64,000 bases of DNA. Origin: Clostridia bacterium. Lineage in GTDB: Bacteria > Bacillota > Peptococcia > DRI-13 > UBA5745. A program made the translations under genes and the position numbers. Below are positions 1-64,000 of this stretch, one piece after another. How positions within the stretch are numbered: position 1 is the stretch's first letter; every line of letters begins with the position of its first letter. The DNA lies in NCBI GenBank assembly GCA_018434325.1, contig JAHDPO010000007.1, forward strand, positions 1 to 64,000. The letters run 5' to 3'. Under the pieces are notes generated by a model. It did not search any database. It was not told where the DNA came from and was given only the letters and a program-made list of their open reading frames with translations.

Positions 1-1
1 G

Positions 2-1567
2 TCGGTGTCAAGTTGTTGTAGGAGAAAAAATAAATTAGGCTGGAAAATGAGGTGGGGATGGAATTAGTTCTGTCATCAAAGAGTAGTCAGCGTGAAAAAG
101 AATAGACGGCAGAAAAAGCAGGCGTCTTTTTGCCCAGACTGATCGCTGTCAATGCGCCTATCGCATCCGGCTCTACCAGGCCCAAGATGTGTTTCGGTGG
201 AAAAGCTTTCTTCGCTTTTGCCGCAGACTTCTCCAGCACAAGCCCCTTTATGGGCGGTGTTTCCTTCTTTTTTTCCAACTCTCCTTTGGCAGCAAGGATT
301 GGGGCTAGGCAAATCAACGTTTTCTTGCTCCAGGCAAGGGGACGGCTGGACAGCCGGCTGGATAAAATATGACTCACATGGGGCTCGGTACAACCCCCGT
401 TGTTAGCCTCTTGCTCCTGTCGGCATATGGCGATTGCTTCCCGGTGGTTATGCAAATAGTTTGCCGCTTCCCGGATCTTCTTTTCTCGTTGCGGGCTTTC
501 CTTACACAGGCTTTCCGTAATGTCCCGGAAGCATTCCTCGTTTCCTTGGGCCAGACTGCTGCGCAAGGCTCCCTCCACGCTCTGGCGCAGACTTCCCTGA
601 TCAAGGCCGGCACACATCTTTTTGATCTCTTTGTTCTTGTGGTATTTATCCAACACAAACCGGCAGTTGGGCAGCCATTCCAAACCGGTTTTGATCCAGT
701 TGGCGCCATCACCATGCAGATAAATCGCCGTGTCCTCCAACTCGTAACGGCTCTCGATGACACTAAGCACTTTCTCCCATAACTCATCCCCGCTCAACCC
801 ATATTCGCTCAGATGAAATACTTCCCGGCAATACCGCCGTTTCCCCTTGTGCCCAATGCCTTCGTAAATACTGATCAGGGGAAGGATGCTGTTTTTTCCG
901 CCTCGCATCGTTACATGATCTTCATCGGCGTCAATATGCAGCGTCTCTACTCTGCGTTTCTCCTGAGGTATTGCTTCTTTCGCCTGACAGTTTCTCAATT
1001 GATTCATTACCGTCTGACGGCTGACTTTACCTTCCCCAACGTAGAAGCTGCTTTTCTCATACGACATTGCCGCTGCCCCGCCAGCCAAGGCTAAGCCCAG
1101 GCTGCTGCTGATCCGCATCCCCTTTTCAATCCCCAGGATTTCATCCACCGGATAGCGGTAACGCTGCTTTTGTTTATCCCAATAGTAATCCCGCTGAAAA
1201 CAGACTTCGCCTAACTGGGTCAGCAACCGCCTCTCCTCTCGTTTTCGCTCAATGACCAAGCCTGCTTTTCGCCGCCCCTGACGATCCTCTTCCAGATTCA
1301 CCGACACTTGCTGGATATAGGCTTGCAGCATATCCACCGCAAACTCTTTTGCCGCTTGAGACAATTGGTTTTCTGCTTCTGGCAGTGTTACCCTATCGCT
1401 TTGGAAAAACCTAAAAATTTTCTGCTGGAATTGCTCCATGATTTCCTGTACAATGGTTCTCACAAGGGGCAGCCTCCTTTGGTGTTTTAATGGTTTTGGC
1501 GACTTTATTAAACCACATTTTGCTGCCTCTTGTTTATTTTTTTTATCCTACATTTATTTTACACCGA
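2..1567 (-). mobile_element. Complete ISLre2-family insertion sequence
   Basis: The single transposase gene (87-1463, minus) is bracketed by imperfect terminal inverted repeats. The left end at about 2-34 and the reverse complement of the right end at about 1535-1567 both begin TCGGTGT and share a second block TGTAGGA followed by an A-run. That gives an element of about 1566 bp. The left flank is outside the window, so the target duplication cannot be read. The element looks intact and recently active: the ends are recognisable and the reading frame is open. Confidence 0.85.
87..1463 (-). CDS. ISLre2-family transposase (UPF0236)
   Basis: A 458-residue transposase that would mobilise the surrounding IS. 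The C-terminal signature EPHVSHILSSRLSSRPLAWS (about residues 362-381) is typical of ISLre2/UPF0236 proteins, as is the acidic core with HIDADEDHV (about 177-185) and YLHGDGANWI (about 248-257). The start is GTG, with AAAGGAGG nine bases upstream. The length matches the family (about 450-470 residues). No frameshift or internal stop is present. Confidence 0.88.
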   Translation of the reverse strand: MRTIVQEIMEQFQQKIFRFFQSDRVTLPEAENQLSQAAKEFAVDMLQAYIQQVSVNLEEDRQGRRKAGLVIERKREERRLLTQLGEVCFQRDYYWDKQKQRYRYPVDEILGIEKGMRISSSLGLALAGGAAAMSYEKSSFYVGEGKVSRQTVMNQLRNCQAKEAIPQEKRRVETLHIDADEDHVTMRGGKNSILPLISIYEGIGHKGKRRYCREVFHLSEYGLSGDELWEKVLSVIESRYELEDTAIYLHGDGANWIKTGLEWLPNCRFVLDKYHKNKEIKKMCAGLDQGSLRQSVEGALRSSLAQGNEECFRDITESLCKESPQREKKIREAANYLHNHREAIAICRQEQEANNGGCTEPHVSHILSSRLSSRPLAWSKKTLICLAPILAAKGELEKKKETPPIKGLVLEKSAAKAKKAFPPKHILGLVEPDAIGALTAISLGKKTPAFSAVYSFSR

Positions 1568-1609
1568 GCGATTGTTCCCGTTCCTGTCGTATATCGGCCC
1601 TCGCTTCAA

Positions 1610-1659
1610 TTGACATTTGTCCGCAAAACGCTAAACTATAGTTAGCTATATCTAACTAT
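1610..1659 (+). promoter_or_regulatory. Promoter and inverted repeat ahead of the LysR stub
   Basis: TTGACA at 1610-1615 and TAAACT at 1632-1637 are separated by 16 bp. Directly downstream is the perfect inverted repeat ATAGTTAG-N6-CTAACTAT (1638-1659). This could be an autoregulatory operator of the LysR gene now reduced to a stub. The function is inferred from position only. Confidence 0.5.
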
Positions 1660-1678
1660 TCTGCGGAGGTATTACCTG

Positions 1679-1786
1679 ATGGAATTTCGTCAACTGGAAT
1701 TTTTCGTGGTGGCCTGCCACCATGGCAGCTTAAACAAAGCCGCCGAGTGTCTCTACACCTCGCAGCCCAATGTCAGCACACTTTAA
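1679..1786 (+). pseudogene. LysR-type regulator, N-terminal stub
   Basis: The frame opens at ATG 1679 behind a good GCGGAGG site and reads the first 35 residues of a LysR helix-turn-helix (MEFRQLEFFVV, LNKAAE, SQPNVS). It then runs into a dispersed repeat that supplies TAA at 1784-1786. The normal protein is about 300 residues, so the effector domain and most of the recognition helix are gone. No remainder of the gene was found nearby. The conserved start, ribosome site and promoter suggest the truncation is fairly recent. Confidence 0.8.
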
Positions 1787-1860
1787 ACTTGCAATTTTGC
1801 TTAAAAAGGCTGAAGCCTGAGCGAATTTTCAGTGGCCTTGAGAAAACTTGCAATTTTGCA
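1778..1860 (+). repeat. Dispersed repeat, single-sided copy
   Basis: An arm containing ACTTTAAACTTGCAATTTTG (arm 1778-1800) is followed by TTTTCAGTGGCCT (1826-1838) and a second AACTTGCAATTTTGCA (1845-1860). The first arm recurs as inverted pairs near 15.0 and 37.4 kb. The outer blocks recur on the opposite strand at 37333-37368. Only one side is present here, and it truncates the LysR gene. Repeated short motifs at an end resemble multi-repeat IS termini, but no transposase is attached. Confidence 0.7.
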
Positions 1861-1876
1861 CTCGCTCAAATTTCTC

Positions 1877-1906
1877 TTGACAGCAATTAGTTTAGAAACT
1901 AAACTA
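1877..1906 (+). promoter_or_regulatory. Promoter with palindromic operator for the marR-MBL operon
   Basis: TTGACA (1877-1882) and TAAACT (1900-1905) are spaced by 17 bp. The perfect palindrome TAGTTTAGAAACTAAACTA (1888-1906; 8-bp arms, 3-bp centre) covers the spacer and the -10 box. MarR proteins bind palindromes of this size and usually repress their own operon, so autorepression is the likely mechanism. The ATG at 1912 is only 6 bases past the -10, so the transcript should be leaderless or nearly so. Confidence 0.7.
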
Positions 1907-1911
1907 TATCT

Positions 1912-2361
1912 ATGAATAAAGAAGTGCATAATGGCAGCCGTAATCTGGGCCGTCTGTTTATCCAATTGCAGCGCCTGGAAAAAAATCCTCGGTGCTTTGG
2001 CGAAGCCGGCCCTCTTACCCCCAGCGAAATTCATACCATCGACGCCATTGGCTGCGGCGAAGCCATCCTGATGAGCGAGCTGGCCAATCGTTTATCCATA
2101 ACGAAGGGTGCCGTCACCCAAATGGTCAAGCGTTTAGAAAGTCGCCAGCTTGTTCAGCGCACTGCCCATCCTGAAGATTCCCGGGCGGCTTTGCTTTCCC
2201 TTACGCCAAAAGGGATCAGCGCTTACTATGCCCATTGGCAAGCTCATCTTCATTTCTACGACCAGTTAAAAGCCAAGCTAAGCCAGGAGGAAATTGAGAT
2301 ATTTGAGACAGCCATCGAAAAGCTGAATGAGTTGTTAAGGAGGACAGAAAATGAAAGTTAA
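1912..2361 (+). CDS. MarR-family transcriptional regulator
   Basis: A 149-residue winged-helix protein. The HTH reads MSELANRLSITKGAVTQMVK (about residues 54-73), followed by the wing motif RTAHPEDSRAALLSLTPKG (about 83-101), which is diagnostic for MarR. It overlaps the metallo-beta-lactamase gene by 11 bases, so the two are co-translated. It probably represses this operon through the palindrome that overlaps its promoter. The ligand is unknown. No Shine-Dalgarno sequence is visible, which fits a leaderless message. Confidence 0.88.
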   Translation: MNKEVHNGSRNLGRLFIQLQRLEKNPRCFGEAGPLTPSEIHTIDAIGCGEAILMSELANRLSITKGAVTQMVKRLESRQLVQRTAHPEDSRAALLSLTPKGISAYYAHWQAHLHFYDQLKAKLSQEEIEIFETAIEKLNELLRRTENES

Positions 2362-3190
2362 AGCCACGGTATTATGCGAAAACTGCGTCTACAGCAATAT
2401 AGGAGCCATGGCCGAACACGGCTGGTCGGTGTTTTTGGAGACAGCTCAGGGAAACTACCTCTTTGATACGGGGCAAGGTCTGGCGTTAATTAATAATGCC
2501 CACTACTTCAAAAAGGATTTGTCCGCCATCAATGGCATCATTCTCAGCCATCATCACATCGACCACACGGGGGGCTTGCTCAGCGCCGTTAACGCTGCCG
2601 GGCCGGGGCCGGTGAAGGTATACAGCCATCCCCATTTATTTAAAGAAAGCTACATGATCCGGGGCGGCAAAGTTAAATATATCGGCATTCCCTTTAATCA
2701 GCCCGCTTTAGAGTCCCAAGGGGCCAGCTTCGTTTACAATAGGGAATTCAGCGAAATTGCCCCCGGCATGTATCTCACCGGCGAGGTGCCTCGAAAAAAT
2801 GATTTCGAAGTGGGGGATTTGGATCAGGTAATACCATCAGGAGGTGGTTACATCCAGGACCCGCTGCCTGACGATCAGTCGCTCATCATTAAAACGGATA
2901 AAGGGCTTTTTGTGGTGCTGGGCTGCTCCCACGCCGGCATCATTAATATCCTTGATTATGCCAAAGAAAAGACCGGAGAAGAACGCATCCATACGGTCAT
3001 CGGCGGCACCCACCTGGGGCCTGCCTCCCAGGAGCAAAGAGAAAAGAGCATTGAAGCCCTGAAAGGCTTTCATATTGAGAAGCTGGGCGTTTCCCACTGC
3101 ACGGGAGATATAGCAGCCATGAGACTGGCTCAGGAATTCAAAGAAAAATTCTTCTTCTGCCATGTGGGCACCGTAGTGGAAGGAGAATAG
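2351..3190 (+). CDS. Metallo-beta-lactamase-fold hydrolase (COG1237-like)
   Basis: A 279-residue metallohydrolase. The zinc motif SHHHIDHTGG (about residues 66-75) gives HxHxDH. Further ligands are expected in GCSHAG (191-196), GGTH (218-221) and SHCTG (248-252). This pattern matches the MBL subgroup related to ribofuranosylaminobenzene-phosphate synthase, whose bacterial members have no settled substrate. It starts inside the marR gene behind AAGGAGGAC. The pairing with MarR suggests a role against a small-molecule or thiol stress, which is inference. Confidence 0.82.
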   Translation: MKVKATVLCENCVYSNIGAMAEHGWSVFLETAQGNYLFDTGQGLALINNAHYFKKDLSAINGIILSHHHIDHTGGLLSAVNAAGPGPVKVYSHPHLFKESYMIRGGKVKYIGIPFNQPALESQGASFVYNREFSEIAPGMYLTGEVPRKNDFEVGDLDQVIPSGGGYIQDPLPDDQSLIIKTDKGLFVVLGCSHAGIINILDYAKEKTGEERIHTVIGGTHLGPASQEQREKSIEALKGFHIEKLGVSHCTGDIAAMRLAQEFKEKFFFCHVGTVVEGE

Positions 3191-3231
3191 AAAACTTCAT
3201 TCAGCCAGGCTTAGCCAGGCCACAGCTTTAC

Positions 3232-3270
3232 ACAAAAACGGAGCGCATTCTGTATGCACTCCGTTTTGTT
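3232..3270. terminator. Bidirectional terminator
   Basis: A long, nearly perfect hairpin (ACGGAGCGCAT / ATGCACTCCGT) has an A-run on its left and a T-run on its right. It can stop the MBL operon from the left and any transcript from the right. Confidence 0.75.
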
Positions 3271-3318
3271 ATCGTGTTAAAATATAACTTGCCCCCTCTG
3301 CAGCACTAGACCCTTGGA

Positions 3319-3660
3319 TTAGAGCTGACCAAAGAGCTTGGGCAGAAACAGAGAAATTTGCGGAAACATCACCAACAGCAATTGAGCAATCAATAAGGCG
3401 CAAACAGGCCCCAGGATGGCCTTGGTCAGATCTTTGACATGGATGCCGGTCAGCGCCGCCGCTGTGTAGAGATTTGTCCCAACGGGAGGCGTGACAAAGC
3501 CGATAGCCAGGTTTGCCACCATAATTACGCCAAAATGCACCGGGCTTATGCCAATCCCTTCGATGATCGGCAGCAAAATAGGCGCCAAAATCACAATGGC
3601 GGCCAAGGTTTCCATCAGCATGCCAACAATGAGCAGCAGAATATTAATCATCGAAAAACC
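3319..3660 (-). pseudogene. TRAP transporter large permease DctM, C-terminal fragment
   Basis: Roughly the last 115 residues of a DctM protein: NILLLIVGMLMETLAAIVIL, ILLPIIEGIGISPVHFG and NLAIGFVTPPVGTNLY are typical of the last membrane segments. A normal DctM has about 425 residues, so about three quarters is missing. Homology stops near 3660, where the opposite strand begins to encode a phosphate butyryltransferase fragment. No start codon or ribosome site fits, so this is a remnant. Confidence 0.8.
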
Positions 3661-3667
3661 CGATAAG

Positions 3668-4171
3668 GCAGGGCTTTTGCTGATTACCGATTGCGCCATC
3701 AACATCGACCCGGATTTAACGGCCAAAAAGCAGATCATCGAAAATGCAGTTGCGTTAGCCCGCGGCCTCGGCTATCAGCAGCCTCATGTAGCTTGTATCG
3801 CAGCCCTGGAAACGGTGAATCCCGGGATGCAGGACACCTTAGACGCCGCTGTGCTCAGCAAAATGGCCCAGCGGGGCCAGATCGCCGGTTGTATCGTCGA
3901 CGGCCCTTTTGCCCTGGATAATGCTCTTTCCTTGGAATCGGCAAAGCACAAGGGTTTAGATTCTCCGATGGCCGGCAATGCCGATATCCTGCTGATGTCT
4001 GATATCCGCATGGGCAATGTGCTGCATAAAGCCATAACCTATATTGCCAAAAAGCCTCTGGCTACAGCCATCATGGGGGCCAGGCAGCCGGTGATCATGA
4101 CCTCCCGCTCTGATTCCCCTCAGGACAAGCTGCTTTCGCTGGCTCTGGGTTGTTTGCTGTGTAAAGATTAA
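3668..4171 (+). pseudogene. Phosphate butyryltransferase (Ptb), C-terminal fragment
   Basis: About 165 residues of the C-terminal half of a phosphate acyltransferase. Recognisable motifs are LLITDCAINIDPDL, QIIENAVALARGLG, DAAVLSKMAQRGQI, CIVDGPFALDNA and AGNADILLMSDI. The full enzyme has about 300 residues and converts butyryl-CoA to butyryl phosphate. The N-terminal half is absent: the frame runs back into the antisense of the DctM fragment. Expression is unlikely. Confidence 0.8.
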
Positions 4172-4236
4172 AAATAGCGAAGAATAAAAGCTGGTTTCCC
4201 GACTGGATGCACAAAAATTTTACCGGGCACAAATTT

Positions 4237-4268
4237 TACTGGGGCAGAAAGATTTTTCTGCCCCAGTA
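4237..4268 (+). other. Perfect 14-bp hairpin upstream of the HD gene
   Basis: TACTGGGGCAGAAA pairs fully with TTTCTGCCCCAGTA around a GATT loop. No strong T-run follows on either strand, so it is not a textbook terminator. It could be a leader structure of the HD gene (start 4302) or a leftover mobile-element end. Confidence 0.55.
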
Positions 4269-4301
4269 TATGTTCCGGCAATATTTTGGAATAATACAGC
4301 T

Positions 4302-4961
4302 ATGCTTACCTTCGAACAGATTAAAAACGACGCCTGCCTCAACACTTATATCCGTATGGCCGACCAATCCCTGGTGGCTTTGGGCTATACGGAGCATAGC
4401 TTTGCCCATGTGGCCAAAGTAGCGGATACCGCCAAATACATTCTGGAAACTATGGGTTTCCCGGAGCGTGATGTGGAGCTGGCCCGGATTGCCGGCTATC
4501 TCCACGACATCGGCAATCTGGTAAACCGGGTGGATCATGCCCAAAGCGGCGCCTTGATGGCCTTTCATATCCTGAATAACATGAATGCCGACGCTGAAGA
4601 TATCGCTCTCATCGTTTCGGCCATCGGCAATCACGACGAGGGTACGGCGGTAGTGGTAAACCCTATTGCCGCCGCTTTGATCCTGGCCGATAAAACCGAC
4701 GTGCGGCGCAGCCGGGTACGCAACGCCAACTGTACTGTCACCGATATCCACGACCGGGTAAACTACTCGGTAATCAACTCGGAAATCACCATCGACAGGG
4801 AGCGCACTTATATCCAGCTGCAGCTGATCATCGAAAGCCAGTACAGCTCCGTCATGGATTACTTTGAAATATTTTTGGTCCGGATGATTCTTTGCCGGAA
4901 AGCGGCGGAAGCCCTGGGGCTGCAATTTAAGCTGATCATCAACGACCAGGCTCTGTTATAA
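4302..4961 (+). CDS. HD-domain phosphohydrolase
   Basis: A 219-residue protein with an HD metal-dependent hydrolase domain: H32/H36 in EHSFAHV, LHDIGN with H68-D69, and a later IGNHDEG segment (about 107-113) with ADKTD (about 130-134). These residues bind metal in HD phosphohydrolases, which act on nucleotides or cyclic dinucleotides; the substrate cannot be told. The ribosome site is weak. It stands alone between a ptb remnant and a convergent Nudix gene. Confidence 0.8.
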   Translation: MLTFEQIKNDACLNTYIRMADQSLVALGYTEHSFAHVAKVADTAKYILETMGFPERDVELARIAGYLHDIGNLVNRVDHAQSGALMAFHILNNMNADAEDIALIVSAIGNHDEGTAVVVNPIAAALILADKTDVRRSRVRNANCTVTDIHDRVNYSVINSEITIDRERTYIQLQLIIESQYSSVMDYFEIFLVRMILCRKAAEALGLQFKLIINDQALL

Positions 4962-5006
4962 CCCCTTTTGGCCAGGAATTCTCTAAACGGCGCGCTCCGC
5001 CGGCAG

Positions 5007-5030
5007 CAAAAAGCCGGGCTTTCGCCCGGC
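5007..5030 (-). terminator. Terminator of the Nudix gene
   Basis: The hairpin GCCGGGC-TTTC-GCCCGGC is followed on the minus strand by TTTTTGC, about 40 bases after the Nudix stop codon. Confidence 0.7.
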
Positions 5031-5067
5031 ATAAAACTGACCAAATCTATTCATTTCCCTGCCTGAG

Positions 5068-5487
5068 CTATTCCTTTTGAAAGGCCAGATATTTTTCGTA
5101 AGCCAAACGCACCAAAGCCTGGTCCTGACTGTAAGTGATCCTGTCCGCAGCCTCGCTGGTGGGATAAAAACCGCCGTCCTGGAAGCCCTCTTCTTTATTG
5201 ATCGTGTAATCTTCGCCCTCAGCCTGCATGATGAACCAGTCGATCTTATTGCTGATGGGAGCCCGGCGGGAAATAGAAAAGAATTCATAACGGGTCTCCC
5301 CGGCCGGCGCTACGATTTTTGCCTTGATGCCAGCTTCGTGCTCCACCCTATTGAGTGCCACCTCGCTGGCTAATTCGCCGTCTCTGATGACGCCTTTAGG
5401 CAACACCCATTCACCTTTATCATTACGCAATAAAAATACCTTGTTATCGGCAAATACAACGCCACCGGCACAGTTTCTTTGTCGCAT
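5068..5487 (-). CDS. Nudix-domain protein with degenerate Nudix box
   Basis: A 139-residue Nudix-fold protein (RNCAGGVVF, EWVLPKG, then GVIRDGELASEVALNRVEHE). The canonical box is GX5EX7REUXEEXGU. Here the REUXEE part reads NRVEHE, so two of the usual acidic metal ligands are replaced (by Arg and His). Catalysis may be altered or lost, and it may act as a sensor. The start at 5487 (MRQRNC) is chosen because GGGAGG lies just upstream; a longer frame to 5523 would start ahead of that site. Confidence 0.8.
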   Translation of the reverse strand: MRQRNCAGGVVFADNKVFLLRNDKGEWVLPKGVIRDGELASEVALNRVEHEAGIKAKIVAPAGETRYEFFSISRRAPISNKIDWFIMQAEGEDYTINKEEGFQDGGFYPTSEAADRITYSQDQALVRLAYEKYLAFQKE

Positions 5488-5566
5488 GGTACATTCCTCC
5501 CTCACCATAATTGTTATTATCATTTTCTACATGGAAAGCAGTTCTCCTGCCGACGAAAAAAAATGT

Positions 5567-6652
5567 CTAAACATTAAATCGAAAATTGATAATATCGCCG
5601 TCAATCACCGTATATTCTTTGCCTTCCAAACGAAAGAGCCCTTTTTCTTTGACTTTCGTCATGGAACCTAAATCTTTAATATCCTCAAACTTGACAACCT
5701 CCGCCCGAATGAAGCCCCGCTCTATATCGGAATGGATCTTTCCTGCCGCCGCCCTGGCGTTGGTGCCTTCTTCAATCGTCCAGGCTCTGACCTCATCCTC
5801 GCCGGCCGTCAAAAAGGAAATCAGGCCCAGAAGTCCGTATACCGCCCGGGCCAGCACCGCAATACCCGGCTCTTCAAGCCCCAAATCCTCCATAAACATT
5901 ATTTTGTCCTCTTCCGGCAGGCGGCTGATCTCCAGCTCCATTTCACCGCACAGCTCCAGCAAAGGAATGTTTAATTGGGAGCATAATGAACGCACAGCTT
6001 CTTTATTAGGATAGTCTTTCTTTTTAAACTGACTTTCATCCAGGTTTACCACAGCTAAACGAGGCTTTTCTGTCAAAAAAGCGTAATTGCGTATAGCAAT
6101 CCTTTCCTCTTCGGAAAGCTCCATTTCCCGCATGGTGCCGCCGCCTTCCAGCCAGGCGAAGCAACGCTCCAATCTCTCTAATTCATCGGCGTTTTCTTTC
6201 GTCATTTTCTTGCCCGTTTTAATGCGGTCTATCCGCTTTTCCACCAGCTCCAGATCGGCAAAAAGCATCTCCGTTTCTACGGCTTCCAGATCCCGGGCCG
6301 GATCAATGGCTCCCTGCTCATGGATTACCGAGTCGGATTCGAAAGCCCGCAGCACATGAATCAAAGCATCGCATGGCCTTACGTCATTTAAAAATTTGGC
6401 GGCGCCGGACTTCTGGCCTTCGCCGGTGGCAGAAAAACCGGCCACATCCGTCAGCTCAATCTGAGCGTGGGTGATTTTCTTCGGTTTGAACATCTGCGAC
6501 AAAAAGTCTATCCGGCTATCGGGAACGAGGCCCACGCCCGTATTGGCGGCGCTTTTGCCGGCGGCAGCCTGGCTGCCCTCTTCCCGTCCCGTAAGTAAAT
6601 TAAAAATTGTGGTTTTGCCTGTCTGGTTTAATCCGACCAGTCCAATTTTCAT
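5567..6652 (-). CDS. ychF: YchF/OBG-family GTPase-like ATPase
   Basis: A 361-residue P-loop NTPase of the OBG group. The Walker A GLNQTGKTT (about residues 7-15) differs from the canonical YchF GLPNVGKST. DVAGF (about 69-73) is the switch II region. VNLDE replaces the guanine-binding NKxD, as in YchF proteins that prefer ATP. A C-terminal TGS-like end (GKEYTVIDGDIINFRFNV) is present. YchF proteins bind ribosomes and act in stress and translation control. The altered P-loop suggests the divergent YchF-like paralogue found in some Clostridia. Length is normal. Confidence 0.82.
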   Translation of the reverse strand: MKIGLVGLNQTGKTTIFNLLTGREEGSQAAAGKSAANTGVGLVPDSRIDFLSQMFKPKKITHAQIELTDVAGFSATGEGQKSGAAKFLNDVRPCDALIHVLRAFESDSVIHEQGAIDPARDLEAVETEMLFADLELVEKRIDRIKTGKKMTKENADELERLERCFAWLEGGGTMREMELSEEERIAIRNYAFLTEKPRLAVVNLDESQFKKKDYPNKEAVRSLCSQLNIPLLELCGEMELEISRLPEEDKIMFMEDLGLEEPGIAVLARAVYGLLGLISFLTAGEDEVRAWTIEEGTNARAAAGKIHSDIERGFIRAEVVKFEDIKDLGSMTKVKEKGLFRLEGKEYTVIDGDIINFRFNV

Positions 6653-6683
6653 GAAGACCCTCCTGATTCAATACAATTATACT

Positions 6684-6815
6684 AATCTGCAATTAAAAAC
6701 CTTTAGTTTTTAATTTGCCGCACAGAGTGCGGCAGTGGGCAAGCCCACATAAATAGCTATAGTGGGCTTTGCCCACGCAGATTGGCATATTTTATTTTAA
6801 TCGCAGAATAGTAGC
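6684..6815. repeat. Nested hairpins and conserved motif upstream of ychF
   Basis: The 312-bp gap 6653-6965 holds no gene. It contains outer arms AATCTGC (6684-6690) / GCAGATT (6777-6783) enclosing AATTAAAAA/TTTTTAATT, GCCGCAC/GTGCGGC (6717-6733), GTGGGC-AA-GCCCAC (6735-6748) and GTGGGC-TTT-GCCCAC (6762-6776). TTTTAATCGCAGAATAGTA follows at 6795-6813. A related motif occurs upstream of glyQ, dapL and a gntR gene. It may be an intergenic repeat or a leader of ychF. Confidence 0.55.
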
Positions 6816-6965
6816 AAGGGTAATCATATCATATATCCGTGGTTTTTTAAATGATTTTCCAAATAACACTTGACGGGGGCCATACCTATGGCTGAGAATA
6901 AGAACGGGACTACACACACTCCTATTTCATCAAAATGGTGTGCACTAAAGATTGGAGGAGAGACG

Positions 6966-7589
6966 ATGAGAGTTTTATTGCTTAACGGCAGCCCCCGGGA
7001 AAAAGGCTGCACTTATACTGCTCTGTCGGAAGTGGCCAAAGCCATTAATAATGAAGGCATCGAAACTACCATATTTCATATCGGCAATAAGGCCGTTCAG
7101 GGCTGCATCGATTGCAGGGCCTGCAAAGACAGCCTGCGATGCATTTTTAATGACGACCACGTCAACGAAGCCATTACGCTACTTACGAAGGCCGACGGCC
7201 TGGTGGTGGGCTCTCCCGTCTATTTTGCCGGCCCTTGCGGCGCTTTGTGCTCTTTTCTCGATAGGATGTTTTACCTCAAAAGCCACCTCTATGCCTACAA
7301 GCCGGCGGCAGCGGTGGTCAATTGCCGCCGGGGCGGCGCCAGCAGCGCTTTCGACCGGTTAAATAAATATTTCACCATCTGCAATATGCCGGTGGTTTCC
7401 TCACAATACTGGAATTCCACTCATGGCACCACCGTAGAGGAGGTTTTGCAGGACCTGGAAGGCTTGCAGACCATGCGCACTCTGGGCCGCAACATGGCCT
7501 GGCTGCTGAAAGGCAAGTCCATCGCCGCCGATGATATCGATTTGCCCAAGCCGGAGGAGCCTCGCCAGAGAACGAATTTCATCCGCTAA
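6966..7589 (+). CDS. Flavodoxin-fold NAD(P)H-dependent FMN reductase / iron-sulfur flavoprotein
   Basis: A 207-residue flavodoxin-like protein. The FMN phosphate loop is NGSPREKGCT (about residues 7-16), and VVGSPVYFAGPCGAL (about 78-92) is the second flavin loop. The segment CIDCRACKDSLRC (about 44-56) is a cysteine cluster as seen in iron-sulfur flavoproteins, so a cluster is possible. The start at 6966 has GGAGGAG upstream; an upstream in-frame extension to 6870 lacks a ribosome site. It probably reduces quinones, metals or small electrophiles. Monocistronic. Confidence 0.82.
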   Translation: MRVLLLNGSPREKGCTYTALSEVAKAINNEGIETTIFHIGNKAVQGCIDCRACKDSLRCIFNDDHVNEAITLLTKADGLVVGSPVYFAGPCGALCSFLDRMFYLKSHLYAYKPAAAVVNCRRGGASSAFDRLNKYFTICNMPVVSSQYWNSTHGTTVEEVLQDLEGLQTMRTLGRNMAWLLKGKSIAADDIDLPKPEEPRQRTNFIR

Positions 7590-7681
7590 CCGGCAGTTGA
7601 TACATTTAAACTGCAATTAACTTATAGCTAATCTACAGCGGCATTTTTTCGCCGCTGCAAAACAAGGAGTAAAGATCAAAC

Positions 7682-8953
7682 ATGACGCTGACAAAAACAC
7701 CGGTCAAGGGCATGAAGGACATTCTGCCCGAAGAAATGGCCATTCGGGATTATGCCATCGGCCTAATCAAAGAAACTTACAAAACCTTTGGCTTTACCCC
7801 CATTGAGACTCCCTGCATGGAGCACATCGGCAACCTGACCAGCAAGCAGGGCGGCGAAAACGAAAGCCTGATCTTTAAGATTATGAAGCGGGGCGAAAAG
7901 CTTTCTCTGGAACAGGCCGCCTCCCCCGACGATTTGGTGGACAATGGCCTGCGCTATGATCTCACCGTATCGTTATGCAGGTTTTACGCCAACAACCTGG
8001 ACAAGCTGCCCAACCCTTTTAAAGCTTTGCAAATCGGCAGCGTCTGGCGGGCCGACCGGCCTCAAAAAGGCCGCTTCCGTCAATTCACCCAATGCGATAT
8101 CGACATTCTGGGCGAAAGCTCCATGCTGGCGGAAATCGAGCTGATCACCGCCACCACTACTCTTTTGGGCAAGCTGGGCTTTGAGGATTTTACCCTGCGG
8201 CTGAACCACCGTCAATTGCTGAAGGCCATGGCGGCCTATAGCGGCTTCCCGGAGGACAGCAGCGAGAAAATCTTTATTATCCTGGACAAGATGGATAAAA
8301 TCGGTTTGGAAGGCGTAGCGGGAGAGCTTTTGGCCGCCGGCTTCCCCCAAGCCGCCATAGACAGCTATCTGGAATTTTTCCGGCCCCAGGAGGCCAAAAG
8401 CCTGCTGGCCGTCTGCAGCGAAAAACTGGCCGCTAAAGAAGACGCCGGCGCCATAGCTGCCGTCAGCGACTTGGAAATGATCATGAGCTGCGTGGAAGCA
8501 ACCAAAGACAAGGAGAGCCAGGGTAATTTCAACTTGGTTTTTGATCCCACCCTTGTCCGGGGCATGGGCTATTATACAGGCCCTATCTTTGAAATAGCCA
8601 TGAAGGAGTTCGGCAGCTCCGTCGGCGGCGGCGGCCGTTATGACCAATTGGTAGGCAACTTCACCAATCTCCAGGTGCCGGCCTGCGGTCTCTCCATCGG
8701 CTTTGAGCGGATCATCTCCATCCTGCTGGATCAAGGTTTTTCCGTGCCCTCCACCGGCAAAAAAATCGCCTTCCTGGCGGAGAAAGGCTTAGCAGGCGAC
8801 GAGCTTTGCGCCATGCTGCTGGAGGCTGGCCGGGAGCGCCGAGCAGGCTCCACGGTGCTGGTTACGGCAAAAAACAAAAACAGCAAATTTCAGCGGGAGC
8901 AACTGGAGAAAGAGGGCTACAGCGAGTTCCGCAATTTCCACAAAAAGAGCTGA
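7682..8953 (+). CDS. hisS: Histidyl-tRNA synthetase
   Basis: A 423-residue class II synthetase that charges tRNA-His. Class II motif 2 is visible (VWRADRPQKGRFRQFTQCDI), with the histidine-specific LVRGMGYYTGPIFE and motif 3 GGGGRYDQLVGNF. The C-terminal anticodon-binding domain is present and the length is normal. The ribosome site AAGGAG precedes ATG. A hairpin (CAGCGGC/GCCGCTG, 7636-7657) lies in the short leader; no T-box consensus was found there. Confidence 0.95.
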   Translation: MTLTKTPVKGMKDILPEEMAIRDYAIGLIKETYKTFGFTPIETPCMEHIGNLTSKQGGENESLIFKIMKRGEKLSLEQAASPDDLVDNGLRYDLTVSLCRFYANNLDKLPNPFKALQIGSVWRADRPQKGRFRQFTQCDIDILGESSMLAEIELITATTTLLGKLGFEDFTLRLNHRQLLKAMAAYSGFPEDSSEKIFIILDKMDKIGLEGVAGELLAAGFPQAAIDSYLEFFRPQEAKSLLAVCSEKLAAKEDAGAIAAVSDLEMIMSCVEATKDKESQGNFNLVFDPTLVRGMGYYTGPIFEIAMKEFGSSVGGGGRYDQLVGNFTNLQVPACGLSIGFERIISILLDQGFSVPSTGKKIAFLAEKGLAGDELCAMLLEAGRERRAGSTVLVTAKNKNSKFQREQLEKEGYSEFRNFHKKS

Positions 8954-8993
8954 CAAAGAATAGCAGACCGCGCAACAAACTGCACTGCACAGC

Positions 8994-9037
8994 AAAGCGG
9001 CGATAGGCACCCGAAAAGGGCTGCTTATCGCCGCTTT
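8994..9037. terminator. Hairpin between hisS and the convergent peptidase pseudogene
   Basis: AAAGCGGCGATA pairs with TATCGCCGCTTT around an inner CCC-GAAAA-GGG loop. The placement between convergent genes and the A/T ends fits a bidirectional terminator. Confidence 0.6.
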
Positions 9038-9062
9038 ATGATTAGATTTTTCTTTCACCTAA

Positions 9063-10205
9063 CTAAAGATTTTTGATGAGGTTGGCATATACCTGGCAGC
9101 ACTTATCAATCTTTGCGACTTCCGCTTTCTCATTTCTCATATGAGCCAGCTTATATTCACCGACGCCAAAGCCAATAGTCGGAATGCCCATGCTAACGGG
9201 AGCAGGCGCGTTGGTGCCGAAATCCCAGAAATCATAAGTATCCGCATCTACACCGAAAGTATCCTTATATGCTGCCCTGAGGGCCTGTGTCAAAGGGGCG
9301 TCCACGTCGATCTTCCACGGATCATGCATCGGCTCGTAAACAAACACTTCACCCGTCCAGCTTGTATGTAGCAGTGTGCCAACCTTCCAGTCTGCATTTT
9401 TGCCCTGGATCAGCCCATCCATTTCCTGCTTGACTTGATCCAGAGTCTCTGAAAACGCCAGACGGCGATCCAGATAGATTGTACATTCCGTCGGAACTGC
9501 ATTCAAAGAAGCCTCAACGCTGCAAATGTCAGACAGAACTACCGTACCGTGAGCTTCGTTTTCCTTGTAAAGGGAATTATTCAGCGCTTCTACTCGCTGA
9601 ATGATCTCAGCCATTTCGTAGACGGCATTTTTCCCTTTCTCCGGTGCGGAACCATGTGCAGAAACGCCGTAGGTTGTAATACGAACCTATGCTTTTCCCT
9701 TATGTCCTAATGTGATTATGTTGTCGCTGGGCTCGCAGATAATGCAATAATCCGGCCTAATTCCACTGTCATGATAAAAGTGCTGCAAACTTACGGCATC
9801 ACAATATTCTTCACAGACGGAACCGGTAACATAAATCGTCTTGCCATCGACCCAGCCGTTTTTCTTTGCAAGTGCGGCCCCATAGACGGCTGAGCATAGA
9901 GAAGATTTCATATCGACGCTTCCCCTGCCCCATAACCATCCTTCAATAATCTTTCCTGCAAAGGGCGGCTGCTCCCAATCATCAGCATCATTTACCTGCA
10001 CGGTATCCATATGCCCGTCGAAATGAATAATAGTCGGACCGTCGCCGATACGTCCTACCGCGTTGCCGACTCTGTCAATATATACTTCGTCAAAGCCGAC
10101 TTTCTTCATCTCTTCCACGACGAGCTTCGCCATATCTCCTTCCTCATCGGAATAGCTTCTCGTCTGTACTGCTGCCTGGCAAAACTTAATTAGCGCTTCT
10201 TTCAT
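9063..10205 (-). pseudogene. M20-family (YgeY-like) peptidase interrupted by one in-frame amber codon
   Basis: One continuous frame of 380 codons encodes an M20 zinc peptidase of the YgeY/ArgE type. Motifs are FDGHMDTV (metal), GRGSVDMKSS, CEEYCDAVS, then YGVSAHGSAPEKGKNA (dimerisation domain), TIYLDRRLAF and FGTNAPAPV. A single TAG at 9687-9689, between HKGKA and VRITTYG, splits it into pieces of 172 and about 207 residues. Frame and motifs are otherwise perfect, so a recent nonsense mutation is likeliest. Readthrough or a sequencing error remains possible. The start ATG has GGAGGGAC upstream. Confidence 0.82.
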
Positions 10206-10227
10206 TCCATGTCCCTCCAGAACCAGG

Positions 10228-10545
10228 TCACTTAATTAGCCATCCATAATCCTGCCGGCAATCCACAATATAATCTATATAAACCTTTTGATCTTTTATC
10301 TGATACAAAATGAGATATCGATTTTCCACACACATCTTGTGATATTTATTTGGCGGGAGGTATTCTGCCTCCAAAAAAAGAAAACGTTCCGGCATTATCG
10401 CCAGGGAGCGAATTGCTTTCATCATTTCGGTTCTCATCTCACGGGCGGCAATTGCACTGACTTTAGCCAGAAATCCGATATGAGCGCCTAACATCTTCTG
10501 AGTGCGTTCAGATATGATAATACTATATTGCGGTATCTTTGCCAT
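10228..10545 (-). CDS. RelE/ParE-superfamily toxin
   Basis: A 105-residue small basic protein with the RelE/ParE plan: an N-terminal helical hairpin, then ENRYLILYQIKDQKVYIDYIVD (in two beta strands), ending RQDYGWLI. The start ATG 10545 lies inside the antitoxin gene (23-base overlap), giving translational coupling. RelE-type toxins cleave mRNA at the ribosome and ParE-type toxins poison gyrase; the sequence does not decide between them. Confidence 0.8.
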   Translation of the reverse strand: MAKIPQYSIIISERTQKMLGAHIGFLAKVSAIAAREMRTEMMKAIRSLAIMPERFLFLEAEYLPPNKYHKMCVENRYLILYQIKDQKVYIDYIVDCRQDYGWLIK

Positions 10546-10813
10546 AGTCCACCTCGTTAAGGATACCGTCAAGATAGGCTTCCAGCTCATCAGGTGTACA
10601 ACCTCTGCGGCCGGCAAGACGTTCTTCTTCCACAGCCAACAATTCTTCTCGCAACTTGAGCATCTTCTCCCGCCGCACGAAGGTTTCCAGGTCTATTACC
10701 ACCAAATCCCCCTCACCATTTTTAGTGAGATAAACCGGCTCTTTAGTAGAACGGCATAGTTCCGCAATTTCATTGTAATTTTGTCGAATTGCCGCCGAAG
10801 GTTTTATGTTCAT
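10523..10813 (-). CDS. Phd/YefM-family antitoxin
   Basis: A 96-residue antitoxin: MNIKPSAAIRQNYNEIAEL (N-terminal DNA-binding part), EPVYLTKNGEGDLVVIDLET (the Phd/YefM core) and a charged C-terminal tail for toxin binding. ATG 10813 is preferred over the GTG three codons upstream because AGAGGTGAG is correctly spaced from it. It is the first gene of the pair and probably represses its own promoter. Confidence 0.85.
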   Translation of the reverse strand: MNIKPSAAIRQNYNEIAELCRSTKEPVYLTKNGEGDLVVIDLETFVRREKMLKLREELLAVEEERLAGRRGCTPDELEAYLDGILNEVDYGKDTAI

Positions 10814-10827
10814 AGTTCTCACCTCTT

Positions 10828-10875
10828 ATAGTCATACTATATCCATATTGTATCTTTTTAATGCTATCCAGTCAA
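10828..10875 (-). promoter_or_regulatory. Promoter and putative operator of the toxin-antitoxin operon
   Basis: On the minus strand TTGACT (10870-10875) and TACAAT (10847-10852) are spaced by 17 bp. An inverted repeat ATAGT-CAT-ACTAT (10828-10840) lies between the -10 and the antitoxin start, a usual place for Phd/YefM autorepression. Confidence 0.65.
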
Positions 10876-11069
10876 CACGGTTAATATTTCTTCTTGATCG
10901 ATACGAGGCCTTCGTTTGCCAGTGATGTAGACAGGGAAAATCCCAGGAATGGCCCCGGTGTACAAAATTTGAAGTTGTGCTCTGACCGAAATGAATAAGG
11001 TTTAATAAAATACGTTTTTCTGCACATCAATTCAATTTTTATCCACTTTTTATATAATATACATAATAA

Positions 11070-11108
11070 GGGTAGCCGAAAAAGCATCGTTGGAGCTTCT
11101 CGGCTACC
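11070..11108 (-). terminator. Hairpin downstream of the M18 aminopeptidase
   Basis: GGGTAGCCGA pairs fully with TCGGCTACCC, with an inner AAGC/GCTT stem. The minus-strand tail is T-rich (TTATTATGTATATT). The rest of the 308-bp gap 10876-11183 shows no convincing gene. Confidence 0.55.
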
Positions 11109-11183
11109 CAATTGATTTTCTTCCTCAATAATTTGACACCAGCAAATAGTTTAACAACCCATCGCTTAGGATAGAATCTGAGA

Positions 11184-12689
11184 TCATTTAAAACTTTGCA
11201 GGAAAGCCTTATACGCCTTATAGGTATTGTAAACGTCACCTTTGCTGACAATCTCAAAAGGCGAATGCATGGACAGCATCGGCACGCCGCAGTCGATAAC
11301 CTGCATACCCATGTTGGCCATAAAAGCAGCCACCGTACCGCCGCCGCCTAAGTCCACCTTGCCCAGCTCGCCGGTTTGCCAGGCGATTTCTTCGCCGTCA
11401 AAAAGCTGGCGCAGGGCGGCGATAAACTCCGGATTAGCGTCGTTGCCGCCGTTTTTGCCCCGGGAACCGGTATACTTCTCCAGCACCATACCTTTTCCTA
11501 TATAATTGGCGTTCAGGGGATCCTGGACATCCTTATAATTGGGATCCACAGCAGCGGCTACGTCAGCGGAAAGCAGATGGGAGGCAGCGTAGCAGCGCCG
11601 GGCCATCAGATCGTTATAGCTTTCTGCCGTAGCCGCGCAGAGCTCCGCCAGGAAATTGCCTAAATTGGCGGATTGAGCGCCGGTATTGCCTTGGCTACCC
11701 ACCTCTTCTTTGTCGGAGAAATAGAGCACAGCCGTTTTCTGCGGGATGCCCTCTATGTCCAGCAAAGCTTTCAGGCCGGCATAAGAGCAGACCCGGTCAT
11801 CCTGACCGTAACCCCCGATCAGGCTGCGGTCAAAGCCCACATCCCGGGCAGGCTGGGCCGGCACTACCTCAATTTCGGCGGAGACGAAGTCCTGCTCCTC
11901 AATGCCGTAAGTTTCCTTCAAGATTCGCAGCAGGTTGGCCTTGACCAACTGGCTGCATTCCTTCTCGTCCTTGTCGTCCTTTTCATTCTCGCCTTCTGCC
12001 TCTGCCGCCTCGGCTTTAGCTTCTTCCTTATCGCCCGCCTCAGCTTTCTCCGCAGGCATCGAGCCCAGCAGTACGTTAAGCCCTTCGCCGGTGATAGCCT
12101 CGGCTACCTTTTTCTCCATTTGCTTCTGAGCCAGATGGGGCAAAAGATCGGTAATCACAAAGCAGGGATCCCCTGCCTTCTCACCAATATTGATTTCTAC
12201 CTTGCGGCCATCCTTAAGAAAGACTACGCCATGAAGCGCCAGAGGCAAGCAGACCCATTGGTATTTTTTGATGCCGCCATAATAATGGGTTTTTGCCAGC
12301 ACCATATGAGTGTCCTCATAAAGAGGCGTTTGTTTAAAGTCTAAACGGGGCGAATCGATATGGGAAGCTACGGCATTGACGCCCTGAGCCGCCGGCTCCT
12401 GTCCGATAATGGCCGCCAGCACAGCTTTCCCCCGCACATCCAAATAAACCTTATCCCCCGGCTGCAGCAGGCAAGCGCCGGCCTGGCTTTTGGCCCCAGC
12501 CAAAATCTTATCCAGAGGCTTAAATTGGTTTTTCTCCAAAAGAGCTACCGTGTATGCATTAACCTCCCGCTCCGTTTTGCAGGAATTCAAAAACGATACG
12601 TAGTCATCACAAAAGCCGAAGGCCGCCTTTTGCTCAGCCTCTTCAGCTTTATGCCACCAAATATCGTATGCTTCATTACCTTTTGCCAT
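11184..12689 (-). CDS. M18-family aspartyl aminopeptidase with acidic insertion
   Basis: A 501-residue cytosolic zinc aminopeptidase that removes N-terminal acidic residues. Metal-site motifs are SHIDSPRLD (H110, D112), GGYGQDDRVCSY (about 296-307), DKEEVGSQG (about 327-335) and the late MLSMHSPFE. Residues 213-244 form a highly charged Ala/Glu/Lys/Asp tract between strands of the domain, which makes the protein longer than the usual 430-470. The start has GGAGGAACAT upstream. It lies downstream of gpsA, separated by a hairpin. Confidence 0.88.
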   Translation of the reverse strand: MAKGNEAYDIWWHKAEEAEQKAAFGFCDDYVSFLNSCKTEREVNAYTVALLEKNQFKPLDKILAGAKSQAGACLLQPGDKVYLDVRGKAVLAAIIGQEPAAQGVNAVASHIDSPRLDFKQTPLYEDTHMVLAKTHYYGGIKKYQWVCLPLALHGVVFLKDGRKVEINIGEKAGDPCFVITDLLPHLAQKQMEKKVAEAITGEGLNVLLGSMPAEKAEAGDKEEAKAEAAEAEGENEKDDKDEKECSQLVKANLLRILKETYGIEEQDFVSAEIEVVPAQPARDVGFDRSLIGGYGQDDRVCSYAGLKALLDIEGIPQKTAVLYFSDKEEVGSQGNTGAQSANLGNFLAELCAATAESYNDLMARRCYAASHLLSADVAAAVDPNYKDVQDPLNANYIGKGMVLEKYTGSRGKNGGNDANPEFIAALRQLFDGEEIAWQTGELGKVDLGGGGTVAAFMANMGMQVIDCGVPMLSMHSPFEIVSKGDVYNTYKAYKAFLQSFK

Positions 12690-12720
12690 ATGTTCCTCCT
12701 TCTGCCGCTTTCTTTCACGC

Positions 12721-12760
12721 GCTTAAGCGCCGGCAGGCCATGAACTGCCGGTGGTTAAGC
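12721..12760. other. Long hairpin between gpsA and the M18 gene
   Basis: GCTTAAG and CCGGCAG on the left pair with CTGCCGG and TTAAGC on the right. No T-run follows on the minus strand, so it may be an mRNA-processing or stabilising structure and not a terminator. Confidence 0.45.
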
Positions 12761-12809
12761 TTTATTCTTTCCGAAAACGGCGAACTTATTTTAGCAAATT
12801 CTTTGCTGC

Positions 12810-13844
12810 CTAATCTTCTTTGCAGCCAAAGACGATCTCTTCCGCCCGTTCATGCTTTTTGCTGCGGGTCATCAGGCTGACCACCCCATCCCGGGCATTC
12901 ATCGTCCCTTTTAGGACTTCATAAATATGCTCGGTAATAGGCATCGAAACATCCAGCTCTTTAGCCAGAGCGTAAGCAGCCTCCGTGGTGTAGACGCCTT
13001 CCACCACCATGCCCACCTTCTGCATGGCCTCCTGGGGCGGCAAGCCTTCGCCGATCATAATGCCGCAGCGCCGGTTACGGCTATGCATGCTGGTACAGGT
13101 AACGATCAGATCGCCGATACCTGCCAGGCCATAGAATGTATCCTCCTTGGCCCCTAAAGCCATACCCAGACGGCTGATTTCCGCAATGCCTCTCGTCATC
13201 ATGGCGGCCTTTGTATTGTCCCCAAAGCCCAAGCCGTCGGAAATGCCGGCGCCTAAAGCTATAATATTCTTTAACGCACCTCCCAGCTCCACCCCTACCA
13301 CATCGGTGCTGGTGTACATGCGCAGGCGGTCGCTCATGAAGGTATCCTGAATATGTTCAGCCAAAGTCCTGTCTGCTGCTGCCGCCACTAAAGTCGTAGG
13401 CAGGCCTCGGCCCACCTCCTCCGCATGGGAGGGACCGGAAACCACTACGTATTTAGCCATGCTTTCAGGCGATAAGAATTCGGCGGCAATCTGAGACAGC
13501 CTTTTCAGCGTCCCCTGCTCGATGCCCTTGGCCACGTTGACGATAATCATGGAGGGCTGCAGATAAGGCAGGGCTTCCGTCAATGCGCTGCGAAAATTTT
13601 GGGCCGGCACCGCAAAGATGACGATTTCCGCATCTGCCAAAGCCTCTTCCCGGCTGTAAACCATAGTAAGGCTGGGAGGCAAGGTCACCCCCGGCAAATA
13701 GCGGCGGTTTTCTCTGTGGGTATCCATATCCCGCAGTTCCTCTTCAACAATACCCCAGATTTTTACCGGGTAGCCTTTGGAGCTAAGGCTTACACCCAGA
13801 GCCGTTCCCCAGCTGCCCGCTCCTAAAATAGCAATCTTACTCAT
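12810..13844 (-). CDS. gpsA: NAD(P)H-dependent glycerol-3-phosphate dehydrogenase
   Basis: A 344-residue enzyme that reduces dihydroxyacetone phosphate to sn-glycerol-3-phosphate for phospholipid synthesis. Visible features are the Rossmann motif GAGSWGTALG (about residues 8-17), VVSGPSHAEEV, the catalytic Lys region ELGGALKNIIALGAG, GLAGIGDLIVTC and SRNRRCG. The length is normal. It is followed by the M18 gene and preceded by metF on the same strand. Confidence 0.94.
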   Translation of the reverse strand: MSKIAILGAGSWGTALGVSLSSKGYPVKIWGIVEEELRDMDTHRENRRYLPGVTLPPSLTMVYSREEALADAEIVIFAVPAQNFRSALTEALPYLQPSMIIVNVAKGIEQGTLKRLSQIAAEFLSPESMAKYVVVSGPSHAEEVGRGLPTTLVAAAADRTLAEHIQDTFMSDRLRMYTSTDVVGVELGGALKNIIALGAGISDGLGFGDNTKAAMMTRGIAEISRLGMALGAKEDTFYGLAGIGDLIVTCTSMHSRNRRCGIMIGEGLPPQEAMQKVGMVVEGVYTTEAAYALAKELDVSMPITEHIYEVLKGTMNARDGVVSLMTRSKKHERAEEIVFGCKED

Positions 13845-13902
13845 TGATCCTATCTCCTTCCGGCAAATTGACGTTCACACCAAATTATCGCTCATTAAAC
13901 CT

Positions 13903-14796
13903 TCATTGCTGGGTTTCTTTATTCGCGCTGTCGATAAGACTGCGGATATTCGTGTCGATGCGGCGGGCTATTTCCATGTTATTCATTGTATAAAGATGGA
14001 TACCCCGGACGCCGCTGGCCAAAAGATTGATGATCTGATCGGTAGCATAGGCAATACCGGCATCCCGCAAGGCGTCCGGTGAATCGGCATAGCGGTTGAT
14101 TACCCGCACAAACCTTTTTGGCAGGCTGGCGCCGCAGAGCGTAACGATCTTTTCGATTTGATTCTTATTGACGATAGGCATGATTCCCGCTTGAATAGGC
14201 GTCTGAATTCCCGCCGCCTCCGCCTTTTCCCGGAAAGAATAAAAGCAATCATTATCAAAAAATAGCTGGCTTATCAAATGGCTGGCTCCGGCAGCTACTT
14301 TCTCCTTTAAATGCCGAATATCTTCCTCCGGGCTGTTGCATTCGCCGTGACACTCGGGATAGCAAGCGCCGGCCACGTTGATTTCCGGGTCCAGTTCTTT
14401 AATATATGCCGTCAGCTCGCTGGCATAACGAAAAGCTGAGGGTGTGGTGATCTCCGGATTTTTGTCGCCCCGAAGGGCCAAGACATTGCGAACACCTCTG
14501 GTCTTCAGATCATCCAAGGTCTGACGGATATCCTCCCGGGAAGCGCCTATACAGGTAAGATGAGCAACCGGCTCAAATTTATACTTTTCTTTAATAAATC
14601 CGGCGATTTCGCCGGTTTTGCTCTTCTGGGTATTGCTGCCGCCGGCGCCGTAAGTCACACTGACAAAATCCGCCGGGATATCCTGTATGCCGGCCAATGT
14701 GGTGTATACGGTATCCAGAGCACTGGTTTTTTTAGGCGGAAACACCTCCAGAGAATAGATTACTTTTTTCTGTTTGAAGAGATCTGCTATATTCAC
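13903..14796 (-). CDS. metF: Methylenetetrahydrofolate reductase
   Basis: A 297-residue FAD-binding TIM barrel that reduces 5,10-methylene-THF to 5-methyl-THF for methionine synthesis or acetogenic carbon flow. Motifs are YSLEVFPPK (residues 14-22), VSVTYGAGGSN, HLTCIGAS, NVLALRGDKN, SQLFFDN and IMPIVNKNQ. The length matches bacterial MetF. It is probably the first gene of a metF-gpsA-M18 unit. No SAM riboswitch was recognised in the leader; there is only a hairpin CAACGAAG/CTTCGTTG (14829-14861). Confidence 0.93.
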   Translation of the reverse strand: MNIADLFKQKKVIYSLEVFPPKKTSALDTVYTTLAGIQDIPADFVSVTYGAGGSNTQKSKTGEIAGFIKEKYKFEPVAHLTCIGASREDIRQTLDDLKTRGVRNVLALRGDKNPEITTPSAFRYASELTAYIKELDPEINVAGACYPECHGECNSPEEDIRHLKEKVAAGASHLISQLFFDNDCFYSFREKAEAAGIQTPIQAGIMPIVNKNQIEKIVTLCGASLPKRFVRVINRYADSPDALRDAGIAYATDQIINLLASGVRGIHLYTMNNMEIARRIDTNIRSLIDSANKETQQ

Positions 14797-14983
14797 TACT
14801 GCTGCCGCCTTTCCTTACCTATATGTGTTTCAACGAAGCGAGAAATACTGATCCTTCGTTGTATCATTACTACTTTACACTATCCCGGCCACTGCCGCAA
14901 CAGGAATCTGAGTGAGGGCTGCCGCCTATCTCAACCTGCCTTCTTCTGTCTACTAGTTGCCTGCTAGGCGAAAGCAATTTTGA

Positions 14984-15117
14984 GCAAAAATGCAAGTTTA
15001 AAGTGTGCTATTGAGTTAAAACAGAGTCTACTCCCTTGCTAATATACTAGATATAGCCAAATGCAGTCAAATGTTGCCTCCAAAATATTTTTGGACACTT
15101 TAAACTTGCAATTTTGC
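14984..15117. repeat. Inverted-repeat element with internal 10-bp tandem repeats
   Basis: Two 23-bp arms (14984-15006 and 15095-15117) are inverted copies containing ACTTTAAACTTGCAATTTTG. The 88-bp centre holds three tandem 10-mers, CTAGATATAG, CCAAATGCAG and TCAAATGTTG (15047-15076). The same plan, diverged and inverted, occurs at 37373-37506. No reading frame is present. The rest of the 537-bp gap between metF and gatB (14797-15333) holds only a terminator. Confidence 0.75.
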
Positions 15118-15201
15118 GCATTTTTAGCATAGGGTACTGCTAATAGCAAGCCATTGCCCCCGGCGCCATCACTGCTCGCTGCCAAAGCCGCTATAGACAA
15201 A

Positions 15202-15227
15202 ACGGACACCGGTTTTACGGTGCCCGT
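15202..15227 (-). terminator. Terminator of the gat operon
   Basis: ACGGGCACCG / CGGTGTCCGT (one mismatch) is followed by TTTTG on the minus strand, about 105 bases after gatB. Confidence 0.65.
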
Positions 15228-15333
15228 CTCCTTTGCTATCCATATGGCAGCTAAGGCTTACGCTTGTCCGTTTTTGATAAAGCCTAAAGCCTCTGCCGCC
15301 GGTGCGACGCGGTGGCAGCCTACAGCCGCCCCT

Positions 15334-16767
15334 CTAACCGTTGAGCAGTTCTTCCAGCAGCTGATTGGCCATGGCCGGATTGGCCTTGCCCTTGGAAGCC
15401 TTCATCACCTGGCCCACTAAAGCGGAAATGGCCTGTTTCTTGCCGCCCCGGTAGTCTTCCACCACCTTGGGATTGGCGTCGATGACCTGCTGGCACATGG
15501 CTTTGATGGCCCCCTGGTCGCTGACCTGGCCCAGGTTTTGCTCCTCTACGATAGCTTTGGGAGCCTTGCCGGCAAATTCCGGCTGGAAAAGCAGCTCCAC
15601 CACTTTGGAACCGGCGGAGCTGCTGATAGCGCCCTGGCTGATCAGATTGGCCAATTCGGCCAGCTCCTTGCCACCAAAAGGCACCTCTTCCGGCTGTAAG
15701 GCTTTTTCATTGAGCAGCCGGGTAATGTCGCCCATAATAAAATTGGCGCAGACCTTGGCCGGGGCCTCGCAAGCCACCGCCTGATCGAAAAGATCGCTCA
15801 AAGCCTTTGATACCGTAAGAATATTGGCGTCGTAGTCCGACAAGCCGTATTGGGATTTATAGCGCTGCTGGCGTGCTTTGGGCAGCTCCGGCAGCGTCGC
15901 CCGGATAGCCTCCACTTCCTCCGGCGTAATCACAATAGGCATGATGTCCGGCTCAGGGAAGTAGTAATACTCATCGGCGTGCTCTTTCACCCGCATCACG
16001 TAGTTGATGCCCTTGGCGTCATCCCAGCGCAGAGTGGCTTGGAATAAGTCGCCGCCCTCTGCCAGCACCTGTTTTTGCCGTTTGATTTCGTAGGCCGCAG
16101 CAGCCTTGGCCGCAGATAAAGAGTTGAGGTTTTTCATCTCCGTCCGCACGCCGAAGGGTTCCCCTTCCCGATGAATGGAAACGTTGACGTCGCAGCGCAG
16201 AGAACCTTCTTCCATCTTGCAGTTGGAAACGCCGGTGTACAGCAGCACCTGCCGCAGAGTTTCCATATAGGCGTATACTTCGTCAGGATTTGTCAGGTCC
16301 GGCTCCGAAACAATCTCGATGAGGCCGGTGGCCCCCCGGTTGTAATCCACCCGGGTGCCGGTGAGGCCGTGGATCAGCTTGCCCGCATCCTCCTCAATAT
16401 GAATACGGGTGATACCGATACGCTTCGTCTGGCCGTTGACCTCAATATCCAGATAACCGTCGTAGCAAATAGGCAGATCCAGCTGCGAGGTCTGGAAGCT
16501 TTTGGGCAGATCAGGATAAAAATAATGCTTGCGATCCTGCCGGGAATAATTGTTGATTTTGCAGTTCAGGGCCAGTCCTGCTTTGATGCAGAACTCCACT
16601 ACCTTTCTGTTTAATAAAGGCAGAGCCCCCGGCAGTCCCAGGCAAATGGGGCAAACATGGGTATTTTCTTCGCCGCCAAAGGCCGTGGTGCAGCCGCAGT
16701 AAATTTTGCTGGCCGTATCCAGCTCCGCATGAACCTCTAAGCCGATAACGGCTTTGTAATCAGACAT
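15334..16767 (-). CDS. gatB: Asp-tRNA(Asn)/Glu-tRNA(Gln) amidotransferase subunit B
   Basis: A 477-residue kinase-like subunit that activates Glu-tRNA-Gln or Asp-tRNA-Asn for amidation. Motifs are VIGLEVHAEL, CPICLGLPGALP, RKHYFYPDLPKSFQ, RIHIEEDAGK, RGATGLIEIVSEPD and ALRCDVN-type GSLRCDVNVS. The C-terminal YqeY domain ends the protein. The start ATG 16767 lies within the end of gatA (8-base overlap) and has GGAGG upstream. Confidence 0.95.
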   Translation of the reverse strand: MSDYKAVIGLEVHAELDTASKIYCGCTTAFGGEENTHVCPICLGLPGALPLLNRKVVEFCIKAGLALNCKINNYSRQDRKHYFYPDLPKSFQTSQLDLPICYDGYLDIEVNGQTKRIGITRIHIEEDAGKLIHGLTGTRVDYNRGATGLIEIVSEPDLTNPDEVYAYMETLRQVLLYTGVSNCKMEEGSLRCDVNVSIHREGEPFGVRTEMKNLNSLSAAKAAAAYEIKRQKQVLAEGGDLFQATLRWDDAKGINYVMRVKEHADEYYYFPEPDIMPIVITPEEVEAIRATLPELPKARQQRYKSQYGLSDYDANILTVSKALSDLFDQAVACEAPAKVCANFIMGDITRLLNEKALQPEEVPFGGKELAELANLISQGAISSSAGSKVVELLFQPEFAGKAPKAIVEEQNLGQVSDQGAIKAMCQQVIDANPKVVEDYRGGKKQAISALVGQVMKASKGKANPAMANQLLEELLNG

Positions 16768-18253
16768 GGGCCGCGCCTCCTTTTTGTCCCGGGATCTGGC
16801 CGGAATTAGCCAGAGCCTCCACACCGTGGGCGGCCTGCAAGATCCGGTCCTCCGACAAAGCCGGGCCGATGAGCTGCACGCCCACAGGCAAGCCGTCTCT
16901 ATCCACGCCCCAAGGTACGCTGATGGCCGGCAAACCGGCTACGTTTACGGAAACCGTACACATATCCATGGCATAGACCTGAGAGGGATCCGCAAAAGCC
17001 GTGCCTAAAAGCCAAGGGGTAACAGGAGCCGTAGGCGTAAGTAAAATATCGTATTTGCCGAAAGCCCGGCGGAAGTCTTCAATGATCAGGGTTCTGGCCT
17101 TTTGGGCCCGGAGATAATAAGCGTCAAAATAACCGGCGCTTAAAGTGTAAGTACCTAAAAGAATCCGGCGCTTCACCTCGTCGCCGAAGGCCTCGCTGCG
17201 GCTGCGGCGCAGCATATCGTCGTAGCCGTCGTAGCCCTTGGCCCGATAGCCGTATTTGACGCCGTCAAAACGGCCCAGATTGCTGCTGAATTCCGCTGAG
17301 GAAATGACGTAGTAAGCCCCCAGAGCGTATTCCAGCTGGGGCAGTGAGCATTCTTCCACCAGGGCGCCCGCTGCCTGCAAGTCGCTGATCAGCTTCTTGA
17401 CGTTTTGCCGGATATCCTCCTGGATACCGGGGCCCATGTATTCCTGAGGCACGCCTACCCGCAGACCTTTTAAGCCTTCGGCGCCTTTTAAGCCGGCCAG
17501 GTAATCCGGCACCGGACTTGGCAGCGAACTGGCATCCCGGGGATCGCAGCCGGCAATCAGCGATAAGGTCAGAGCACAGTCTTCCACCGTTTTATTGAGA
17601 GGACCTACCTGATCCAGAGAAGAAGCAAAGGCTACCACGCCGTAGCGGGAAACCCGGCCATAAGTAGGCTTCAATCCCACCACGCCGCAGAAAGCCGCCG
17701 GCTGCCTTACGGAACCGCCGGTATCGCTGCCCATGGTGAAATAAGCCGTATCTTCGGCCACCGCCGCTGCGGAACCGCCGGAAGAACCGCCGGCCACCCG
17801 CCTGGGGTCCCGGGGATTCTTCGTGGGGCCAAAATAAGAGGTATCCGTGGCATTGCCTGCCGCAAACTCATCCATATTGACCTTGCCCAGCAGGACCGTG
17901 CCGGCGTCGGCCAGCTTCTCCGCCACAGCGGCTGTATAAGGAGGCACGAAGTTTTCCAGCATCCGGGAGGCACAGGTGGTTTTCATACCCCTGACGCAAA
18001 AATTATCTTTCAAAGCCATGGGTACGCCGTCCACAAGGCTGAGACTTTGGCCCGTCCGGCGCCTGGCGTCGGCAGCCTCCGCCGCCGCCATAGCTTCGGC
18101 ATTTACCGTAATATAAGCGTTATTATCGCTGGCTGCGATTCTTTCCAGCATCAGCTGCGTGAGCTCGCTGCTGCTGGTTTCCCCCTTGGCCAGTAAACCG
18201 GCCGCCTGGGTTAACGTCAATGAAGCCAGTTCTTGTTTTTGCATGTTATCCAT
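16760..18253 (-). CDS. gatA: Asp-tRNA(Asn)/Glu-tRNA(Gln) amidotransferase subunit A
   Basis: A 497-residue amidase-signature enzyme that releases ammonia from glutamine for GatB. The Ser-cisSer-Lys triad is visible as K82 (MALKDNF), S157 (AGGSSGGSAA) and S181 (DTGGSVRQPAAF). The length is normal. The start is behind AGGAGAG, 11 bases downstream of gatC, and the end overlaps gatB. Confidence 0.96.
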   Translation of the reverse strand: MDNMQKQELASLTLTQAAGLLAKGETSSSELTQLMLERIAASDNNAYITVNAEAMAAAEAADARRRTGQSLSLVDGVPMALKDNFCVRGMKTTCASRMLENFVPPYTAAVAEKLADAGTVLLGKVNMDEFAAGNATDTSYFGPTKNPRDPRRVAGGSSGGSAAAVAEDTAYFTMGSDTGGSVRQPAAFCGVVGLKPTYGRVSRYGVVAFASSLDQVGPLNKTVEDCALTLSLIAGCDPRDASSLPSPVPDYLAGLKGAEGLKGLRVGVPQEYMGPGIQEDIRQNVKKLISDLQAAGALVEECSLPQLEYALGAYYVISSAEFSSNLGRFDGVKYGYRAKGYDGYDDMLRRSRSEAFGDEVKRRILLGTYTLSAGYFDAYYLRAQKARTLIIEDFRRAFGKYDILLTPTAPVTPWLLGTAFADPSQVYAMDMCTVSVNVAGLPAISVPWGVDRDGLPVGVQLIGPALSEDRILQAAHGVEALANSGQIPGQKGGAAHV

Positions 18254-18264
18254 CCGGTTCTCTC

Positions 18265-18552
18265 CTATTCCACGACCTTAGGCACCACAAAGCAAGCCTC
18301 GTCCCGCTCCGGCCCGTTAGCCAAAATTTCTTCCCGGGGATACGACGGCTGCATTTCATCTGCCCGAAAGACATTTTCCAGCTTCACCGCATGAGTGGTG
18401 GGCTGCACGCCCTCCAGATCCATTTCGGCAAGCTTACCGGCAAACCCCACGATTTTGCCCATCTCATGGGCCAAACGCTGGGCCTCCTCTTCGGCCAGGT
18501 TCAATTTTGCCAGGCCGGCAACCTTCAGAACCGTTTCTTTTGTGATCTCCAT
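18265..18552 (-). CDS. gatC: Asp-tRNA(Asn)/Glu-tRNA(Gln) amidotransferase subunit C
   Basis: A 95-residue subunit that holds GatA and GatB together. It has the typical MEITKETVLKVAGLAKLNL start, EEEAQRLAHEMGKIVGFAGKL (in two parts) and the C-terminal LANGPERDEACFVVPKVVE. The AAGGAATGG ribosome site precedes ATG. Confidence 0.93.
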   Translation of the reverse strand: MEITKETVLKVAGLAKLNLAEEEAQRLAHEMGKIVGFAGKLAEMDLEGVQPTTHAVKLENVFRADEMQPSYPREEILANGPERDEACFVVPKVVE

Positions 18553-18635
18553 ATCTTGTCCATTCCTTCCGCCACAACCGATTTATTGCATTTATGGCCT
18601 ATAGGCAACTTATAGCGGCCTATATACCAATAGCA

Positions 18636-19817
18636 TTATTTAAGTATCTTTTTTACTCTTTCCATGGCCTCCAGGGTATTTTCCTTTGTATTGAAAGAGG
18701 AGAGCCGGAAAAAGTTTTTGCCGTTGGCGCCGAAGCCGCTGCCGGGGGTGCCCACGATATTGGCTTCCTTGAGCATCAGATCGAAAAAGTCCCAGGACTC
18801 CATATCCTTGGGGCACTTCAGCCAAATGTAAGGAGAGCAGTAACCGCCAAAGAACACCATGCCCAGCTCCTCAAAAGTCTTGGCCATGATTTTGCCGTTT
18901 TCTTTATAATAGGCAATAACATCCTTCACCTGTTTCATTCCGGTTTCGGAAAATACGGCGGCAGCGCCCTTTTGGGTGATGTAAGAAACGCCGTTGAATT
19001 TGGTGGTCTGGCGGCGCACCCACATGCGGTTGAGGGCCAGGCCGTCATAAGTCAATTCTTCCGGTACGATAGTATAGCCGCAACGCACACCGGTGAAACC
19101 GGCGGTCTTTGACAGGGAGCAGAATTCAATAGCGCATTCCCTGGCGCCGGGAATCTCAAAAATGCTGTGGGGAATATCGGGATCATCGATGAAAATCTCA
19201 TAAGCCGCGTCAAAGAGAATCAGAGCTTTTTGCTGGCGGGCAAAGTTCACCCATTGGGTGAGCTGCTCCCGGTTGTAAGCCGCGCCGGTGGGATTATTGG
19301 GGGAACAGAGATAAAAGATATCCCCTGTAGTATCTGCCTGAGGCATTGGCAAAAAGCCGTTGGACTCGTCGGCATTCATATAAAGGATTTTCCGTCCGTC
19401 CATCACATTGGTATCCACATAGACGGGATAAACGGGATCGGGCACCACCACCGTATTATCCAAAGCAAAAAGATCCAGAATATTGCCTACGTCGCTTTTG
19501 GCGCCGTCGCCAATAAAAATATCCGCCAGGCTTAATTCGACGTTTTTCTCTTTATAGTAGCCTTGGATAGCCGACCGCAAAAAGTCATAGCCTTGTTCGG
19601 GGCCATAGCCGTGGAAGGTCTCCTTCTTGCTCATGTCTTCCACCGCCCCGTGCAGGGCCTCAATGACCGCCGGGCAAAGGGGGATCGTCACATCGCCGAT
19701 GCCCATGCGGATAATTTTAGCTTCCGGATTTTCTTTTTGATAGGAGGCCACTCTGTGGGCAATGTCGGTAAACAGATAGCTGCTTTGCAGCTTGCCATAA
19801 TTGGTGTTTGCTTTCAT
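18636..19817 (-). CDS. dapL: LL-diaminopimelate aminotransferase
   Basis: A 393-residue class I/II PLP aminotransferase making LL-diaminopimelate directly from tetrahydrodipicolinate (lysine and peptidoglycan). Key motifs are MGIGDVTIPLCP, HGYGPEQGYDFLR, GDGAKSDVGNI, CSPNNPTGAA and the PLP lysine in SLSKTAGFTGVRCGY (about K237). ATG 19817 is chosen; a TTG three bases upstream is also possible. The leader contains TGCGATTAAAA, shared with other leaders in this window. It sits between glyS and gatC on the same strand. Confidence 0.93.
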   Translation of the reverse strand: MKANTNYGKLQSSYLFTDIAHRVASYQKENPEAKIIRMGIGDVTIPLCPAVIEALHGAVEDMSKKETFHGYGPEQGYDFLRSAIQGYYKEKNVELSLADIFIGDGAKSDVGNILDLFALDNTVVVPDPVYPVYVDTNVMDGRKILYMNADESNGFLPMPQADTTGDIFYLCSPNNPTGAAYNREQLTQWVNFARQQKALILFDAAYEIFIDDPDIPHSIFEIPGARECAIEFCSLSKTAGFTGVRCGYTIVPEELTYDGLALNRMWVRRQTTKFNGVSYITQKGAAAVFSETGMKQVKDVIAYYKENGKIMAKTFEELGMVFFGGYCSPYIWLKCPKDMESWDFFDLMLKEANIVGTPGSGFGANGKNFFRLSSFNTKENTLEAMERVKKILK

Positions 19818-19874
19818 CAATAATCACCGCTCCTCTTTTTTAATCGCAATTCCTCTATGATCCTATGCATAATC

Positions 19875-21950
19875 CTATTCCTGCAGTTTGCTTAAATCGC
19901 CTACATCCTTCGTCAAGTCCACCACTGCCTGAAGCAGTCCCAGCCGGTTGGCCCGGACTGCCGGATCCTCGGCCATAACCATAACGGCTTCAAAGAAGCT
20001 ATTGATGGGATCGGCCAGATTGGACAAGGACAGGATCACGCCGGCCAGCCCTTCTTTTTCTTTGACGCCGCCGATAGCTTTCTGCGTGGCCAGCACCTGA
20101 GCATGAAGAGCCATTTCCGCTTCCTCGGCAAACAGAGCCGGGTTGATTTTGCCGCCCTCGCCTTTTTTGGCCAGGTTGTTGGCCCGGGTAAAGACTGCCA
20201 GCAGCTTCTGGAAGCCGGTGTGCTGCCGCAGACTGCTTAAAGCCTGCGCCCGTTCCTTCACCTGCTGGATCCGGGCAAAGGGCACCGCCATCACCGCGTC
20301 TACAACATCGTAGCGGTGGCCTTCGTCGCTGAGGATATTGCGGATACGGGCGGCAAAAAACTCCATAATTTTGGCCAGCACCTTGGCTGCGGCCGCTTCA
20401 TCGGCCAGCACATAAGTATATTGGCTCAAGGCCTGGATCACTAAATCCTCCAGATTCAGAGGCAGATCCTGGGCCAGAATGGTCTGGCAGATACCCATAG
20501 CCGCCCGCCGTAAGGCGTAAGGGTCCTGAGAGCCGGTGGGCTCGATGCCTAAAGCAAAAATACCGGCAATGGTATCCAGCTTGTCGGCGATGGCCACGAA
20601 AGCGCCGGCCTGGCTGGCCGCCGGCTGATCCCCGGCAAAGCGGGGCTGGTAATGCTCCAGGATAGCCTGGGCTACCGCCGGCCTTTCGCCGCATTCCAAA
20701 GCATAATAGCGGCCCATTACGCCTTGGAGCTCCGTGAATTCAAAGACCATGTTGGTCACTAAATCGGCTTTCGCCAAATGAGCGGCCCGCAAGGTGTCTT
20801 CTTTGACCTGAGCCTCCGCCTGCAGCACGCCGGCAATCCAGGCGGCCAGGCCTTCAATCCGGCGCACCTTATCGCCTACGGTACCCAGCTTCTCCTGAAA
20901 CACTACTTTATCCAGCTTGGGCAAGTAGGCTTCCAAAGGCTGCTTGCGGTCTTCATCCCAGAAGAACCGGGCGTCGGACAAACGAGCAGCCAGCACTTTT
21001 TCATTGCCCTCGGCTACCAAATCAAGCCTTCTGTCGCCGCCGTTGCGCAAGGTAACGAAACGATTCAACAGCTTGCCGGCTTGATCCCGCACCGGGAAAT
21101 AACGCTGATGCTCCCGCATGGGAGTGATCACCACTTCCTCGGGGATTTCCAGATAGCTTTCTTTAAAATTGCCCATTAAAGCCGTGGGCCATTCCAGGAG
21201 GTAGGTAACTTCCTCCAGCAATTCTTCGTCGGGCTCTACTGTGCTTTGATTCTTTTCGGCAATGGCCTGAATCTGCTGCCAGACCTGGGTCTTGCGCTTG
21301 GCCTGATCCACGATAACGTATTGCTTTTCCAGGCTGCTCTCGTATTCATCGGCAGAAGCCAGCGCAAAAACACCCTGGCTTAAAAAGCGATGGCCCCGGC
21401 TTTCTCTGCCGGCTGCCACTTCCGCCACAGTCAGAGGCAGGATTTCATCGTCCAATAAGGACACCAGCCAGCGGATAGGCCGGGCAAATTTGAAATCCAA
21501 ATCGCCCCAGCGCATAAACTTGGGGAAATTCAAGGCGCTGATCATGCCGCTCAGGATCTCCGGCAGCACCTGCACCGTTTTTTGACCTTTGATCAGACGG
21601 CTGGCGTAAATGTAAGCATTGCCGTTCAACTCTTTTACCGACAGGTTGTCCAGGCTGACGCCCTGACTGGCGGCAAAGCCCATTAAAGCCTTGGTGGGCT
21701 TACCTTCGGCATCATAGGCCGCCTTTTGGGCCGGTCCTCTGACTTCTTCGGACTGATCCTCACCATGCTCAGCCAGTCCGCTGATCACCAGGGCCAGCCG
21801 CCGGGGCGTCCCCAAAGCCCGCACCTCTTCAAAAGCGATGCGCTGCTGGGACAAGGCTCCCTCTACAATCTCCTTCATCTGTGCCAGTGCTTTATCGATA
21901 AAATGGGCCGGTATTTCCTCCGTGCCGATTTCCAGCAAATACTTAGCCAT
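19875..21950 (-). CDS. glyS: Glycyl-tRNA synthetase beta subunit
   Basis: A 691-residue beta subunit: LLEIGTEEIPAHFID at the N-terminus, GTPRRLAL, FPKFMRWGDLDFKFARPIRW (20-residue block), MREHQRYFPV and DPYALRRAAMGI. It has the HD-like and tRNA-binding C-terminal parts. Its start overlaps the glyQ stop by one base (TAATG), so the subunits are coupled. Confidence 0.96.
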   Translation of the reverse strand: MAKYLLEIGTEEIPAHFIDKALAQMKEIVEGALSQQRIAFEEVRALGTPRRLALVISGLAEHGEDQSEEVRGPAQKAAYDAEGKPTKALMGFAASQGVSLDNLSVKELNGNAYIYASRLIKGQKTVQVLPEILSGMISALNFPKFMRWGDLDFKFARPIRWLVSLLDDEILPLTVAEVAAGRESRGHRFLSQGVFALASADEYESSLEKQYVIVDQAKRKTQVWQQIQAIAEKNQSTVEPDEELLEEVTYLLEWPTALMGNFKESYLEIPEEVVITPMREHQRYFPVRDQAGKLLNRFVTLRNGGDRRLDLVAEGNEKVLAARLSDARFFWDEDRKQPLEAYLPKLDKVVFQEKLGTVGDKVRRIEGLAAWIAGVLQAEAQVKEDTLRAAHLAKADLVTNMVFEFTELQGVMGRYYALECGERPAVAQAILEHYQPRFAGDQPAASQAGAFVAIADKLDTIAGIFALGIEPTGSQDPYALRRAAMGICQTILAQDLPLNLEDLVIQALSQYTYVLADEAAAAKVLAKIMEFFAARIRNILSDEGHRYDVVDAVMAVPFARIQQVKERAQALSSLRQHTGFQKLLAVFTRANNLAKKGEGGKINPALFAEEAEMALHAQVLATQKAIGGVKEKEGLAGVILSLSNLADPINSFFEAVMVMAEDPAVRANRLGLLQAVVDLTKDVGDLSKLQE

Positions 21951-22873
21951 TACTGCTGGCCCCCTTTCTCGTTGAACTCCTGCAAGGCTTGCTGCCGCTT
22001 GGATTCATCCTTGATCAAAGGGAAGCCCAGGCCGCCCCGCATATTGACGTAGCCTTGAGCGCAGGAGCGAGCCATGTTGCGGACCCGGGTAATGAAGCCG
22101 GTGCGCTCCGTGACGCTGATGGCTCCCCGGGCATCCAGAAGATTGAAGGTATGGGAACATTTCAAGACGTAATCGTAAGCCGGCTGCACCAGACCCTTGG
22201 CCAGCACCGCCATGGCTTCCTTCTCATACATTTCAAAAAGGTTAAAAAGCATCTCCACATTGGCCACTTCAAAATTATAAGTGGAATAGTCGATCTCATT
22301 TTGGTGATAGATGTCGCCGTAAGTAACATCGCCCACCCAATTGATATCAAAAATACTGTCCTTCTTTTGAATATACATGCACAGACGCTCGATGCCGTAA
22401 GTGATCTCGCCGCTGACCGGCCTGCACTCCAGGCCGCCGCACTGCTGAAAATACGTAAACTGCGTAACCTCCATGCCGTCCAGCCAGACTTCCCAGCCCA
22501 GGCCGCCGGCGCCTAAAGAGGGGTTTTCCCAGTTGTCCTCCACAAAGCGAATATCATGATCCTCAGGCACGATGCCCAGCTGCCGCAGACTCTCCAGATA
22601 AAGCTCCTGAATATTGTCCGGGGAAGGCTTTAAAATCACCTGATACTGAAAATAATGCTGGACACGATTGGGATTCTCGCCGTAACGGCCGTCGGCGGGC
22701 CGGCGGGAAGGCTCGACATAAGCCACCTTCCAGGGCTCAGGCCCTAAAGCCCGTAAAAACGTAGCGGGATTCATGGTTCCAGCGCCTTTTTCCATATCGT
22801 AGGGCTGGGCAATAATGCAGTCCTGCTGACCCCAAAACTGATTGAGGGTCAAAATCATATCTTGAAAATTCAC
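21950..22873 (-). CDS. glyQ: Glycyl-tRNA synthetase alpha subunit
   Basis: A 307-residue catalytic alpha subunit: [16 protein letters not shown]-like stretch ([18 protein letters not shown]), [34 protein letters not shown] and [13 protein letters not shown]. The start is GTG behind GGAAGTG. No T-box consensus is visible in the leader, which instead carries a nested hairpin. Confidence 0.96.
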
Positions 22874-22912
22874 CTGCGGCCACTTCCTTTATCACTAGCT
22901 TTAAAATAAGTA

Positions 22913-22968
22913 AATACTATTCTGCCTGCGCTTTTGGCGCAAAGGACTATTTAATCGCAGATAGTATT
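22913..22968. repeat. Nested hairpin upstream of glyQ
   Basis: The outer arms AATACTATTCTGC (22913-22925) and GCAGATAGTATT (22957-22968) enclose TGCGC-TTTTG-GCGCA (22927-22941) and TTTAATCGCAG. The plan resembles the module upstream of ychF. The same short CTGCGCC-TTT-GGCGCAG hairpin sits at 50841-50857. It may be a leader element or a small repeat family. Confidence 0.55.
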
Positions 22969-23030
22969 ATTATGCCATATTTGCTCTATTTAATCAATGA
23001 GCAAAGACTATTAGCTTTTTCACCAAAACA

Positions 23031-24434
23031 TTAGTTTTTTTTCTTAAAAGGTATCATTAATACGCAAAAAATAGCCACGGTCACAATGCCCAATCCGAAA
23101 TAAAAGACATCCCGCTGGGCCAGCAAATAGACGCGATTGGCAGGAGCCAAACCGGCTGAGCTGTAATAGCTTTGACGCAGCGCCATAATAGCGCCGCCGA
23201 AAGCCACTCCCAGACCCTGTCCCAAATTCCGCATAGTAGCCACCATACCGGAAACCACACCGGAATGCTCCCTGGGCACAGTGCTGTAAATAGCCGTATT
23301 GATGGCCGCCACGCTGAGACTGTTGCCTACGCCGTAGCATAAGAGAATCATTACTATATAAATCAATCCTGTTTCCAAGGTCAACAAGCTCATGAGCACG
23401 CAGCCTAAGGCGATTAAGCCAAGGCCCGTCAAGGCCGGCCGGCGGCTGCCGTAAAGATCGGCCATTCTGCCGCCCACCGGCGACAGAAGCATCATGGATA
23501 AAGGCGTGGCCAGCATGACCAGCCCGGTGTCGCTCTTGGAGATCAGCAGGATGTCCATCAGGAAAAAGGGGATCAAAAAAGTGGTCATTTGCTGAATTAT
23601 ATAAGAGAAAATACAGGCTATATTCGCTAAAGTAAATACCCGGCTGCGGAAAAAGCCTAATTCCATCAAAGGCATGTCCACCCGGCTCTCCCGAAAAATA
23701 AAGAGCGACAGAGCGGCGACGCTTACCCCCAGGCAGCCTATAAACCGGAGAGAGAACAAGCCCCAATCGGCGCTGAAATTGATGGCCACCGCCAAGAAGC
23801 CGATAAACAGGGCAAAGAAAAAAGACCCCAGCCAATCCATGCGGCGTGATTCGCCGGCATAAGGCTCGTCTTTTTTGAGGACGATTATCGACATAATAAT
23901 GCCTAAAATACAAAAAGGAATATTGAAATAGAAAATAGACCGCCAGCTGAAATGAGTCATCAGCATACCGCCAATAGTAGGGCCAATAGCCAGGCCTACA
24001 GAGACAGAAACGGAATTGATGCCCAAAGCCTTGCCCCTTTCCTCAGGCGGGAAGCTGCGGTTGCACATAGCTTGGGTAATAGAAATCATCATACCGTAGC
24101 CCAGAGCTTGAAAGCAGCGGAAAAAGATCAGAGATTGCAGGCTTTGCGCCAGCAAGGGCAGTAATAGTGAAGCTACGCCAAAAACAATGAAGCCGCTGAT
24201 GAACTGTCTTTTATAGCCATAAAGATCCGCCAGCCGGCCAAAAATCAGCAGCACGCAACTGGGAATAAAGGAATAAACCAGGGAAAGCCAGCTGATGGCC
24301 CCCATGGAAACACCAAATTCCGCCGCCATTATGGGCATAGCCAAATTTAAACTATTGAGGGCAAAGGCCGACGTCATATTGGCCAAGCTGGTTACTGCGA
24401 ATATTCGCCATTTGTATTCCAGTATCATATTCAT
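23031..24434 (-). CDS. MFS transporter, DHA2 (14-TMS) type drug exporter
   Basis: A 467-residue inner-membrane H+ antiporter of the EmrB/QacA class. Loop motif A is GRLADLYGYKRQF (about residues 66-78) and the family motif C-like ALGINSVSVSVGLAIGPTIG lies in TM5. The repeat motif GGRMADLYGSRRPA occurs in the second half. About 14 hydrophobic stretches are visible. No EmrA or regulator gene is adjacent. The substrate is unknown. Confidence 0.85.
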   Translation of the reverse strand: MNMILEYKWRIFAVTSLANMTSAFALNSLNLAMPIMAAEFGVSMGAISWLSLVYSFIPSCVLLIFGRLADLYGYKRQFISGFIVFGVASLLLPLLAQSLQSLIFFRCFQALGYGMMISITQAMCNRSFPPEERGKALGINSVSVSVGLAIGPTIGGMLMTHFSWRSIFYFNIPFCILGIIMSIIVLKKDEPYAGESRRMDWLGSFFFALFIGFLAVAINFSADWGLFSLRFIGCLGVSVAALSLFIFRESRVDMPLMELGFFRSRVFTLANIACIFSYIIQQMTTFLIPFFLMDILLISKSDTGLVMLATPLSMMLLSPVGGRMADLYGSRRPALTGLGLIALGCVLMSLLTLETGLIYIVMILLCYGVGNSLSVAAINTAIYSTVPREHSGVVSGMVATMRNLGQGLGVAFGGAIMALRQSYYSSAGLAPANRVYLLAQRDVFYFGLGIVTVAIFCVLMIPFKKKN

Positions 24435-24522
24435 CCGCCCTTTTCAGCTGCGATCAGCTTTTTCATTTCCTACGACTTTCATTGTAGGCCTCTCTTTAAG
24501 ACAAAGCTTTAACCAGGGCTAA

Positions 24523-24550
24523 GAAAAAAACCGCTCTTTAATCAGAGCGG
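24523..24550 (-). terminator. Terminator of rpsU
   Basis: CCGCTCT-TTAATC-AGAGCGG is followed on the minus strand by TTTTTTT, about 45 bases after the rpsU stop. Confidence 0.85.
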
Positions 24551-24595
24551 CATAAATGACTTCAGCCAAACACGAATGCCTTAAAAGGCAAAGGC

Positions 24596-24772
24596 TTATT
24601 TAAACTTTCTCTTCCGGGCGGCTTCGGACTTTTTCTTTCTTTTAACGCTGGGTTTTTCGTAGTGCTCCCGTTTACGAACCTCCGACAACACGCCGGACTT
24701 CTGGCAGGTACGCTTAAAACGCCGTAAAGCGCTATCTAAAGTTTCGTTTTTTCCGACTCTGACTTCACTCAT
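24596..24772 (-). CDS. rpsU: 30S ribosomal protein S21
   Basis: A 58-residue, strongly basic protein. It begins [20 protein letters not shown], continues [20 protein letters not shown] and ends in a Lys/Arg-rich tail, as S21 does. S21 helps mRNA binding at initiation. It has an AAAGGGGGG ribosome site and its own strong terminator. Confidence 0.95.
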
Positions 24773-24971
24773 CTTGTTACCCCCCTTTCAGGCCAACCGT
24801 GTGCCCATTTACCGCTGCTCAGGAGAGAACGACAAATATAGCATACAGTTAATTATATCCTATAAATCGGATGCGGTCAAGGATTAGGGTGGGGAACAGG
24901 AAAATTTATTCATTTGAAATTATCCTGAATAACTCCCTTAACCGCCTCGCCTAATAAGCCCTGAACTATCA

Positions 24972-25313
24972 TCAACCGGGAGGCCACTGAAGCTCCCTGC
25001 CGCCTAGTACATGCAGATGGAAATGATTAACCGTCTGGCCCGCCGGCTCGCCGCAATTAGACACCACCCGGTAGCCCTCGGATAAGCCCAGCTTTGGCGC
25101 TTCCTGACCAATAACCTGGAGCATCCTGCCCAAAAGAGCCTGATCCGCCGGCGCCGCCTCGCCTAAATTGGCAAAGTGTTTTTTGGGGATAAACAATACA
25201 TGAACCGGAGCCGCCGGGCTGATATCCCGGAAACCCAGAATTTCCTCGTCTTCATATATCTTCGCACTGGGGATTTCACCGGCGATTATCCTGCAAAATA
25301 TACAATCCGTCAA
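24972..25313 (-). CDS. HIT-family nucleotide-binding protein (HinT-like)
   Basis: A 113-residue histidine-triad hydrolase, probably an AMP-lysine or adenosine phosphoramidate hydrolase. It begins DCIFCRIIAGEIPSAKIYED, the Cys pair of which may bind zinc, and carries the triad HFHLHVLGGREL (about residues 97-108). The start is TTG with GGGGGTG upstream; no in-frame ATG fits. It lies upstream of rpsU on the same strand, an order common in Clostridia. Confidence 0.93.
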   Translation of the reverse strand: MTDCIFCRIIAGEIPSAKIYEDEEILGFRDISPAAPVHVLFIPKKHFANLGEAAPADQALLGRMLQVIGQEAPKLGLSEGYRVVSNCGEPAGQTVNHFHLHVLGGRELQWPPG

Positions 25314-25460
25314 AAGATTGACACCCCCTTATCATCAAATTATTTTCGCTTGCTAAAATTATAACAGCCAGATTCCGATATGACAAGCGGCTTATTGAGA
25401 CAGACCCTGGTACATATTAAGCTGACTTTTTTAATGGACATGTGCTTTCGTGATTTTATG

Positions 25461-25515
25461 ATTGACCACTCTGGTCGGTTGTGCTATGCTGCAATTACCG
25501 ACCAGAGTGGTCAAT
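25461..25515 (+). promoter_or_regulatory. Promoter flanked by twin TetR operators (ABC exporter operon)
   Basis: Two 18-bp arms, ATTGACCACTCTGGTCGG (25461-25478) and its exact inverted copy (25498-25515), each contain the smaller palindrome GACCA-CTC-TGGTC. The -35 TTGACC (25462-25467) lies in the left arm and the -10 TATGCT (25485-25490) lies between the arms, with 17-bp spacing. This is a typical site for tight TetR autorepression. Confidence 0.85.
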
Positions 25516-25533
25516 TCACATAAGGAGGTGGTT

Positions 25534-26160
25534 ATGCTGTACGAAAACTTCATCGGCCTAAAGGAAGAAAAGCGGGACGTTATCATTAATGCAGCCCTGA
25601 CGGAATTCGCCGCAAAGGGCTACGATCTGGCTTCTACCAACGAGATTGTGAAGTCGGCGGGCATCTCAAAAGGGGCGCTGTTCCACTATTTCGCAAGCAA
25701 GAAGGATTTATTCCTGTTCCTGTGCGACTATGTGTTTGGGGTAGTCAGCCGGGAGTTCTACGAACAGATCGGCCACTGCGGCGGCGACCTGCTTTCCCGG
25801 TACCAACGGGCCGCCATGCTCAAGGGGGCTGTTTACCAGCGCTATCCCCGGCTGTTCGAGTTCATCAAGCGGCTGAGCATAGAAAAGTCCCCCGACATCG
25901 CCGCCGAGCTCGCGCAGCAACTTGGAAAGATGATGGCCTACGGCTACGAGAACCTGCTGGGCAACCTGGATGAGTCGCTGTTTCGCACGGATATTCCCAT
26001 TGATAAGGCCAGGGATCTGATCGTGTGGGCGCTGGAAAACTATGGTGCCCGCTCCATGGAGTTGATCGGCGATAAGCGGGTGGAAGAGATCAACATGGAG
26101 GCGCTCAACGCGGACTTCGGCAAATACCTTGACGTTCTGCGCAAGTGCTTTTATAAATAG
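25534..26160 (+). CDS. TetR-family repressor
   Basis: A 208-residue regulator. The N-terminal HTH includes IINAALTEFAAKGYDLAST, IVKSAGISKGALFHYFASK and KDLFLFL. The start ATG 25534 has AAGGAGG; an upstream frame to 25462 would begin inside the operator. It is the first gene of an operon with an ABC exporter (15-base gap), so it probably senses the exported drug. Confidence 0.9.
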   Translation: MLYENFIGLKEEKRDVIINAALTEFAAKGYDLASTNEIVKSAGISKGALFHYFASKKDLFLFLCDYVFGVVSREFYEQIGHCGGDLLSRYQRAAMLKGAVYQRYPRLFEFIKRLSIEKSPDIAAELAQQLGKMMAYGYENLLGNLDESLFRTDIPIDKARDLIVWALENYGARSMELIGDKRVEEINMEALNADFGKYLDVLRKCFYK

Positions 26161-26175
26161 TGAGGAGGTAAGACA

Positions 26176-26910
26176 ATGCCTGCTATCGAAATTCGCGGCT
26201 TGACCAAGCACTTTGGAAAAACCATTGCCTTGGACGGCGTCGATTTGAGCGTGCCGGAGGGCAGTATCTACGGATTTATCGGCCCCAACGGCGCGGGCAA
26301 GTCCACCACCATCCGTACTTTGCTGGGCCTGCTGAAAAAAAACGCGGGGGAAGTCAGGCTGCTGGGCGGCGATCCTTGGAGGGACAATGTGGAGCTGCAC
26401 CGGCGTCTGGCCTATGTCCCCAGCGAAGTACAGCTCTGGGACAACATGACCGGCGGCGAGGTCATCGACTTTCTCGGGCGGCTGCGGGGAAGCTACTCCA
26501 AGGAGCGCCGGGCACAGTTCATCGAGCGCTTTGACCTGGACCCCACCAAGAAATGCAAAACCTATTCCAAGGGCAACCGCCAGAAAGTGGCGCTGATCTC
26601 GGCCTTTGTGTCCGACGTGGAGCTGCTTCTCCTCGACGAGCCCACCACCGGTCTCGATCCGCTGATGGAGGGTGTGTTCCAGCAATGCGTCAAGGAGGCG
26701 CGGGGCGCAGGCAAGACAGTGTTCCTCTCCAGCCACATTCTTTCGCAGGTGGAGGCCGTCTGCGACGAGATCGGCGTCATCCGCGCGGGCAAAATGATCA
26801 AGGAAGGAAGCATGGAGGAGCTGAAGACGCTCATCCATCAGCAGAAGCCGCCCACTCTGGAAGCCCTGTTCCTGAACTATTATATAAAGGACGCCGAAAG
26901 GGGGGCTTGA
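26176..26910 (+). CDS. ABC-2 exporter ATP-binding protein
   Basis: A 244-residue ATPase. Walker A is GPNGAGKST (about residues 36-44), the signature is degenerate as YSKGN in [14 protein letters not shown], Walker B is [13 protein letters not shown], and SSHILSQVE is the H-loop. The YSKGN signature is usual in ABC-2 drug exporters. It powers the permease encoded immediately downstream. Confidence 0.92.
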
Positions 26911-26911
26911 T

Positions 26912-28492
26912 GTGAGGCGATATTTTCACGGTACGCTTTCTCTCATGAGATTATATATGCGGCAAAACCGCATCTTCACCCTCATTTGGCTGCTGCTGCC
27001 GGGGCTGTGGGTGGCTATCAACACGGTGTCGTCGCTGGTGCTGTTTCCCACGCAGGAGGCACTTGTTGAGATGGGCGTCAGCCTCATTGACCCGTTGACC
27101 GAGGCCATGCACGGGCCGCTGCTGGATGTTTCGGTGGCCGGATTTGTCACCTGGCGCACCAAGGTGTTTTTGGTGATGTTGGGCGGAATTTTCAGCATCG
27201 TCTACATGATTCGCCACACCCGGCTGGCCGAGGAGCAGGGCAAGCGGGAACTGCTGGGCGCCAATGTCACCGGTGGCCTTGCACCCTTGGCGGCAGCACT
27301 CGTGAACATGACTTTAACCAACGCCGTTGCGGCGGTACTGGCCATATTCGCAATGACAGCGCTTGGCCTGGGGCTTGTCGGCTCGCTGGCCCACTGCCTG
27401 GGCTTCTTTGCCGCTGCCTGTGTGCTGGGGATTCTGGCGGGAGCAGTCTCGCAGCTTTTTGTAAGCGCCACCGCGGCGCGGGGGATGTCCTTTGGGCTGC
27501 TGGGAGCTCTCTTTGGTCTGCATATTCTGTGGAACGTGAGCGGCGGACAAAATCTTCTCGCTTATCTCAACCCGCTGGAATGGTCGCTGCTGGTGCGGCC
27601 TTTTGCCGGGGAGTATTTCATTGTGCTTTTGATTCCTCTGGTGTTGGGCACGGCGCTGGCGCTGCTGTCCATGCGGCTGATGGCGCGGCGGGATGTAGGC
27701 GCGGGACTCGTGCCCCAGCGAAAGGGACGGGCCTTTGCAAAGCCGGGGTTTCGTAATCTCAGCGCCCTTGCCTGGCGCACGCAAAAGGGCCTGTTCCTCG
27801 CATGGTTTTGCTTTTACTCGATCTTTTCCTTCGCGCTAGGCTGTGCCAGTTACCTGATGGTGAGCGCCGTCAGCTCCGCGGAGGCTCTGGCAGGCCTAAT
27901 CGAGCGGCTGGGCGGTATCGACCGGGCATTTTTGTCGCTGATGCTGTATGTTTTCGGAATGCTGATCTCCGTCTATGTGATGATGTCCGCGGGCATCCTG
28001 CGCCGGGAGGAGACTGCCAAGGGAGAGACGGTGTTGTCTATGCCAGTGCGGCGGGAGCAACTGGTACTCAGCCATATGGTCTACATCTTCGGCGGTACGG
28101 CGGCCATTCTGCTGATGTCCGGCTTCTGCGTTGGACTGGGCGCGGTGGTGGGCACGGGAGACAAAAGCGCACTTGCCCGCCTCTTCGTTGAGATGGCGAG
28201 GATGGTTCCGGCGGCCTGGGCAATTGGGGGCGTAGCCCTGCTGCTCTTCGGCGCGCTGCCAAGGTGGATGACCGGGATCAGCTACGGCCTGCTCACCCTA
28301 TTCGTCTTGATGGAAATTTTCTGGGAGCAGCAGCAGATTCCCGTAGCGCTCTACGCTCTTTCGCCTTTCTCATGGATCACGCCGCTCAAAGCCGTCCAGC
28401 CGACGGCCGCGCCGCTGGTGCTGTGCATTGCCGCCGCACTGCTGGCGGGGGCGGGGATATTGCTGTTTCGGCGGAGAGACGCGGCTATATAA
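26912..28492 (+). CDS. ABC-2 exporter permease (polyketide-exporter type)
   Basis: A 526-residue membrane protein with about 12 hydrophobic segments in two similar halves, beginning MRRYFHGTLSLMRLYMRQNR. The first half includes IVYMIRHTRLAEEQGKRELL and the second RREETAKGETVLSMPVRREQ, the cytoplasmic motif repeated in TnrB/COG3559 exporters. GTG start, one base after the ATPase stop. With the ATPase it probably exports an antibiotic-like compound. Confidence 0.85.
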   Translation: MRRYFHGTLSLMRLYMRQNRIFTLIWLLLPGLWVAINTVSSLVLFPTQEALVEMGVSLIDPLTEAMHGPLLDVSVAGFVTWRTKVFLVMLGGIFSIVYMIRHTRLAEEQGKRELLGANVTGGLAPLAAALVNMTLTNAVAAVLAIFAMTALGLGLVGSLAHCLGFFAAACVLGILAGAVSQLFVSATAARGMSFGLLGALFGLHILWNVSGGQNLLAYLNPLEWSLLVRPFAGEYFIVLLIPLVLGTALALLSMRLMARRDVGAGLVPQRKGRAFAKPGFRNLSALAWRTQKGLFLAWFCFYSIFSFALGCASYLMVSAVSSAEALAGLIERLGGIDRAFLSLMLYVFGMLISVYVMMSAGILRREETAKGETVLSMPVRREQLVLSHMVYIFGGTAAILLMSGFCVGLGAVVGTGDKSALARLFVEMARMVPAAWAIGGVALLLFGALPRWMTGISYGLLTLFVLMEIFWEQQQIPVALYALSPFSWITPLKAVQPTAAPLVLCIAAALLAGAGILLFRRRDAAI

Positions 28493-28510
28493 CGTCTGGA
28501 AATATGAGAC

Positions 28511-28551
28511 AAAAAAGCAGAACGGGAGCGCAAATCCCGTTCTGCTTTTTT
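28511..28551 (+). terminator. Terminator of the ABC exporter operon
   Basis: AAAAAAGCAGAACGGGA pairs with TCCCGTTCTGCTTTTTT around GCGCAAA. A near-perfect factor-independent terminator. Confidence 0.92.
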
Positions 28552-28623
28552 GCATTGGTATGGATTGTCACTTCATCCTGCGTTGGAAGATTCCTTTTTG
28601 ATGCCTGGTCTTACCACTTTATA

Positions 28624-28674
28624 TTGACTGAATCAGTCAATAGTGCTACAATGAAAATTGACCAAAACAGTCAA
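28624..28674 (+). promoter_or_regulatory. Promoter flanked by twin operators (tetR-rph-MFS operon)
   Basis: TTGACTGAATCAGTCAA (28624-28640, perfect palindrome) and TTGACCAAAACAGTCAA (28658-28674) flank the -10 TACAAT (28647-28652). The -35 TTGACT lies inside the first operator, 17 bp from the -10. The layout copies that of the preceding tetR gene with a different operator sequence. Confidence 0.85.
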
Positions 28675-28687
28675 TGAGGTGATGAAA

Positions 28688-29287
28688 ATGCAGGAGCTTC
28701 ATATTCCGGAGGATAAAAAGCAGCGGATTATCCGCTCAGCCATGGAGCATTTCGCAAAAAACGGCTATAAAAAGGCAACGATGGATGAAATCGTCGCGGC
28801 GGCGGACATCTCCAAGGGATTAATTTTCCACTATTTTGGCAACAAGGAAAAGCTGTACCTCTATCTCTATGAATTTGCTTATGGACTTGTATATGACCGC
28901 ATCGTGAAATCTTTCGAGCGGGAAGATCTGTTTGAGCGTATCCGCGAGTCGGAGCAGATCAAACTGGCTGTGGTGAGCGAGTATCCTTATGTGTTGGACT
29001 TTCTTCTCTCAGTGCGCAAAGAAACGGACGAATCGCTGCGGGAAGCAATCTCCCAGGTCAAGGTGGAGCACTTTCCGCCGTGGAAGGAAACCTTTTTGCC
29101 GGGACTGGATGCTTCCAAGCTGCGGGAGGGGATTGATCTTGAGAAAGTAATTAAAATTATTTCGTGGGCTACCGACGGACTTCTGGCTGAGCGCAGGGAG
29201 AACTTTGTGTTGAAAGAGGTCTTTGCGGAGATGGATGAATATCTGGACTTAATGCGTAAAGCGTTTTATAAGGAGGAGTATCAATGA
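28688..29287 (+). CDS. TetR-family repressor
   Basis: A 199-residue regulator. HTH: KQRIIRSAMEHFAKNGYKKA, then IVAAADISKGLIFHYFGNK and EKLYLYLYEF. ATG 28688 is chosen because GAGGTG ends six bases before it; upstream start codons fall in the operator or touch the ribosome site. It overlaps the rifamycin-phosphotransferase-like gene by four bases (ATGA). It resembles the TetR at 25534 in its C-terminal ending (LMRKAFYK versus LRKCFYK). Confidence 0.9.
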   Translation: MQELHIPEDKKQRIIRSAMEHFAKNGYKKATMDEIVAAADISKGLIFHYFGNKEKLYLYLYEFAYGLVYDRIVKSFEREDLFERIRESEQIKLAVVSEYPYVLDFLLSVRKETDESLREAISQVKVEHFPPWKETFLPGLDASKLREGIDLEKVIKIISWATDGLLAERRENFVLKEVFAEMDEYLDLMRKAFYKEEYQ

Positions 29288-31800
29288 GTATGCTTTTGAA
29301 CCTGAGCGATAGCGTTGCCAGAGAACTCTCCCTCACCGGCGGTAAGGGCGCGAGCCTGAGCAGGTTGGCCGCCATGGAGGACATCCATGTGCCCGGCGGC
29401 TTTGTCGTCACCACCGATGCCTTCCGGGAGCTTTGTGCCAGCGTGGTTGCGCCCCGGATCAAAGCGCTGCAGGCGGCCTCGACTTCGGCAGAGCTTGTCC
29501 GGGCGGGCGCCGAAATCCGGCAGGCGATCCGGAATATCCCCATCCCAGAGGACTTTTTACGGGAGCTTAAGACAATGCTGGCGGGCTATCCCCCGGACAC
29601 CCTCTTTGCGGTGCGTTCCTCGGCCACGGCGGAGGACCTGCCCGACGCGTCCTTTGCGGGACAGCAGGACAGCTATCTGAACGTAGGCGCCGTCGACGTC
29701 CCCCGCGCTGTGATGGACTGCTTTGCCTCGCTGTACAACGACAGGGCGGTGGCGTACCGCATGAAAAACGGCTACCGCCACGAGGATGTGGCCATCGCCG
29801 TGGTGGTGCAGGAAATGGTTCCCTCCCAGATCTCGGGCGTGCTGTTTACCGCCGACCCCATGACCTCCGACCGGCTTACCTGTGTCGTCGAGGCGGTAGT
29901 GGGACTGGGCGAGGAGCTGGTATCGGGGCGCAAAACGCCCTTTACCTGGCGGCTGAGGGGCGGGAAAATCAAAGCGGACAGCAAGGCCGCGCCACCCCTC
30001 ACAGAGGATGGGGTGCAGGAACTTGCCGCCATCGGCAAGCGGATCGAGGCCGCCTTCGGCGCGCCCCAGGACATCGAGTGGTGCTGTGTGGACGGACGGT
30101 TTTCCATCGTGCAGTCCCGGGCGATCACCACGCTGTATCCCGTGCCGGAGAGCAGGGACGGCCTCAAGCGAGTCTTTGTATCCGCGGGACACATGCAAAT
30201 GATGACCGACGTAATGCTGCCGCTGGGCATGTCCTTCATGAAGCTGATCGCCCTTTTCCGGATGGTGGAGATGGGCGGTCGGCTGTATATCGACGTCACC
30301 CACGACATGAAGACCGCCTACGGCAAAAAGATGATCCGCACCAAACTTTCCGCCACCGACCCGCTGACCCATCAGGCCATAGAAGAAGTGCTGGCGCGTA
30401 AAGATTACATCCGCAGCATTCCCAAGGGCCCCGGCAGCTTCTCCACCTTCAGCGGCTGGCTGCCCATCGTCCGAGAGGGTATCCGGCTCTACCGGCGGGG
30501 CGACCCCGCCGATATCCACCGCTATATCGACCGCATGCAGGGCCTTGTCGCCCGGCTGGAGGAGAGGCTGGAACCTCTTTCCGGAATAGCGGCCATCGAA
30601 GCCATTTTGGAGGATCAAAAGCAGCTTTCCGAAATCATTTACGACGCCTCCGGCTTTGGAATGGTGCTGGCAACCCAGTTTATTATCCAAAAAATTGACG
30701 CCATGGGCAAAACACTCACGGGTGAGGAGAACATCAGCAATCGCCTTTCCAAATCGGTGGAGCATAACCCCACCTCCGAAATGGGGCTTGCCCTGAACGA
30801 GGTAGCCGATTTGGCCCGGGACTACCCGGCGGTAGTGCGGTATCTGGAAGCGGCTGGGGAGGCCTTTTCTATGGAGGAGCTACGCCGGGCGGAGGGTGGA
30901 AATACTGTTGCAAACGCATTTGAGGCGTTTCTACGGCAATATGGGATGCGGGCCACCGGCGAGATTGACATCTCCAAGACCCGCTTTAGGGAAAATCCCG
31001 CCGAACTGGTGGGCGCCATTCTCACCAACATCCGCACCTTACCAAAGGGGTACGGCAAGTCCTCCTTTGAGCAGGGCCGCAGAGAGATGGAGGCCCTGAC
31101 AGAAGAACTGACAGCGCTGGCACAGCAAAAACTGGGCGCTCACAAAACAAAAAAGCTGCGCCGCTACATCTCCTTTTTCCGCAATTATGTGGGGACGCGG
31201 GAATATCCCAAGTACTTCTGGATTTGCCGTTACGACGTATACAAAAGGGCAATTATGCGAGAGGCAAAGCGCCTTGCGGAGCAGGGCGTTCTGCAAGCCC
31301 CCGGCGACATCTTCTACCTGTATCTTGAAGAGCTTCAGGAGGCCGTCCGGATCGGCCGGGTGGATTACGCCATCATCGACCGCCGCAAAAAAGACTATGC
31401 CCACTTTCGCAGTCTTACCCCTCCCCGGGTCATGTTTTCGGACGGCGAGGTGCCGGAGATGGCGTATCAGAAGGAAATTCCCGTCGGGGCGCTGCCCGGC
31501 TTGGGTGTCTCTTCCGGTGTGGTGGAAGGTCGCGCCCGTGTGATCCAATCCATTGAGGATGCGGTGATGGAAAAGGGGGATATTCTGGTGACCTCCTTCA
31601 CCGACCCCAGCTGGACGCCGGTGTTCGTCTCCATTGCGGGGCTGGTCACCGAGGTGGGCGGCATGATGACCCACGGCGCGGTCATCACCCGGGAGTACGG
31701 CCTGCCCGCCGTAGTGGGCGTTGTTGGCGCGATCAGGAGCATTCGGGACGGCGATCGCATTCGGGTAAACGGCGACAAGGGTTATGTGGAAATCCTTTGA
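29284..31800 (+). CDS. rph: Rifamycin phosphotransferase-like (RPH) dikinase
   Basis: An 838-residue dikinase-type enzyme. N-terminal ATP-grasp domain: LTGGKGASLSRL, VRSSATAEDLPDASFAGQQD and QDIEWCCVDGRFSIVQSRAI. The middle domain contains GHMQMMTDVMLPLGMS. A C-terminal phosphohistidine domain carries GGMMTHGAVITREYGLPAVV (His about 797). PEP synthase has a further C-terminal TIM barrel, which is absent here. Nucleotide-binding, middle domain, then swivelling His domain is the order known for RPH, which inactivates rifampicin by phosphorylation. The drug specificity is inference. Confidence 0.75.
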   Translation: MSMLLNLSDSVARELSLTGGKGASLSRLAAMEDIHVPGGFVVTTDAFRELCASVVAPRIKALQAASTSAELVRAGAEIRQAIRNIPIPEDFLRELKTMLAGYPPDTLFAVRSSATAEDLPDASFAGQQDSYLNVGAVDVPRAVMDCFASLYNDRAVAYRMKNGYRHEDVAIAVVVQEMVPSQISGVLFTADPMTSDRLTCVVEAVVGLGEELVSGRKTPFTWRLRGGKIKADSKAAPPLTEDGVQELAAIGKRIEAAFGAPQDIEWCCVDGRFSIVQSRAITTLYPVPESRDGLKRVFVSAGHMQMMTDVMLPLGMSFMKLIALFRMVEMGGRLYIDVTHDMKTAYGKKMIRTKLSATDPLTHQAIEEVLARKDYIRSIPKGPGSFSTFSGWLPIVREGIRLYRRGDPADIHRYIDRMQGLVARLEERLEPLSGIAAIEAILEDQKQLSEIIYDASGFGMVLATQFIIQKIDAMGKTLTGEENISNRLSKSVEHNPTSEMGLALNEVADLARDYPAVVRYLEAAGEAFSMEELRRAEGGNTVANAFEAFLRQYGMRATGEIDISKTRFRENPAELVGAILTNIRTLPKGYGKSSFEQGRREMEALTEELTALAQQKLGAHKTKKLRRYISFFRNYVGTREYPKYFWICRYDVYKRAIMREAKRLAEQGVLQAPGDIFYLYLEELQEAVRIGRVDYAIIDRRKKDYAHFRSLTPPRVMFSDGEVPEMAYQKEIPVGALPGLGVSSGVVEGRARVIQSIEDAVMEKGDILVTSFTDPSWTPVFVSIAGLVTEVGGMMTHGAVITREYGLPAVVGVVGAIRSIRDGDRIRVNGDKGYVEIL

Positions 31801-31825
31801 AACAGAAGAAAAAGGAGCGGCGGAC

Positions 31826-33079
31826 GTGAAGGAGAAACGAAATCCCTTTAATAAAAACCTGTTGCTCCTTTTGTGGGGCCGAATGGTTTCCGACACCGGC
31901 TCCCGCATCCAGCTCATCGTCATACCCCTCTATATTCTGGACACGGGGGGATCCGCCGCCACAGTCGGCCTTTTCACCTTTTTGTCCATTGTCCCTGCGC
32001 TGCTCATCTACCCTCTGGCCGGGGTGCTGGGAGACCGGTGGAACCGCAAAACCATCATGGTGACAACCGACCTCCTCAGCGGAGGGGTCATTCTGCTTCT
32101 GGCTTTTTTGTCCCAAATGGGCAGGATGTCTCTGGGAATGATGCTGTGTGCACAGGCGCTGATTGCACTTCTAAACGGCTTATTTGACCCGGCCACCAAG
32201 GGAATTCTGCCCCAGCTGGTCAACAGAGAACACCTTTCCCAAGCCAATTCCGCCCTATACTCCATGCGGACCCTTTCCGGGCTGGCCGGGCCGGTGATTG
32301 GGACGGCATTCTATACTGCGTTTGGGATTTCCATCCTGTTTTTCATCAATGGAGTTTCCTTTCTGCTATCCGGCATCAGCGAGATGTTCATCCAATACAG
32401 CCACTATCGTGCCGGGGAAAAGCAAGGGGTATTGTCGGCTTTGCACGAGGGCGGACAGTTTGTGCTGGGTCAACCGGCTATCCGCAACCTGTGCCTGTCT
32501 CTGCTGGCAATTTATGCCCTTGCAATGCCCATGTTCCAGGTACTGCTGCCCCTGCTGTTCCGCACCCGGCTTTCCTATACCGATACCCAATACGGTCTGC
32601 TGCAAATAGTGATCATGCTGGGGGCGCTGCCGGGCGGCATTCTGACCGGTGTGTTGTTCGGCAAAGCGGGGCAGGAGCGCAGTGCACTCAAACTGGGACT
32701 GATGTTGTTGATAGGAAGCTCGGTTTTATCTGCACTCTTGGTGATACCGGATATACTGACCGTTCTGGGCACTGATACACTGCTCTACCTGGGTCTTATC
32801 TCCGGGGCGGCGGGGGTGCTCAGTGCAGCGGTTATGTTTCTCAATGTGCCTCTGCAAACCGTGATGCAGAGGCAGACGCCGGAGCCGCTTTTGTCTCGGG
32901 TGTTTTCTGTGGTAGGGCTCATTACCAAGGGCGGGCTGCCCTTCGGCGCGCTGCTGTACGGCGTGGCGCTCGACCGGCTGGCGCTCCATGTGGCGGCGAT
33001 TCTCTTCACAGCGCTCACCGTGCTGGTTTCGCTTCTGTTTCTCGCCGGGTTCAGCTCATACGCTTTTGACGAACCATAA
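31826..33079 (+). CDS. MFS drug exporter (DHA3-like, 12 TMS)
   Basis: A 417-residue transporter: NLLLLLWGRMVSDTGSRIQL at the start, loop motif GVLGDRWNRKTIM (about residues 63-75), NGLFDPATKGILPQLV and about 12 hydrophobic segments, as in MefA/Bcr-like macrolide exporters. The GTG start 31826 has AAAGGAG upstream; an ATG at 31784 lies inside rph without a ribosome site. It probably exports the compound that the TetR senses. Confidence 0.85.
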   Translation: MKEKRNPFNKNLLLLLWGRMVSDTGSRIQLIVIPLYILDTGGSAATVGLFTFLSIVPALLIYPLAGVLGDRWNRKTIMVTTDLLSGGVILLLAFLSQMGRMSLGMMLCAQALIALLNGLFDPATKGILPQLVNREHLSQANSALYSMRTLSGLAGPVIGTAFYTAFGISILFFINGVSFLLSGISEMFIQYSHYRAGEKQGVLSALHEGGQFVLGQPAIRNLCLSLLAIYALAMPMFQVLLPLLFRTRLSYTDTQYGLLQIVIMLGALPGGILTGVLFGKAGQERSALKLGLMLLIGSSVLSALLVIPDILTVLGTDTLLYLGLISGAAGVLSAAVMFLNVPLQTVMQRQTPEPLLSRVFSVVGLITKGGLPFGALLYGVALDRLALHVAAILFTALTVLVSLLFLAGFSSYAFDEP

Positions 33080-33144
33080 ATACCGGCATTCTATAAATAC
33101 GCTCAAAGAAAAAGCATTCAAAGTAAGCAATCACAACGGCAAAC

Positions 33145-33184
33145 AAAAGCAACCGGAGCCAATTATCGGTTCCGGTTGCTTCTT
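33145..33184. terminator. Bidirectional terminator after the resistance block
   Basis: AAAAGCAACCGGA pairs with TCCGGTTGCTTCTT. It separates the MFS gene from the convergent hydrolase remnant. Confidence 0.8.
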
Positions 33185-33199
33185 GAATCCGTATTCGGT

Positions 33200-33736
33200 T
33201 TACCTCATCATTCTGTCAGCCAACCAGTCGGCCGCATAAGAAGCCACCGTGTCGTCATAGTCGTCGCCGCAGTGCATCACTCCCGGAATCTCGTAGTATT
33301 CCTTGTCCTTGCTGGACGCCATGCTATAAATTGCTTTAGCGCCCGCGATACCGCAGACCATATCCTGCTCAGTGTGCTGTACCAGAAGCGGAACCGTGAT
33401 TTGATGCAGATAGGGCTCAATGTTCATCTGCCGGCTGATTTCCGCGGCCTTTTCCTCGTCGTACTCGTTGAACTTCACCTTGAAGTTGCGCAAATAAGCG
33501 TGATTTCGGGGCAAGGTCAGCTGGTCGGTCTAAGAGCAGCCCCCGCGGACAATGACCGCCTCGATCTCATCATTCAGGAAGCAGGCGCAGCGGCCGGCCA
33601 GGTACCCGCCATAACTGATACCCTGCAAAGCGATGCGATTGCCGACGCGGCTGTAACGGACCCTTAGATGAAAGGAGCCGTCTCATTTTGATAAGCCCAT
33701 GTAGTCCAGGGCCACACCTATGGCCAAAGCCGTACG
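33200..33736 (-). pseudogene. Alpha/beta hydrolase remnant with two in-frame stops
   Basis: One frame contains the nucleophile elbow RIALQGISYGGYLAGR, AVIVRGGCS, the lid region NFKVKFNEYDEE and the late VPLLVQHTEQDMVCG with DxMV, then GVMHCGDDYDD (catalytic His), as in the FrsA/dienelactone-hydrolase-like group. It is broken by TGA (33683-33685) and TAG (33530-33532). The N-terminal half is missing and the frame fades into an inverted-repeat element near 33.75 kb. Non-functional. Confidence 0.75.
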
Positions 33737-33757
33737 GTTAAGACGCATTCCTTTGTG

Positions 33758-33926
33758 TTCAAAATTGCAGATTTTACACCTCATTTTGTTGTTAAAACAA
33801 CATTTGCGTTTCCTTTTCAGGTTAAAATCGGGTCTCAAATCGTCCATAAGAGTGGTTTGACCCTTTAAACCGGCGAATTTGAGAAGTTAGCCGCCCCATG
33901 AAGGTGTAAAAGCTGCAAATTTGAGA
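33758..33926. repeat. Inverted-repeat element of about 169 bp
   Basis: The left arm (33758-33784, containing CAAAATTGCAGATTTTACAC) and right arm (33898-33926, containing GTGTAAAAGCTGCAAATTTG) are inverted copies with few differences. An inner pair GGGTCTCAAA/TTTGACCC is also present. The style resembles the 15.0 and 37.4 kb elements but the sequence differs. It abuts the truncated end of the hydrolase. No convincing gene is present in 33737-33963. Confidence 0.6.
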
Positions 33927-33963
33927 CAGCCCTTCTGCTTTTGCTATGTAATCAGCCTGTGGC

Positions 33964-35430
33964 TCATACGGGATCATAAACGCCCTGCCAGGCCTCTGCT
34001 TTCCTGTCGGATTTGCCGGTGATCTTTACCGGCAGCAGGCGGCCTTTGACCGAGGCGGTTTCCGGCAGTGCCTCCGGTAGTTGAAAGACCACTTCCAAAT
34101 AATTATCGCTGTGGCCAGACCAAAAGCCGCCGCCGATTTCTTCTTCCGCTAATACCCATTGCCGCCGGCCCAGCCAGCCGGCGCCATAATCGTCTTGAAG
34201 CTTTTGCCCCAAAGTAATCAGGGCCTTGCTCCGCTCCTCTTTTACAGCCTTAGGCACCTGATCCGCCATATCGGCTGCCGGGGTACCGGGACGCCGGGAA
34301 TAAGCAAAGACATGAAGGCGGCTGAAGGCCATCTCCTCCACAAAAGCCAGGCATTGCCGAAAATCCTCCTCAGTCTCTCCGGGAAAGCCCACCATTACAT
34401 CGGTAGTCAAGGCGATATCCGGAATAGCACCTCTGATCTCCGCCGCCTTTGCCCGAAAATCCGCCGTCAGATAAGGCCTGTTCATAGCCTTCAGGATAGA
34501 GTCTGTACCGCTTTGGAGGGGTAAATGCAGATGCTTGCAGGCATTAGGATAATCCCGAATCAGGCCGATGAGCCTTGCCGTGGCCTCCATCGGCTCCAGG
34601 GAACCCAAGCGAAAGCGCACCTGAGGATAAGCCGCCAGCAGCTGCTCCAATACGACAGATAGCTGATCCTGCTTGCCGGTTTCCCAGCCGTATGCCCCCA
34701 GGTGGATGCCCAGAAGCACCACCTCCCGCAAGCCTTGCTCCGCCAGCTCGCCCACCCGCTCCAGGGCTTTGGCCGCCGGCAGGCTTTGCCATTCCCGGCG
34801 CACATAAGGAATGATACAATAACTGCAAAATTGGCGGCAGCCGTCCTGCAGCTTCAAGGTGGCTCTGGTTCGGTCCAAGCCCTTCAGCAAAAGAGGCGAA
34901 AGGGCCTCCTCATGAGGCATGGCAGAAGGCAGTGCCATAGACGCAGCAGGCGCAGACGCAGCAGGCGCAGACGCAGCTGCCGATCCTGCCGCCGCAGACG
35001 CAGCTGCCGACCCTGCCGCCGCAGCCGCAACAGCCGCAGACGCAGCACAAACGCATGGATCAATCTCCTGCGGCAAAGTCTTTTCCTGCCAGAGCTCTTC
35101 CACCAAGTCCGGCAGCTCTTCTTTTCTCCGGTTGCCCAGCACCAAATCAATTTCCTTGATTGCCGCCAGCTCTCCTGCACCGCTTTCCGCATAACAGCCG
35201 GTGACGATCAGCAAAGCCCGGGGATTGCTTTTTTTGGCTGCTCTGATCATCTTGCGGGACTTCTGGTCCGCCGCCTGGGTAACTGTGCAGGTATTAATAA
35301 TATAAGCTGCCGCCGGCTGATCAAAATCCACCGGCTGCCAGCCCTTGTGCCGGAAAGCGTCCAGTATGGCCTGGCTTTCTCCCTGGTTCACCTTGCAGCC
35401 CAGGGTATAAATAGCAATCGTCTTATTCAA
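33964..35430 (-). CDS. mtaB: tRNA t6A37 methylthiotransferase MtaB with Ala-rich insertion
   Basis: A 488-residue radical-SAM enzyme that converts t6A37 to ms2t6A in tRNA. The N-terminal cluster cysteines are C12 (LGCKVNQGES), C48 (NTCTVT) and C79 (VTGCYAES). The radical SAM motif is CRQFCSYC (198-205) and the TRAM domain is C-terminal. Residues 129-170 are an Ala/Ser/Pro-only tract absent from normal MtaB (about 430-450 residues). TTG start with GGGAGG upstream, overlapping rsmE by eight bases. Confidence 0.92.
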   Translation of the reverse strand: MNKTIAIYTLGCKVNQGESQAILDAFRHKGWQPVDFDQPAAAYIINTCTVTQAADQKSRKMIRAAKKSNPRALLIVTGCYAESGAGELAAIKEIDLVLGNRRKEELPDLVEELWQEKTLPQEIDPCVCAASAAVAAAAAGSAAASAAAGSAAASAPAASAPAASMALPSAMPHEEALSPLLLKGLDRTRATLKLQDGCRQFCSYCIIPYVRREWQSLPAAKALERVGELAEQGLREVVLLGIHLGAYGWETGKQDQLSVVLEQLLAAYPQVRFRLGSLEPMEATARLIGLIRDYPNACKHLHLPLQSGTDSILKAMNRPYLTADFRAKAAEIRGAIPDIALTTDVMVGFPGETEEDFRQCLAFVEEMAFSRLHVFAYSRRPGTPAADMADQVPKAVKEERSKALITLGQKLQDDYGAGWLGRRQWVLAEEEIGGGFWSGHSDNYLEVVFQLPEALPETASVKGRLLPVKITGKSDRKAEAWQGVYDPV

Positions 35431-36184
35431 TCCGGCCTCCCGTATCTCCCCATTGGTATTGCAAAACAGACAGAAGCATCAAGCCTGCCGTTTCCGTCCG
35501 CAATATCCTGGGACCAAGAGTCAGCGTTTGGCCGCCGGCCCGGCGGGCCTGCTCCACTTCTTTTTCACTCATGCCGCCTTCCGGCCCGATCATCATGCAG
35601 ACTCTCTTTTGCAGCGGCGCAGATTCGGCTTCCTCAAAGAGCTTGCCCAGAGGCTGTCCCCCTTCTTCCCAAGGGATCAGCAGCAGATCTGAAGGCCCGA
35701 GCTGGCGGAGAAAAGCCGCCAAATCCATGGGAGCCATCACCTCCGGCACCGTCAGCCGGCCGCACTGCCTTGCCGCTTCCTGGGCTACCTTCTGCCAGCG
35801 GGCCTGCCTTTCCTGTCGCTTCTTATCCCCCTCCAGCCGAACCACACAGCGGCTCAGTTCCAAGGGCAATATGGCGGCAACGCCCAGCTCCGTGGCTTTT
35901 TGGACGACCCACTCCATTTTCTCGCCCTTGGGGATGCCTTGGGCCAGGCATGTCTGGAGGGAGCTGTCCCTTTTTTGCAATACCGGCTCATCCAATGATA
36001 CGACAGCCGCCTCCTTGCCCACCGAGAGCAGCTGGCCGGTAAAGCCCTTACCCGCGCCGTCAAAAACCTCCACCCAATCCCCGGGATTGAGCCGCAATAC
36101 CTTTTTAAGGTGATTAAGCTCCTCGCCTGTTATGGCAGCTTCCCGCTCCCCGAAAGCCCGGGGCTCCACATAAAAACGCTCCAT
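35423..36184 (-). CDS. rsmE: 16S rRNA (uracil1498-N3)-methyltransferase
   Basis: A 253-residue SPOUT methyltransferase: HLKKVLRLNPGDWVEVFDG in the PUA-like N-terminus, KGEKMEWVVQKATELGVA and ERQARWQKVAQEAARQCGR in the middle, and the knot MIGPEGGMSEKEVEQA with LGPRILRTETA. The length is normal. It lies between prmA and mtaB in one operon. Confidence 0.95.
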   Translation of the reverse strand: MERFYVEPRAFGEREAAITGEELNHLKKVLRLNPGDWVEVFDGAGKGFTGQLLSVGKEAAVVSLDEPVLQKRDSSLQTCLAQGIPKGEKMEWVVQKATELGVAAILPLELSRCVVRLEGDKKRQERQARWQKVAQEAARQCGRLTVPEVMAPMDLAAFLRQLGPSDLLLIPWEEGGQPLGKLFEEAESAPLQKRVCMMIGPEGGMSEKEVEQARRAGGQTLTLGPRILRTETAGLMLLSVLQYQWGDTGGRIE

Positions 36185-36219
36185 CTTGTTTTCTTTTGTT
36201 CCCTTCCTATATTTAAATC

Positions 36220-37203
36220 CTACTTTATCTTTTCAAATACAAAGGCATTCCATTCGCCGGATTGGCCGCTTTCCAGCAAAGCAAAACCGGCTTGTCCCAC
36301 CCTATCCTGCACTTCCTGGCGCCGCTCGTCAATAATGCCGGATACCAGCAGCCTGCCTTCCGGCCTCAGAAACCCGGAAAAATAAGGCGTCATCGCCAGA
36401 ATCACATCAGCCACGATATTGGCGGTAATCATGTCGGCGCCGCCGGCCTTGCCCCCTAACCGCTCTAAAAGCTCCTCATCCGCCGTCAAATCACCGCAGT
36501 GTAAAGCATATTTGTCCGATGAAATGCCGTTCTGCTCCAGGTTTTCCCTGGCGGTGCGAACAGCGTTTTCTTCCACATCTGCGCCAACAGCCCGGTCTGC
36601 TCCCAAGAGCAAGGCGGCAATCATCAGAATGCCGCTGCCGCAGCCTAAGTCCAACACCTTCATGCCCGGATCTATGTGCTTTTCTAAAAGCTCCAGACAC
36701 AGGCGGGTGGTGTGATGCTGACCGGTGCCAAAGCTGGAGCCGGGGTCAATCTCCAGTATAACCTGGCCTTCTTCCTGCTCCCAGCTTTCCCAGGTAGGCT
36801 TGATTACTAACCTCTCCCCTACTGCAAAGGGCTTAAAATAAGCTTTCCAGTTGTTGGCCCAGTCTTCTTCCTTCACATTGGCCAGGCTCCAACTGAGATC
36901 ACCGTAAAGCCCCTCCTGATCTCCCGCTTGCAGAGCGGCCAGGTCATTGCTCAGACTTTCCCATTGGCGGCGGCCCTGCTCGTTGTCGGCTACATAAGCC
37001 CGGATCACCACCGGGCGATCCGGGTTGGCCAACAGGCTATCTTCTACATAATCCCAGCGGGCGGCCTGGGGACTTTCCAAATAATTTTGCAGATCCTTGG
37101 GGTCATCTACGACCAGGCCGGGAATACCGGCCATCAAAACCAAACCGGTAATAGGCTCCACACCCTGGCTGCTGGTTTCTATTCTTACTTCTATCCAGTC
37201 CAT
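36220..37203 (-). CDS. prmA: Ribosomal protein L11 methyltransferase
   Basis: A 327-residue SAM methyltransferase that trimethylates L11. N-terminal substrate domain starts MDWIEVRIETSSQGVEPITG. SAM motif VLDLGCGSGILMIAALLLGA (about residues 182-201), GTGQHHTTRLCLE just before it, and MITANIVADVI. GAGGAGG precedes ATG. Confidence 0.95.
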   Translation of the reverse strand: MDWIEVRIETSSQGVEPITGLVLMAGIPGLVVDDPKDLQNYLESPQAARWDYVEDSLLANPDRPVVIRAYVADNEQGRRQWESLSNDLAALQAGDQEGLYGDLSWSLANVKEEDWANNWKAYFKPFAVGERLVIKPTWESWEQEEGQVILEIDPGSSFGTGQHHTTRLCLELLEKHIDPGMKVLDLGCGSGILMIAALLLGADRAVGADVEENAVRTARENLEQNGISSDKYALHCGDLTADEELLERLGGKAGGADMITANIVADVILAMTPYFSGFLRPEGRLLVSGIIDERRQEVQDRVGQAGFALLESGQSGEWNAFVFEKIK

Positions 37204-37251
37204 TGCGGACCTCCTCTTTTGCTATTCAGCATATCATCATTGTAAATTAAT

Positions 37252-37296
37252 ATTATAACGCCTCCTAAGCAAGTTTCAAAGTGAAACTTGCTTAGG
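37252..37296 (-). promoter_or_regulatory. prmA operon promoter inside a perfect 14-bp inverted repeat
   Basis: CCTAAGCAAGTTTC (37264-37277) and GAAACTTGCTTAGG (37283-37296) are exact inverted copies with a 5-bp loop. On the minus strand TTGAAA (37274-37279) and TATAAT (37252-37257), spaced by 16 bp, form a promoter with its -35 in the repeat. It could be an operator or an anti-readthrough hairpin. Confidence 0.6.
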
Positions 37297-37332
37297 AAAA
37301 ATTTCTGAAAATACTTCGAGCACTTAGTTTTT

Positions 37333-37506
37333 GTGCATAATCGCAACTTTTTCGGAGGCTACTGAAAAATGAGCAAAATTGCAAGTTTAAAGTGTCAGCA
37401 GATCGTCAAACCGCCTGTATTTGGCTCTATTTAGCTATATTTAGTGCATTCTCTGGGAGGAAGCCGCTATTTTGAGAGGGCAGCACACTTTAAACTTGCA
37501 ATTTTG
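37333..37506. repeat. Dispersed repeat, fullest copy
   Basis: Inverted arms at 37373-37395 and 37485-37506 (ACTTTAAACTTGCAATTTTG type) enclose three tandem 10-mers, CTGTATTTGG, CTCTATTTAG and CTATATTTAG (37415-37444). Outside the left arm, AGGCTACTGAAAA (37356-37368) and GTGCATAATCGCAA (37333-37346) are inverted versions of blocks at 1826-1860. The centre aligns with the 15.0-kb copy in inverted orientation. No gene lies in the 374-bp gap 37204-37577. Confidence 0.75.
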
Positions 37507-37577
37507 AGCAATGGTCTGAGGCTTGACCGACTTTTTCCGCAGCCTTACCCTTGTGTGCCGGGCAAGCGGAGGTCCTG

Positions 37578-38216
37578 TCATTGCTTCAACCGAATCCGGT
37601 GATTGGCAATATCGATTATGCCCTCATCTTTAAGATTTTTTAGCTCCCGGAACAAAGAGGGCCGCTGTACCCCAAGGTAGTCGGCAAGCTGCTTTTTGCT
37701 GACAGGCAATACGATAATACTCGATTGCTGCGACAGGGCTTGCTGTTTGAGATATTCCAAAAGATTTCCTCTGAGTGTTCTTTGCGTAGCCATTGAAATT
37801 TTTCGGTTTAGCTCCTGGGAGTTTCGCGACAACATTTTAACGAACTGCATTGTAAAATTATAATCATGCAACAAATCTGTCACGGCCTCCTTGGCAACAT
37901 GCAAAAGCCGGGCGTCAGACATACAGTAGATCGTAAACGGGTAACCGTTGGTATCGCCAAACAACAAGTTCGCGCCCAGCATCTGCCCTTTAGAGAATTC
38001 AAACATCGTCATTGCCGACCCGTTTTCGGCAAGAGAGTACACAATGAGGCTCCCTGACAGCACAATATCAAAGGTCTTGCAGCTGTCTCTCTGATTATAG
38101 ACGGTGGCGCCCTTTAAATAGCTCTTCATATGCAATTGATTGCCGGCAAGCAACGGCTGCAGCATATCCGGCGGCAGCTGGGCAAACAGCGGTATAGTCT
38201 TAAGGATTTCCATCAT
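37578..38216 (-). CDS. Crp/Fnr-family transcriptional regulator
   Basis: A 212-residue regulator: an N-terminal cyclic-nucleotide-like beta barrel (VYNQRDSCKTFDIVLSGSL, FSKGQMLGANLLFG) and a C-terminal HTH (SKKQLADYLGVQRPSLFREL). The FNR cysteine set is absent, so it is not an oxygen-sensing FNR of the usual kind. ATG 38216 has GGGAGGG seven bases upstream. Divergent from the permease-ferredoxin genes, which it probably controls. Confidence 0.88.
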   Translation of the reverse strand: MMEILKTIPLFAQLPPDMLQPLLAGNQLHMKSYLKGATVYNQRDSCKTFDIVLSGSLIVYSLAENGSAMTMFEFSKGQMLGANLLFGDTNGYPFTIYCMSDARLLHVAKEAVTDLLHDYNFTMQFVKMLSRNSQELNRKISMATQRTLRGNLLEYLKQQALSQQSSIIVLPVSKKQLADYLGVQRPSLFRELKNLKDEGIIDIANHRIRLKQ

Positions 38217-38258
38217 AGCAATACCCTCCCTCAAAATTATAGCAAAAGGAAACATAGG

Positions 38259-38274
38259 TGTCTATCTACAGACA
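38259..38274 (+). promoter_or_regulatory. Candidate Crp/Fnr-type operator
   Basis: TGTCT-ATCTAC-AGACA has the exact 5-6-5 geometry of Crp sites (TGTGA-N6-TCACA) and lies between the divergent regulator and permease genes. Confidence 0.55.
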
Positions 38275-38352
38275 AGCCTGACGCACTACAATATCTCCAC
38301 AGTCGGAAGGTTAGCACTTTAATGGAATCACTTATTTTGAGGAGGGATAGGC

Positions 38353-38835
38353 ATGGATATTTTTACGCTGGTGATCTGGATTGGCACATTGGTTTTTCTG
38401 GGCATTTCCCTTGCCAAAGATAAACCCAAAACGATGCGGGCTCTTAAGATGGCCTTGGCCATGGGCAAAGGTATGGCCCCCAGCATCCTTTCCATTATTT
38501 TCGCAATCGGTTTAATCTTAACATTATTTCCGCCTGCATTAATTGCCGGCCTGGTAAGCAATCAGCCGGTTTTGCTGGCCACAACCGTGGCGGCGCTATT
38601 TGGCACCATCACATTGGTTCCTGCCTTTATTGCCTTTCCACTCGTAGGCACGCTGATCCATGCAGGGGTCAATGTGGTGCCCTCCGTTGCTTTCCTGACA
38701 ACGCTGACCATGGTGGGAGTGGTTACCTTCCCTCTGGAAAAGCAAGCCTTTGGCATTAAATTCACTGCCGTCCGTAATGGCCTTAGCTTTCTTTTTGCTA
38801 TCGCTATTGCCCTGATAATGGGGGTGGTCATATGA
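38353..38835 (+). CDS. Split permease, first half (COG0701-like)
   Basis: A 160-residue protein with about four membrane segments: DIFTLVIWIGTLVFLGISLA, APSILSIIFAIGLILTLFPP, LVPAFIAFPLVGTLIHAG and LSFLFAIAIALIMGVVI. FPLVGTLIHAG resembles the conserved loop of COG0701 (ArsP-type) permeases, which are usually one chain of about 300 residues with two such loops. Here the halves are separate genes overlapping by four bases. Confidence 0.7.
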   Translation: MDIFTLVIWIGTLVFLGISLAKDKPKTMRALKMALAMGKGMAPSILSIIFAIGLILTLFPPALIAGLVSNQPVLLATTVAALFGTITLVPAFIAFPLVGTLIHAGVNVVPSVAFLTTLTMVGVVTFPLEKQAFGIKFTAVRNGLSFLFAIAIALIMGVVI

Positions 38836-39581
38836 CGATAATCAAAAAAATAAAAGACAATTTCTTCTTGGCGACGGTAGCCTTAATCTATGTCATTATC
38901 TTTATCGCCAAACCGGCAATGGGAATGGCCGCAGTGAAAAGCAGCGGCTATTATATTAAAGAAATGCTGATGATTATGCCGGTGATCTTTGTTCTTACCG
39001 CGTTGCTGGATATGTGGGTTCCGAAGGAAAAAATCATGCATTATTTAGGGAAGGAAGCTAAGGTGAAAGGCCTTTTTCTTTCTTTTGTCGTCGGCAGCAT
39101 TTCGGCAGGCCCGGTCTACGCCGCCTTCCCCATGTGCGTTATGCTGCACAAAAAAGGAGCTTCTCTTCGCAACATCGTCGTTATATTAAGCTCCTGGGCT
39201 GTGATTAAAATTCCCATGCTTCTCAACGAAATGAAGTTTTTAGGCCCGAAATTCATGGCTGTCCGGTGGTTGCTTACCGTTATTGCCATCACTGTTTTCT
39301 CCTGGATAGCGGCGCAAATCATACGGGATAACGACCTGCCGAAAGCGGCGCCGGCGCCCTCCGGCCTTCATCTCAACAAGGACGCTTGCATAGGCTGCCG
39401 GCTATGCGTAAATAGTTACCCGGAGCTATTCGGGATGGAGGGCAATAAAGTTCATCCTAAGCCATACAAGATTCTGGACAGAGTCAAATTGAAAAATGCA
39501 ATAAATGCATGCCCGGTAAAAGCTATATCCTATCCTGAAAACGAGGAAATAGATTCGTCTGATCCTCGCCAATCGCAATAA
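38832..39581 (+). CDS. Split permease, second half, fused to a [4Fe-4S] ferredoxin domain
   Basis: A 249-residue protein. Residues 1-165 have about five membrane segments with SISAGPVYAAFPMCVMLHKK (89-108), the second COG0701-type loop. Residues 180-235 form a ferredoxin with C186, C189, C192 and C227 (ACIGCRLC ... NACPVKA), enough for one [4Fe-4S] cluster. The cytoplasmic iron-sulfur tail suggests that transport is coupled to or gated by redox state. The substrate is unknown. Confidence 0.8.
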   Translation: MTIIKKIKDNFFLATVALIYVIIFIAKPAMGMAAVKSSGYYIKEMLMIMPVIFVLTALLDMWVPKEKIMHYLGKEAKVKGLFLSFVVGSISAGPVYAAFPMCVMLHKKGASLRNIVVILSSWAVIKIPMLLNEMKFLGPKFMAVRWLLTVIAITVFSWIAAQIIRDNDLPKAAPAPSGLHLNKDACIGCRLCVNSYPELFGMEGNKVHPKPYKILDRVKLKNAINACPVKAISYPENEEIDSSDPRQSQ

Positions 39582-39588
39582 AGCAGAG

Positions 39589-39633
39589 ACCGCCAGCACG
39601 CTCCGGATTCCGGTTGCGTCTGGCGGCCTTTTT
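39589..39633 (+). terminator. Terminator of the permease-ferredoxin operon
   Basis: CCGCCAG-CACGC-TCCGG pairs with CCGG-TTGCGT-CTGGCGG and is followed by CCTTTTT. Confidence 0.85.
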
Positions 39634-39659
39634 GGGGAAGGAAGAAAAGCTATATTCAT

Positions 39660-40892
39660 TTATTTGGGCCATTTATTTCGGCAGGCTGCTTCCATAGCTG
39701 CCAAGGCCGGGGCATCATACCAACGCCCTTGATGCAACAAACCCTTGAGCATCCCGGCCTGCCTGATGTCTTCCAGCGGATTTCTCTCTACTACTACCAG
39801 CTCAGCCTTTTTGCCCTGGGTGATAGTACCCATTTGATCGTCTATTCCCAGGCATTTGGCGCCGTTAATCGTAGCCGCCCGCAACACCTCATAAGGGGTC
39901 ATCTCAAGCTCTTCCTGCATAAATGCCAACTCCCGGTGGTAGGAAAGCCCCGGCAGGCTAAAAGGAATATAGGCATCCGTTCCTACCAGCAGCCGGGAAG
40001 AATAGCGGCGAAAGCTCTTGGCTCGCCCGGTCAGCTTCCGAAAGTCAAAGCTTTTGAACCGGGGCATAGTTTGATAATATTCCACCAAGCCCTGCCAGAC
40101 CTCCAAGTCCTCTTCCGAAAGGTAAAGCCGGTATTTTTGCCGCTCCAGCCCTTGCCCCCTGACACCCATGGCCTCCACATCTTTGAGTATGCTCAGTGTC
40201 GGCGTGTGCCAAAGGCCTGATTCAGCCAGGGCTTTAATCTCCTCTTCCCGATCCGGCAGGCAGCTGGCGTGCTCCAAGGTATAGTAGCCTTCGTCAATCA
40301 GCTCCGCCGTCGTAAGGGAATTGCTGCCATGGCCCACCAGCTTAAGGCCCCGGCTTCGGGCTGCCGCTGCCAGCGCCCTGTGGGTGTCCGCCGGCAAATC
40401 CGGGTAGGTCTTGATGTATTCATAGCCCAGATCAGCCTGACGCTCCGCCTCCTGCCGGGCTACCGCCGGATCGGCAAGCCTGATGCTTCTGGCCAGCTTG
40501 CCTGAGGGGCCGTCCAGAATAGGGCCGGCATTATAGATGAAAGGCCCCTGACTTTTACCGGCGGCAATTTCTTTTTTTAGCCCTAATGACTCTTGCGTGC
40601 CGGACATGTTGCGGATCACCGCAATACCCCGGGCCAAGTAAAGAGGCAAGGTGGCGGCAGAATCAAGGTGGACGTGCATATCGATAAAAGCCGGCAAGAC
40701 GTAACCGCCGCCACAATCGATTACCAGCTCTCCAGGCGGAAGCTTCCCGCCGCAATTATTGGCGTTCTCATAAATGACATCCTCGATGATACCATTGCGA
40801 ATCAGCAGGCAGCCTGGCTCAGCCAAATTTTTTGAAGGCTCTCTTGCCGTCTCCATGGTAATCAGCCTGGCATTGCACAAGCAAATTTTCAT
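39660..40892 (-). CDS. Amidohydrolase (imidazolonepropionase/prolidase-like)
   Basis: A 410-residue TIM-barrel metallohydrolase: PAFIDMHVHLDS (about residues 66-77, first metal pair), a Lys in YIKTYPDLP, H in LVGHGSNS, TLEHASCL and LLVGTDAYIPF (the catalytic Asp), then GTITQGKKAELVVVERNP. The order matches the Xaa-Pro dipeptidase/imidazolonepropionase-like group. As the last gene of the peptide-uptake operon it may hydrolyse an imported peptide or cyclic amide. Confidence 0.85.
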   Translation of the reverse strand: MKICLCNARLITMETAREPSKNLAEPGCLLIRNGIIEDVIYENANNCGGKLPPGELVIDCGGGYVLPAFIDMHVHLDSAATLPLYLARGIAVIRNMSGTQESLGLKKEIAAGKSQGPFIYNAGPILDGPSGKLARSIRLADPAVARQEAERQADLGYEYIKTYPDLPADTHRALAAAARSRGLKLVGHGSNSLTTAELIDEGYYTLEHASCLPDREEEIKALAESGLWHTPTLSILKDVEAMGVRGQGLERQKYRLYLSEEDLEVWQGLVEYYQTMPRFKSFDFRKLTGRAKSFRRYSSRLLVGTDAYIPFSLPGLSYHRELAFMQEELEMTPYEVLRAATINGAKCLGIDDQMGTITQGKKAELVVVERNPLEDIRQAGMLKGLLHQGRWYDAPALAAMEAACRNKWPK

Positions 40893-40906
40893 ATCTGCCC
40901 CTTCAT

Positions 40907-41902
40907 TTAATCCTCAGCCCCAGGCAAACAATCGCCCACCAGCTTACCATCTTTAAATATGGTCTCACCGTCAATAATCAGGGTTGGCGTCCACTGCACC
41001 ATATCAATGTGCAGAGGAGCCGGATTTACGCCGCCGGAATTCAGGTTGGTGCCTACGGCGCAGTGACAGGTGCCATAGACGCCTTCATCTTCAATGATAT
41101 TGCCCCGGAGCTTGGCCTTGGGATTCATCCCCACCGCCAGCTCCGCAACGACATAGCAATTAGGATCAGCGGGCTTTGCCAAAAGCTCCTTTAGCCGCTC
41201 CGCTTCTTCGCCGCCGCTGATTTCCACCACCCGGCCCCCCCGCACCGTCAGATTAATGGGGGTTTTAATCAGCCCAATAGTGGAGCAGCAGGCATCCACC
41301 ACGATTTTACCTTCCACAGCATCCTCCCGGGGAGCGATGTTTACCTCCGCATCAGGTATGCCGCCGCCTTCCCCCGGGTTATGGAAAATACAGGCCTGAC
41401 CAAACCCCTGGCGTCCTTCGATCACCGCCTTCAAACTGGTGCCGCCGGGAGTATACATTTCCAGTATTCTGCCTTTACTAAACTTTTCCGCCAGCCTATC
41501 CACCGCCGGTTTAATAGCCAGGAAATCCGCCTCAATAGCGCCGTCTTGCATGATCAACTCATTGATCTCCGTCATGGCCCCTACCCTGGCCCCGGCCTCC
41601 AGGGCTTTTTTCATGGCCGGACAGTGGTACAGCACTTTTGAGGTAGGAGTCACAATTACATCGGCCTTCGCTAAAGCCAGAGCCGCCAGCTCTCCCGGAT
41701 CGCCGCCGGGTGTCCTGGAGGGTTCGATATATAAAATTACCGGTTCCCCTTGCAGCTCCTGAGCGGCGGCAAATAAAGCCTCCGCTATATTGAATGAGAT
41801 AAGGGGGTCGGTTACGATCAACACTTTCTCACCGGGCAGGACATTAAAGCACATTTTCATAATCTTCCTGGCATTTTCCCTGATTTTCTCCGCATCGTTC
41901 AT
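40907..41902 (-). CDS. M29-family aminopeptidase-like protein
   Basis: A 331-residue protein of the thermophilic aminopeptidase (M29) fold: CFNVLPGEKVLIVTD at the N-terminus, GARVGAMTEIN, EMYTPGGTSLKA, VNIAPREDAVEGKIVVD and a late ELAVGMNPKAKLRGNIIEDE with GVYGTCHCAVGTN. The fold also includes NicX-type dioxygenases, so peptidase activity is likely but not certain. ATG 41902 has GGAGGAAG upstream. Within the dpp operon. Confidence 0.82.
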   Translation of the reverse strand: MNDAEKIRENARKIMKMCFNVLPGEKVLIVTDPLISFNIAEALFAAAQELQGEPVILYIEPSRTPGGDPGELAALALAKADVIVTPTSKVLYHCPAMKKALEAGARVGAMTEINELIMQDGAIEADFLAIKPAVDRLAEKFSKGRILEMYTPGGTSLKAVIEGRQGFGQACIFHNPGEGGGIPDAEVNIAPREDAVEGKIVVDACCSTIGLIKTPINLTVRGGRVVEISGGEEAERLKELLAKPADPNCYVVAELAVGMNPKAKLRGNIIEDEGVYGTCHCAVGTNLNSGGVNPAPLHIDMVQWTPTLIIDGETIFKDGKLVGDCLPGAED

Positions 41903-41982
41903 AACGCTTCCTCCAGCATCACACATTTTGTCGTCCCTTGGATATTGGATACCAGACCTTCCCTATTGTTCATTTTGCCGCA

Positions 41983-42846
41983 TCAGTCTCTCAGCTTCGG
42001 GTCCAGGGCGTCTCTCAGCCCGTCGCCGATGAGGTTTAAGGCCAGAGACGATATGGCTATGGCCAGTCCGGGAAAGATTACCAGATAAGGGGAATACCGC
42101 ATAAACTCTTTACCGTCGGAAAGAATAGCCCCCCATTCCGGGGCCGGAGGCTGGATACCCAGGCCCAGATAGCTGAGAGCAGCCGTATCAAGAATCACCA
42201 CCGCCACCGACATGGTGGCTTGGACGATGATGGGTCCCATGGCGTTAGGAAGGATATGGGACAGGATAATCGTACTGTCCGAAGAGCCGTAAGCCTTGGA
42301 GGCTTCGATATAGTCCAGACTGTAAATATTGAGGATCACCGAGCGGATGATCCTGGTGAAGCCCGGAATTTGGGCCACGGTAATAGCCATGGTTAGATTG
42401 ATGATGCCGGGGCCCAGGGAGGCAGCTACGGCAATAGCCAAAAGCAGCAGGGGTATGCCCATAAACATATCCAAAATCCGCATGACAATGCTGTCAAAGA
42501 GGCCGCCATAATAGGCCGCCGCGGCGCCGATGCCGGCAGCGATCACGATAGAGATAAACGTGGAGATCAGCCCCACCGACAAGGATATCCGGCCGCCATG
42601 GATGATGCGGGCAAAAAGATCCCGGCCATATTCATCGGTGCCAAACCAGTGCTCCCGGCTGGGAGGCTGGAAGCTGGCCGCCAAATCCTGGGATTGAACC
42701 TTTTCTTCGTAATTGGCTATGGCGCCGGCAAAGATAATAAAAAACGCAAAGATGAGCATAATGACCAAGCCCAGCATAGCCAGCTTGCTTTTTTTGAAGC
42801 GCCGCCAGGTTTCCGCCGCCATTCCGTTTCTTCTTTTCTTTTCCAT
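41983..42846 (-). CDS. dppC: Peptide ABC transporter permease DppC
   Basis: A 287-residue inner-membrane permease with an N-terminal WRRFKKSKLAMLGLVIMLIF segment, HWFGTDEYGRDLFARIIHGG (about 68-87), the ATPase contact loop EASKAYGSSDSTIILSHILP and the terminal GLRDALDPKLRD. Starts a few bases after dppB. Confidence 0.9.
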   Translation of the reverse strand: MEKKRRNGMAAETWRRFKKSKLAMLGLVIMLIFAFFIIFAGAIANYEEKVQSQDLAASFQPPSREHWFGTDEYGRDLFARIIHGGRISLSVGLISTFISIVIAAGIGAAAAYYGGLFDSIVMRILDMFMGIPLLLLAIAVAASLGPGIINLTMAITVAQIPGFTRIIRSVILNIYSLDYIEASKAYGSSDSTIILSHILPNAMGPIIVQATMSVAVVILDTAALSYLGLGIQPPAPEWGAILSDGKEFMRYSPYLVIFPGLAIAISSLALNLIGDGLRDALDPKLRD

Positions 42847-42851
42847 GCCGC

Positions 42852-43784
42852 TCAGTCCTTTACATACCGGGCCTTGACCCGGGGATCGATATAGGCGTAA
42901 ACGATATCCACAATCAGCATTAACAGGCAATAGATAAACGCCAAAAACAATATGGATGCCGTCACTTGAGGCACATCCTTCATCCTGATGGCAGTAATGG
43001 TCAGCGTGCCTACCCCGCCCATGCCAAAAACCGATTCGATAACCACCATACCGCCCAAAAGAGCCCCGAAGTTGATGCCCACATTAGTGACTATCGGCAT
43101 CAAGGCGTTTCTTAAGGCGTGCTTGCCGATGACTACCCCTTCCCGGACCCCCTTGGCCCTGGCTGTCCGCACGTAATCCTCCCGGATCGTTTCCAGCATG
43201 GTCGTTCTGGTAAGCCGCAGATTCTTGGCGGCCACCGGCAGAGCCAGGGTGAATACCGGCATAATGAAATGGCGCCAGGTGCTGTTGCCGATAAAGGGCA
43301 GCCAGCCCAGTTTCACGGAGAAAATCAGGATGCACATAAGGCCCAGCCAAAATTGGGGCACGGAAGCCATAAACATGGCGGTGATCATACCGGTGAAGTC
43401 TAAAATGGAATACTGGCGCACCGCCGACAGCACCCCCAAGGGCACCCCGATGATCACCGACAGGATTATGGCCGCCACCGACAACTTCAATGTAGTGGGA
43501 AAACGGCTGATGATTTCTTTGAGCACCGGCTCCCGGCTGCGGTAAGAGGTGCCGAAATCCCCCCGCAGCAGGCCGCCGATGTAGTCCAGGTAGCGCACCG
43601 GCAAGGGCCGGTCATAGCCCAGCTCATGATTCAGCTGCTTGATGGCCTCCGGGGTGGCCGTAGCCCCCAGGATACTGGTAGCCGGATCTCCCGGCGTCAG
43701 GGAAATAATGCAGAACACCAGGAAGGTGACGCCCAGAAGCACCGGGATCAGCTGCAATATTCTTCTCAATACGAACTTACCCAT
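42852..43784 (-). CDS. dppB: Peptide ABC transporter permease DppB
   Basis: A 310-residue permease: FVLRRILQLIPVLLGVTFLV at the N-terminus, ISLTPGDPA, TSYRSREPVLKEI, the EAA loop YVRTARAKGVREGVVIGKHA and YAYIDPRVKA at the end. Six membrane segments expected. Partner of DppC. Confidence 0.92.
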   Translation of the reverse strand: MGKFVLRRILQLIPVLLGVTFLVFCIISLTPGDPATSILGATATPEAIKQLNHELGYDRPLPVRYLDYIGGLLRGDFGTSYRSREPVLKEIISRFPTTLKLSVAAIILSVIIGVPLGVLSAVRQYSILDFTGMITAMFMASVPQFWLGLMCILIFSVKLGWLPFIGNSTWRHFIMPVFTLALPVAAKNLRLTRTTMLETIREDYVRTARAKGVREGVVIGKHALRNALMPIVTNVGINFGALLGGMVVIESVFGMGGVGTLTITAIRMKDVPQVTASILFLAFIYCLLMLIVDIVYAYIDPRVKARYVKD

Positions 43785-43840
43785 GATTCAAACCCACCCT
43801 TCCTGCTGTCCCCAGCATCAACATTAAACATGATCAGGCC

Positions 43841-45412
43841 TTAGCTGTTCCACCTGATGTCACAGAGCCTGGCGTAGCCATCGGCATAAATCCGTTTCAC
43901 CGTCAAGTTCTTATCATAGGCCGGCGTCATGGTAGGATAATAGACCGGCACTACAATAGCTTGATCCTTCAGGTAACTGCCGATTTGGTCGTAATATTTC
44001 TGCCGTTCCGCCTGGTCGTTGGTGGAAGCACCCTTGACAAAGGCTTCGTCGATTTCCGGCACGGCCAGACGCGACATATTTAATACGCCGATACCGCCGG
44101 AGGACAGCACATGGGTCCACATGCCCACATCGGCTTCCACGGCTTCATTGATGAAAGCCATACCGAAATTGCCCTTGGTCATATCGTCGATCCAGGAGTT
44201 GATCTCCACCTGCTGGACGTCCACATTAATGCCTACCTTCCGCAGATCCTCCTGCATAATGACGGCAATCCGCTTGTAAGTCTCGTTGCCGATGGTGAAG
44301 CTGATGCTTTCCCCTTTATAGCCGGATTGAGCCAGATATTCCTTAGCTTTTTCCAGATCCACTTCGTCAAAATTCGTATTGCCGGTATAGCCCACAAATT
44401 CTTCATTCCACAGATTGGTGGCCCGGTTGGGTACGCCGTCCAAGGCGGAAGCAATGATCTTATCCCGGTCGATGGAATGGGCCAGAGCCTGGCGGAAATT
44501 CACATCGTTAAAAGGATACTTCTCCAAATTATAAACAAGATAGCCGCAGCCCAGGGCCGTCACCTTCTCCAGCTTAAAATCGGGATTGCTTTCGATAGAT
44601 TTCACCGCAATACTGGGCAATATATAGGTCAGATCAACCTCACGGGACTCCAGGGCCATCTGAGCGGAAGTAGGATCGGCAATGACCACGAACTCTGCCT
44701 TCTTCAGGGCAGTGCTGCCGCCGTGCCAATCGGCAAAGGCTTCAGCCACCAGCTTCTGGCCTGCCACCCGCTCCGTCAGGCGGTAGGGGCCGGTGCCAAT
44801 GGGCTCATTATAGCCGGCTTGATCTCCCTTGGCTTCCATGTAGGCTTTATTGATGATGCAAACCTTAGTGCCTACAGCCAGGAGAAAAGGTGCATAAATC
44901 TGTTTCAGCTCCACTTCCACTGTATTGACGTCCTTCACCCGCACCTCGTTAACATAAGTAGCTTCCGTGGCATAGGAGGCAGCCGCCAGGCCCTTTTGCA
45001 GGGAATAAGCCACATCCTCCGCCGTCAGCAGGGAACCGTCGTGGAATTTCACCCCTTGCTTCAGATTAAAGGTGTAGGTAAGACCGTCCTGAGAAATGCT
45101 GTATTTTTCGCAAAGCAGAGGTTCAAATTGCCCCTTATAGTAAACCAGCAGGGTTTCATACCAATTGGCCCGGGCGGCCCGGTCCACCGTCACCGAGTTG
45201 TTGTAGGGGTCCATGGTGGACAGCTCGCTTTTCATGGCCACCTTGATCGTATCCCTGGCCGGCGCCGCTTCCGAAGGCGCAGTACCGGCGGCAGCCGGAG
45301 TATTGCCGCTGCCTCCCGATGAGCCGCTGCTGCCGCCGGCGCCACCGCAGCCCGCCAACACCATCAAAGTCAGCATCAAAACTGCCGTCAGAGAAATCCA
45401 CATCTTCTTCAT
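43841..45412 (-). CDS. dppA: Peptide-binding lipoprotein of the ABC transporter (SBP family 5)
   Basis: A 523-residue binding protein. A lipoprotein signal (VLMLTLMVLAGCGG, Cys about 22) is followed by a Gly/Ser linker. Family 5 motifs: YETLLVYYKGQFEPLLCEKY, LKQGVKFHDGSLLTAEDVAY and FRQALAHSIDRDKI. Delivers oligo- or dipeptides to DppBC. It sits between the ATPase and permease genes. Confidence 0.92.
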   Translation of the reverse strand: MKKMWISLTAVLMLTLMVLAGCGGAGGSSGSSGGSGNTPAAAGTAPSEAAPARDTIKVAMKSELSTMDPYNNSVTVDRAARANWYETLLVYYKGQFEPLLCEKYSISQDGLTYTFNLKQGVKFHDGSLLTAEDVAYSLQKGLAAASYATEATYVNEVRVKDVNTVEVELKQIYAPFLLAVGTKVCIINKAYMEAKGDQAGYNEPIGTGPYRLTERVAGQKLVAEAFADWHGGSTALKKAEFVVIADPTSAQMALESREVDLTYILPSIAVKSIESNPDFKLEKVTALGCGYLVYNLEKYPFNDVNFRQALAHSIDRDKIIASALDGVPNRATNLWNEEFVGYTGNTNFDEVDLEKAKEYLAQSGYKGESISFTIGNETYKRIAVIMQEDLRKVGINVDVQQVEINSWIDDMTKGNFGMAFINEAVEADVGMWTHVLSSGGIGVLNMSRLAVPEIDEAFVKGASTNDQAERQKYYDQIGSYLKDQAIVVPVYYPTMTPAYDKNLTVKRIYADGYARLCDIRWNS

Positions 45413-45426
45413 TTACTTCTCCTCCT

Positions 45427-46380
45427 TTACTTTTCAAAAAGCCTGCATGAAACAAAATGACCCTCTGTGATTTCTTGTAACTTAAAATCCCGGCCCAGAC
45501 AAGTTGCCTCGGCGTATGGACATCGTGGCGCAAAACGGCAGCCCCGGGGGGGATTGATCGGTGATACCAGTTCTCCCTGTATCGGTCTTTTGCGGCGGGA
45601 GCCCTTTTGATACTTCATACTGGGAATAGCCTCCAAAAGGCCCCGGGTATAGGGGTGCAGCGGATTGCGGAACAACTCCTCGCTGTCGGCTTTTTCAATG
45701 CATTGACCCAGATACATGACGGCGATTTGATTGGAAATATGCTTAACCACCGATAGATTATGGGTGATAAACATATAGGTAAGCCCCAGCTGATCCTGTA
45801 AATCCATTAGCAAATTGAGAATTTGCGCTTGAATCGATACGTCCAGAGCGCTGACCGGCTCATCGCAAACCACAAACTTAGGTTCCAAAGCCAAAGCCCG
45901 GGCAATGCCGATTCGCTGCCGCCGGCCGCCGTCCAGCTCATGAGGATAAGATTCCGCTACCCGCCTGGCCAGGCCCACGGTCTCCATCAGCTGATCCACT
46001 CTTTCATTGCGGGCCTTGCTGTCGGCATAAGCCTTATTAACTGCCAGGGGATGGCCGATCAGCCGTCGCACCGTCATCCTGGGATCTAAAGAAGAATACG
46101 GGTCCTGAAAGATAATCTGCATATCCCGGCGGATCTGCCGCATTCTGTCCTTGCTCCAATCCAGGATATTTTCTCCCTGATAAAGAACCTGACCGTCGGT
46201 GGCATCCAACAGCCGCAAAATCACCCGGCCCAAAGTAGATTTGCCGCAACCCGACTCTCCCACCACCCCCAGCGTCTCTCCCTTCATGATTTGGAAATTG
46301 ATGCCGTCTACGGCGTGAAGCTGGCCCTTGGGAGTATCAAAATATTTTTTCAGTTCTATAGTTTCAATCAATGGCAGCAT
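45427..46380 (-). CDS. dppF: Peptide ABC transporter ATPase DppF
   Basis: A 317-residue ATPase: Walker A GESGCGKST (about residues 41-49), signature LDGGRRQR in place of LSGGQ, Walker B FVVCDEPVSALDVS, and the C-terminal oligopeptide ATPase segment with CRFAPRCPYAEATC (possible metal or cluster cysteines). Overlaps dppD by 17 bases. Confidence 0.92.
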   Translation of the reverse strand: MLPLIETIELKKYFDTPKGQLHAVDGINFQIMKGETLGVVGESGCGKSTLGRVILRLLDATDGQVLYQGENILDWSKDRMRQIRRDMQIIFQDPYSSLDPRMTVRRLIGHPLAVNKAYADSKARNERVDQLMETVGLARRVAESYPHELDGGRRQRIGIARALALEPKFVVCDEPVSALDVSIQAQILNLLMDLQDQLGLTYMFITHNLSVVKHISNQIAVMYLGQCIEKADSEELFRNPLHPYTRGLLEAIPSMKYQKGSRRKRPIQGELVSPINPPRGCRFAPRCPYAEATCLGRDFKLQEITEGHFVSCRLFEK

Positions 46381-47356
46381 AGGAGTCCTCCTCCTGCCGA
46401 AAGAGATGGCATTTAATTTGATGGCTGCCGAAGCTTACAGCCTCCGGCTTTTTTCGGTCACATTGTGGCAGTCTTTTGGGACAGCGGGGGTGGAAAGGGC
46501 AGCCCGCGGGTAAGTCCGCCGGATCGGGCATCAAGCCGTCGATGGGTTTAAGGCGTTCCGCCCTGTCGTTGATATCCGGAACGGAATTAAACAAGCCTTC
46601 CGTGTAAGGATGGTGGCGGCAGGCGGTAAATAAGTCCTCTGCAGTGCCTCTCTCGATGATTTCTCCGGCGTACATGATTGCCACCAAATCGCAATTCTCC
46701 GCCACTACCGCCAGATCATGGGTGATCAGGATCATAGAGGTGCCCAGCTTTTCTTTTAACTCATACATCATATCCAGGATCTGGGCCTGAATAGTCACAT
46801 CCAAAGCAGTCGTAGGCTCATCGGCGATCAAAAGCTCAGGATTGCAGGACAAGGCAATGGCAATGACCACCCGCTGCTTCATGCCGCCGCTGAACTGATG
46901 AGGGTATTCATTTTTTCTGGCAGCCGGAATTCCCACCATCTCCAGCATTTCTTCCACCCTTTGTTCCAGATTCTCCTTGGAACCCTTCGTATGGAGCCGC
47001 AGAGCCTCGCCGATTTGCTCTCCCACTTTCAACACCGGATTGAGGCTGGTCATCGGGTCCTGAAAGATCATGGAGATTCTGTTGCCCCTGAGAAGCCGCA
47101 TATCGGCTTCGGTAAGCTCCATAATCTCCGCATCCTGAAAGCGGATGCTGCCTTGCGTTATCTTGCCTGACTGCGGCGGCAAAAGCCTGAGCAGAGACAA
47201 GGCTGTAGTCGTTTTGCCGGCTCCCGTTTCGCCTACCAGACCCAGGCATTCCCCTTTGCGCAAGCTAAGGTCGATGCCGTTTACCGCATAATTGACCGCT
47301 AAATCCGTCTTGTAGAGAACGTGCAAATCCCGGATTTCCAGGATGGCCTCGTCCAT
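46364..47356 (-). CDS. dppD: Peptide ABC transporter ATPase DppD
   Basis: A 330-residue ATPase: Walker A GETGAGKTT, signature FSGGMKQRVVIA, Walker B LLIADEPTTALDVT, and C-terminal CPFHPRCPKRLPQC. The first gene of the operon, 30 bases downstream of the -24/-12 promoter, with AGGGGGGAG upstream of ATG. Confidence 0.93.
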   Translation of the reverse strand: MDEAILEIRDLHVLYKTDLAVNYAVNGIDLSLRKGECLGLVGETGAGKTTTALSLLRLLPPQSGKITQGSIRFQDAEIMELTEADMRLLRGNRISMIFQDPMTSLNPVLKVGEQIGEALRLHTKGSKENLEQRVEEMLEMVGIPAARKNEYPHQFSGGMKQRVVIAIALSCNPELLIADEPTTALDVTIQAQILDMMYELKEKLGTSMILITHDLAVVAENCDLVAIMYAGEIIERGTAEDLFTACRHHPYTEGLFNSVPDINDRAERLKPIDGLMPDPADLPAGCPFHPRCPKRLPQCDRKKPEAVSFGSHQIKCHLFRQEEDSYAAID

Positions 47357-47385
47357 ATTGCTCCCCCCTTTGCTTAAAATTAACT

Positions 47386-47403
47386 ATGCAATTTCGATGC
47401 CAA
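47386..47403 (-). promoter_or_regulatory. Sigma-54 (-24/-12) promoter of the dpp operon
   Basis: On the minus strand TTGGCATCGAAATTGCAT gives GG and GC separated by exactly 10 bases, as sigma-54 requires (consensus TGGCAC-N5-TTGC; only one core mismatch). The distance to the dppD start is about 30 bases. A sigma-54 activator gene lies divergent. Confidence 0.85.
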
Positions 47404-47502
47404 ACTTTATATACCATATATATTTTTTAATAAGACAAATAATTCAACACTTGCAGGCAGGAGTACAGCCGAAGAAAAGCGAATAAATACAAACCAGGTT
47501 CC

Positions 47503-47522
47503 AACCTAGTTATAACCTAGTT
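47503..47522. promoter_or_regulatory. Candidate upstream activator sites
   Basis: AACCTAGTT occurs twice (47503-47511, 47514-47522), 11 bp apart, that is one helical turn. GGTTCCAACC (47498-47507) overlaps. The sites are about 100 bp upstream of the -24/-12 promoter, a normal enhancer distance. Confidence 0.5.
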
Positions 47523-47542
47523 TTAAGAAAGAAGGATAGATC

Positions 47543-49804
47543 ATGCCGTCTCTGGCTATTTTATGCGTCCATAAGGACATGCCCATCATTGACAGCGTTT
47601 TGCTGCGCCAGATTTTTGGCGACGCCATCACCATCAAGAGCTATGCCATCGGCTCGGATCTGGACGTCTCCGCCGTCACCGAGGATCTGGCTCTGATTAT
47701 CGGTCCCGAGGTTATTGCCAAGGAAATGATCAGCCGGCTACCTTCAGGGGTCAAGCATGTGGTAAAAAAGCGGGCTCTTGATCCTACGAATCTCCATCTC
47801 CTTTTCCAAATCCCCGCCAATGCTGAAGTATTGGTGGTCAACGACCTTTACGAGACGGCTTGCGAGATGGTTAATGAACTGAAAGAGCTGAACATCCATC
47901 CCCTGCGCTATTTCCCCTATAATCCTCAGGATCCCGAAGATCCCTACCATTTGAGAACCAGCTACGTGCCTTTCCAGCTTTATTCACCGGAAATCACCAG
48001 AAAAATGGTACACAGCCGGCAATATGAGAATAAGTACGAAACACCCCCTTATTCGGGTCAGCCCATACAATATGCCATTACAGCCGGTGAACCCAACGAG
48101 GTACCCAAGGCTATTCCTAACGTCATCGATCTGGGGCATCTGCTGATCAATATTATGACCATCGTAGAAATCCTTTACCATTTTCGGGGAGTAGCAGGCT
48201 TCGACCCCCAGGTAGGCAACCAGTACTTGCGGCTTTATATCAACCTCAGTATGGAGCTGGCCAAAAAGCATCAGCAAAATTTATTTCTCCAGGCCCAGCT
48301 TACTTCCGTCATCGCCAATATGCAAAACGGCATTTTATTGGTCAATGAAGACAATGAAATTTTGCTGTTTAACGAAAAGGCAGTGGAGATAATGGGCAAA
48401 AGAGAGCTGATGTCCGTAAAAATCACGGATATATTGCCGGTTCAAGCTCTACTGGACACTGGCGAGGAACAATTCATTCCCATTAAAAACCATACCATCC
48501 ATCTGACCCAAACGGAAATCGCCATTCCCCATACGGAACAGCACTGCCATCTGATTATTCTGGAAAGCCTGGAGCAGATTCAGGAAATTGATCAGCGCTA
48601 CCGCAAGCAAATCATCCGGGGCAATAAAGCCCGCTATTTGTTTAAGGATATTGTCTACCAGAGCCAGGCCATGCGCAAAACCATGGAGAAAGCCGCCGCC
48701 TTTGCGAAAACCGACTCCACCATCCTGATTACCGGCGAAAGCGGTACCGGCAAGGAGCTTTTGGCCCAGGCCATCCACAATGCCTCCCGCCGCCGCCGTC
48801 AGCCCTTTATCGCCATCAATTGTGGCGCTCTCACCGAAAGCCTTTTGGAAAGCGAGCTCTTTGGCTATGAGGAGGGAGCCTTCACCGGAGCCAAAAAAGG
48901 CGGCAAGGCCGGCCTGTTTGAGTTGGCTCATCAAGGCACCCTTTTTCTTGATGAGATCGGGGATACCCCAAAATCCATCCAGGTCAAGCTGCTGAGAGCC
49001 CTGCAGGAAAAAGAAATTCTCAGGGTCGGCGGCCACCGCATGATTCCCGTGGATGTCAGAATCCTGGCCGCTACCAACCAAAATCTCCACTTGCTGCAGC
49101 AGCAAGGGCTTTTCCGCCAGGACCTGTATTACCGGTTGAATACCTTGCCCCTGTCTATGCCGCCTTTGCGCCGGCGCAGCGAAGATATCCGGCCGCTGTT
49201 CTTTTATCTCCTGGACAAGGCCGCTGCCCTGGCCCCCGCTTCGGAAAGCAGCAAAGGTAAGGAAGCCCGTCCGCCGCAGCATTTTCTGTCCGACGAGCTG
49301 CTGGCGGTGCTGGAAAACCATAGCTGGCCCGGCAATGTTCGGGAGCTGGAAAACATCGTGGCTTATATTGCCAGTATCGGCCCCTTGACCCGGGATATCA
49401 CCGCCGATGTGGCAGCCCTGCTGTCGGCGGAAGAACCGCCATCCTCATTATCCCCTTTATCCCCTTTATCCCCGCCTCTTGGGGCTGCCGCTGCCGTCGG
49501 CTCCTCTGCTGGCGCTCAGGCCCAAGCTCGCTTTACCAGTGTCCAAGCCAGAGATGAGTGCCGGGCTATTCTGACGGCATTGCAGGCGGCCAAAGCCCGG
49601 GATTTGCCCTATGCCGGCAGGGGCTTTTTGCAGCAGAGCCTTCGCGACAATCAAGGCTTAGATCTAAGTCTCAGTCAAATCCGCCTGCGGCTAAATCATC
49701 TGAAAACCCTAAACTTCGTCGGGGCAGAAACAGGCAAGGGCCACTTTATCCTGCCTGCCGGCGAGGACTGGCTGGCCAATGCCGCCGGCATTCCGCAAAA
49801 TTAA
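47543..49804 (+). CDS. Sigma-54-dependent transcriptional activator (PAS, AAA+)
   Basis: A 753-residue enhancer-binding protein. Residues 1-230 are a sensor domain of unclear family, 252-345 a PAS domain (VIANMQNGILLVNEDNEILL), and 370-620 the AAA+ domain with Walker A GESGTGKE (398-405), GAFTGA (445-450, sigma-54 contact) and Walker B GTLFLDEIGD (465-474). A Ser/Pro/Ala-rich linker (about 640-670) leads to a C-terminal region without an obvious Fis-type HTH. Divergent from the dpp operon, which it probably activates. Confidence 0.92.
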   Translation: MPSLAILCVHKDMPIIDSVLLRQIFGDAITIKSYAIGSDLDVSAVTEDLALIIGPEVIAKEMISRLPSGVKHVVKKRALDPTNLHLLFQIPANAEVLVVNDLYETACEMVNELKELNIHPLRYFPYNPQDPEDPYHLRTSYVPFQLYSPEITRKMVHSRQYENKYETPPYSGQPIQYAITAGEPNEVPKAIPNVIDLGHLLINIMTIVEILYHFRGVAGFDPQVGNQYLRLYINLSMELAKKHQQNLFLQAQLTSVIANMQNGILLVNEDNEILLFNEKAVEIMGKRELMSVKITDILPVQALLDTGEEQFIPIKNHTIHLTQTEIAIPHTEQHCHLIILESLEQIQEIDQRYRKQIIRGNKARYLFKDIVYQSQAMRKTMEKAAAFAKTDSTILITGESGTGKELLAQAIHNASRRRRQPFIAINCGALTESLLESELFGYEEGAFTGAKKGGKAGLFELAHQGTLFLDEIGDTPKSIQVKLLRALQEKEILRVGGHRMIPVDVRILAATNQNLHLLQQQGLFRQDLYYRLNTLPLSMPPLRRRSEDIRPLFFYLLDKAAALAPASESSKGKEARPPQHFLSDELLAVLENHSWPGNVRELENIVAYIASIGPLTRDITADVAALLSAEEPPSSLSPLSPLSPPLGAAAAVGSSAGAQAQARFTSVQARDECRAILTALQAAKARDLPYAGRGFLQQSLRDNQGLDLSLSQIRLRLNHLKTLNFVGAETGKGHFILPAGEDWLANAAGIPQN

Positions 49805-49951
49805 GCTATACAACCTTTAATCAGGATTTCCTCCTATTAGTCGTGCATTACTTTAAATTTTGTACAGTTAGACATCAGTAACATTTCCGCTTGGCTAAAA
49901 AAGCAACTGTGGTAATCAAGTGTGTTATCAAGATAATAATCTCTATTCGTG

Positions 49952-50008
49952 AAAAAATAAAGGCAACGCGCCATCCCGTTACGGGACAACGCCTTGCTTT
50001 TATTTTTC
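49952..50008. terminator. Bidirectional terminator
   Basis: AAAAATAAAGGCAACGCG and CGCCTTGCTTTTATTTTT pair around an inner TCCCGT/ACGGGA. It lies between convergent genes and serves both. The rest of the 282-bp gap holds nothing recognisable. Confidence 0.85.
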
Positions 50009-50086
50009 TGCAACTATTTTCAACTGTTTTCAGCAATTCGCCCCGGACTGCTCAGGCTAGCTTTCAAACTTGCCACCCGCCCAGGC

Positions 50087-50836
50087 TCAGCTTTCAGCCG
50101 CCGGCAGATTCTCCTCCAGCATCAGCATTTCAATATGCCGCCTCATCTCCTGCTTAGCCTTCTTAGCATCTTTCTTCTTGATAGCCATAAAAATATTGCG
50201 GTGGCTGTCCGTAGCTCTGACCATTTGATTGGGCTGGGCAATCACCGTTTTATTGTACTCCAGCAAGAGATCCCTGGTGGTATCGAGCATCTCCGACAAA
50301 TAAGCATTTTTTGCCGCTGCCGCAATGGCCATATGGAACTCGAAATCCGCGCTCAAGAAGGCTTCTGGGTTATCTTCATAGATTAAGGTGTTGTTGAAGC
50401 TTTCCTCTATGCGCTCCAAATCCTGCTCGTCACGGCGCAAGGCTGCCAGGTCCACAATCTCCATCTCCAGAAATCGCCTGGCTTCGACCAGCTCCGAAAC
50501 GGCAAATTTCATCTGGAGATTTTTTAACTGGAAGAAATCCAGCATCAGCTTATCTTCGCCATTGTTTAAAAAAGTACCTTCGCCAACCCGAATATCCACG
50601 ATTTTTAAAGTGGCCAAGGCTTTCAGGGCTTCCCGCACCGGCGGCCGGCTGACTCCCAGCATATCCGCCAACTCTCTTTCAGAGGGCAAGCGCTCGCCGG
50701 GCAACAGCTTTTCTTCCATAATCATCTGCTTGATTTGTTCAACAATCGTATCAGAAACCGTTGAACGCTTGATTTTTTTAAATTTGTCCTCCACACCTAT
50801 CCCGCCAATCCCATGTTTTTTAGGCATTATACTCAT
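50087..50836 (-). CDS. FadR-type GntR-family regulator
   Basis: A 249-residue regulator: winged HTH GERLPSERELADMLGVSRPP, VREALKALATLKIVDIRVGE, then an all-helical FCD ligand domain (ARRFLEMEIVDLAAL, DFEFHMAIAAAAKN, TDSHRNIFMAIKKKD). The His and Asp residues suggest a metal-bound carboxylate ligand. ATG 50836 is the first ATG but has a poor ribosome site; GTG 50794 is an alternative. It lies just downstream of the SDR-TRAP operon. Confidence 0.87.
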   Translation of the reverse strand: MSIMPKKHGIGGIGVEDKFKKIKRSTVSDTIVEQIKQMIMEEKLLPGERLPSERELADMLGVSRPPVREALKALATLKIVDIRVGEGTFLNNGEDKLMLDFFQLKNLQMKFAVSELVEARRFLEMEIVDLAALRRDEQDLERIEESFNNTLIYEDNPEAFLSADFEFHMAIAAAAKNAYLSEMLDTTRDLLLEYNKTVIAQPNQMVRATDSHRNIFMAIKKKDAKKAKQEMRRHIEMLMLEENLPAAES

Positions 50837-50986
50837 CGGCCTGCGCCTTTGGCGCAGCGGCAATCAAAAATCGCCGGATTAAAACATTATATATTTTAAT
50901 CACAAAATAGCATTACTGTATGATGGTCATGCCAACTTTCCTTTGTGATAATTATAACATAGGATAGGCCTTACTGCCAATACTCT

Positions 50987-51754
50987 TTATCGGCCTGTGT
51001 TTTGGGTGCAGAGTTTGCCGCCGGTTATTTCCATCATCGTACCATTGACATAAGCCGCTTTTCCCGACGCCAAAAAAGCAACGGCATTGGCGATATCCCT
51101 GGGATCAGCCAGACGCCCCAAAGGAATCTGGCCAATCAGCCGCTGGGGCTCATGCTCCAGCATCGGTTTGATGATATCCGTGAGTACCACGCCGGGAATA
51201 TATCCGGCCACCCGTATCCCCAGCGGGTTCAGCTCCGCGGCCATGGTACGGGTCAGGTTGGCGATGGCTGCCTTTGAAGCATTATAAGCGCTATAGCCGA
51301 TGGCCGGAATCAGCCCGCCAAAGGAGCCGGCGTTAAGGATCACCGGCTCTCTATCTCTTTTCATCAATTTCACCGCCTGTTGGGAAGCTAAAAAAATCGA
51401 ATCTAAATTATTGCAGAAAATACGGCGCCACTCCATGAGGTTCATCTCCATGAACCTTTTGTCAATAAGGATTGCCGCATTATTGATCAAAATATCCAAA
51501 ACCCCAAACTCTTGCTCAATAGCGGCAAACATCCTCTCAGCATCCCTTTCTTCCGCCATGCTGCCAAGGGCTTTAAAAACGCCGACAGGGAATGTGCTCT
51601 TTAATTCTTCCTCTGCTTGGGTAAGCGAGATTGGGTCCACATCATTCAGAATAATATTGGCGCCTTCCTCAGCCAAAGACTTGGCAATTTCTTTGCCAAT
51701 ACCCTTGCCTGATCCGGTAATCAGCACTACCTTGCCCTCCAGATTCAGCTTCAC
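50987..51754 (-). CDS. Short-chain dehydrogenase/reductase
   Basis: A 255-residue NAD(P)-dependent SDR: TGSGKGIGKEIA (about residues 12-23), NNAAI, the catalytic Ser in NAGSFGG and YSAYNASK (Tyr-x3-Lys, about 155-162), and VNGTMMEITGG at the end. The last gene of the catabolic operon, possibly oxidising a sugar-acid alcohol. Confidence 0.88.
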   Translation of the reverse strand: MKLNLEGKVVLITGSGKGIGKEIAKSLAEEGANIILNDVDPISLTQAEEELKSTFPVGVFKALGSMAEERDAERMFAAIEQEFGVLDILINNAAILIDKRFMEMNLMEWRRIFCNNLDSIFLASQQAVKLMKRDREPVILNAGSFGGLIPAIGYSAYNASKAAIANLTRTMAAELNPLGIRVAGYIPGVVLTDIIKPMLEHEPQRLIGQIPLGRLADPRDIANAVAFLASGKAAYVNGTMMEITGGKLCTQNTGR

Positions 51755-51768
51755 TATCGCACTCCTCC

Positions 51769-52581
51769 TTACACCATTGTCCAGCCGCCGTCACTCAGCA
51801 AGGATATGCCTGTAGTGAATGAGGAGGCTTTCGACGCCAGATATACCACAGGTCCGATAATCTCATAGGCCTCGGCAAAGCGGCCCTGGGGGATCATCGA
51901 AATCAGTGATTTATACCACTCAGGATCTTTGGCCAGCTGTTCCACCAAAGGCGTTTTATGATGAGCCGGCGAAAGGGCATTTACCCGAACATTATAACGG
52001 GCCCACTCTAAAGCCAGCACCCGGGTAAGCTGTACCACACCGCCTTTGGCGGCGGCATAAGCCGAATTTCTCTCCAAAGCTACGTGAGCATTGATAGAAG
52101 CCAAATTGATGATGCTCCCTTCACCTTTTTCCACCATCAACTGCCCAAAGGCTTTACAGCACATAAAGGTACCGGTCAGATCCACATCCACCACTTTCTT
52201 AAATTCCGCCGCTTCCAGCTCTAATACCGGTTTACGGATGTTCATTCCCGCCGAATTCACCAATACCTGGGGTGCGCCGTAAAGCTCCTTTACTTTATTC
52301 CTTACCGAAAGAACGTTATCCCAGTCGGTTACATCGAGGATAAAGGTTTTACATTCCCGGCCCAAACCTTGAACCTTGCCGCAAACCCGTGCCAAGCCTT
52401 CTTCATTCATATCCATCAATAAAATGTCCGACCCGTAGGCCGCCAGCCCCAGGGCGATGGCCTCCCCTAATCCTGAGGCCCCTCCTGTCACGATGCTAAG
52501 GCAGCCCGCCATACTAAACAAGTCTTGAATATTTTCAGGCATCTTAATTTCTTTAATCTCCTGCAATAAATCATTATCCAT
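51769..52581 (-). CDS. Short-chain dehydrogenase/reductase (gluconate 5-dehydrogenase-like)
   Basis: A 270-residue SDR: TGGASGLGEAIA (about residues 32-43), NSAGMNIRKP, INLASINAH and YAAAKGG (catalytic Tyr/Lys), SDGGWTMV at the end. NSAGMNIRKP is like gluconate 5-dehydrogenases and 2-keto-3-deoxygluconate reductases. Follows the TRAP genes. Confidence 0.87.
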   Translation of the reverse strand: MDNDLLQEIKEIKMPENIQDLFSMAGCLSIVTGGASGLGEAIALGLAAYGSDILLMDMNEEGLARVCGKVQGLGRECKTFILDVTDWDNVLSVRNKVKELYGAPQVLVNSAGMNIRKPVLELEAAEFKKVVDVDLTGTFMCCKAFGQLMVEKGEGSIINLASINAHVALERNSAYAAAKGGVVQLTRVLALEWARYNVRVNALSPAHHKTPLVEQLAKDPEWYKSLISMIPQGRFAEAYEIIGPVVYLASKASSFTTGISLLSDGGWTMV

Positions 52582-52658
52582 ATTTTTATCTGCCCCTTTT
52601 TAACAAGATGAGGGGCCCAAGCCCAGGGGCTGGGGCCCTCGATGAAATGGGAGGGGGA

Positions 52659-53945
52659 TTACTTAAACAATGATAAAAAGCCCACAGAGAGAGCGGGAAT
52701 ATAGGTCACCAATAAAGTGCCGATTAAACCGGCCGCAATAAAAGGTATGGTGCGAATGTAGATTCTGGTGATCGGCTCTTTGGTTACGCCGGAGGCCACA
52801 AACAAAGTAGCGCCGAAGGGCGGCGTAATAAGGCCCAAAGAAAGATTGCAAATGGTAATGATGCCAAAATGCAGCGGCGATATCCCAAAATTAACAGCCA
52901 CCGGTAAAAATAAAGGCACCAGCAATAAGATGATCGTCGAGGTTTCCATAAACATACCGGCTACCAGATAAACCAAATTGACCAAAAGCAAGAAAATCAA
53001 TTTTGAATTCGTCAGGCCGATAATTGCCCGAGAGACAATAACCGGAATATTCTGGGAGGTCATTACCCAGCCAAATAAGGTAGCCGTGGCAATGATAATC
53101 ATTACCGAAGCCGCCGATAAGGCGCACTTACCCAGGCAATTTACTAATACCTTAAAGCTAAGCTCCCGGTAAACCAAGCCGCCCACAAGCAAAGCATATA
53201 TGCAGGCTACTACGGCGGATTCCGTAGGAGTAAAAACACCCGAGTAGATACCGCCCAGTATAATCACCGGCGTCAAAAGCCCCCAGATCGCGTCCTTGAA
53301 GGCCGGCCAAAAGCTGATTTTCTCCGCATTCGCCTCTTTAGGCACCATGTTTTCTTTTATTATCGTATACATAGCGCTGGCAACATAGAGAATGGTAAAC
53401 AGTATGCCGGAAAGCACCACCGCCAGGAACAGATCACCGATTGACACTCCGGTAAGCACACCGTAAATTACCAAAGGAATGCTGGGCGGAATCAAGATTC
53501 CCAGTGTACCGGAGGTTGCTTGCAAGGTAGCGGTATAATCCCCTTTATATCCCCGTTTAACCATTTCCGGATACATAATGCCGCCGATGGCCGCCGTAGT
53601 GGCTAAAGCCGAACCGGATATAGCTCCAAAGAAAGCGCAGGTCACTACGCTGATGATAGCTAAGCTGCCCCGCAGTCCGCCCATCATCGAAGCCGCAAAA
53701 TTAACCAGTCGCTTGGATATGCCTCCCTGCATCATCAGTTCCCCTGCCAGCATAAAAAAGATAATCGCCATCAAAGGAAAGCTATTGGTAGCGGTAAACA
53801 TCCTTTGGATGAATACCATTCTTGGCAAAGTGCCGGTAGCCATTATGGCAAAGAAGGCGGCCAAGCCCATACTGTAAGCAATCGGTACGCCAATAACCAG
53901 CAGAACCACGGCGCTTCCTACCAAAACTAAACCAACTGCTGTCAT
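52659..53945 (-). CDS. dctM: TRAP transporter large permease DctM
   Basis: A 428-residue permease with about 12 membrane segments: GVPIAYSMGLAAFFA, FFMLAGELMMQGGIS, ATSGTLGILIPPSIPLVIYG (20 residues), TPTESAVVACIYALLVG and NLSLGLITPPFGATLFVASG. It overlaps dctQ by four bases. Full length, unlike the fragment at 3.3 kb. Confidence 0.94.
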   Translation of the reverse strand: MTAVGLVLVGSAVVLLVIGVPIAYSMGLAAFFAIMATGTLPRMVFIQRMFTATNSFPLMAIIFFMLAGELMMQGGISKRLVNFAASMMGGLRGSLAIISVVTCAFFGAISGSALATTAAIGGIMYPEMVKRGYKGDYTATLQATSGTLGILIPPSIPLVIYGVLTGVSIGDLFLAVVLSGILFTILYVASAMYTIIKENMVPKEANAEKISFWPAFKDAIWGLLTPVIILGGIYSGVFTPTESAVVACIYALLVGGLVYRELSFKVLVNCLGKCALSAASVMIIIATATLFGWVMTSQNIPVIVSRAIIGLTNSKLIFLLLVNLVYLVAGMFMETSTIILLLVPLFLPVAVNFGISPLHFGIITICNLSLGLITPPFGATLFVASGVTKEPITRIYIRTIPFIAAGLIGTLLVTYIPALSVGFLSLFK

Positions 53946-54427
53946 TCAGCCTCCTCCTTTCCCGGTTTCAATAACTCGCCTAAGCTAAACAGGAAAGCTA
54001 ATGCTCCGCCGATCGGTATGGCAATATATACGTAAAGCATGGGAAGCCTCATGGTTGGAGAAAGCTGGGCCCCATTAAACAGCGCAAATTCCGCTCCTAC
54101 CAGGACCATCAGCAGGGCAAAGCCACAGCTGAGAATTTGGACAATTTTGCCGAGAGCTTTGCCGCCGGCAGGGCTTAATACACTGTATATCGCCTCGACA
54201 GCGGTGTGCAGCCCCCGGGGAATACCCAGGCTGATGCCTAAAAAAATCGTCCAGATATTGAGATAACGCAAGGTCTCTTCAGACCAGGACAGAGAAGCTG
54301 CCAATACATAGCGCCAGAATACCTGCATAGCGCCAATGATCACCATAGCGGCTACCAATACCGTCAATAGGATAAAAACTACTCGGCTTATCCCCTCCAG
54401 TATTTTCTGATATCCCTGATAAATCAT
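53942..54427 (-). CDS. dctQ: TRAP transporter small permease DctQ
   Basis: A 161-residue, four-segment membrane protein: RYVLAASLSWSEETLRYLNI (the conserved W-EE motif) and WTIFLGISLGIPRGLHTAVE. Ribosome site GTAGGAGG. Links DctM to the binding protein. Confidence 0.92.
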   Translation of the reverse strand: MIYQGYQKILEGISRVVFILLTVLVAAMVIIGAMQVFWRYVLAASLSWSEETLRYLNIWTIFLGISLGIPRGLHTAVEAIYSVLSPAGGKALGKIVQILSCGFALLMVLVGAEFALFNGAQLSPTMRLPMLYVYIAIPIGGALAFLFSLGELLKPGKEEAE

Positions 54428-54448
54428 AGCCTTTCCTCCTACGTATCC

Positions 54449-55501
54449 CTATTCCGGCGTTGCCTGGATCTTTCGGATCATTTCGCCAAATTGATCCTCA
54501 TATTGAGCATAAACCACAGACATTGCTTTCATGAAAGGCTCTTTTTCCACCGTATTGACTTCCATACCGGAATCCTTGCATTTCTGCACAAAGTCGGAGG
54601 CTTGCTGCTCCGCTACCTTCCGCTCAAAGGCAGTCGCTTCTGCGGCAGCTTCTGAGATGATCTTTTGATCCTCCGGGCTTAGTTTTTGATAGATCTGATC
54701 ACTCATCAAAAACAGTGCCGGCGCATAAAAATGCTCCGTCAGCGACAAGTATTTCTGGACCTCATATAATCGCTGCAAATAGATGACGGACAGAGGGTTT
54801 TCCTGGGCGTCGATGGTCTTTTGCTGTAAAGCCGTAAACACCTCGCCCCAGGCCATAGCCGTAGCATTGGCGCCGCAAGCGTTAAATGTGGCAATGGGAA
54901 TCGGGTTTTCCATCACGCGAATTTTAATCCCCTGCAAATCTTCAGGCTTAGTGATCGGCCGTTTGCTGTTGGTCACGTTACGGAAACCGTTTTCCCACCA
55001 GCCCAGACCCCGGACGCCTTCTTTAAGCAGCTCGCCGAAGAAGAAGACGCCTAATTCTCCATCCATTACGTTGTAGGCTTGCTGGCGGCTTTTAAACAGA
55101 TATGGCATGTCGAAAACGGCAATATTGGGTACAAAATTGGCTGCCGGCGCACTGGAAATAGCGCAAAGCTCCACGCTGCCCATCTTGAGTCCTTCGATCA
55201 AGTCTGTTTCATTGCCCAACTGGCTGGAATGGAATAACTGGACTTCAATCCGTCCTTCGGTTTTTTCTGCCACGATTTCGCCGAATTTGAGAATAGCTTG
55301 AGAATAGGGATGCTCGACATCAATAACATTACCTGCTTTTAATATGATTTTTTCTGCAGGCTTAGAGGGAGGTGCTGTAGAAGCTGCCTGGCTGCCGCCG
55401 GTTGGGGCAGGCGGTGTGGAAGCAGTACCGCTGGAACCGCAGGCTGCCGCAGATAATAACAGCAGGGCCACCAAAAGGATTGCGCTTACTTTTCGGAACA
55501 T
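54449..55501 (-). CDS. dctP: TRAP solute-binding lipoprotein DctP
   Basis: A 350-residue binding protein. Lipobox LLLLSAAACGSS with Cys about 21, then a short Ser/Pro linker. DctP motifs: AGNVIDVEHPYSQAILKFGE, QLFHSSQLGNETDLIEGLKM and IRVMENPIPIATFNACGANA with the substrate-binding Arg (KIRVMENP), then QENPLSVIYLQRLYEVQKYL. Ligand probably a carboxylic or sugar acid. Confidence 0.93.
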   Translation of the reverse strand: MFRKVSAILLVALLLLSAAACGSSGTASTPPAPTGGSQAASTAPPSKPAEKIILKAGNVIDVEHPYSQAILKFGEIVAEKTEGRIEVQLFHSSQLGNETDLIEGLKMGSVELCAISSAPAANFVPNIAVFDMPYLFKSRQQAYNVMDGELGVFFFGELLKEGVRGLGWWENGFRNVTNSKRPITKPEDLQGIKIRVMENPIPIATFNACGANATAMAWGEVFTALQQKTIDAQENPLSVIYLQRLYEVQKYLSLTEHFYAPALFLMSDQIYQKLSPEDQKIISEAAAEATAFERKVAEQQASDFVQKCKDSGMEVNTVEKEPFMKAMSVVYAQYEDQFGEMIRKIQATPE

Positions 55502-55522
55502 AATAGGCCTCCTCTTTTTAAC

Positions 55523-56497
55523 TTATTTTGACAAAAGCTCCCTGTTAACTACCGATATTGGTTTTTCGCCCATAAGTACTCGTTTGACTTCATTGGCAGC
55601 ACTTTCCTGCAAAGCTCTGTTGCACTCTTCAGAAAAATAAGCTGAATGGGGGGTAATGATTACATTATCAAAGTGAAATAAAGGATGTTCCTGACCGGGG
55701 AATTCGCTGGACAGTACATCCAGGCCTGCCCCGGCTATTTGGCCTTTTGCCAGAGCATCGGCAAGCGCCTTTTCATCGATAACACCGCCGCGAGCCGTAT
55801 TAATCAGGAATGCCCCTTCCTTCATTTGCTCAAACTCTTGATCGCTGAACATTTCTTTTGTTTCACTATTCAACGGCATATGAATGGACAAATAATCGGA
55901 GGCGCCAAGCAGTTGAGCAAAATCAACCCGTTTCACTCCTGCCTGATTAAACACTTCATCATCCACATAAGGATCGCAGGCTATGATCTCTACATCAAAG
56001 GCCTTCATCCGCCTGGCCACCTCTCTGGCAATGCCGCCAAAGCCTGCCAGCCCTAAGGTCTTACCTGTCAGGCAATATACCGGCTTCGCTATATTGAGAT
56101 CCCATTGGCCTGCCTTTACCGCATTGTTAAGGGGCACAATTTTTTTGGCGCTGGCAAGCAGCAGCGTAATGGCATGATTAGCAACATCAACCACTTGGGC
56201 GGTAACCACATTCGTTACATAAATGCCCTTGGCCGTAGCCTTTTCCATATTGATGTTGTTAACGGCAATGCCCACCCGTGCAAATATTTTACAGTTTTTC
56301 GCCTTATCGATGACTTCCTCATTGATATCCGCGTAGCATACGATCATGCCGTCAGCCTTGGAACAGTCTTCCAGGAAGGCGGCCTTGTTTTTTACGTCGG
56401 CAAAGATAATATCACAGTCCAGATCGCTCAAAACATCGTAATAAGGCTGGCGGCTGGGAAAAGGCGAATCCGTTATCACAATCGTATATTTTGCCAA
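55523..56497 (-). CDS. D-2-hydroxyacid dehydrogenase
   Basis: A 324-residue NAD-dependent dehydrogenase. NAD motif GLAGFGGIAREVARRMKAFD (about residues 148-167), catalytic Arg in NTARGGVIDE, Glu in SSEFPGQEHPLF and His in IITPHSAYFS. The start is TTG behind AAAGGATG; no in-frame ATG is available upstream. Probably interconverts a 2-oxoacid and a D-2-hydroxyacid made in this operon. Confidence 0.88.
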   Translation of the reverse strand: MAKYTIVITDSPFPSRQPYYDVLSDLDCDIIFADVKNKAAFLEDCSKADGMIVCYADINEEVIDKAKNCKIFARVGIAVNNINMEKATAKGIYVTNVVTAQVVDVANHAITLLLASAKKIVPLNNAVKAGQWDLNIAKPVYCLTGKTLGLAGFGGIAREVARRMKAFDVEIIACDPYVDDEVFNQAGVKRVDFAQLLGASDYLSIHMPLNSETKEMFSDQEFEQMKEGAFLINTARGGVIDEKALADALAKGQIAGAGLDVLSSEFPGQEHPLFHFDNVIITPHSAYFSEECNRALQESAANEVKRVLMGEKPISVVNRELLSK

Positions 56498-56555
56498 TTT
56501 TCTGCATCCTTTCTCGTATCATACCGAAAAATTTGCATCCCATAAAGGACTCTTT

Positions 56556-56735
56556 TTAACCCCTGGGTTCGCCGTCCAGCCCTACATTTGTGGCCGGCAG
56601 ATCATTAATCAGTATAATGATCCGCTCTTTGGGTACTCCCGTAGTCTCATGAATCTCCTTTGTGATATTTTGAATCAGCTTCTTTTTTTGTTCTACCGTT
56701 TTGCCTTCCGTCCAATCAATTCTCACTACTGGCAT
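56556..56735 (-). CDS. 4-oxalocrotonate tautomerase-like protein
   Basis: A 59-residue tautomerase beginning MPVVRIDWTEGKTVEQKKKL, so Pro1 becomes the N-terminal catalytic base after Met removal. IHETTGVPKERIIILINDLP carries the expected Arg and hydrophobic strand. AGGGGGAAT precedes ATG. It ends three bases before nothing else and sits two bases after the synthase gene, so it is co-translated. It probably ketonises an enol form of a 2-oxoacid. Confidence 0.9.
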   Translation of the reverse strand: MPVVRIDWTEGKTVEQKKKLIQNITKEIHETTGVPKERIIILINDLPATNVGLDGEPRG

Positions 56736-56737
56736 GC

Positions 56738-58027
56738 TTATTCCCCCTTTTCATTTTTTTCTTTGACTTTATGGACAATGGTCAGCAAATCCGCCTCGCT
56801 AAGCAACGCCTTCCTGACCCGGCTCTCCGTCTTTACCTCTTCGAGGATATCCGCCATTTCATCTTTGCTGACGCCGGCGGGATCGATGCCGTTTTTCTCC
56901 AGATAATAAATGATATTGGCCTTGCCGCTGCCCTTGCCAATAGAATACTGCTGGGGAGCTCCTCCCACCAATTCCTGAGTAAAGGGCGACATGCCCGTCT
57001 CCACACCCAGCTTGCGCATACGGTATGCCACATCCGTGACAAGGCCTGATTCCACTTGAGCTAAACATTTACCTACGATGGGTTTATTTCCTGCCAGGGA
57101 TACCTTGCCAATTTCTGACACCAGATTGGAGATTTCACAAAGACGGTCTAAGCCGATGCCGGTCTTGACGCCTAACAAAACCTCTAAAGACATAACGATT
57201 TCTTCGGTAGGCACATTGCCTGTCCGCTCGCCCAGCCCATTAACGGCGGTATGTACACCGGAAGCGCCGCCTTCAATAGCTGCCAAAGCCGCTGCCGTAC
57301 CAAATCCGAATTCATTATGGCCGTGAAATTCCACAGGCGTATCGCCGGTAACTTTTTTCATTTCCTGCAGCGTATATTTGACGGCGGCGGGCAAGGCCAC
57401 CCCGAAGGTATCCGTCAGGGTTACGGAATCCGGCCGGGCTTCCTTGATTACCGTACCATAAATTTTTTGCAAATAAGGAATACTGCAGCGGAAGGCGTCC
57501 CAGCCAAAGAAATTGACATGGAGGCCTTGCTCCTTGGCATAGCTGATGGAGGTGATCAGCCGCTCCAGCAATTTTTCTACACTGAGGTCCAGGGCATACT
57601 GGCACAGATAAGGATTGATGGGATGCTCCACAATAACGGAGCGCAGCCCCAAATCCAGACAAAGGTCAATATCCTCTTTCTTGGAACGGCAAAGAGCCGC
57701 CATGTCAAGTTTTGTACCCATGGCCTGCAAACGTTTAATTGCTTTGCCTATCGTGTCCGATACCACCGGCATGCCGATCTCAATTCTCTTCAGGCCAATC
57801 TCTTCCAAGGCAAGAGCAATGCGGACCCTCTCATCCTCATTCCAGCAGACGCCGGGAGTCTGCTCCCCATCCCTGAGGGTAACATCATAGATCAGCACTT
57901 CGCCGGGATACCGGCCTCGTATGCCGGCTTCATGATTGATTGGCGATACCCAGTAATTCTCGTTAAACCAGGGCTTGCCGTAAAGCTCCATACCCTCCAG
58001 AATCTCCATTTCGGCAACAGTTTTCAT
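56738..58027 (-). CDS. DRE-TIM metallolyase, isopropylmalate/homocitrate synthase-like
   Basis: A 429-residue TIM-barrel enzyme of the Claisen-condensing group. Catalytic Arg/Asp in VTLRDGEQTPGV (about residues 49-60), metal-binding HGHNEFGFG (235-243; usual Asp replaced by Glu) and NGLGERTGN (263-271). It lacks the long regulatory domain of LeuA. The extra 45-residue N-terminus (FNENYWVSPINHEAGIRG) is unusual. ATG 58027 has GAGGAG upstream. The first gene of the operon; the acyl-CoA and 2-oxoacid substrates cannot be told. Confidence 0.85.
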   Translation of the reverse strand: MKTVAEMEILEGMELYGKPWFNENYWVSPINHEAGIRGRYPGEVLIYDVTLRDGEQTPGVCWNEDERVRIALALEEIGLKRIEIGMPVVSDTIGKAIKRLQAMGTKLDMAALCRSKKEDIDLCLDLGLRSVIVEHPINPYLCQYALDLSVEKLLERLITSISYAKEQGLHVNFFGWDAFRCSIPYLQKIYGTVIKEARPDSVTLTDTFGVALPAAVKYTLQEMKKVTGDTPVEFHGHNEFGFGTAAALAAIEGGASGVHTAVNGLGERTGNVPTEEIVMSLEVLLGVKTGIGLDRLCEISNLVSEIGKVSLAGNKPIVGKCLAQVESGLVTDVAYRMRKLGVETGMSPFTQELVGGAPQQYSIGKGSGKANIIYYLEKNGIDPAGVSKDEMADILEEVKTESRVRKALLSEADLLTIVHKVKEKNEKGE

Positions 58028-58081
58028 CAGCACTCTCCTCTCTTTAATTTTTATACAATTCTCTCAATTGATTTCAGCACC

Positions 58082-58124
58082 ATCTTAACACCAGGTTACT
58101 ATGTTGTCAAGTGGTAATACCACT
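58082..58124 (-). promoter_or_regulatory. Promoter and FadR-type operator of the catabolic operon
   Basis: On the minus strand TTGACA (58105-58110) and TAAGAT (58082-58087) are spaced by 17 bp. The palindrome AGTGGTAATACCACT (58110-58124) abuts the -35 and fits the TGGTnnnACCA core of FadR/GntR operators. It probably binds one of the GntR regulators encoded nearby. Confidence 0.75.
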
Positions 58125-58212
58125 AAAATAATAAAGACCGGATGCTAACAGAATAGCAGCTTTCTGAACACAGTTATTAGTAAGCTTAAATCGACCGTCA
58201 TCAACATCTTTC

Positions 58213-58266
58213 CCAAAAACAAAGATGTCATAAAACGGCTCTTAATTAAAGCCATTTATGACATCT
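58213..58266 (-). terminator. Terminator of the GntR gene
   Basis: AGATGTCATAAA pairs with TTTATGACATCT around GGCT/AGCC, followed by TTTGTTTTT on the minus strand. It separates the regulator from the operon downstream. Confidence 0.8.
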
Positions 58267-58297
58267 CCAGCTTTCTTCTTTTATTTGCCGCTGTCCG

Positions 58298-59059
58298 CTA
58301 TCTGCCTAAACCCTTGATCGGGATCTTGTAATCCGCCAGATTCAGATATATGGCCTTGCAGCCTTCATAATCTCTGCTTTTTAAATGTTCGATGATGTTG
58401 ATGTGGGTATTGCCGGGATTCGTCTCCTCAATACAAACACGGTCAAGCTCCGGATGCTCCTCACGAACCTTTTTCATGCGCAAATCGACAATAGCATATA
58501 AATAAGCCGTTATGGGCTTACGAGCCGCGGTAAAGGCCAGATGAAACAAGGAATTGCCGCAGATCCGGGAAATAGCCGCATGAAATTCGTAATCCTTCTT
58601 TGAATAGCTTTCTAAAACAGCGGCGCTAGGATTCTTTAAATCATAAAAGTAAGTCCTCATCTCCACCAAGATATTCTCCAGCACCTCAAAGTCTTCGTCG
58701 GAACAGTTCTGAATGGCCAGACGCAGACTTTCCAACTCGATACAGCGGCGGAATTCATAGACATCATCCAGCATCCCCGGCTGCATTACCATATCCGATA
58801 CCTCTTCCAGGTATTGACCGAAGTCAAACTCTTTCACGAAGGTACCTTCACCTACTCTTGTGTCGAGTAAGCCCTGGGCGTTAAGCTTTTGCAAAGCCAG
58901 CCGCACCGTCAGCCGGCTGACGCCAAACATGGCGGCCAGCTCCTGCTCTGAAGGCAGTCTGTCGCCTACGGACCATCGCCCCTGCAGAGTCATTTCCTTC
59001 AATGAATTGCTGACCTGATCGGAAAGGTTTAGTTTGACAATTTTTTGTGTTTCTTTCAT
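58298..59059 (-). CDS. FadR-type GntR-family regulator (paralogue A)
   Basis: A 253-residue regulator. HTH: GDRLPSEQELAAMFGVSRLT and VRLALQKLNAQGLLDTRVGE; FCD domain with DDVYEFRRCIELESLRLAI, DYEFHAAISRICGNSLFHLA. ATG 59059 has AGAGGAA upstream. Closely similar to the divergent gene at 59377, so they arose by duplication. It is a good candidate for the operator ahead of the catabolic operon. Confidence 0.9.
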   Translation of the reverse strand: MKETQKIVKLNLSDQVSNSLKEMTLQGRWSVGDRLPSEQELAAMFGVSRLTVRLALQKLNAQGLLDTRVGEGTFVKEFDFGQYLEEVSDMVMQPGMLDDVYEFRRCIELESLRLAIQNCSDEDFEVLENILVEMRTYFYDLKNPSAAVLESYSKKDYEFHAAISRICGNSLFHLAFTAARKPITAYLYAIVDLRMKKVREEHPELDRVCIEETNPGNTHINIIEHLKSRDYEGCKAIYLNLADYKIPIKGLGR

Positions 59060-59123
59060 TAGGCTTATTCCTCTCGCCAAAGCGAATCATGTAAACGCTG
59101 AATTGGCTTACTATATCGCATTG

Positions 59124-59152
59124 ATTATATAAAATATGGAGATGTTTGTCAA
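59124..59152 (-). promoter_or_regulatory. Consensus promoter of GntR paralogue A
   Basis: TTGACA (59147-59152) and TATAAT (59124-59129) on the minus strand, 17-bp spacing: a perfect vegetative promoter. The leader is about 60 bases. Confidence 0.85.
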
Positions 59153-59248
59153 TTTATTCACCAAGTATTTTTCCCAATAATCTAAATATTTAACTTATTA
59201 TATTATATATCGATTTTATTACTTAAATCACACAATTAAAAAAATATA

Positions 59249-59320
59249 TTGACAAGTTTCACGAAATTATTTAGACTAAGAGCTAGCTAGATAGTTAGCG
59301 AACAAGTTATAAGTTTGCTA
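59249..59320 (+). promoter_or_regulatory. Promoter and possible operator of GntR paralogue B
   Basis: TTGACA (59249-59254) and TAGACT (59272-59277) with 17-bp spacing. Downstream are the direct repeats GCTAGATAG and an inverted pair TAGCGAAC / GTTTGCTA (59296-59303, 59313-59320). The rest of the very AT-rich 317-bp divergent gap (59060-59376) has no gene. Confidence 0.65.
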
Positions 59321-59376
59321 GATAGCATAGATAATAGGCTCAGCGCATACTATTCGGAAAGCAGGCGATATATCTT

Positions 59377-60135
59377 ATGAAAAATGACTATAAAATCATC
59401 AAAGAGACGTTAAACAATAAAGTTGAACAGGCTCTGCGCAAAATGCTCCTGGACGGCCGCTGGGGCGATGGCCAGCGGCTCCCTGCCGAAGCGGAATTGG
59501 CAGAATTGTTCAGCGTCAACCGGCTCACTGTACGCCTGGCTGTCCAAAGGCTCAATGCTCAGGGTCTGGTGGATATCCGCGTGGGGGAAGGCATCTTCGC
59601 TAAAAAGTTTTCCCTTTCACAGTATTTGTCGGCAGCCAGCGATCTCTATATTACCCCCGAAATGATGGACGACGTCTGCGATTTTCGCAAAACTCTGGAA
59701 ATCGAATGCGCCCGCATGGCTATTGACCGGGCTACTCCGGAGGATATCCGGGATATGCATAAGAGCTTGGAGCGCTATATAGAGGTTTCAGAAAACTACG
59801 ACTTAAGCACGGAGACGGGGCTGCACAAAAGGGTGGAAGCCGATCTGGATATTCATTACTGCCTCTGCCGGGCCGCCCACAACTCCCTTTATACCCTGGC
59901 CTTTAATTCTGCCAGGGCCGCCATCAGCAACTATCTGAAAATGATCCTTCCCAAGCGTTTAAAAGGCAAAGGACTGCCTTACTATACTTTAGGCGATTAC
60001 ACCAAGGACGGCAAAAAAGAGATGCATCAGCTGCTGATCGATACCATTGCCAACAAGGACTTTGAAACCTGCCGGCGGCTTTATATTGCTATGATCGACT
60101 ATAAGCTTGATCCGGAGAGTGGCATCTATCTATGA
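59377..60135 (+). CDS. FadR-type GntR-family regulator (paralogue B)
   Basis: A 252-residue regulator: GQRLPAEAELAELFSVNRLT, VRLAVQRLNAQGLVDIRVGE and an FCD domain with DDVCDFRKTLEIECARMAI and LDIHYCLCRAAHNSLYTLAF. Diverged copy of the 58298 gene. It lies 66 bases ahead of two dehydratase genes on the same strand, which it probably controls. The ribosome site is weak (GCAGGCG). Confidence 0.9.
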   Translation: MKNDYKIIKETLNNKVEQALRKMLLDGRWGDGQRLPAEAELAELFSVNRLTVRLAVQRLNAQGLVDIRVGEGIFAKKFSLSQYLSAASDLYITPEMMDDVCDFRKTLEIECARMAIDRATPEDIRDMHKSLERYIEVSENYDLSTETGLHKRVEADLDIHYCLCRAAHNSLYTLAFNSARAAISNYLKMILPKRLKGKGLPYYTLGDYTKDGKKEMHQLLIDTIANKDFETCRRLYIAMIDYKLDPESGIYL

Positions 60136-60201
60136 ACCGGCTTTTGTACAGGAGTGCATCGTCACTTTCTGATAACAAAATGAATTAACGGAGGGATGAA
60201 A

Positions 60202-61404
60202 ATGAAAATTACCAGCGTAGACGTCATCAAGGTTCTTACCGGCGAACCCAGCGTGAAAGGCACCCCCTGGAATCCCATTTGTGTGCGCATCAACACCGAC
60301 GAGGGCATCAGCGGTTTCGGCGAAGCGGGGCTTTGCTACGGCAATGTCAATCATGCCGCTTTTGGCTGCTGCGTGGATTTTGCCGAGTTGATCATCGGCA
60401 TGGATCCCATGAATATCGAAGCCATCTGGAATAAGCTGCATCGCATGACCTTCTGGGGCATGGGCGGCGGCGGCGTAGTTTTCGCCGGCATCAGCGCCAT
60501 CGATATCGCTTTGTGGGATATCAAAGGCAAGGCTTTGAACGCCCCTGTTTATCAGCTTCTGGGCGGCAAGACCAATGATAAGCTGCGGGCTTACGCCAGC
60601 CAGATCCAGTTTGACTGGGGCAAGGTCTGCCGCGCTTTGGTCAAGCCGGAAGAATATGGCGAAGCAGCTAAGAAAGCTATGGCTGAAGGCTATACCTGCG
60701 TTAAGGTCGATCCCGTAGGCTTTGACCTGCAAGGCCGCTGGATGGGCTGGAGCAATTACGGCTTATTGGAATACGATCAAATGAAAATAGCCGTTGATCG
60801 GATCGCTGCCATCCGCGAAGCCGGCGGCCCCGAACTGGACATCATCATTGAGCTCCACTCCCTGACCGATACCAACACCGCCGTGCAGCTGGGCCGCGAG
60901 CTGGAACAATTCCGCTGCTTCTACTATGAAGAGCCCACTCAACCCCTTAATGCCGCTTTATTCAAGGAAATCTGCAGCAAGGTGAAAATTCCCATGGCTA
61001 CAGGCGAAAGAAGCTATTCCAGATGGGGCTTCCGCCAATTCTTTGAAGAGCGCACCCTGGGAATCATTCAGCCGGACCTCTGCAACACCGGCGGCATCTC
61101 CGAGGGCAAAAAGATTTGCGACATGGCCCATGTCTACGACGTCGGCGTTCAGATTCACATCTGCGGCGGCCCCATCTCCACCGCTGCCGCTTTGCAAGTT
61201 GAAGCCGTCATTCCCAACTTCGTCATTCATGAGCATCATGAGGCGGCTGTGCTGGACGCCAATATCAACCTGTGCAAATACGATTACCAGCCCGTAAACG
61301 GTTATTTCAGCGTACCGGACCGCCCCGGCATCGGCCAGGAGCTGACGGATGAGACCATTGCCGCCAGTGAAGTCGTCACCGTTAAGCACAACCGTTTTGC
61401 TTGA
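60202..61404 (+). CDS. Enolase-superfamily sugar-acid dehydratase
   Basis: A 400-residue mandelate racemase/muconate lactonising group enzyme. Metal ligands are expected in DIIIELHS, YYEEPTQP and ATGERSYSRW. YTCVKVDP supplies a Lys-x-Asp and HICGGPIS the general acid/base His. The pattern fits galactonate/mannonate-type dehydratases that give 2-keto-3-deoxy acids. ATG 60202 follows GGAGGG by six bases. Followed by a paralogue. Confidence 0.88.
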   Translation: MKITSVDVIKVLTGEPSVKGTPWNPICVRINTDEGISGFGEAGLCYGNVNHAAFGCCVDFAELIIGMDPMNIEAIWNKLHRMTFWGMGGGGVVFAGISAIDIALWDIKGKALNAPVYQLLGGKTNDKLRAYASQIQFDWGKVCRALVKPEEYGEAAKKAMAEGYTCVKVDPVGFDLQGRWMGWSNYGLLEYDQMKIAVDRIAAIREAGGPELDIIIELHSLTDTNTAVQLGRELEQFRCFYYEEPTQPLNAALFKEICSKVKIPMATGERSYSRWGFRQFFEERTLGIIQPDLCNTGGISEGKKICDMAHVYDVGVQIHICGGPISTAAALQVEAVIPNFVIHEHHEAAVLDANINLCKYDYQPVNGYFSVPDRPGIGQELTDETIAASEVVTVKHNRFA

Positions 61405-61417
61405 TAAGGAGAATAGT

Positions 61418-62617
61418 ATGAAAATAACGAAAGTTGACGTATTGCTGGTTACCACCGCTAATCCTATCTGGCGCCCCATCCTCTGCCGCATCCACACCGA
61501 CGAAGGGATTTACGGCGACGGCGAAGCCGCTGTGGCTTACATCAGCTCTCAAACAGCTGCTTTCGGCATGATTCAGGACCTGGCCCGCTTCATCATCGGC
61601 ATGGATCCGCTGCAAAACGAGGTTATTTGGGATAAGCTCTACAAAACTACCTTCTGGGGACAAAACGGCGGTCCCGTCGTCTTTGCCGGCATCAGCGCTC
61701 TGGATATCGCCCTCTGGGATATCAAAGGCAAATTTTTCAACGCCCCCTTGCATGTGCTGCTGGGCGGCAAGCGCCGGGATAAGCTGCGTGCCTATGCCAG
61801 CCAGCTGCAGTTCGGCTGGGAAATGGATTGGCCGGAACCGATTACCGGTATCCCCCAGCGCAGCGCCCAGGATTATGCCAACGTCTGCAAAAAAGCTATG
61901 GCCGAGGGCTACGACGCTGTGAAAATCGACTTCTTTACCTTCGACAAAGTAGGTGAAGGCGCCCAGCAGTTTACCGAAGAGGAACGCACTCGCCTGATCA
62001 AGCCCTATTACCTCAATATGATCGAGGAGCGCCTCGTCGCTATCCGCGAGGCCTGCGGCCCCGATCTGGATATCATCATTGAAAACCACTCCTTCCCCGA
62101 TGCTCAGGGAGCGGTGCAGATCGGTCAGATGGCGGAAAAATACCGCATCATGTATTTTGAGGAGCCCAATACCCCCACCCCTTATATGCAAAAGTATATA
62201 GCGGATAAGGTCAATATCCCCCAGGCCAGCGGCGAGCGCATCTACAGCCGTTGGCAGTATGCCCCCTACTTTGAGAATAAGTCCCTGCAAGTAATCCAGC
62301 CGGACATCGGCAACTGCGGCGGCCTTACCGAGGCCAAAAAAATCTGCGACATGGCTTATACCTATGACGTAGGCGTTCAGGCTCACGTTTGTGCCACTCC
62401 TTTATCCACATCGGTGGCCTTGCATTTGGAAGCCGTCATCCCCAACTTCGTCATTCATGAACATCATGTCAACAATCGCTGCGTATTCAATTATGGACTG
62501 GCTAAGTACAACCCGCAGCCGGAACAAGGCTATATTGCCGTTCCCAACGAGCCGGGTATCGGCAACGAGATTACAGAACAGGCCTACCGTCAGGCCCAGG
62601 TGGTAGTAATCCGCTAA
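61418..62617 (+). CDS. Enolase-superfamily sugar-acid dehydratase (paralogue)
   Basis: A 399-residue enzyme with the same plan: YDAVKIDF, DIIIENHS, YFEEPNTP, ASGERIYSRW and HVCATPLS. It shares GISALDIALWDIKGK and VIPNFVIHEHH with the upstream gene but has an extra insertion around residues 145-160 (WEMDWPEPITGIPQ). Different active-site loops suggest a different sugar acid. ATG 61418 has AAGGAG; 13 bases after the first gene. Confidence 0.88.
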   Translation: MKITKVDVLLVTTANPIWRPILCRIHTDEGIYGDGEAAVAYISSQTAAFGMIQDLARFIIGMDPLQNEVIWDKLYKTTFWGQNGGPVVFAGISALDIALWDIKGKFFNAPLHVLLGGKRRDKLRAYASQLQFGWEMDWPEPITGIPQRSAQDYANVCKKAMAEGYDAVKIDFFTFDKVGEGAQQFTEEERTRLIKPYYLNMIEERLVAIREACGPDLDIIIENHSFPDAQGAVQIGQMAEKYRIMYFEEPNTPTPYMQKYIADKVNIPQASGERIYSRWQYAPYFENKSLQVIQPDIGNCGGLTEAKKICDMAYTYDVGVQAHVCATPLSTSVALHLEAVIPNFVIHEHHVNNRCVFNYGLAKYNPQPEQGYIAVPNEPGIGNEITEQAYRQAQVVVIR

Positions 62618-62697
62618 AAGCTCAGTCCTGTAATGGACATGGGATACAGGCTTAGGCGCCGGCCAATTCCAACAAAACAAAAAGGGGGAAATAATTT

Positions 62698-63894
62698 ATG
62701 AAAAAAACGAAAAAGACCTTATCGGTTATCGCATTACTCCTTTGTATCCTTTTCCTGCTGACAGCCTGCGGCGGCGGCAGCGGCGGCGCACCGGCATCCT
62801 CCGGCGGCAGCGGCAGCGGTGGCAGCGCCGGCAGCGGCGAAAAATCCAATGAAAAGATTGCCGACCTGACGGAATACGCTAAATCCCTGGGCACGCCCCT
62901 GTCTGCGGAAGATGCCGCAATCTGGGCCAAGGTCGAGGAAACTTCCCAAAATCCCGATAAAGTAGTCTGGCGTCATGGCGCCGTTAACCGCTCTCTCGAG
63001 GAATTGCCTACACTGCGGGGCGACCGGCAGTTCATGATCGAAATGAAAAAACGTCTGGGTGACAAGGTAGAATTCCAGATCTTCTTCGGCGGTACTTTGG
63101 GCACCTCCGCCGATCAAATTTTGGGCGGCCTGCAAAACCGCAACTTTGAAAGCTATGCTTACAACGTGGGCGCTTTCGCGGAATACACCAAAGCCTTCAT
63201 GCCCTTGGACGTCATGTTCCTGATCCCCGACCTGGAAGCAGGCATCGCCGTCTGTGCCGGTGAGCCGGGCGAGATTATGCGTCAGAAATGCATTGAGGAT
63301 ACCGGCCTTAATGTGCTGACCATGGGCGCCATCGGCATGCGCCACATCACCAACAGTAAAAAACCTTTAGCTACTGTGGCCGATATGAAGGGTCTGAAAA
63401 TCCGCACCCAAAACAATCCTCTGCATATCATGGCCTTCCAGGCTCTGGGCTGCTCTCCTACCCCTATCGCCTATGCCGAGCTCTTTACCAGCTTGCAGCA
63501 AAAAGTGGTGGACGGCCAGGAAAATCCTATCTCCAATATGTTTGAGCAAAATTTCCGTGAAGTCCAAGGCTACCTGACCTTAAGCAATCACCTCTATACC
63601 GCCGCAGCCTTTGTTGTCAATGACGAATGGCTGAAGGAGCAAACCCCGGAATTCCAGAAAGCCGTAGCTGAAAGCGCAGCTATTGCTCAAGCCTATTCCG
63701 GCCCCGATCTGATCAGCAGTGAAGCCGCCATGCTGGAGTACATGGGTCAAACGATGGAAATCACTTCTCTGGAAGGACCGGCTTTTGAAGAGTTCAAAAA
63801 GATCTCCATGTCCACCTGGGATCAGGCCGCCGAAAGAATCGGCAAGGATTATTTTGAAAAGGTCAAAGCTTCCATCGAGAAAACCATCCAATAG
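62698..63894 (+). CDS. TRAP solute-binding lipoprotein (DctP family)
   Basis: A 398-residue binding protein. Lipobox CILFLLTACGGG (Cys about 25), a long Gly/Ser linker, then an extra segment before the DctP core. Motifs: GDKVEFQIFFGGTLGTSADQ, KGLKIRTQNNPLHIMAFQAL and FTSLQQKVVDGQENPISNMF. AAAAAGGGGG precedes ATG. No DctQ/DctM follows within the last 106 bases, so they may lie beyond the window. Confidence 0.9.
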   Translation: MKKTKKTLSVIALLLCILFLLTACGGGSGGAPASSGGSGSGGSAGSGEKSNEKIADLTEYAKSLGTPLSAEDAAIWAKVEETSQNPDKVVWRHGAVNRSLEELPTLRGDRQFMIEMKKRLGDKVEFQIFFGGTLGTSADQILGGLQNRNFESYAYNVGAFAEYTKAFMPLDVMFLIPDLEAGIAVCAGEPGEIMRQKCIEDTGLNVLTMGAIGMRHITNSKKPLATVADMKGLKIRTQNNPLHIMAFQALGCSPTPIAYAELFTSLQQKVVDGQENPISNMFEQNFREVQGYLTLSNHLYTAAAFVVNDEWLKEQTPEFQKAVAESAAIAQAYSGPDLISSEAAMLEYMGQTMEITSLEGPAFEEFKKISMSTWDQAAERIGKDYFEKVKASIEKTIQ

Positions 63895-64000
63895 CTCCAA
63901 TAGCACAAACCATCCCGTATTGAATCATCTACAGCAAAAACAGAGCAGGCGGCCGGATACCGGCTATCCGATATAGGTTATAGGCTATGAACTATCGCCT

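Follow-up and report, generated by a model that had tools for sequence, protein, structure and literature searches.

Claisen-like DRE-TIM enzymes such as LeuA, NifV, HCS, CimA, and MAMS consist of an HMGL-like barrel and a C-terminal subdomain, and they carry the RDGEQ, HxH, GxGERxGN, and DTxG motifs. DmpG and MhpE have the DRE-TIM fold and the metal site in common with the operon protein described below, use a catalytic His after RDG, and, like that protein, can be linked to a tautomerase. Fingerprint studies of DRE-TIM proteins are cited by a MAMS mutagenesis paper (PMC11532901). Arg11 and Arg39 are functional residues of classical 4-oxalocrotonate tautomerase. The catalytic base of the Claisen-like group was assigned by mutagenesis of MAMS: His388 acts as the general base and stacks against Tyr399, and Glu227 holds that Tyr in turn (PMC11532901). 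The H388A, H388Q, H388D, H388E, E227A, E227D, and Y399S variants were all inactive, and triad mutants lost all or most of their activity (PMC11532901). In this study, we compared an eight-gene operon with these systems.

The operon lies in a 64,000-nt stretch of DNA (the window, taken as a whole) from a Clostridia bacterium (GCA_018434325.1, contig JAHDPO010000007.1, positions 1-64,000). It runs on the minus strand from 58033 to 50987, in the order DRE-TIM protein, tautomerase, D-2-hydroxyacid dehydrogenase, DctP, DctQ, DctM, and two SDRs. The preliminary description of the window had listed these eight genes without a strand, and all of them are at the place it gave. The features are listed below; L030, L031, and L048 are loci in three other genomes.

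58112-58122, strand not applicable: FadR/GntR-type operator TGGTAATACCA (motif search; kept in L030, L031, and L048)
58082-58110, minus: promoter-like TTGACA-17-TAAGAT with extended -10 TG (consensus match; near-identical in L030)
56738-58033, minus: DRE-TIM (HMGL-like) protein, 431 aa (PF00682, 4e-57; NCBIfam; residue table; trees)
56556-56735, minus: tautomerase of 59 aa, 4-oxalocrotonate tautomerase family, with the N-terminal Pro (PF01361, 3.9e-16; alignment of four orthologues)
55523-56497, minus: D-isomer-specific 2-hydroxyacid dehydrogenase, 2HADH (PF02826, PF00389)
54449-55501, minus: TRAP solute-binding protein DctP (PF03480; nearest solved structures; PMC11668362)
53942-54427, minus: TRAP small permease DctQ (PF04290)
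52659-53945, minus: TRAP large permease DctM (PF06808)
51769-52581, minus: short-chain dehydrogenase/reductase 1, SDR1 (PF13561)
50987-51754, minus: short-chain dehydrogenase/reductase 2, SDR2 (PF13561)
50951-50980, minus: another promoter-like site, preceding the GntR gene (11/12 match; consensus only)
50087-50863, minus: GntR/FCD regulator gene (PF00392 and PF07729)
49968-49992, minus: terminator-like hairpin after the GntR gene (consensus match only)

Intergenic gaps between operon neighbors are at most 77 bases, and the set is conserved across genera and phyla. The earlier reading of one co-regulated catabolic unit was supported. The operator TGGTAATACCA touches the -35 box of the promoter-like site of the first gene, and two exact matches to it were found in the window versus 0.42 expected by chance. 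In each of the four loci compared (window, L030, L031, and L048), a FadR-type palindrome precedes the DRE-TIM gene. It reads TGGTATAACCA in L031, occurs in two copies in L048, and has one mismatch in L030, where the promoter is nearly identical to that of the window. The FadR-type operator claimed at first was found again, both here and upstream of the homologous operons. The claim that no terminator interrupts the unit also held: no convincing terminator was found between operon genes, and the terminator-like matches at 50987-58033 fall inside coding sequence. Terminator-like matches totaled 14, near the shuffled mean of 11.8. A G+C-rich hairpin in the DctM-SDR gap (approximately 52610-52640) was rejected as an internal terminator; it has no T run, and its z value of -1.23 is at chance level. 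An Rfam search revealed no RNA element in the region. Two enolase-superfamily proteins are encoded close to the operon within the window.

The gene-neighborhood search that had been proposed for this set recovered it in full in L031, as six genes in L048, and in part in L030. L031 (genome G018; another genus of the same order) has all eight genes in the same order with 51-73% identity, the orthologues of SDR1 and SDR2 being 63% and 64% identical, respectively. Its GntR gene, 46% identical to that of the window, is divergent from the operon. In L048 (Candidatus Adiutrix, Thermodesulfobacteriota), the genes for the DRE-TIM protein, tautomerase, 2HADH, DctQ, DctM, and DctP follow one another up to the contig end; these six are 41-63% identical, and DctP has moved to the end relative to the window order. 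The unit is not fixed, since the sibling species (L030, genome G004) is without six of the eight operon genes and has others in place. L030 keeps the DRE-TIM protein (93%), the tautomerase (98%), and GntR (90%), and between these kept genes it carries another TRAP system and a dehydrogenase of the Ldh_2 family (PF02615). No 2HADH or SDR1 orthologue was found elsewhere in genome G004 (best, 39% and 35%), and no close Ldh_2 homologue was found in the window's own genome (best, 33%). On this gene content, the stable core is the DRE-TIM protein, the tautomerase, and GntR, fed by either of two unrelated 2-hydroxyacid dehydrogenases. The exchange of 2HADH for Ldh_2 beside a kept core hints at a shared 2-oxo acid as the entry point for different 2-hydroxy acids, which may be stereoisomers. 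Carriage on mobile elements was also considered. A tblastn search of plasmids gave only distant LeuA/NifV/CimA-type proteins (<60% identity), and no viral relative was found.

The DRE-TIM protein had been assigned to the condensing (GLGERTGN) group. The assignment to the synthase type rather than the 4-hydroxy-2-oxovalerate aldolase type stood: the NCBIfam scores were 308.8 bits for the LeuA subfamily, 255.1 for NifV, and 70.7 for the DmpG type, the tree and the folds agreed, and the motif is shared. The Claisen chemistry that the name implies did not stand, the base triad being gone and the protein lying outside the synthase clade. No curated NCBIfam cutoff was reached (best, 308.8 versus 517; aldolase, 70.7 versus 286), and the nearest curated families, namely LeuA, NifV, and homocitrate synthase, are all well under cutoff. 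In a search with a structure model, the nearest folds were homocitrate, methylthioalkylmalate, and isopropylmalate synthases. The model confirms the fold; residues 314-362, which cover Val332, have pLDDT <50, and no geometry was drawn from it because the subdomain with Val332 is unreliable.

Active-site residues were mapped on an alignment of 109 sequences, with MAMS numbering for the triad. Glu227, His388, and Tyr399 of MAMS correspond to Trp178, Val332, and Met348, respectively, in the window protein. His388 is present in 61 of 61 LeuA/NifV/HCS/CimA-type rows, nearly all of which also have Glu227 and Tyr399. It is absent from 43 rows, the window protein and 42 others, and there Glu227 and Tyr399 are missing too. 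Glu136 occurs in 42 of these 43 rows and in none of the 61 His388 rows, in which Phe is usual. This residue ends barrel strand 4 (model strand 132-138), in an ungapped stretch of the alignment, and is a candidate for the replacement base. The window protein shares with the synthases the HMGL-like barrel, the C-terminal subdomain, and the RDGEQ, HxH, GxGERxGN, and DTxG motifs. Metal ligands, substrate Arg and Thr, Gln93, Arg116, Arg182, and GxGER are common to the window protein and the synthases, and the metal, Arg, Gln93, Arg116, Arg182, and GER residues are partly missing in MhpE. The Arg-Asp...Gln and HxH metal/substrate site of the HMGL-like domain is present.

The maximum-likelihood tree parts the His388 and His388-less rows by one change. 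In a support tree that left out the trait columns and some odd or near-duplicate rows, the split had 100/98 support and was found in all 200 bootstrap trees. The window protein is outside the LeuA/NifV/HCS/CimA clade, among the 43 sampled His388-less proteins. The phylogeny suggested earlier sets it far from the MhpE/DmpG type, and it does not place it with the synthases. The absence of His388 may be ancestral rather than a loss because, on MhpE rooting, the synthase clade branches after the rows that lack His388; this outgroup is long. Its catalytic residues make the protein look like a catabolic relative of LeuA and NifV rather than a further synthase of their kind, and plain LeuA/NifV membership was ruled out by the lost base triad and the tree position.

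Genes within 6 kb were counted at 41 His388-less loci and 48 His388 loci. The counts include close relatives and the near-identical pair L051/L135, and they describe association rather than independent events. Many of the sampled His388-less proteins are encoded in operons for hydroxy or sugar acids. Of the 41 His388-less loci, 11 have a UxaA-type dehydratase, 10 acetate/butyrate kinase (AckA/Buk), 9 2HADH, 9 LarA, 8 phosphotransbutyrylase (Ptb), 7 TRAP DctM, 5 IlvD, and none LeuB; 19 have none of the listed neighbor genes. LeuB was found at 17 of the 48 His388 loci, where the other genes are essentially absent (one IlvD and one Ldh_2). A succinyl-CoA-synthetase-like pair adjoins 2HADH and the DRE-TIM gene in two loci. 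The DRE-TIM enzyme is probably CoA-dependent, mainly because acyl-CoA-to-ATP modules recur beside its relatives. The window operon itself has no CoA ligase or acyl-CoA module. In L031, a three-subunit 2-oxoacid:ferredoxin oxidoreductase and a fumarylacetoacetate-hydrolase-family gene adjoin the operon downstream on the same strand.

Two other chemistries were weighed for the DRE-TIM protein. As a Claisen synthase, it would condense the 2-oxo acid from 2HADH with acetyl-CoA to give a 2-substituted malate, and in its favor every one of the nearest families and folds is a condensing enzyme and Arg54, Asp55, Gln58, Thr209, His237, His239, and GER are kept. However, the base triad is now Trp/Val/Met within this otherwise conserved site, and the inactivity of all four His388 variants of MAMS (PMC11532901) argues against this chemistry, as do the lack of LeuC/LeuD/LeuB-like genes nearby and of LeuB at any His388-less locus; we regard it as unlikely. 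A plain metal aldolase of the DmpG/HpcH kind would act without CoA, downstream of sugar-acid dehydratases, and would release pyruvate and an aldehyde from a 4-hydroxy-2-oxo acid. Many relatives indeed adjoin IlvD/UxaA dehydratases, which make 2-keto-3-deoxy acids, the two enolase-superfamily proteins are close by, and the His388-less rows are the first to branch on MhpE rooting. The His of the aldolase RDGxH motif, however, is replaced by Gln58 (Gln in all 104 grouped rows, His in MhpE), the CoA-type residues are conserved, and the operon has neither a dehydratase nor the acylating aldehyde dehydrogenase. DmpG-type membership was ruled out by the Gln and by the score under cutoff, the protein is far from DmpG/MhpE in the tree, and this chemistry, too, seems improbable. 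That the protein is catalytically dead, or a scaffold or sensor, would fit the loss of known catalytic residues but is very improbable, as the metal and substrate residues are invariant over 43 diverse rows and the first gene is retained at 93% in the sibling species while the rest are replaced.

The other proteins bear on the substrate. The tautomerase has the 59-residue size of the 4-oxalocrotonate tautomerase family, scores above the TIGR00013 and NF002571 cutoffs, and keeps an N-terminal Pro after Met (Pro1) that is invariant in four orthologues. Position 11 is Lys in the window protein and Arg in three orthologues; an Ile occupies position 39, and an Arg is found at position 37 instead. 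The substrate is unlikely to be 4-oxalocrotonate. There are no dioxygenase meta-cleavage genes. In 2HADH, the two Pfam domains are complemented by the active-site motifs ARGG, SEFPG, and ITPH. The nearest solved binding proteins to DctP are 4PDH, 7BBR, 4P9K, 4PDD, 4NQ8, and 4P47, with <50% identity to any. Two carboxylate-binding Arg residues, an Asn, and an acidic residue, in the segments GFR, IRVMEN, QENP, and GNETD, match those of structures with a bound ligand, among them the erythronate/pantoate/sugar-acid TRAP binding proteins 4PDH, 4P9K, 4PDD, 4NQ8, and 7BBR. 4PDH, 4P9K, 4PDD, and 4NQ8 are presumably among the pantoate/erythronate-bound structures. In a related structure set that names 7BBR and 4P47, 7BBR held 2-keto-3-deoxy-D-gluconate and other structures held pantoate or erythronate, with the caution that a ligand that co-purifies is not necessarily the native one (PMC11668362). 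These ligands agree with the hydroxy- or sugar-acid substrate first suggested, and our best guess is that the operon substrate is probably a C4-C6 2-hydroxy acid of the sugar-acid type. DctP orthologues in other contexts were rejected as a clue to the substrate; the search of 399 genomes gave relatives in 30, all at only 40-49% identity, which is too broad a set.

We lean toward a catabolic operon under GntR control that serves a small 2-hydroxy acid and in which the DRE-TIM protein performs C-C chemistry with a base other than His388. The sequence itself provides the genes present, the extent to which they are conserved, the operator, and the changes in the active site; the order and direction of the steps are our inference. 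The TRAP system would import the 2-hydroxy acid, and the D-2-hydroxyacid dehydrogenase (the Ldh_2-type enzyme in the sibling species) would oxidize C2 to give the 2-oxo acid. The small tautomerase may then shift this product between keto and enol forms. The DRE-TIM enzyme would hold the 2-oxo acid on a divalent metal and, with an acyl-CoA as partner, make or, more likely, break a C-C bond; breaking is favored because the operon is catabolic. The base in this step would be other than His388, with Glu136 as the candidate, and the SDRs may act on carbonyl or hydroxyl intermediates. Several observations weigh against this catabolic reading. Another base could rescue Claisen condensation in the His388-less proteins, the operon has no CoA ligase or acyl-CoA module of its own, CoA binding is deduced from shared residues only, the reaction of a tautomerase with Arg37 in place of Arg39 is unsure, and the structure model is weak exactly around Val332.

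There is a real chance that the window protein represents an undescribed enzyme class in acid breakdown. In line with the preliminary description, which knew of no pathway with this gene set, neither the set nor the His388-less class was described in the literature searched, mostly outside subscription journals, and the main text of LarA papers mentioned no LeuA-like neighbor. More tentatively, the His388-less proteins might form a large undescribed class, apart from the leucine, homocitrate, and citramalate synthases, that serves several anaerobic hydroxy- and sugar-acid breakdown pathways through acyl-CoA-linked C-C cleavage or formation with Glu for the His-Tyr-Glu base. These proteins match leucine and homocitrate synthase models best and thus tend to receive those names; if they are catabolic and use a different base, many annotations are wrong. 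A conserved neighborhood of 2HADH, LarA, UxaA/IlvD dehydratase, and acetate/butyrate kinase would mark new anaerobic routes from hydroxy acids to acyl-CoA and ATP. Should the MhpE rooting be correct, the His388-less class would be the group from which the biosynthetic synthases emerged. Because the classes differ by Val/His and Glu/Phe at single positions, the question of the class is directly open to mutagenesis.

The GntR/FCD gene is probably the regulator of the operon. It may also be the ninth gene of the unit because it follows on the same strand, is kept with the operon, and has the terminator-like site beyond it, although it is preceded by a separate promoter-like site at 50951-50980.

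Some 29 kb separate prmA from dnaJ in the genome of the window, against about 9 kb in the sibling species (genome G004, locus L030), where the short DRE-TIM operon is the sole content of the interval. By this comparison, the prmA-dnaJ interval is a hot spot where catabolic modules insert. This interval and two further features of the same genome are located as follows.

Window 37203 to contig position about 65964 (L028:3964): prmA-dnaJ stretch
Window 58298-63894, continuing in L028 to about 3860: second acid-catabolism cluster, beside the main operon
G000:C34, 10098-11348 (locus L029): DRE-TIM paralogue, same genome as the window

The second cluster contains a GntR/FCD gene pair (40% identity), two tandem enolase-superfamily genes (51% mutual identity), and a further TRAP system in addition to that of the main operon. 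The DRE-TIM paralogue likewise lacks His388, the general base in MAMS; its operon differs from the main operon, encoding a cyclase, an Nramp-like transporter, a dihydroorotate-dehydrogenase-like protein, a cupin, alcohol dehydrogenases, and IlvD.

Around other His388-less DRE-TIM genes, one operon type recurs (loci L032, L033, L034, L049, L050, L133, and L134). It comprises IlvD, a LarA pair, the DRE-TIM protein, SAF and UxaA, butyrate-kinase-like and phosphotransbutyrylase-like enzymes, a branched-chain-type ABC transporter, and a PucR-type regulator. Together these look like an acid pathway, as yet undescribed, that yields ATP. In Opitutales (L058:7116-11215), an intradiol dioxygenase, a malonyl-CoA decarboxylase, and a TRAP system adjoin a His388-less DRE-TIM gene.

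In G018, from another genus of the same order, the homologous operon is immediately followed by 2-oxoacid:ferredoxin oxidoreductase genes and a fumarylacetoacetate-hydrolase-family gene (L031:3390-7223), which possibly belong to it.

Besides the palindrome of the main operon, the sole exact FadR-type palindrome in the window is TGGTCTTACCA (28606-28616), located between two plus-strand ORFs.
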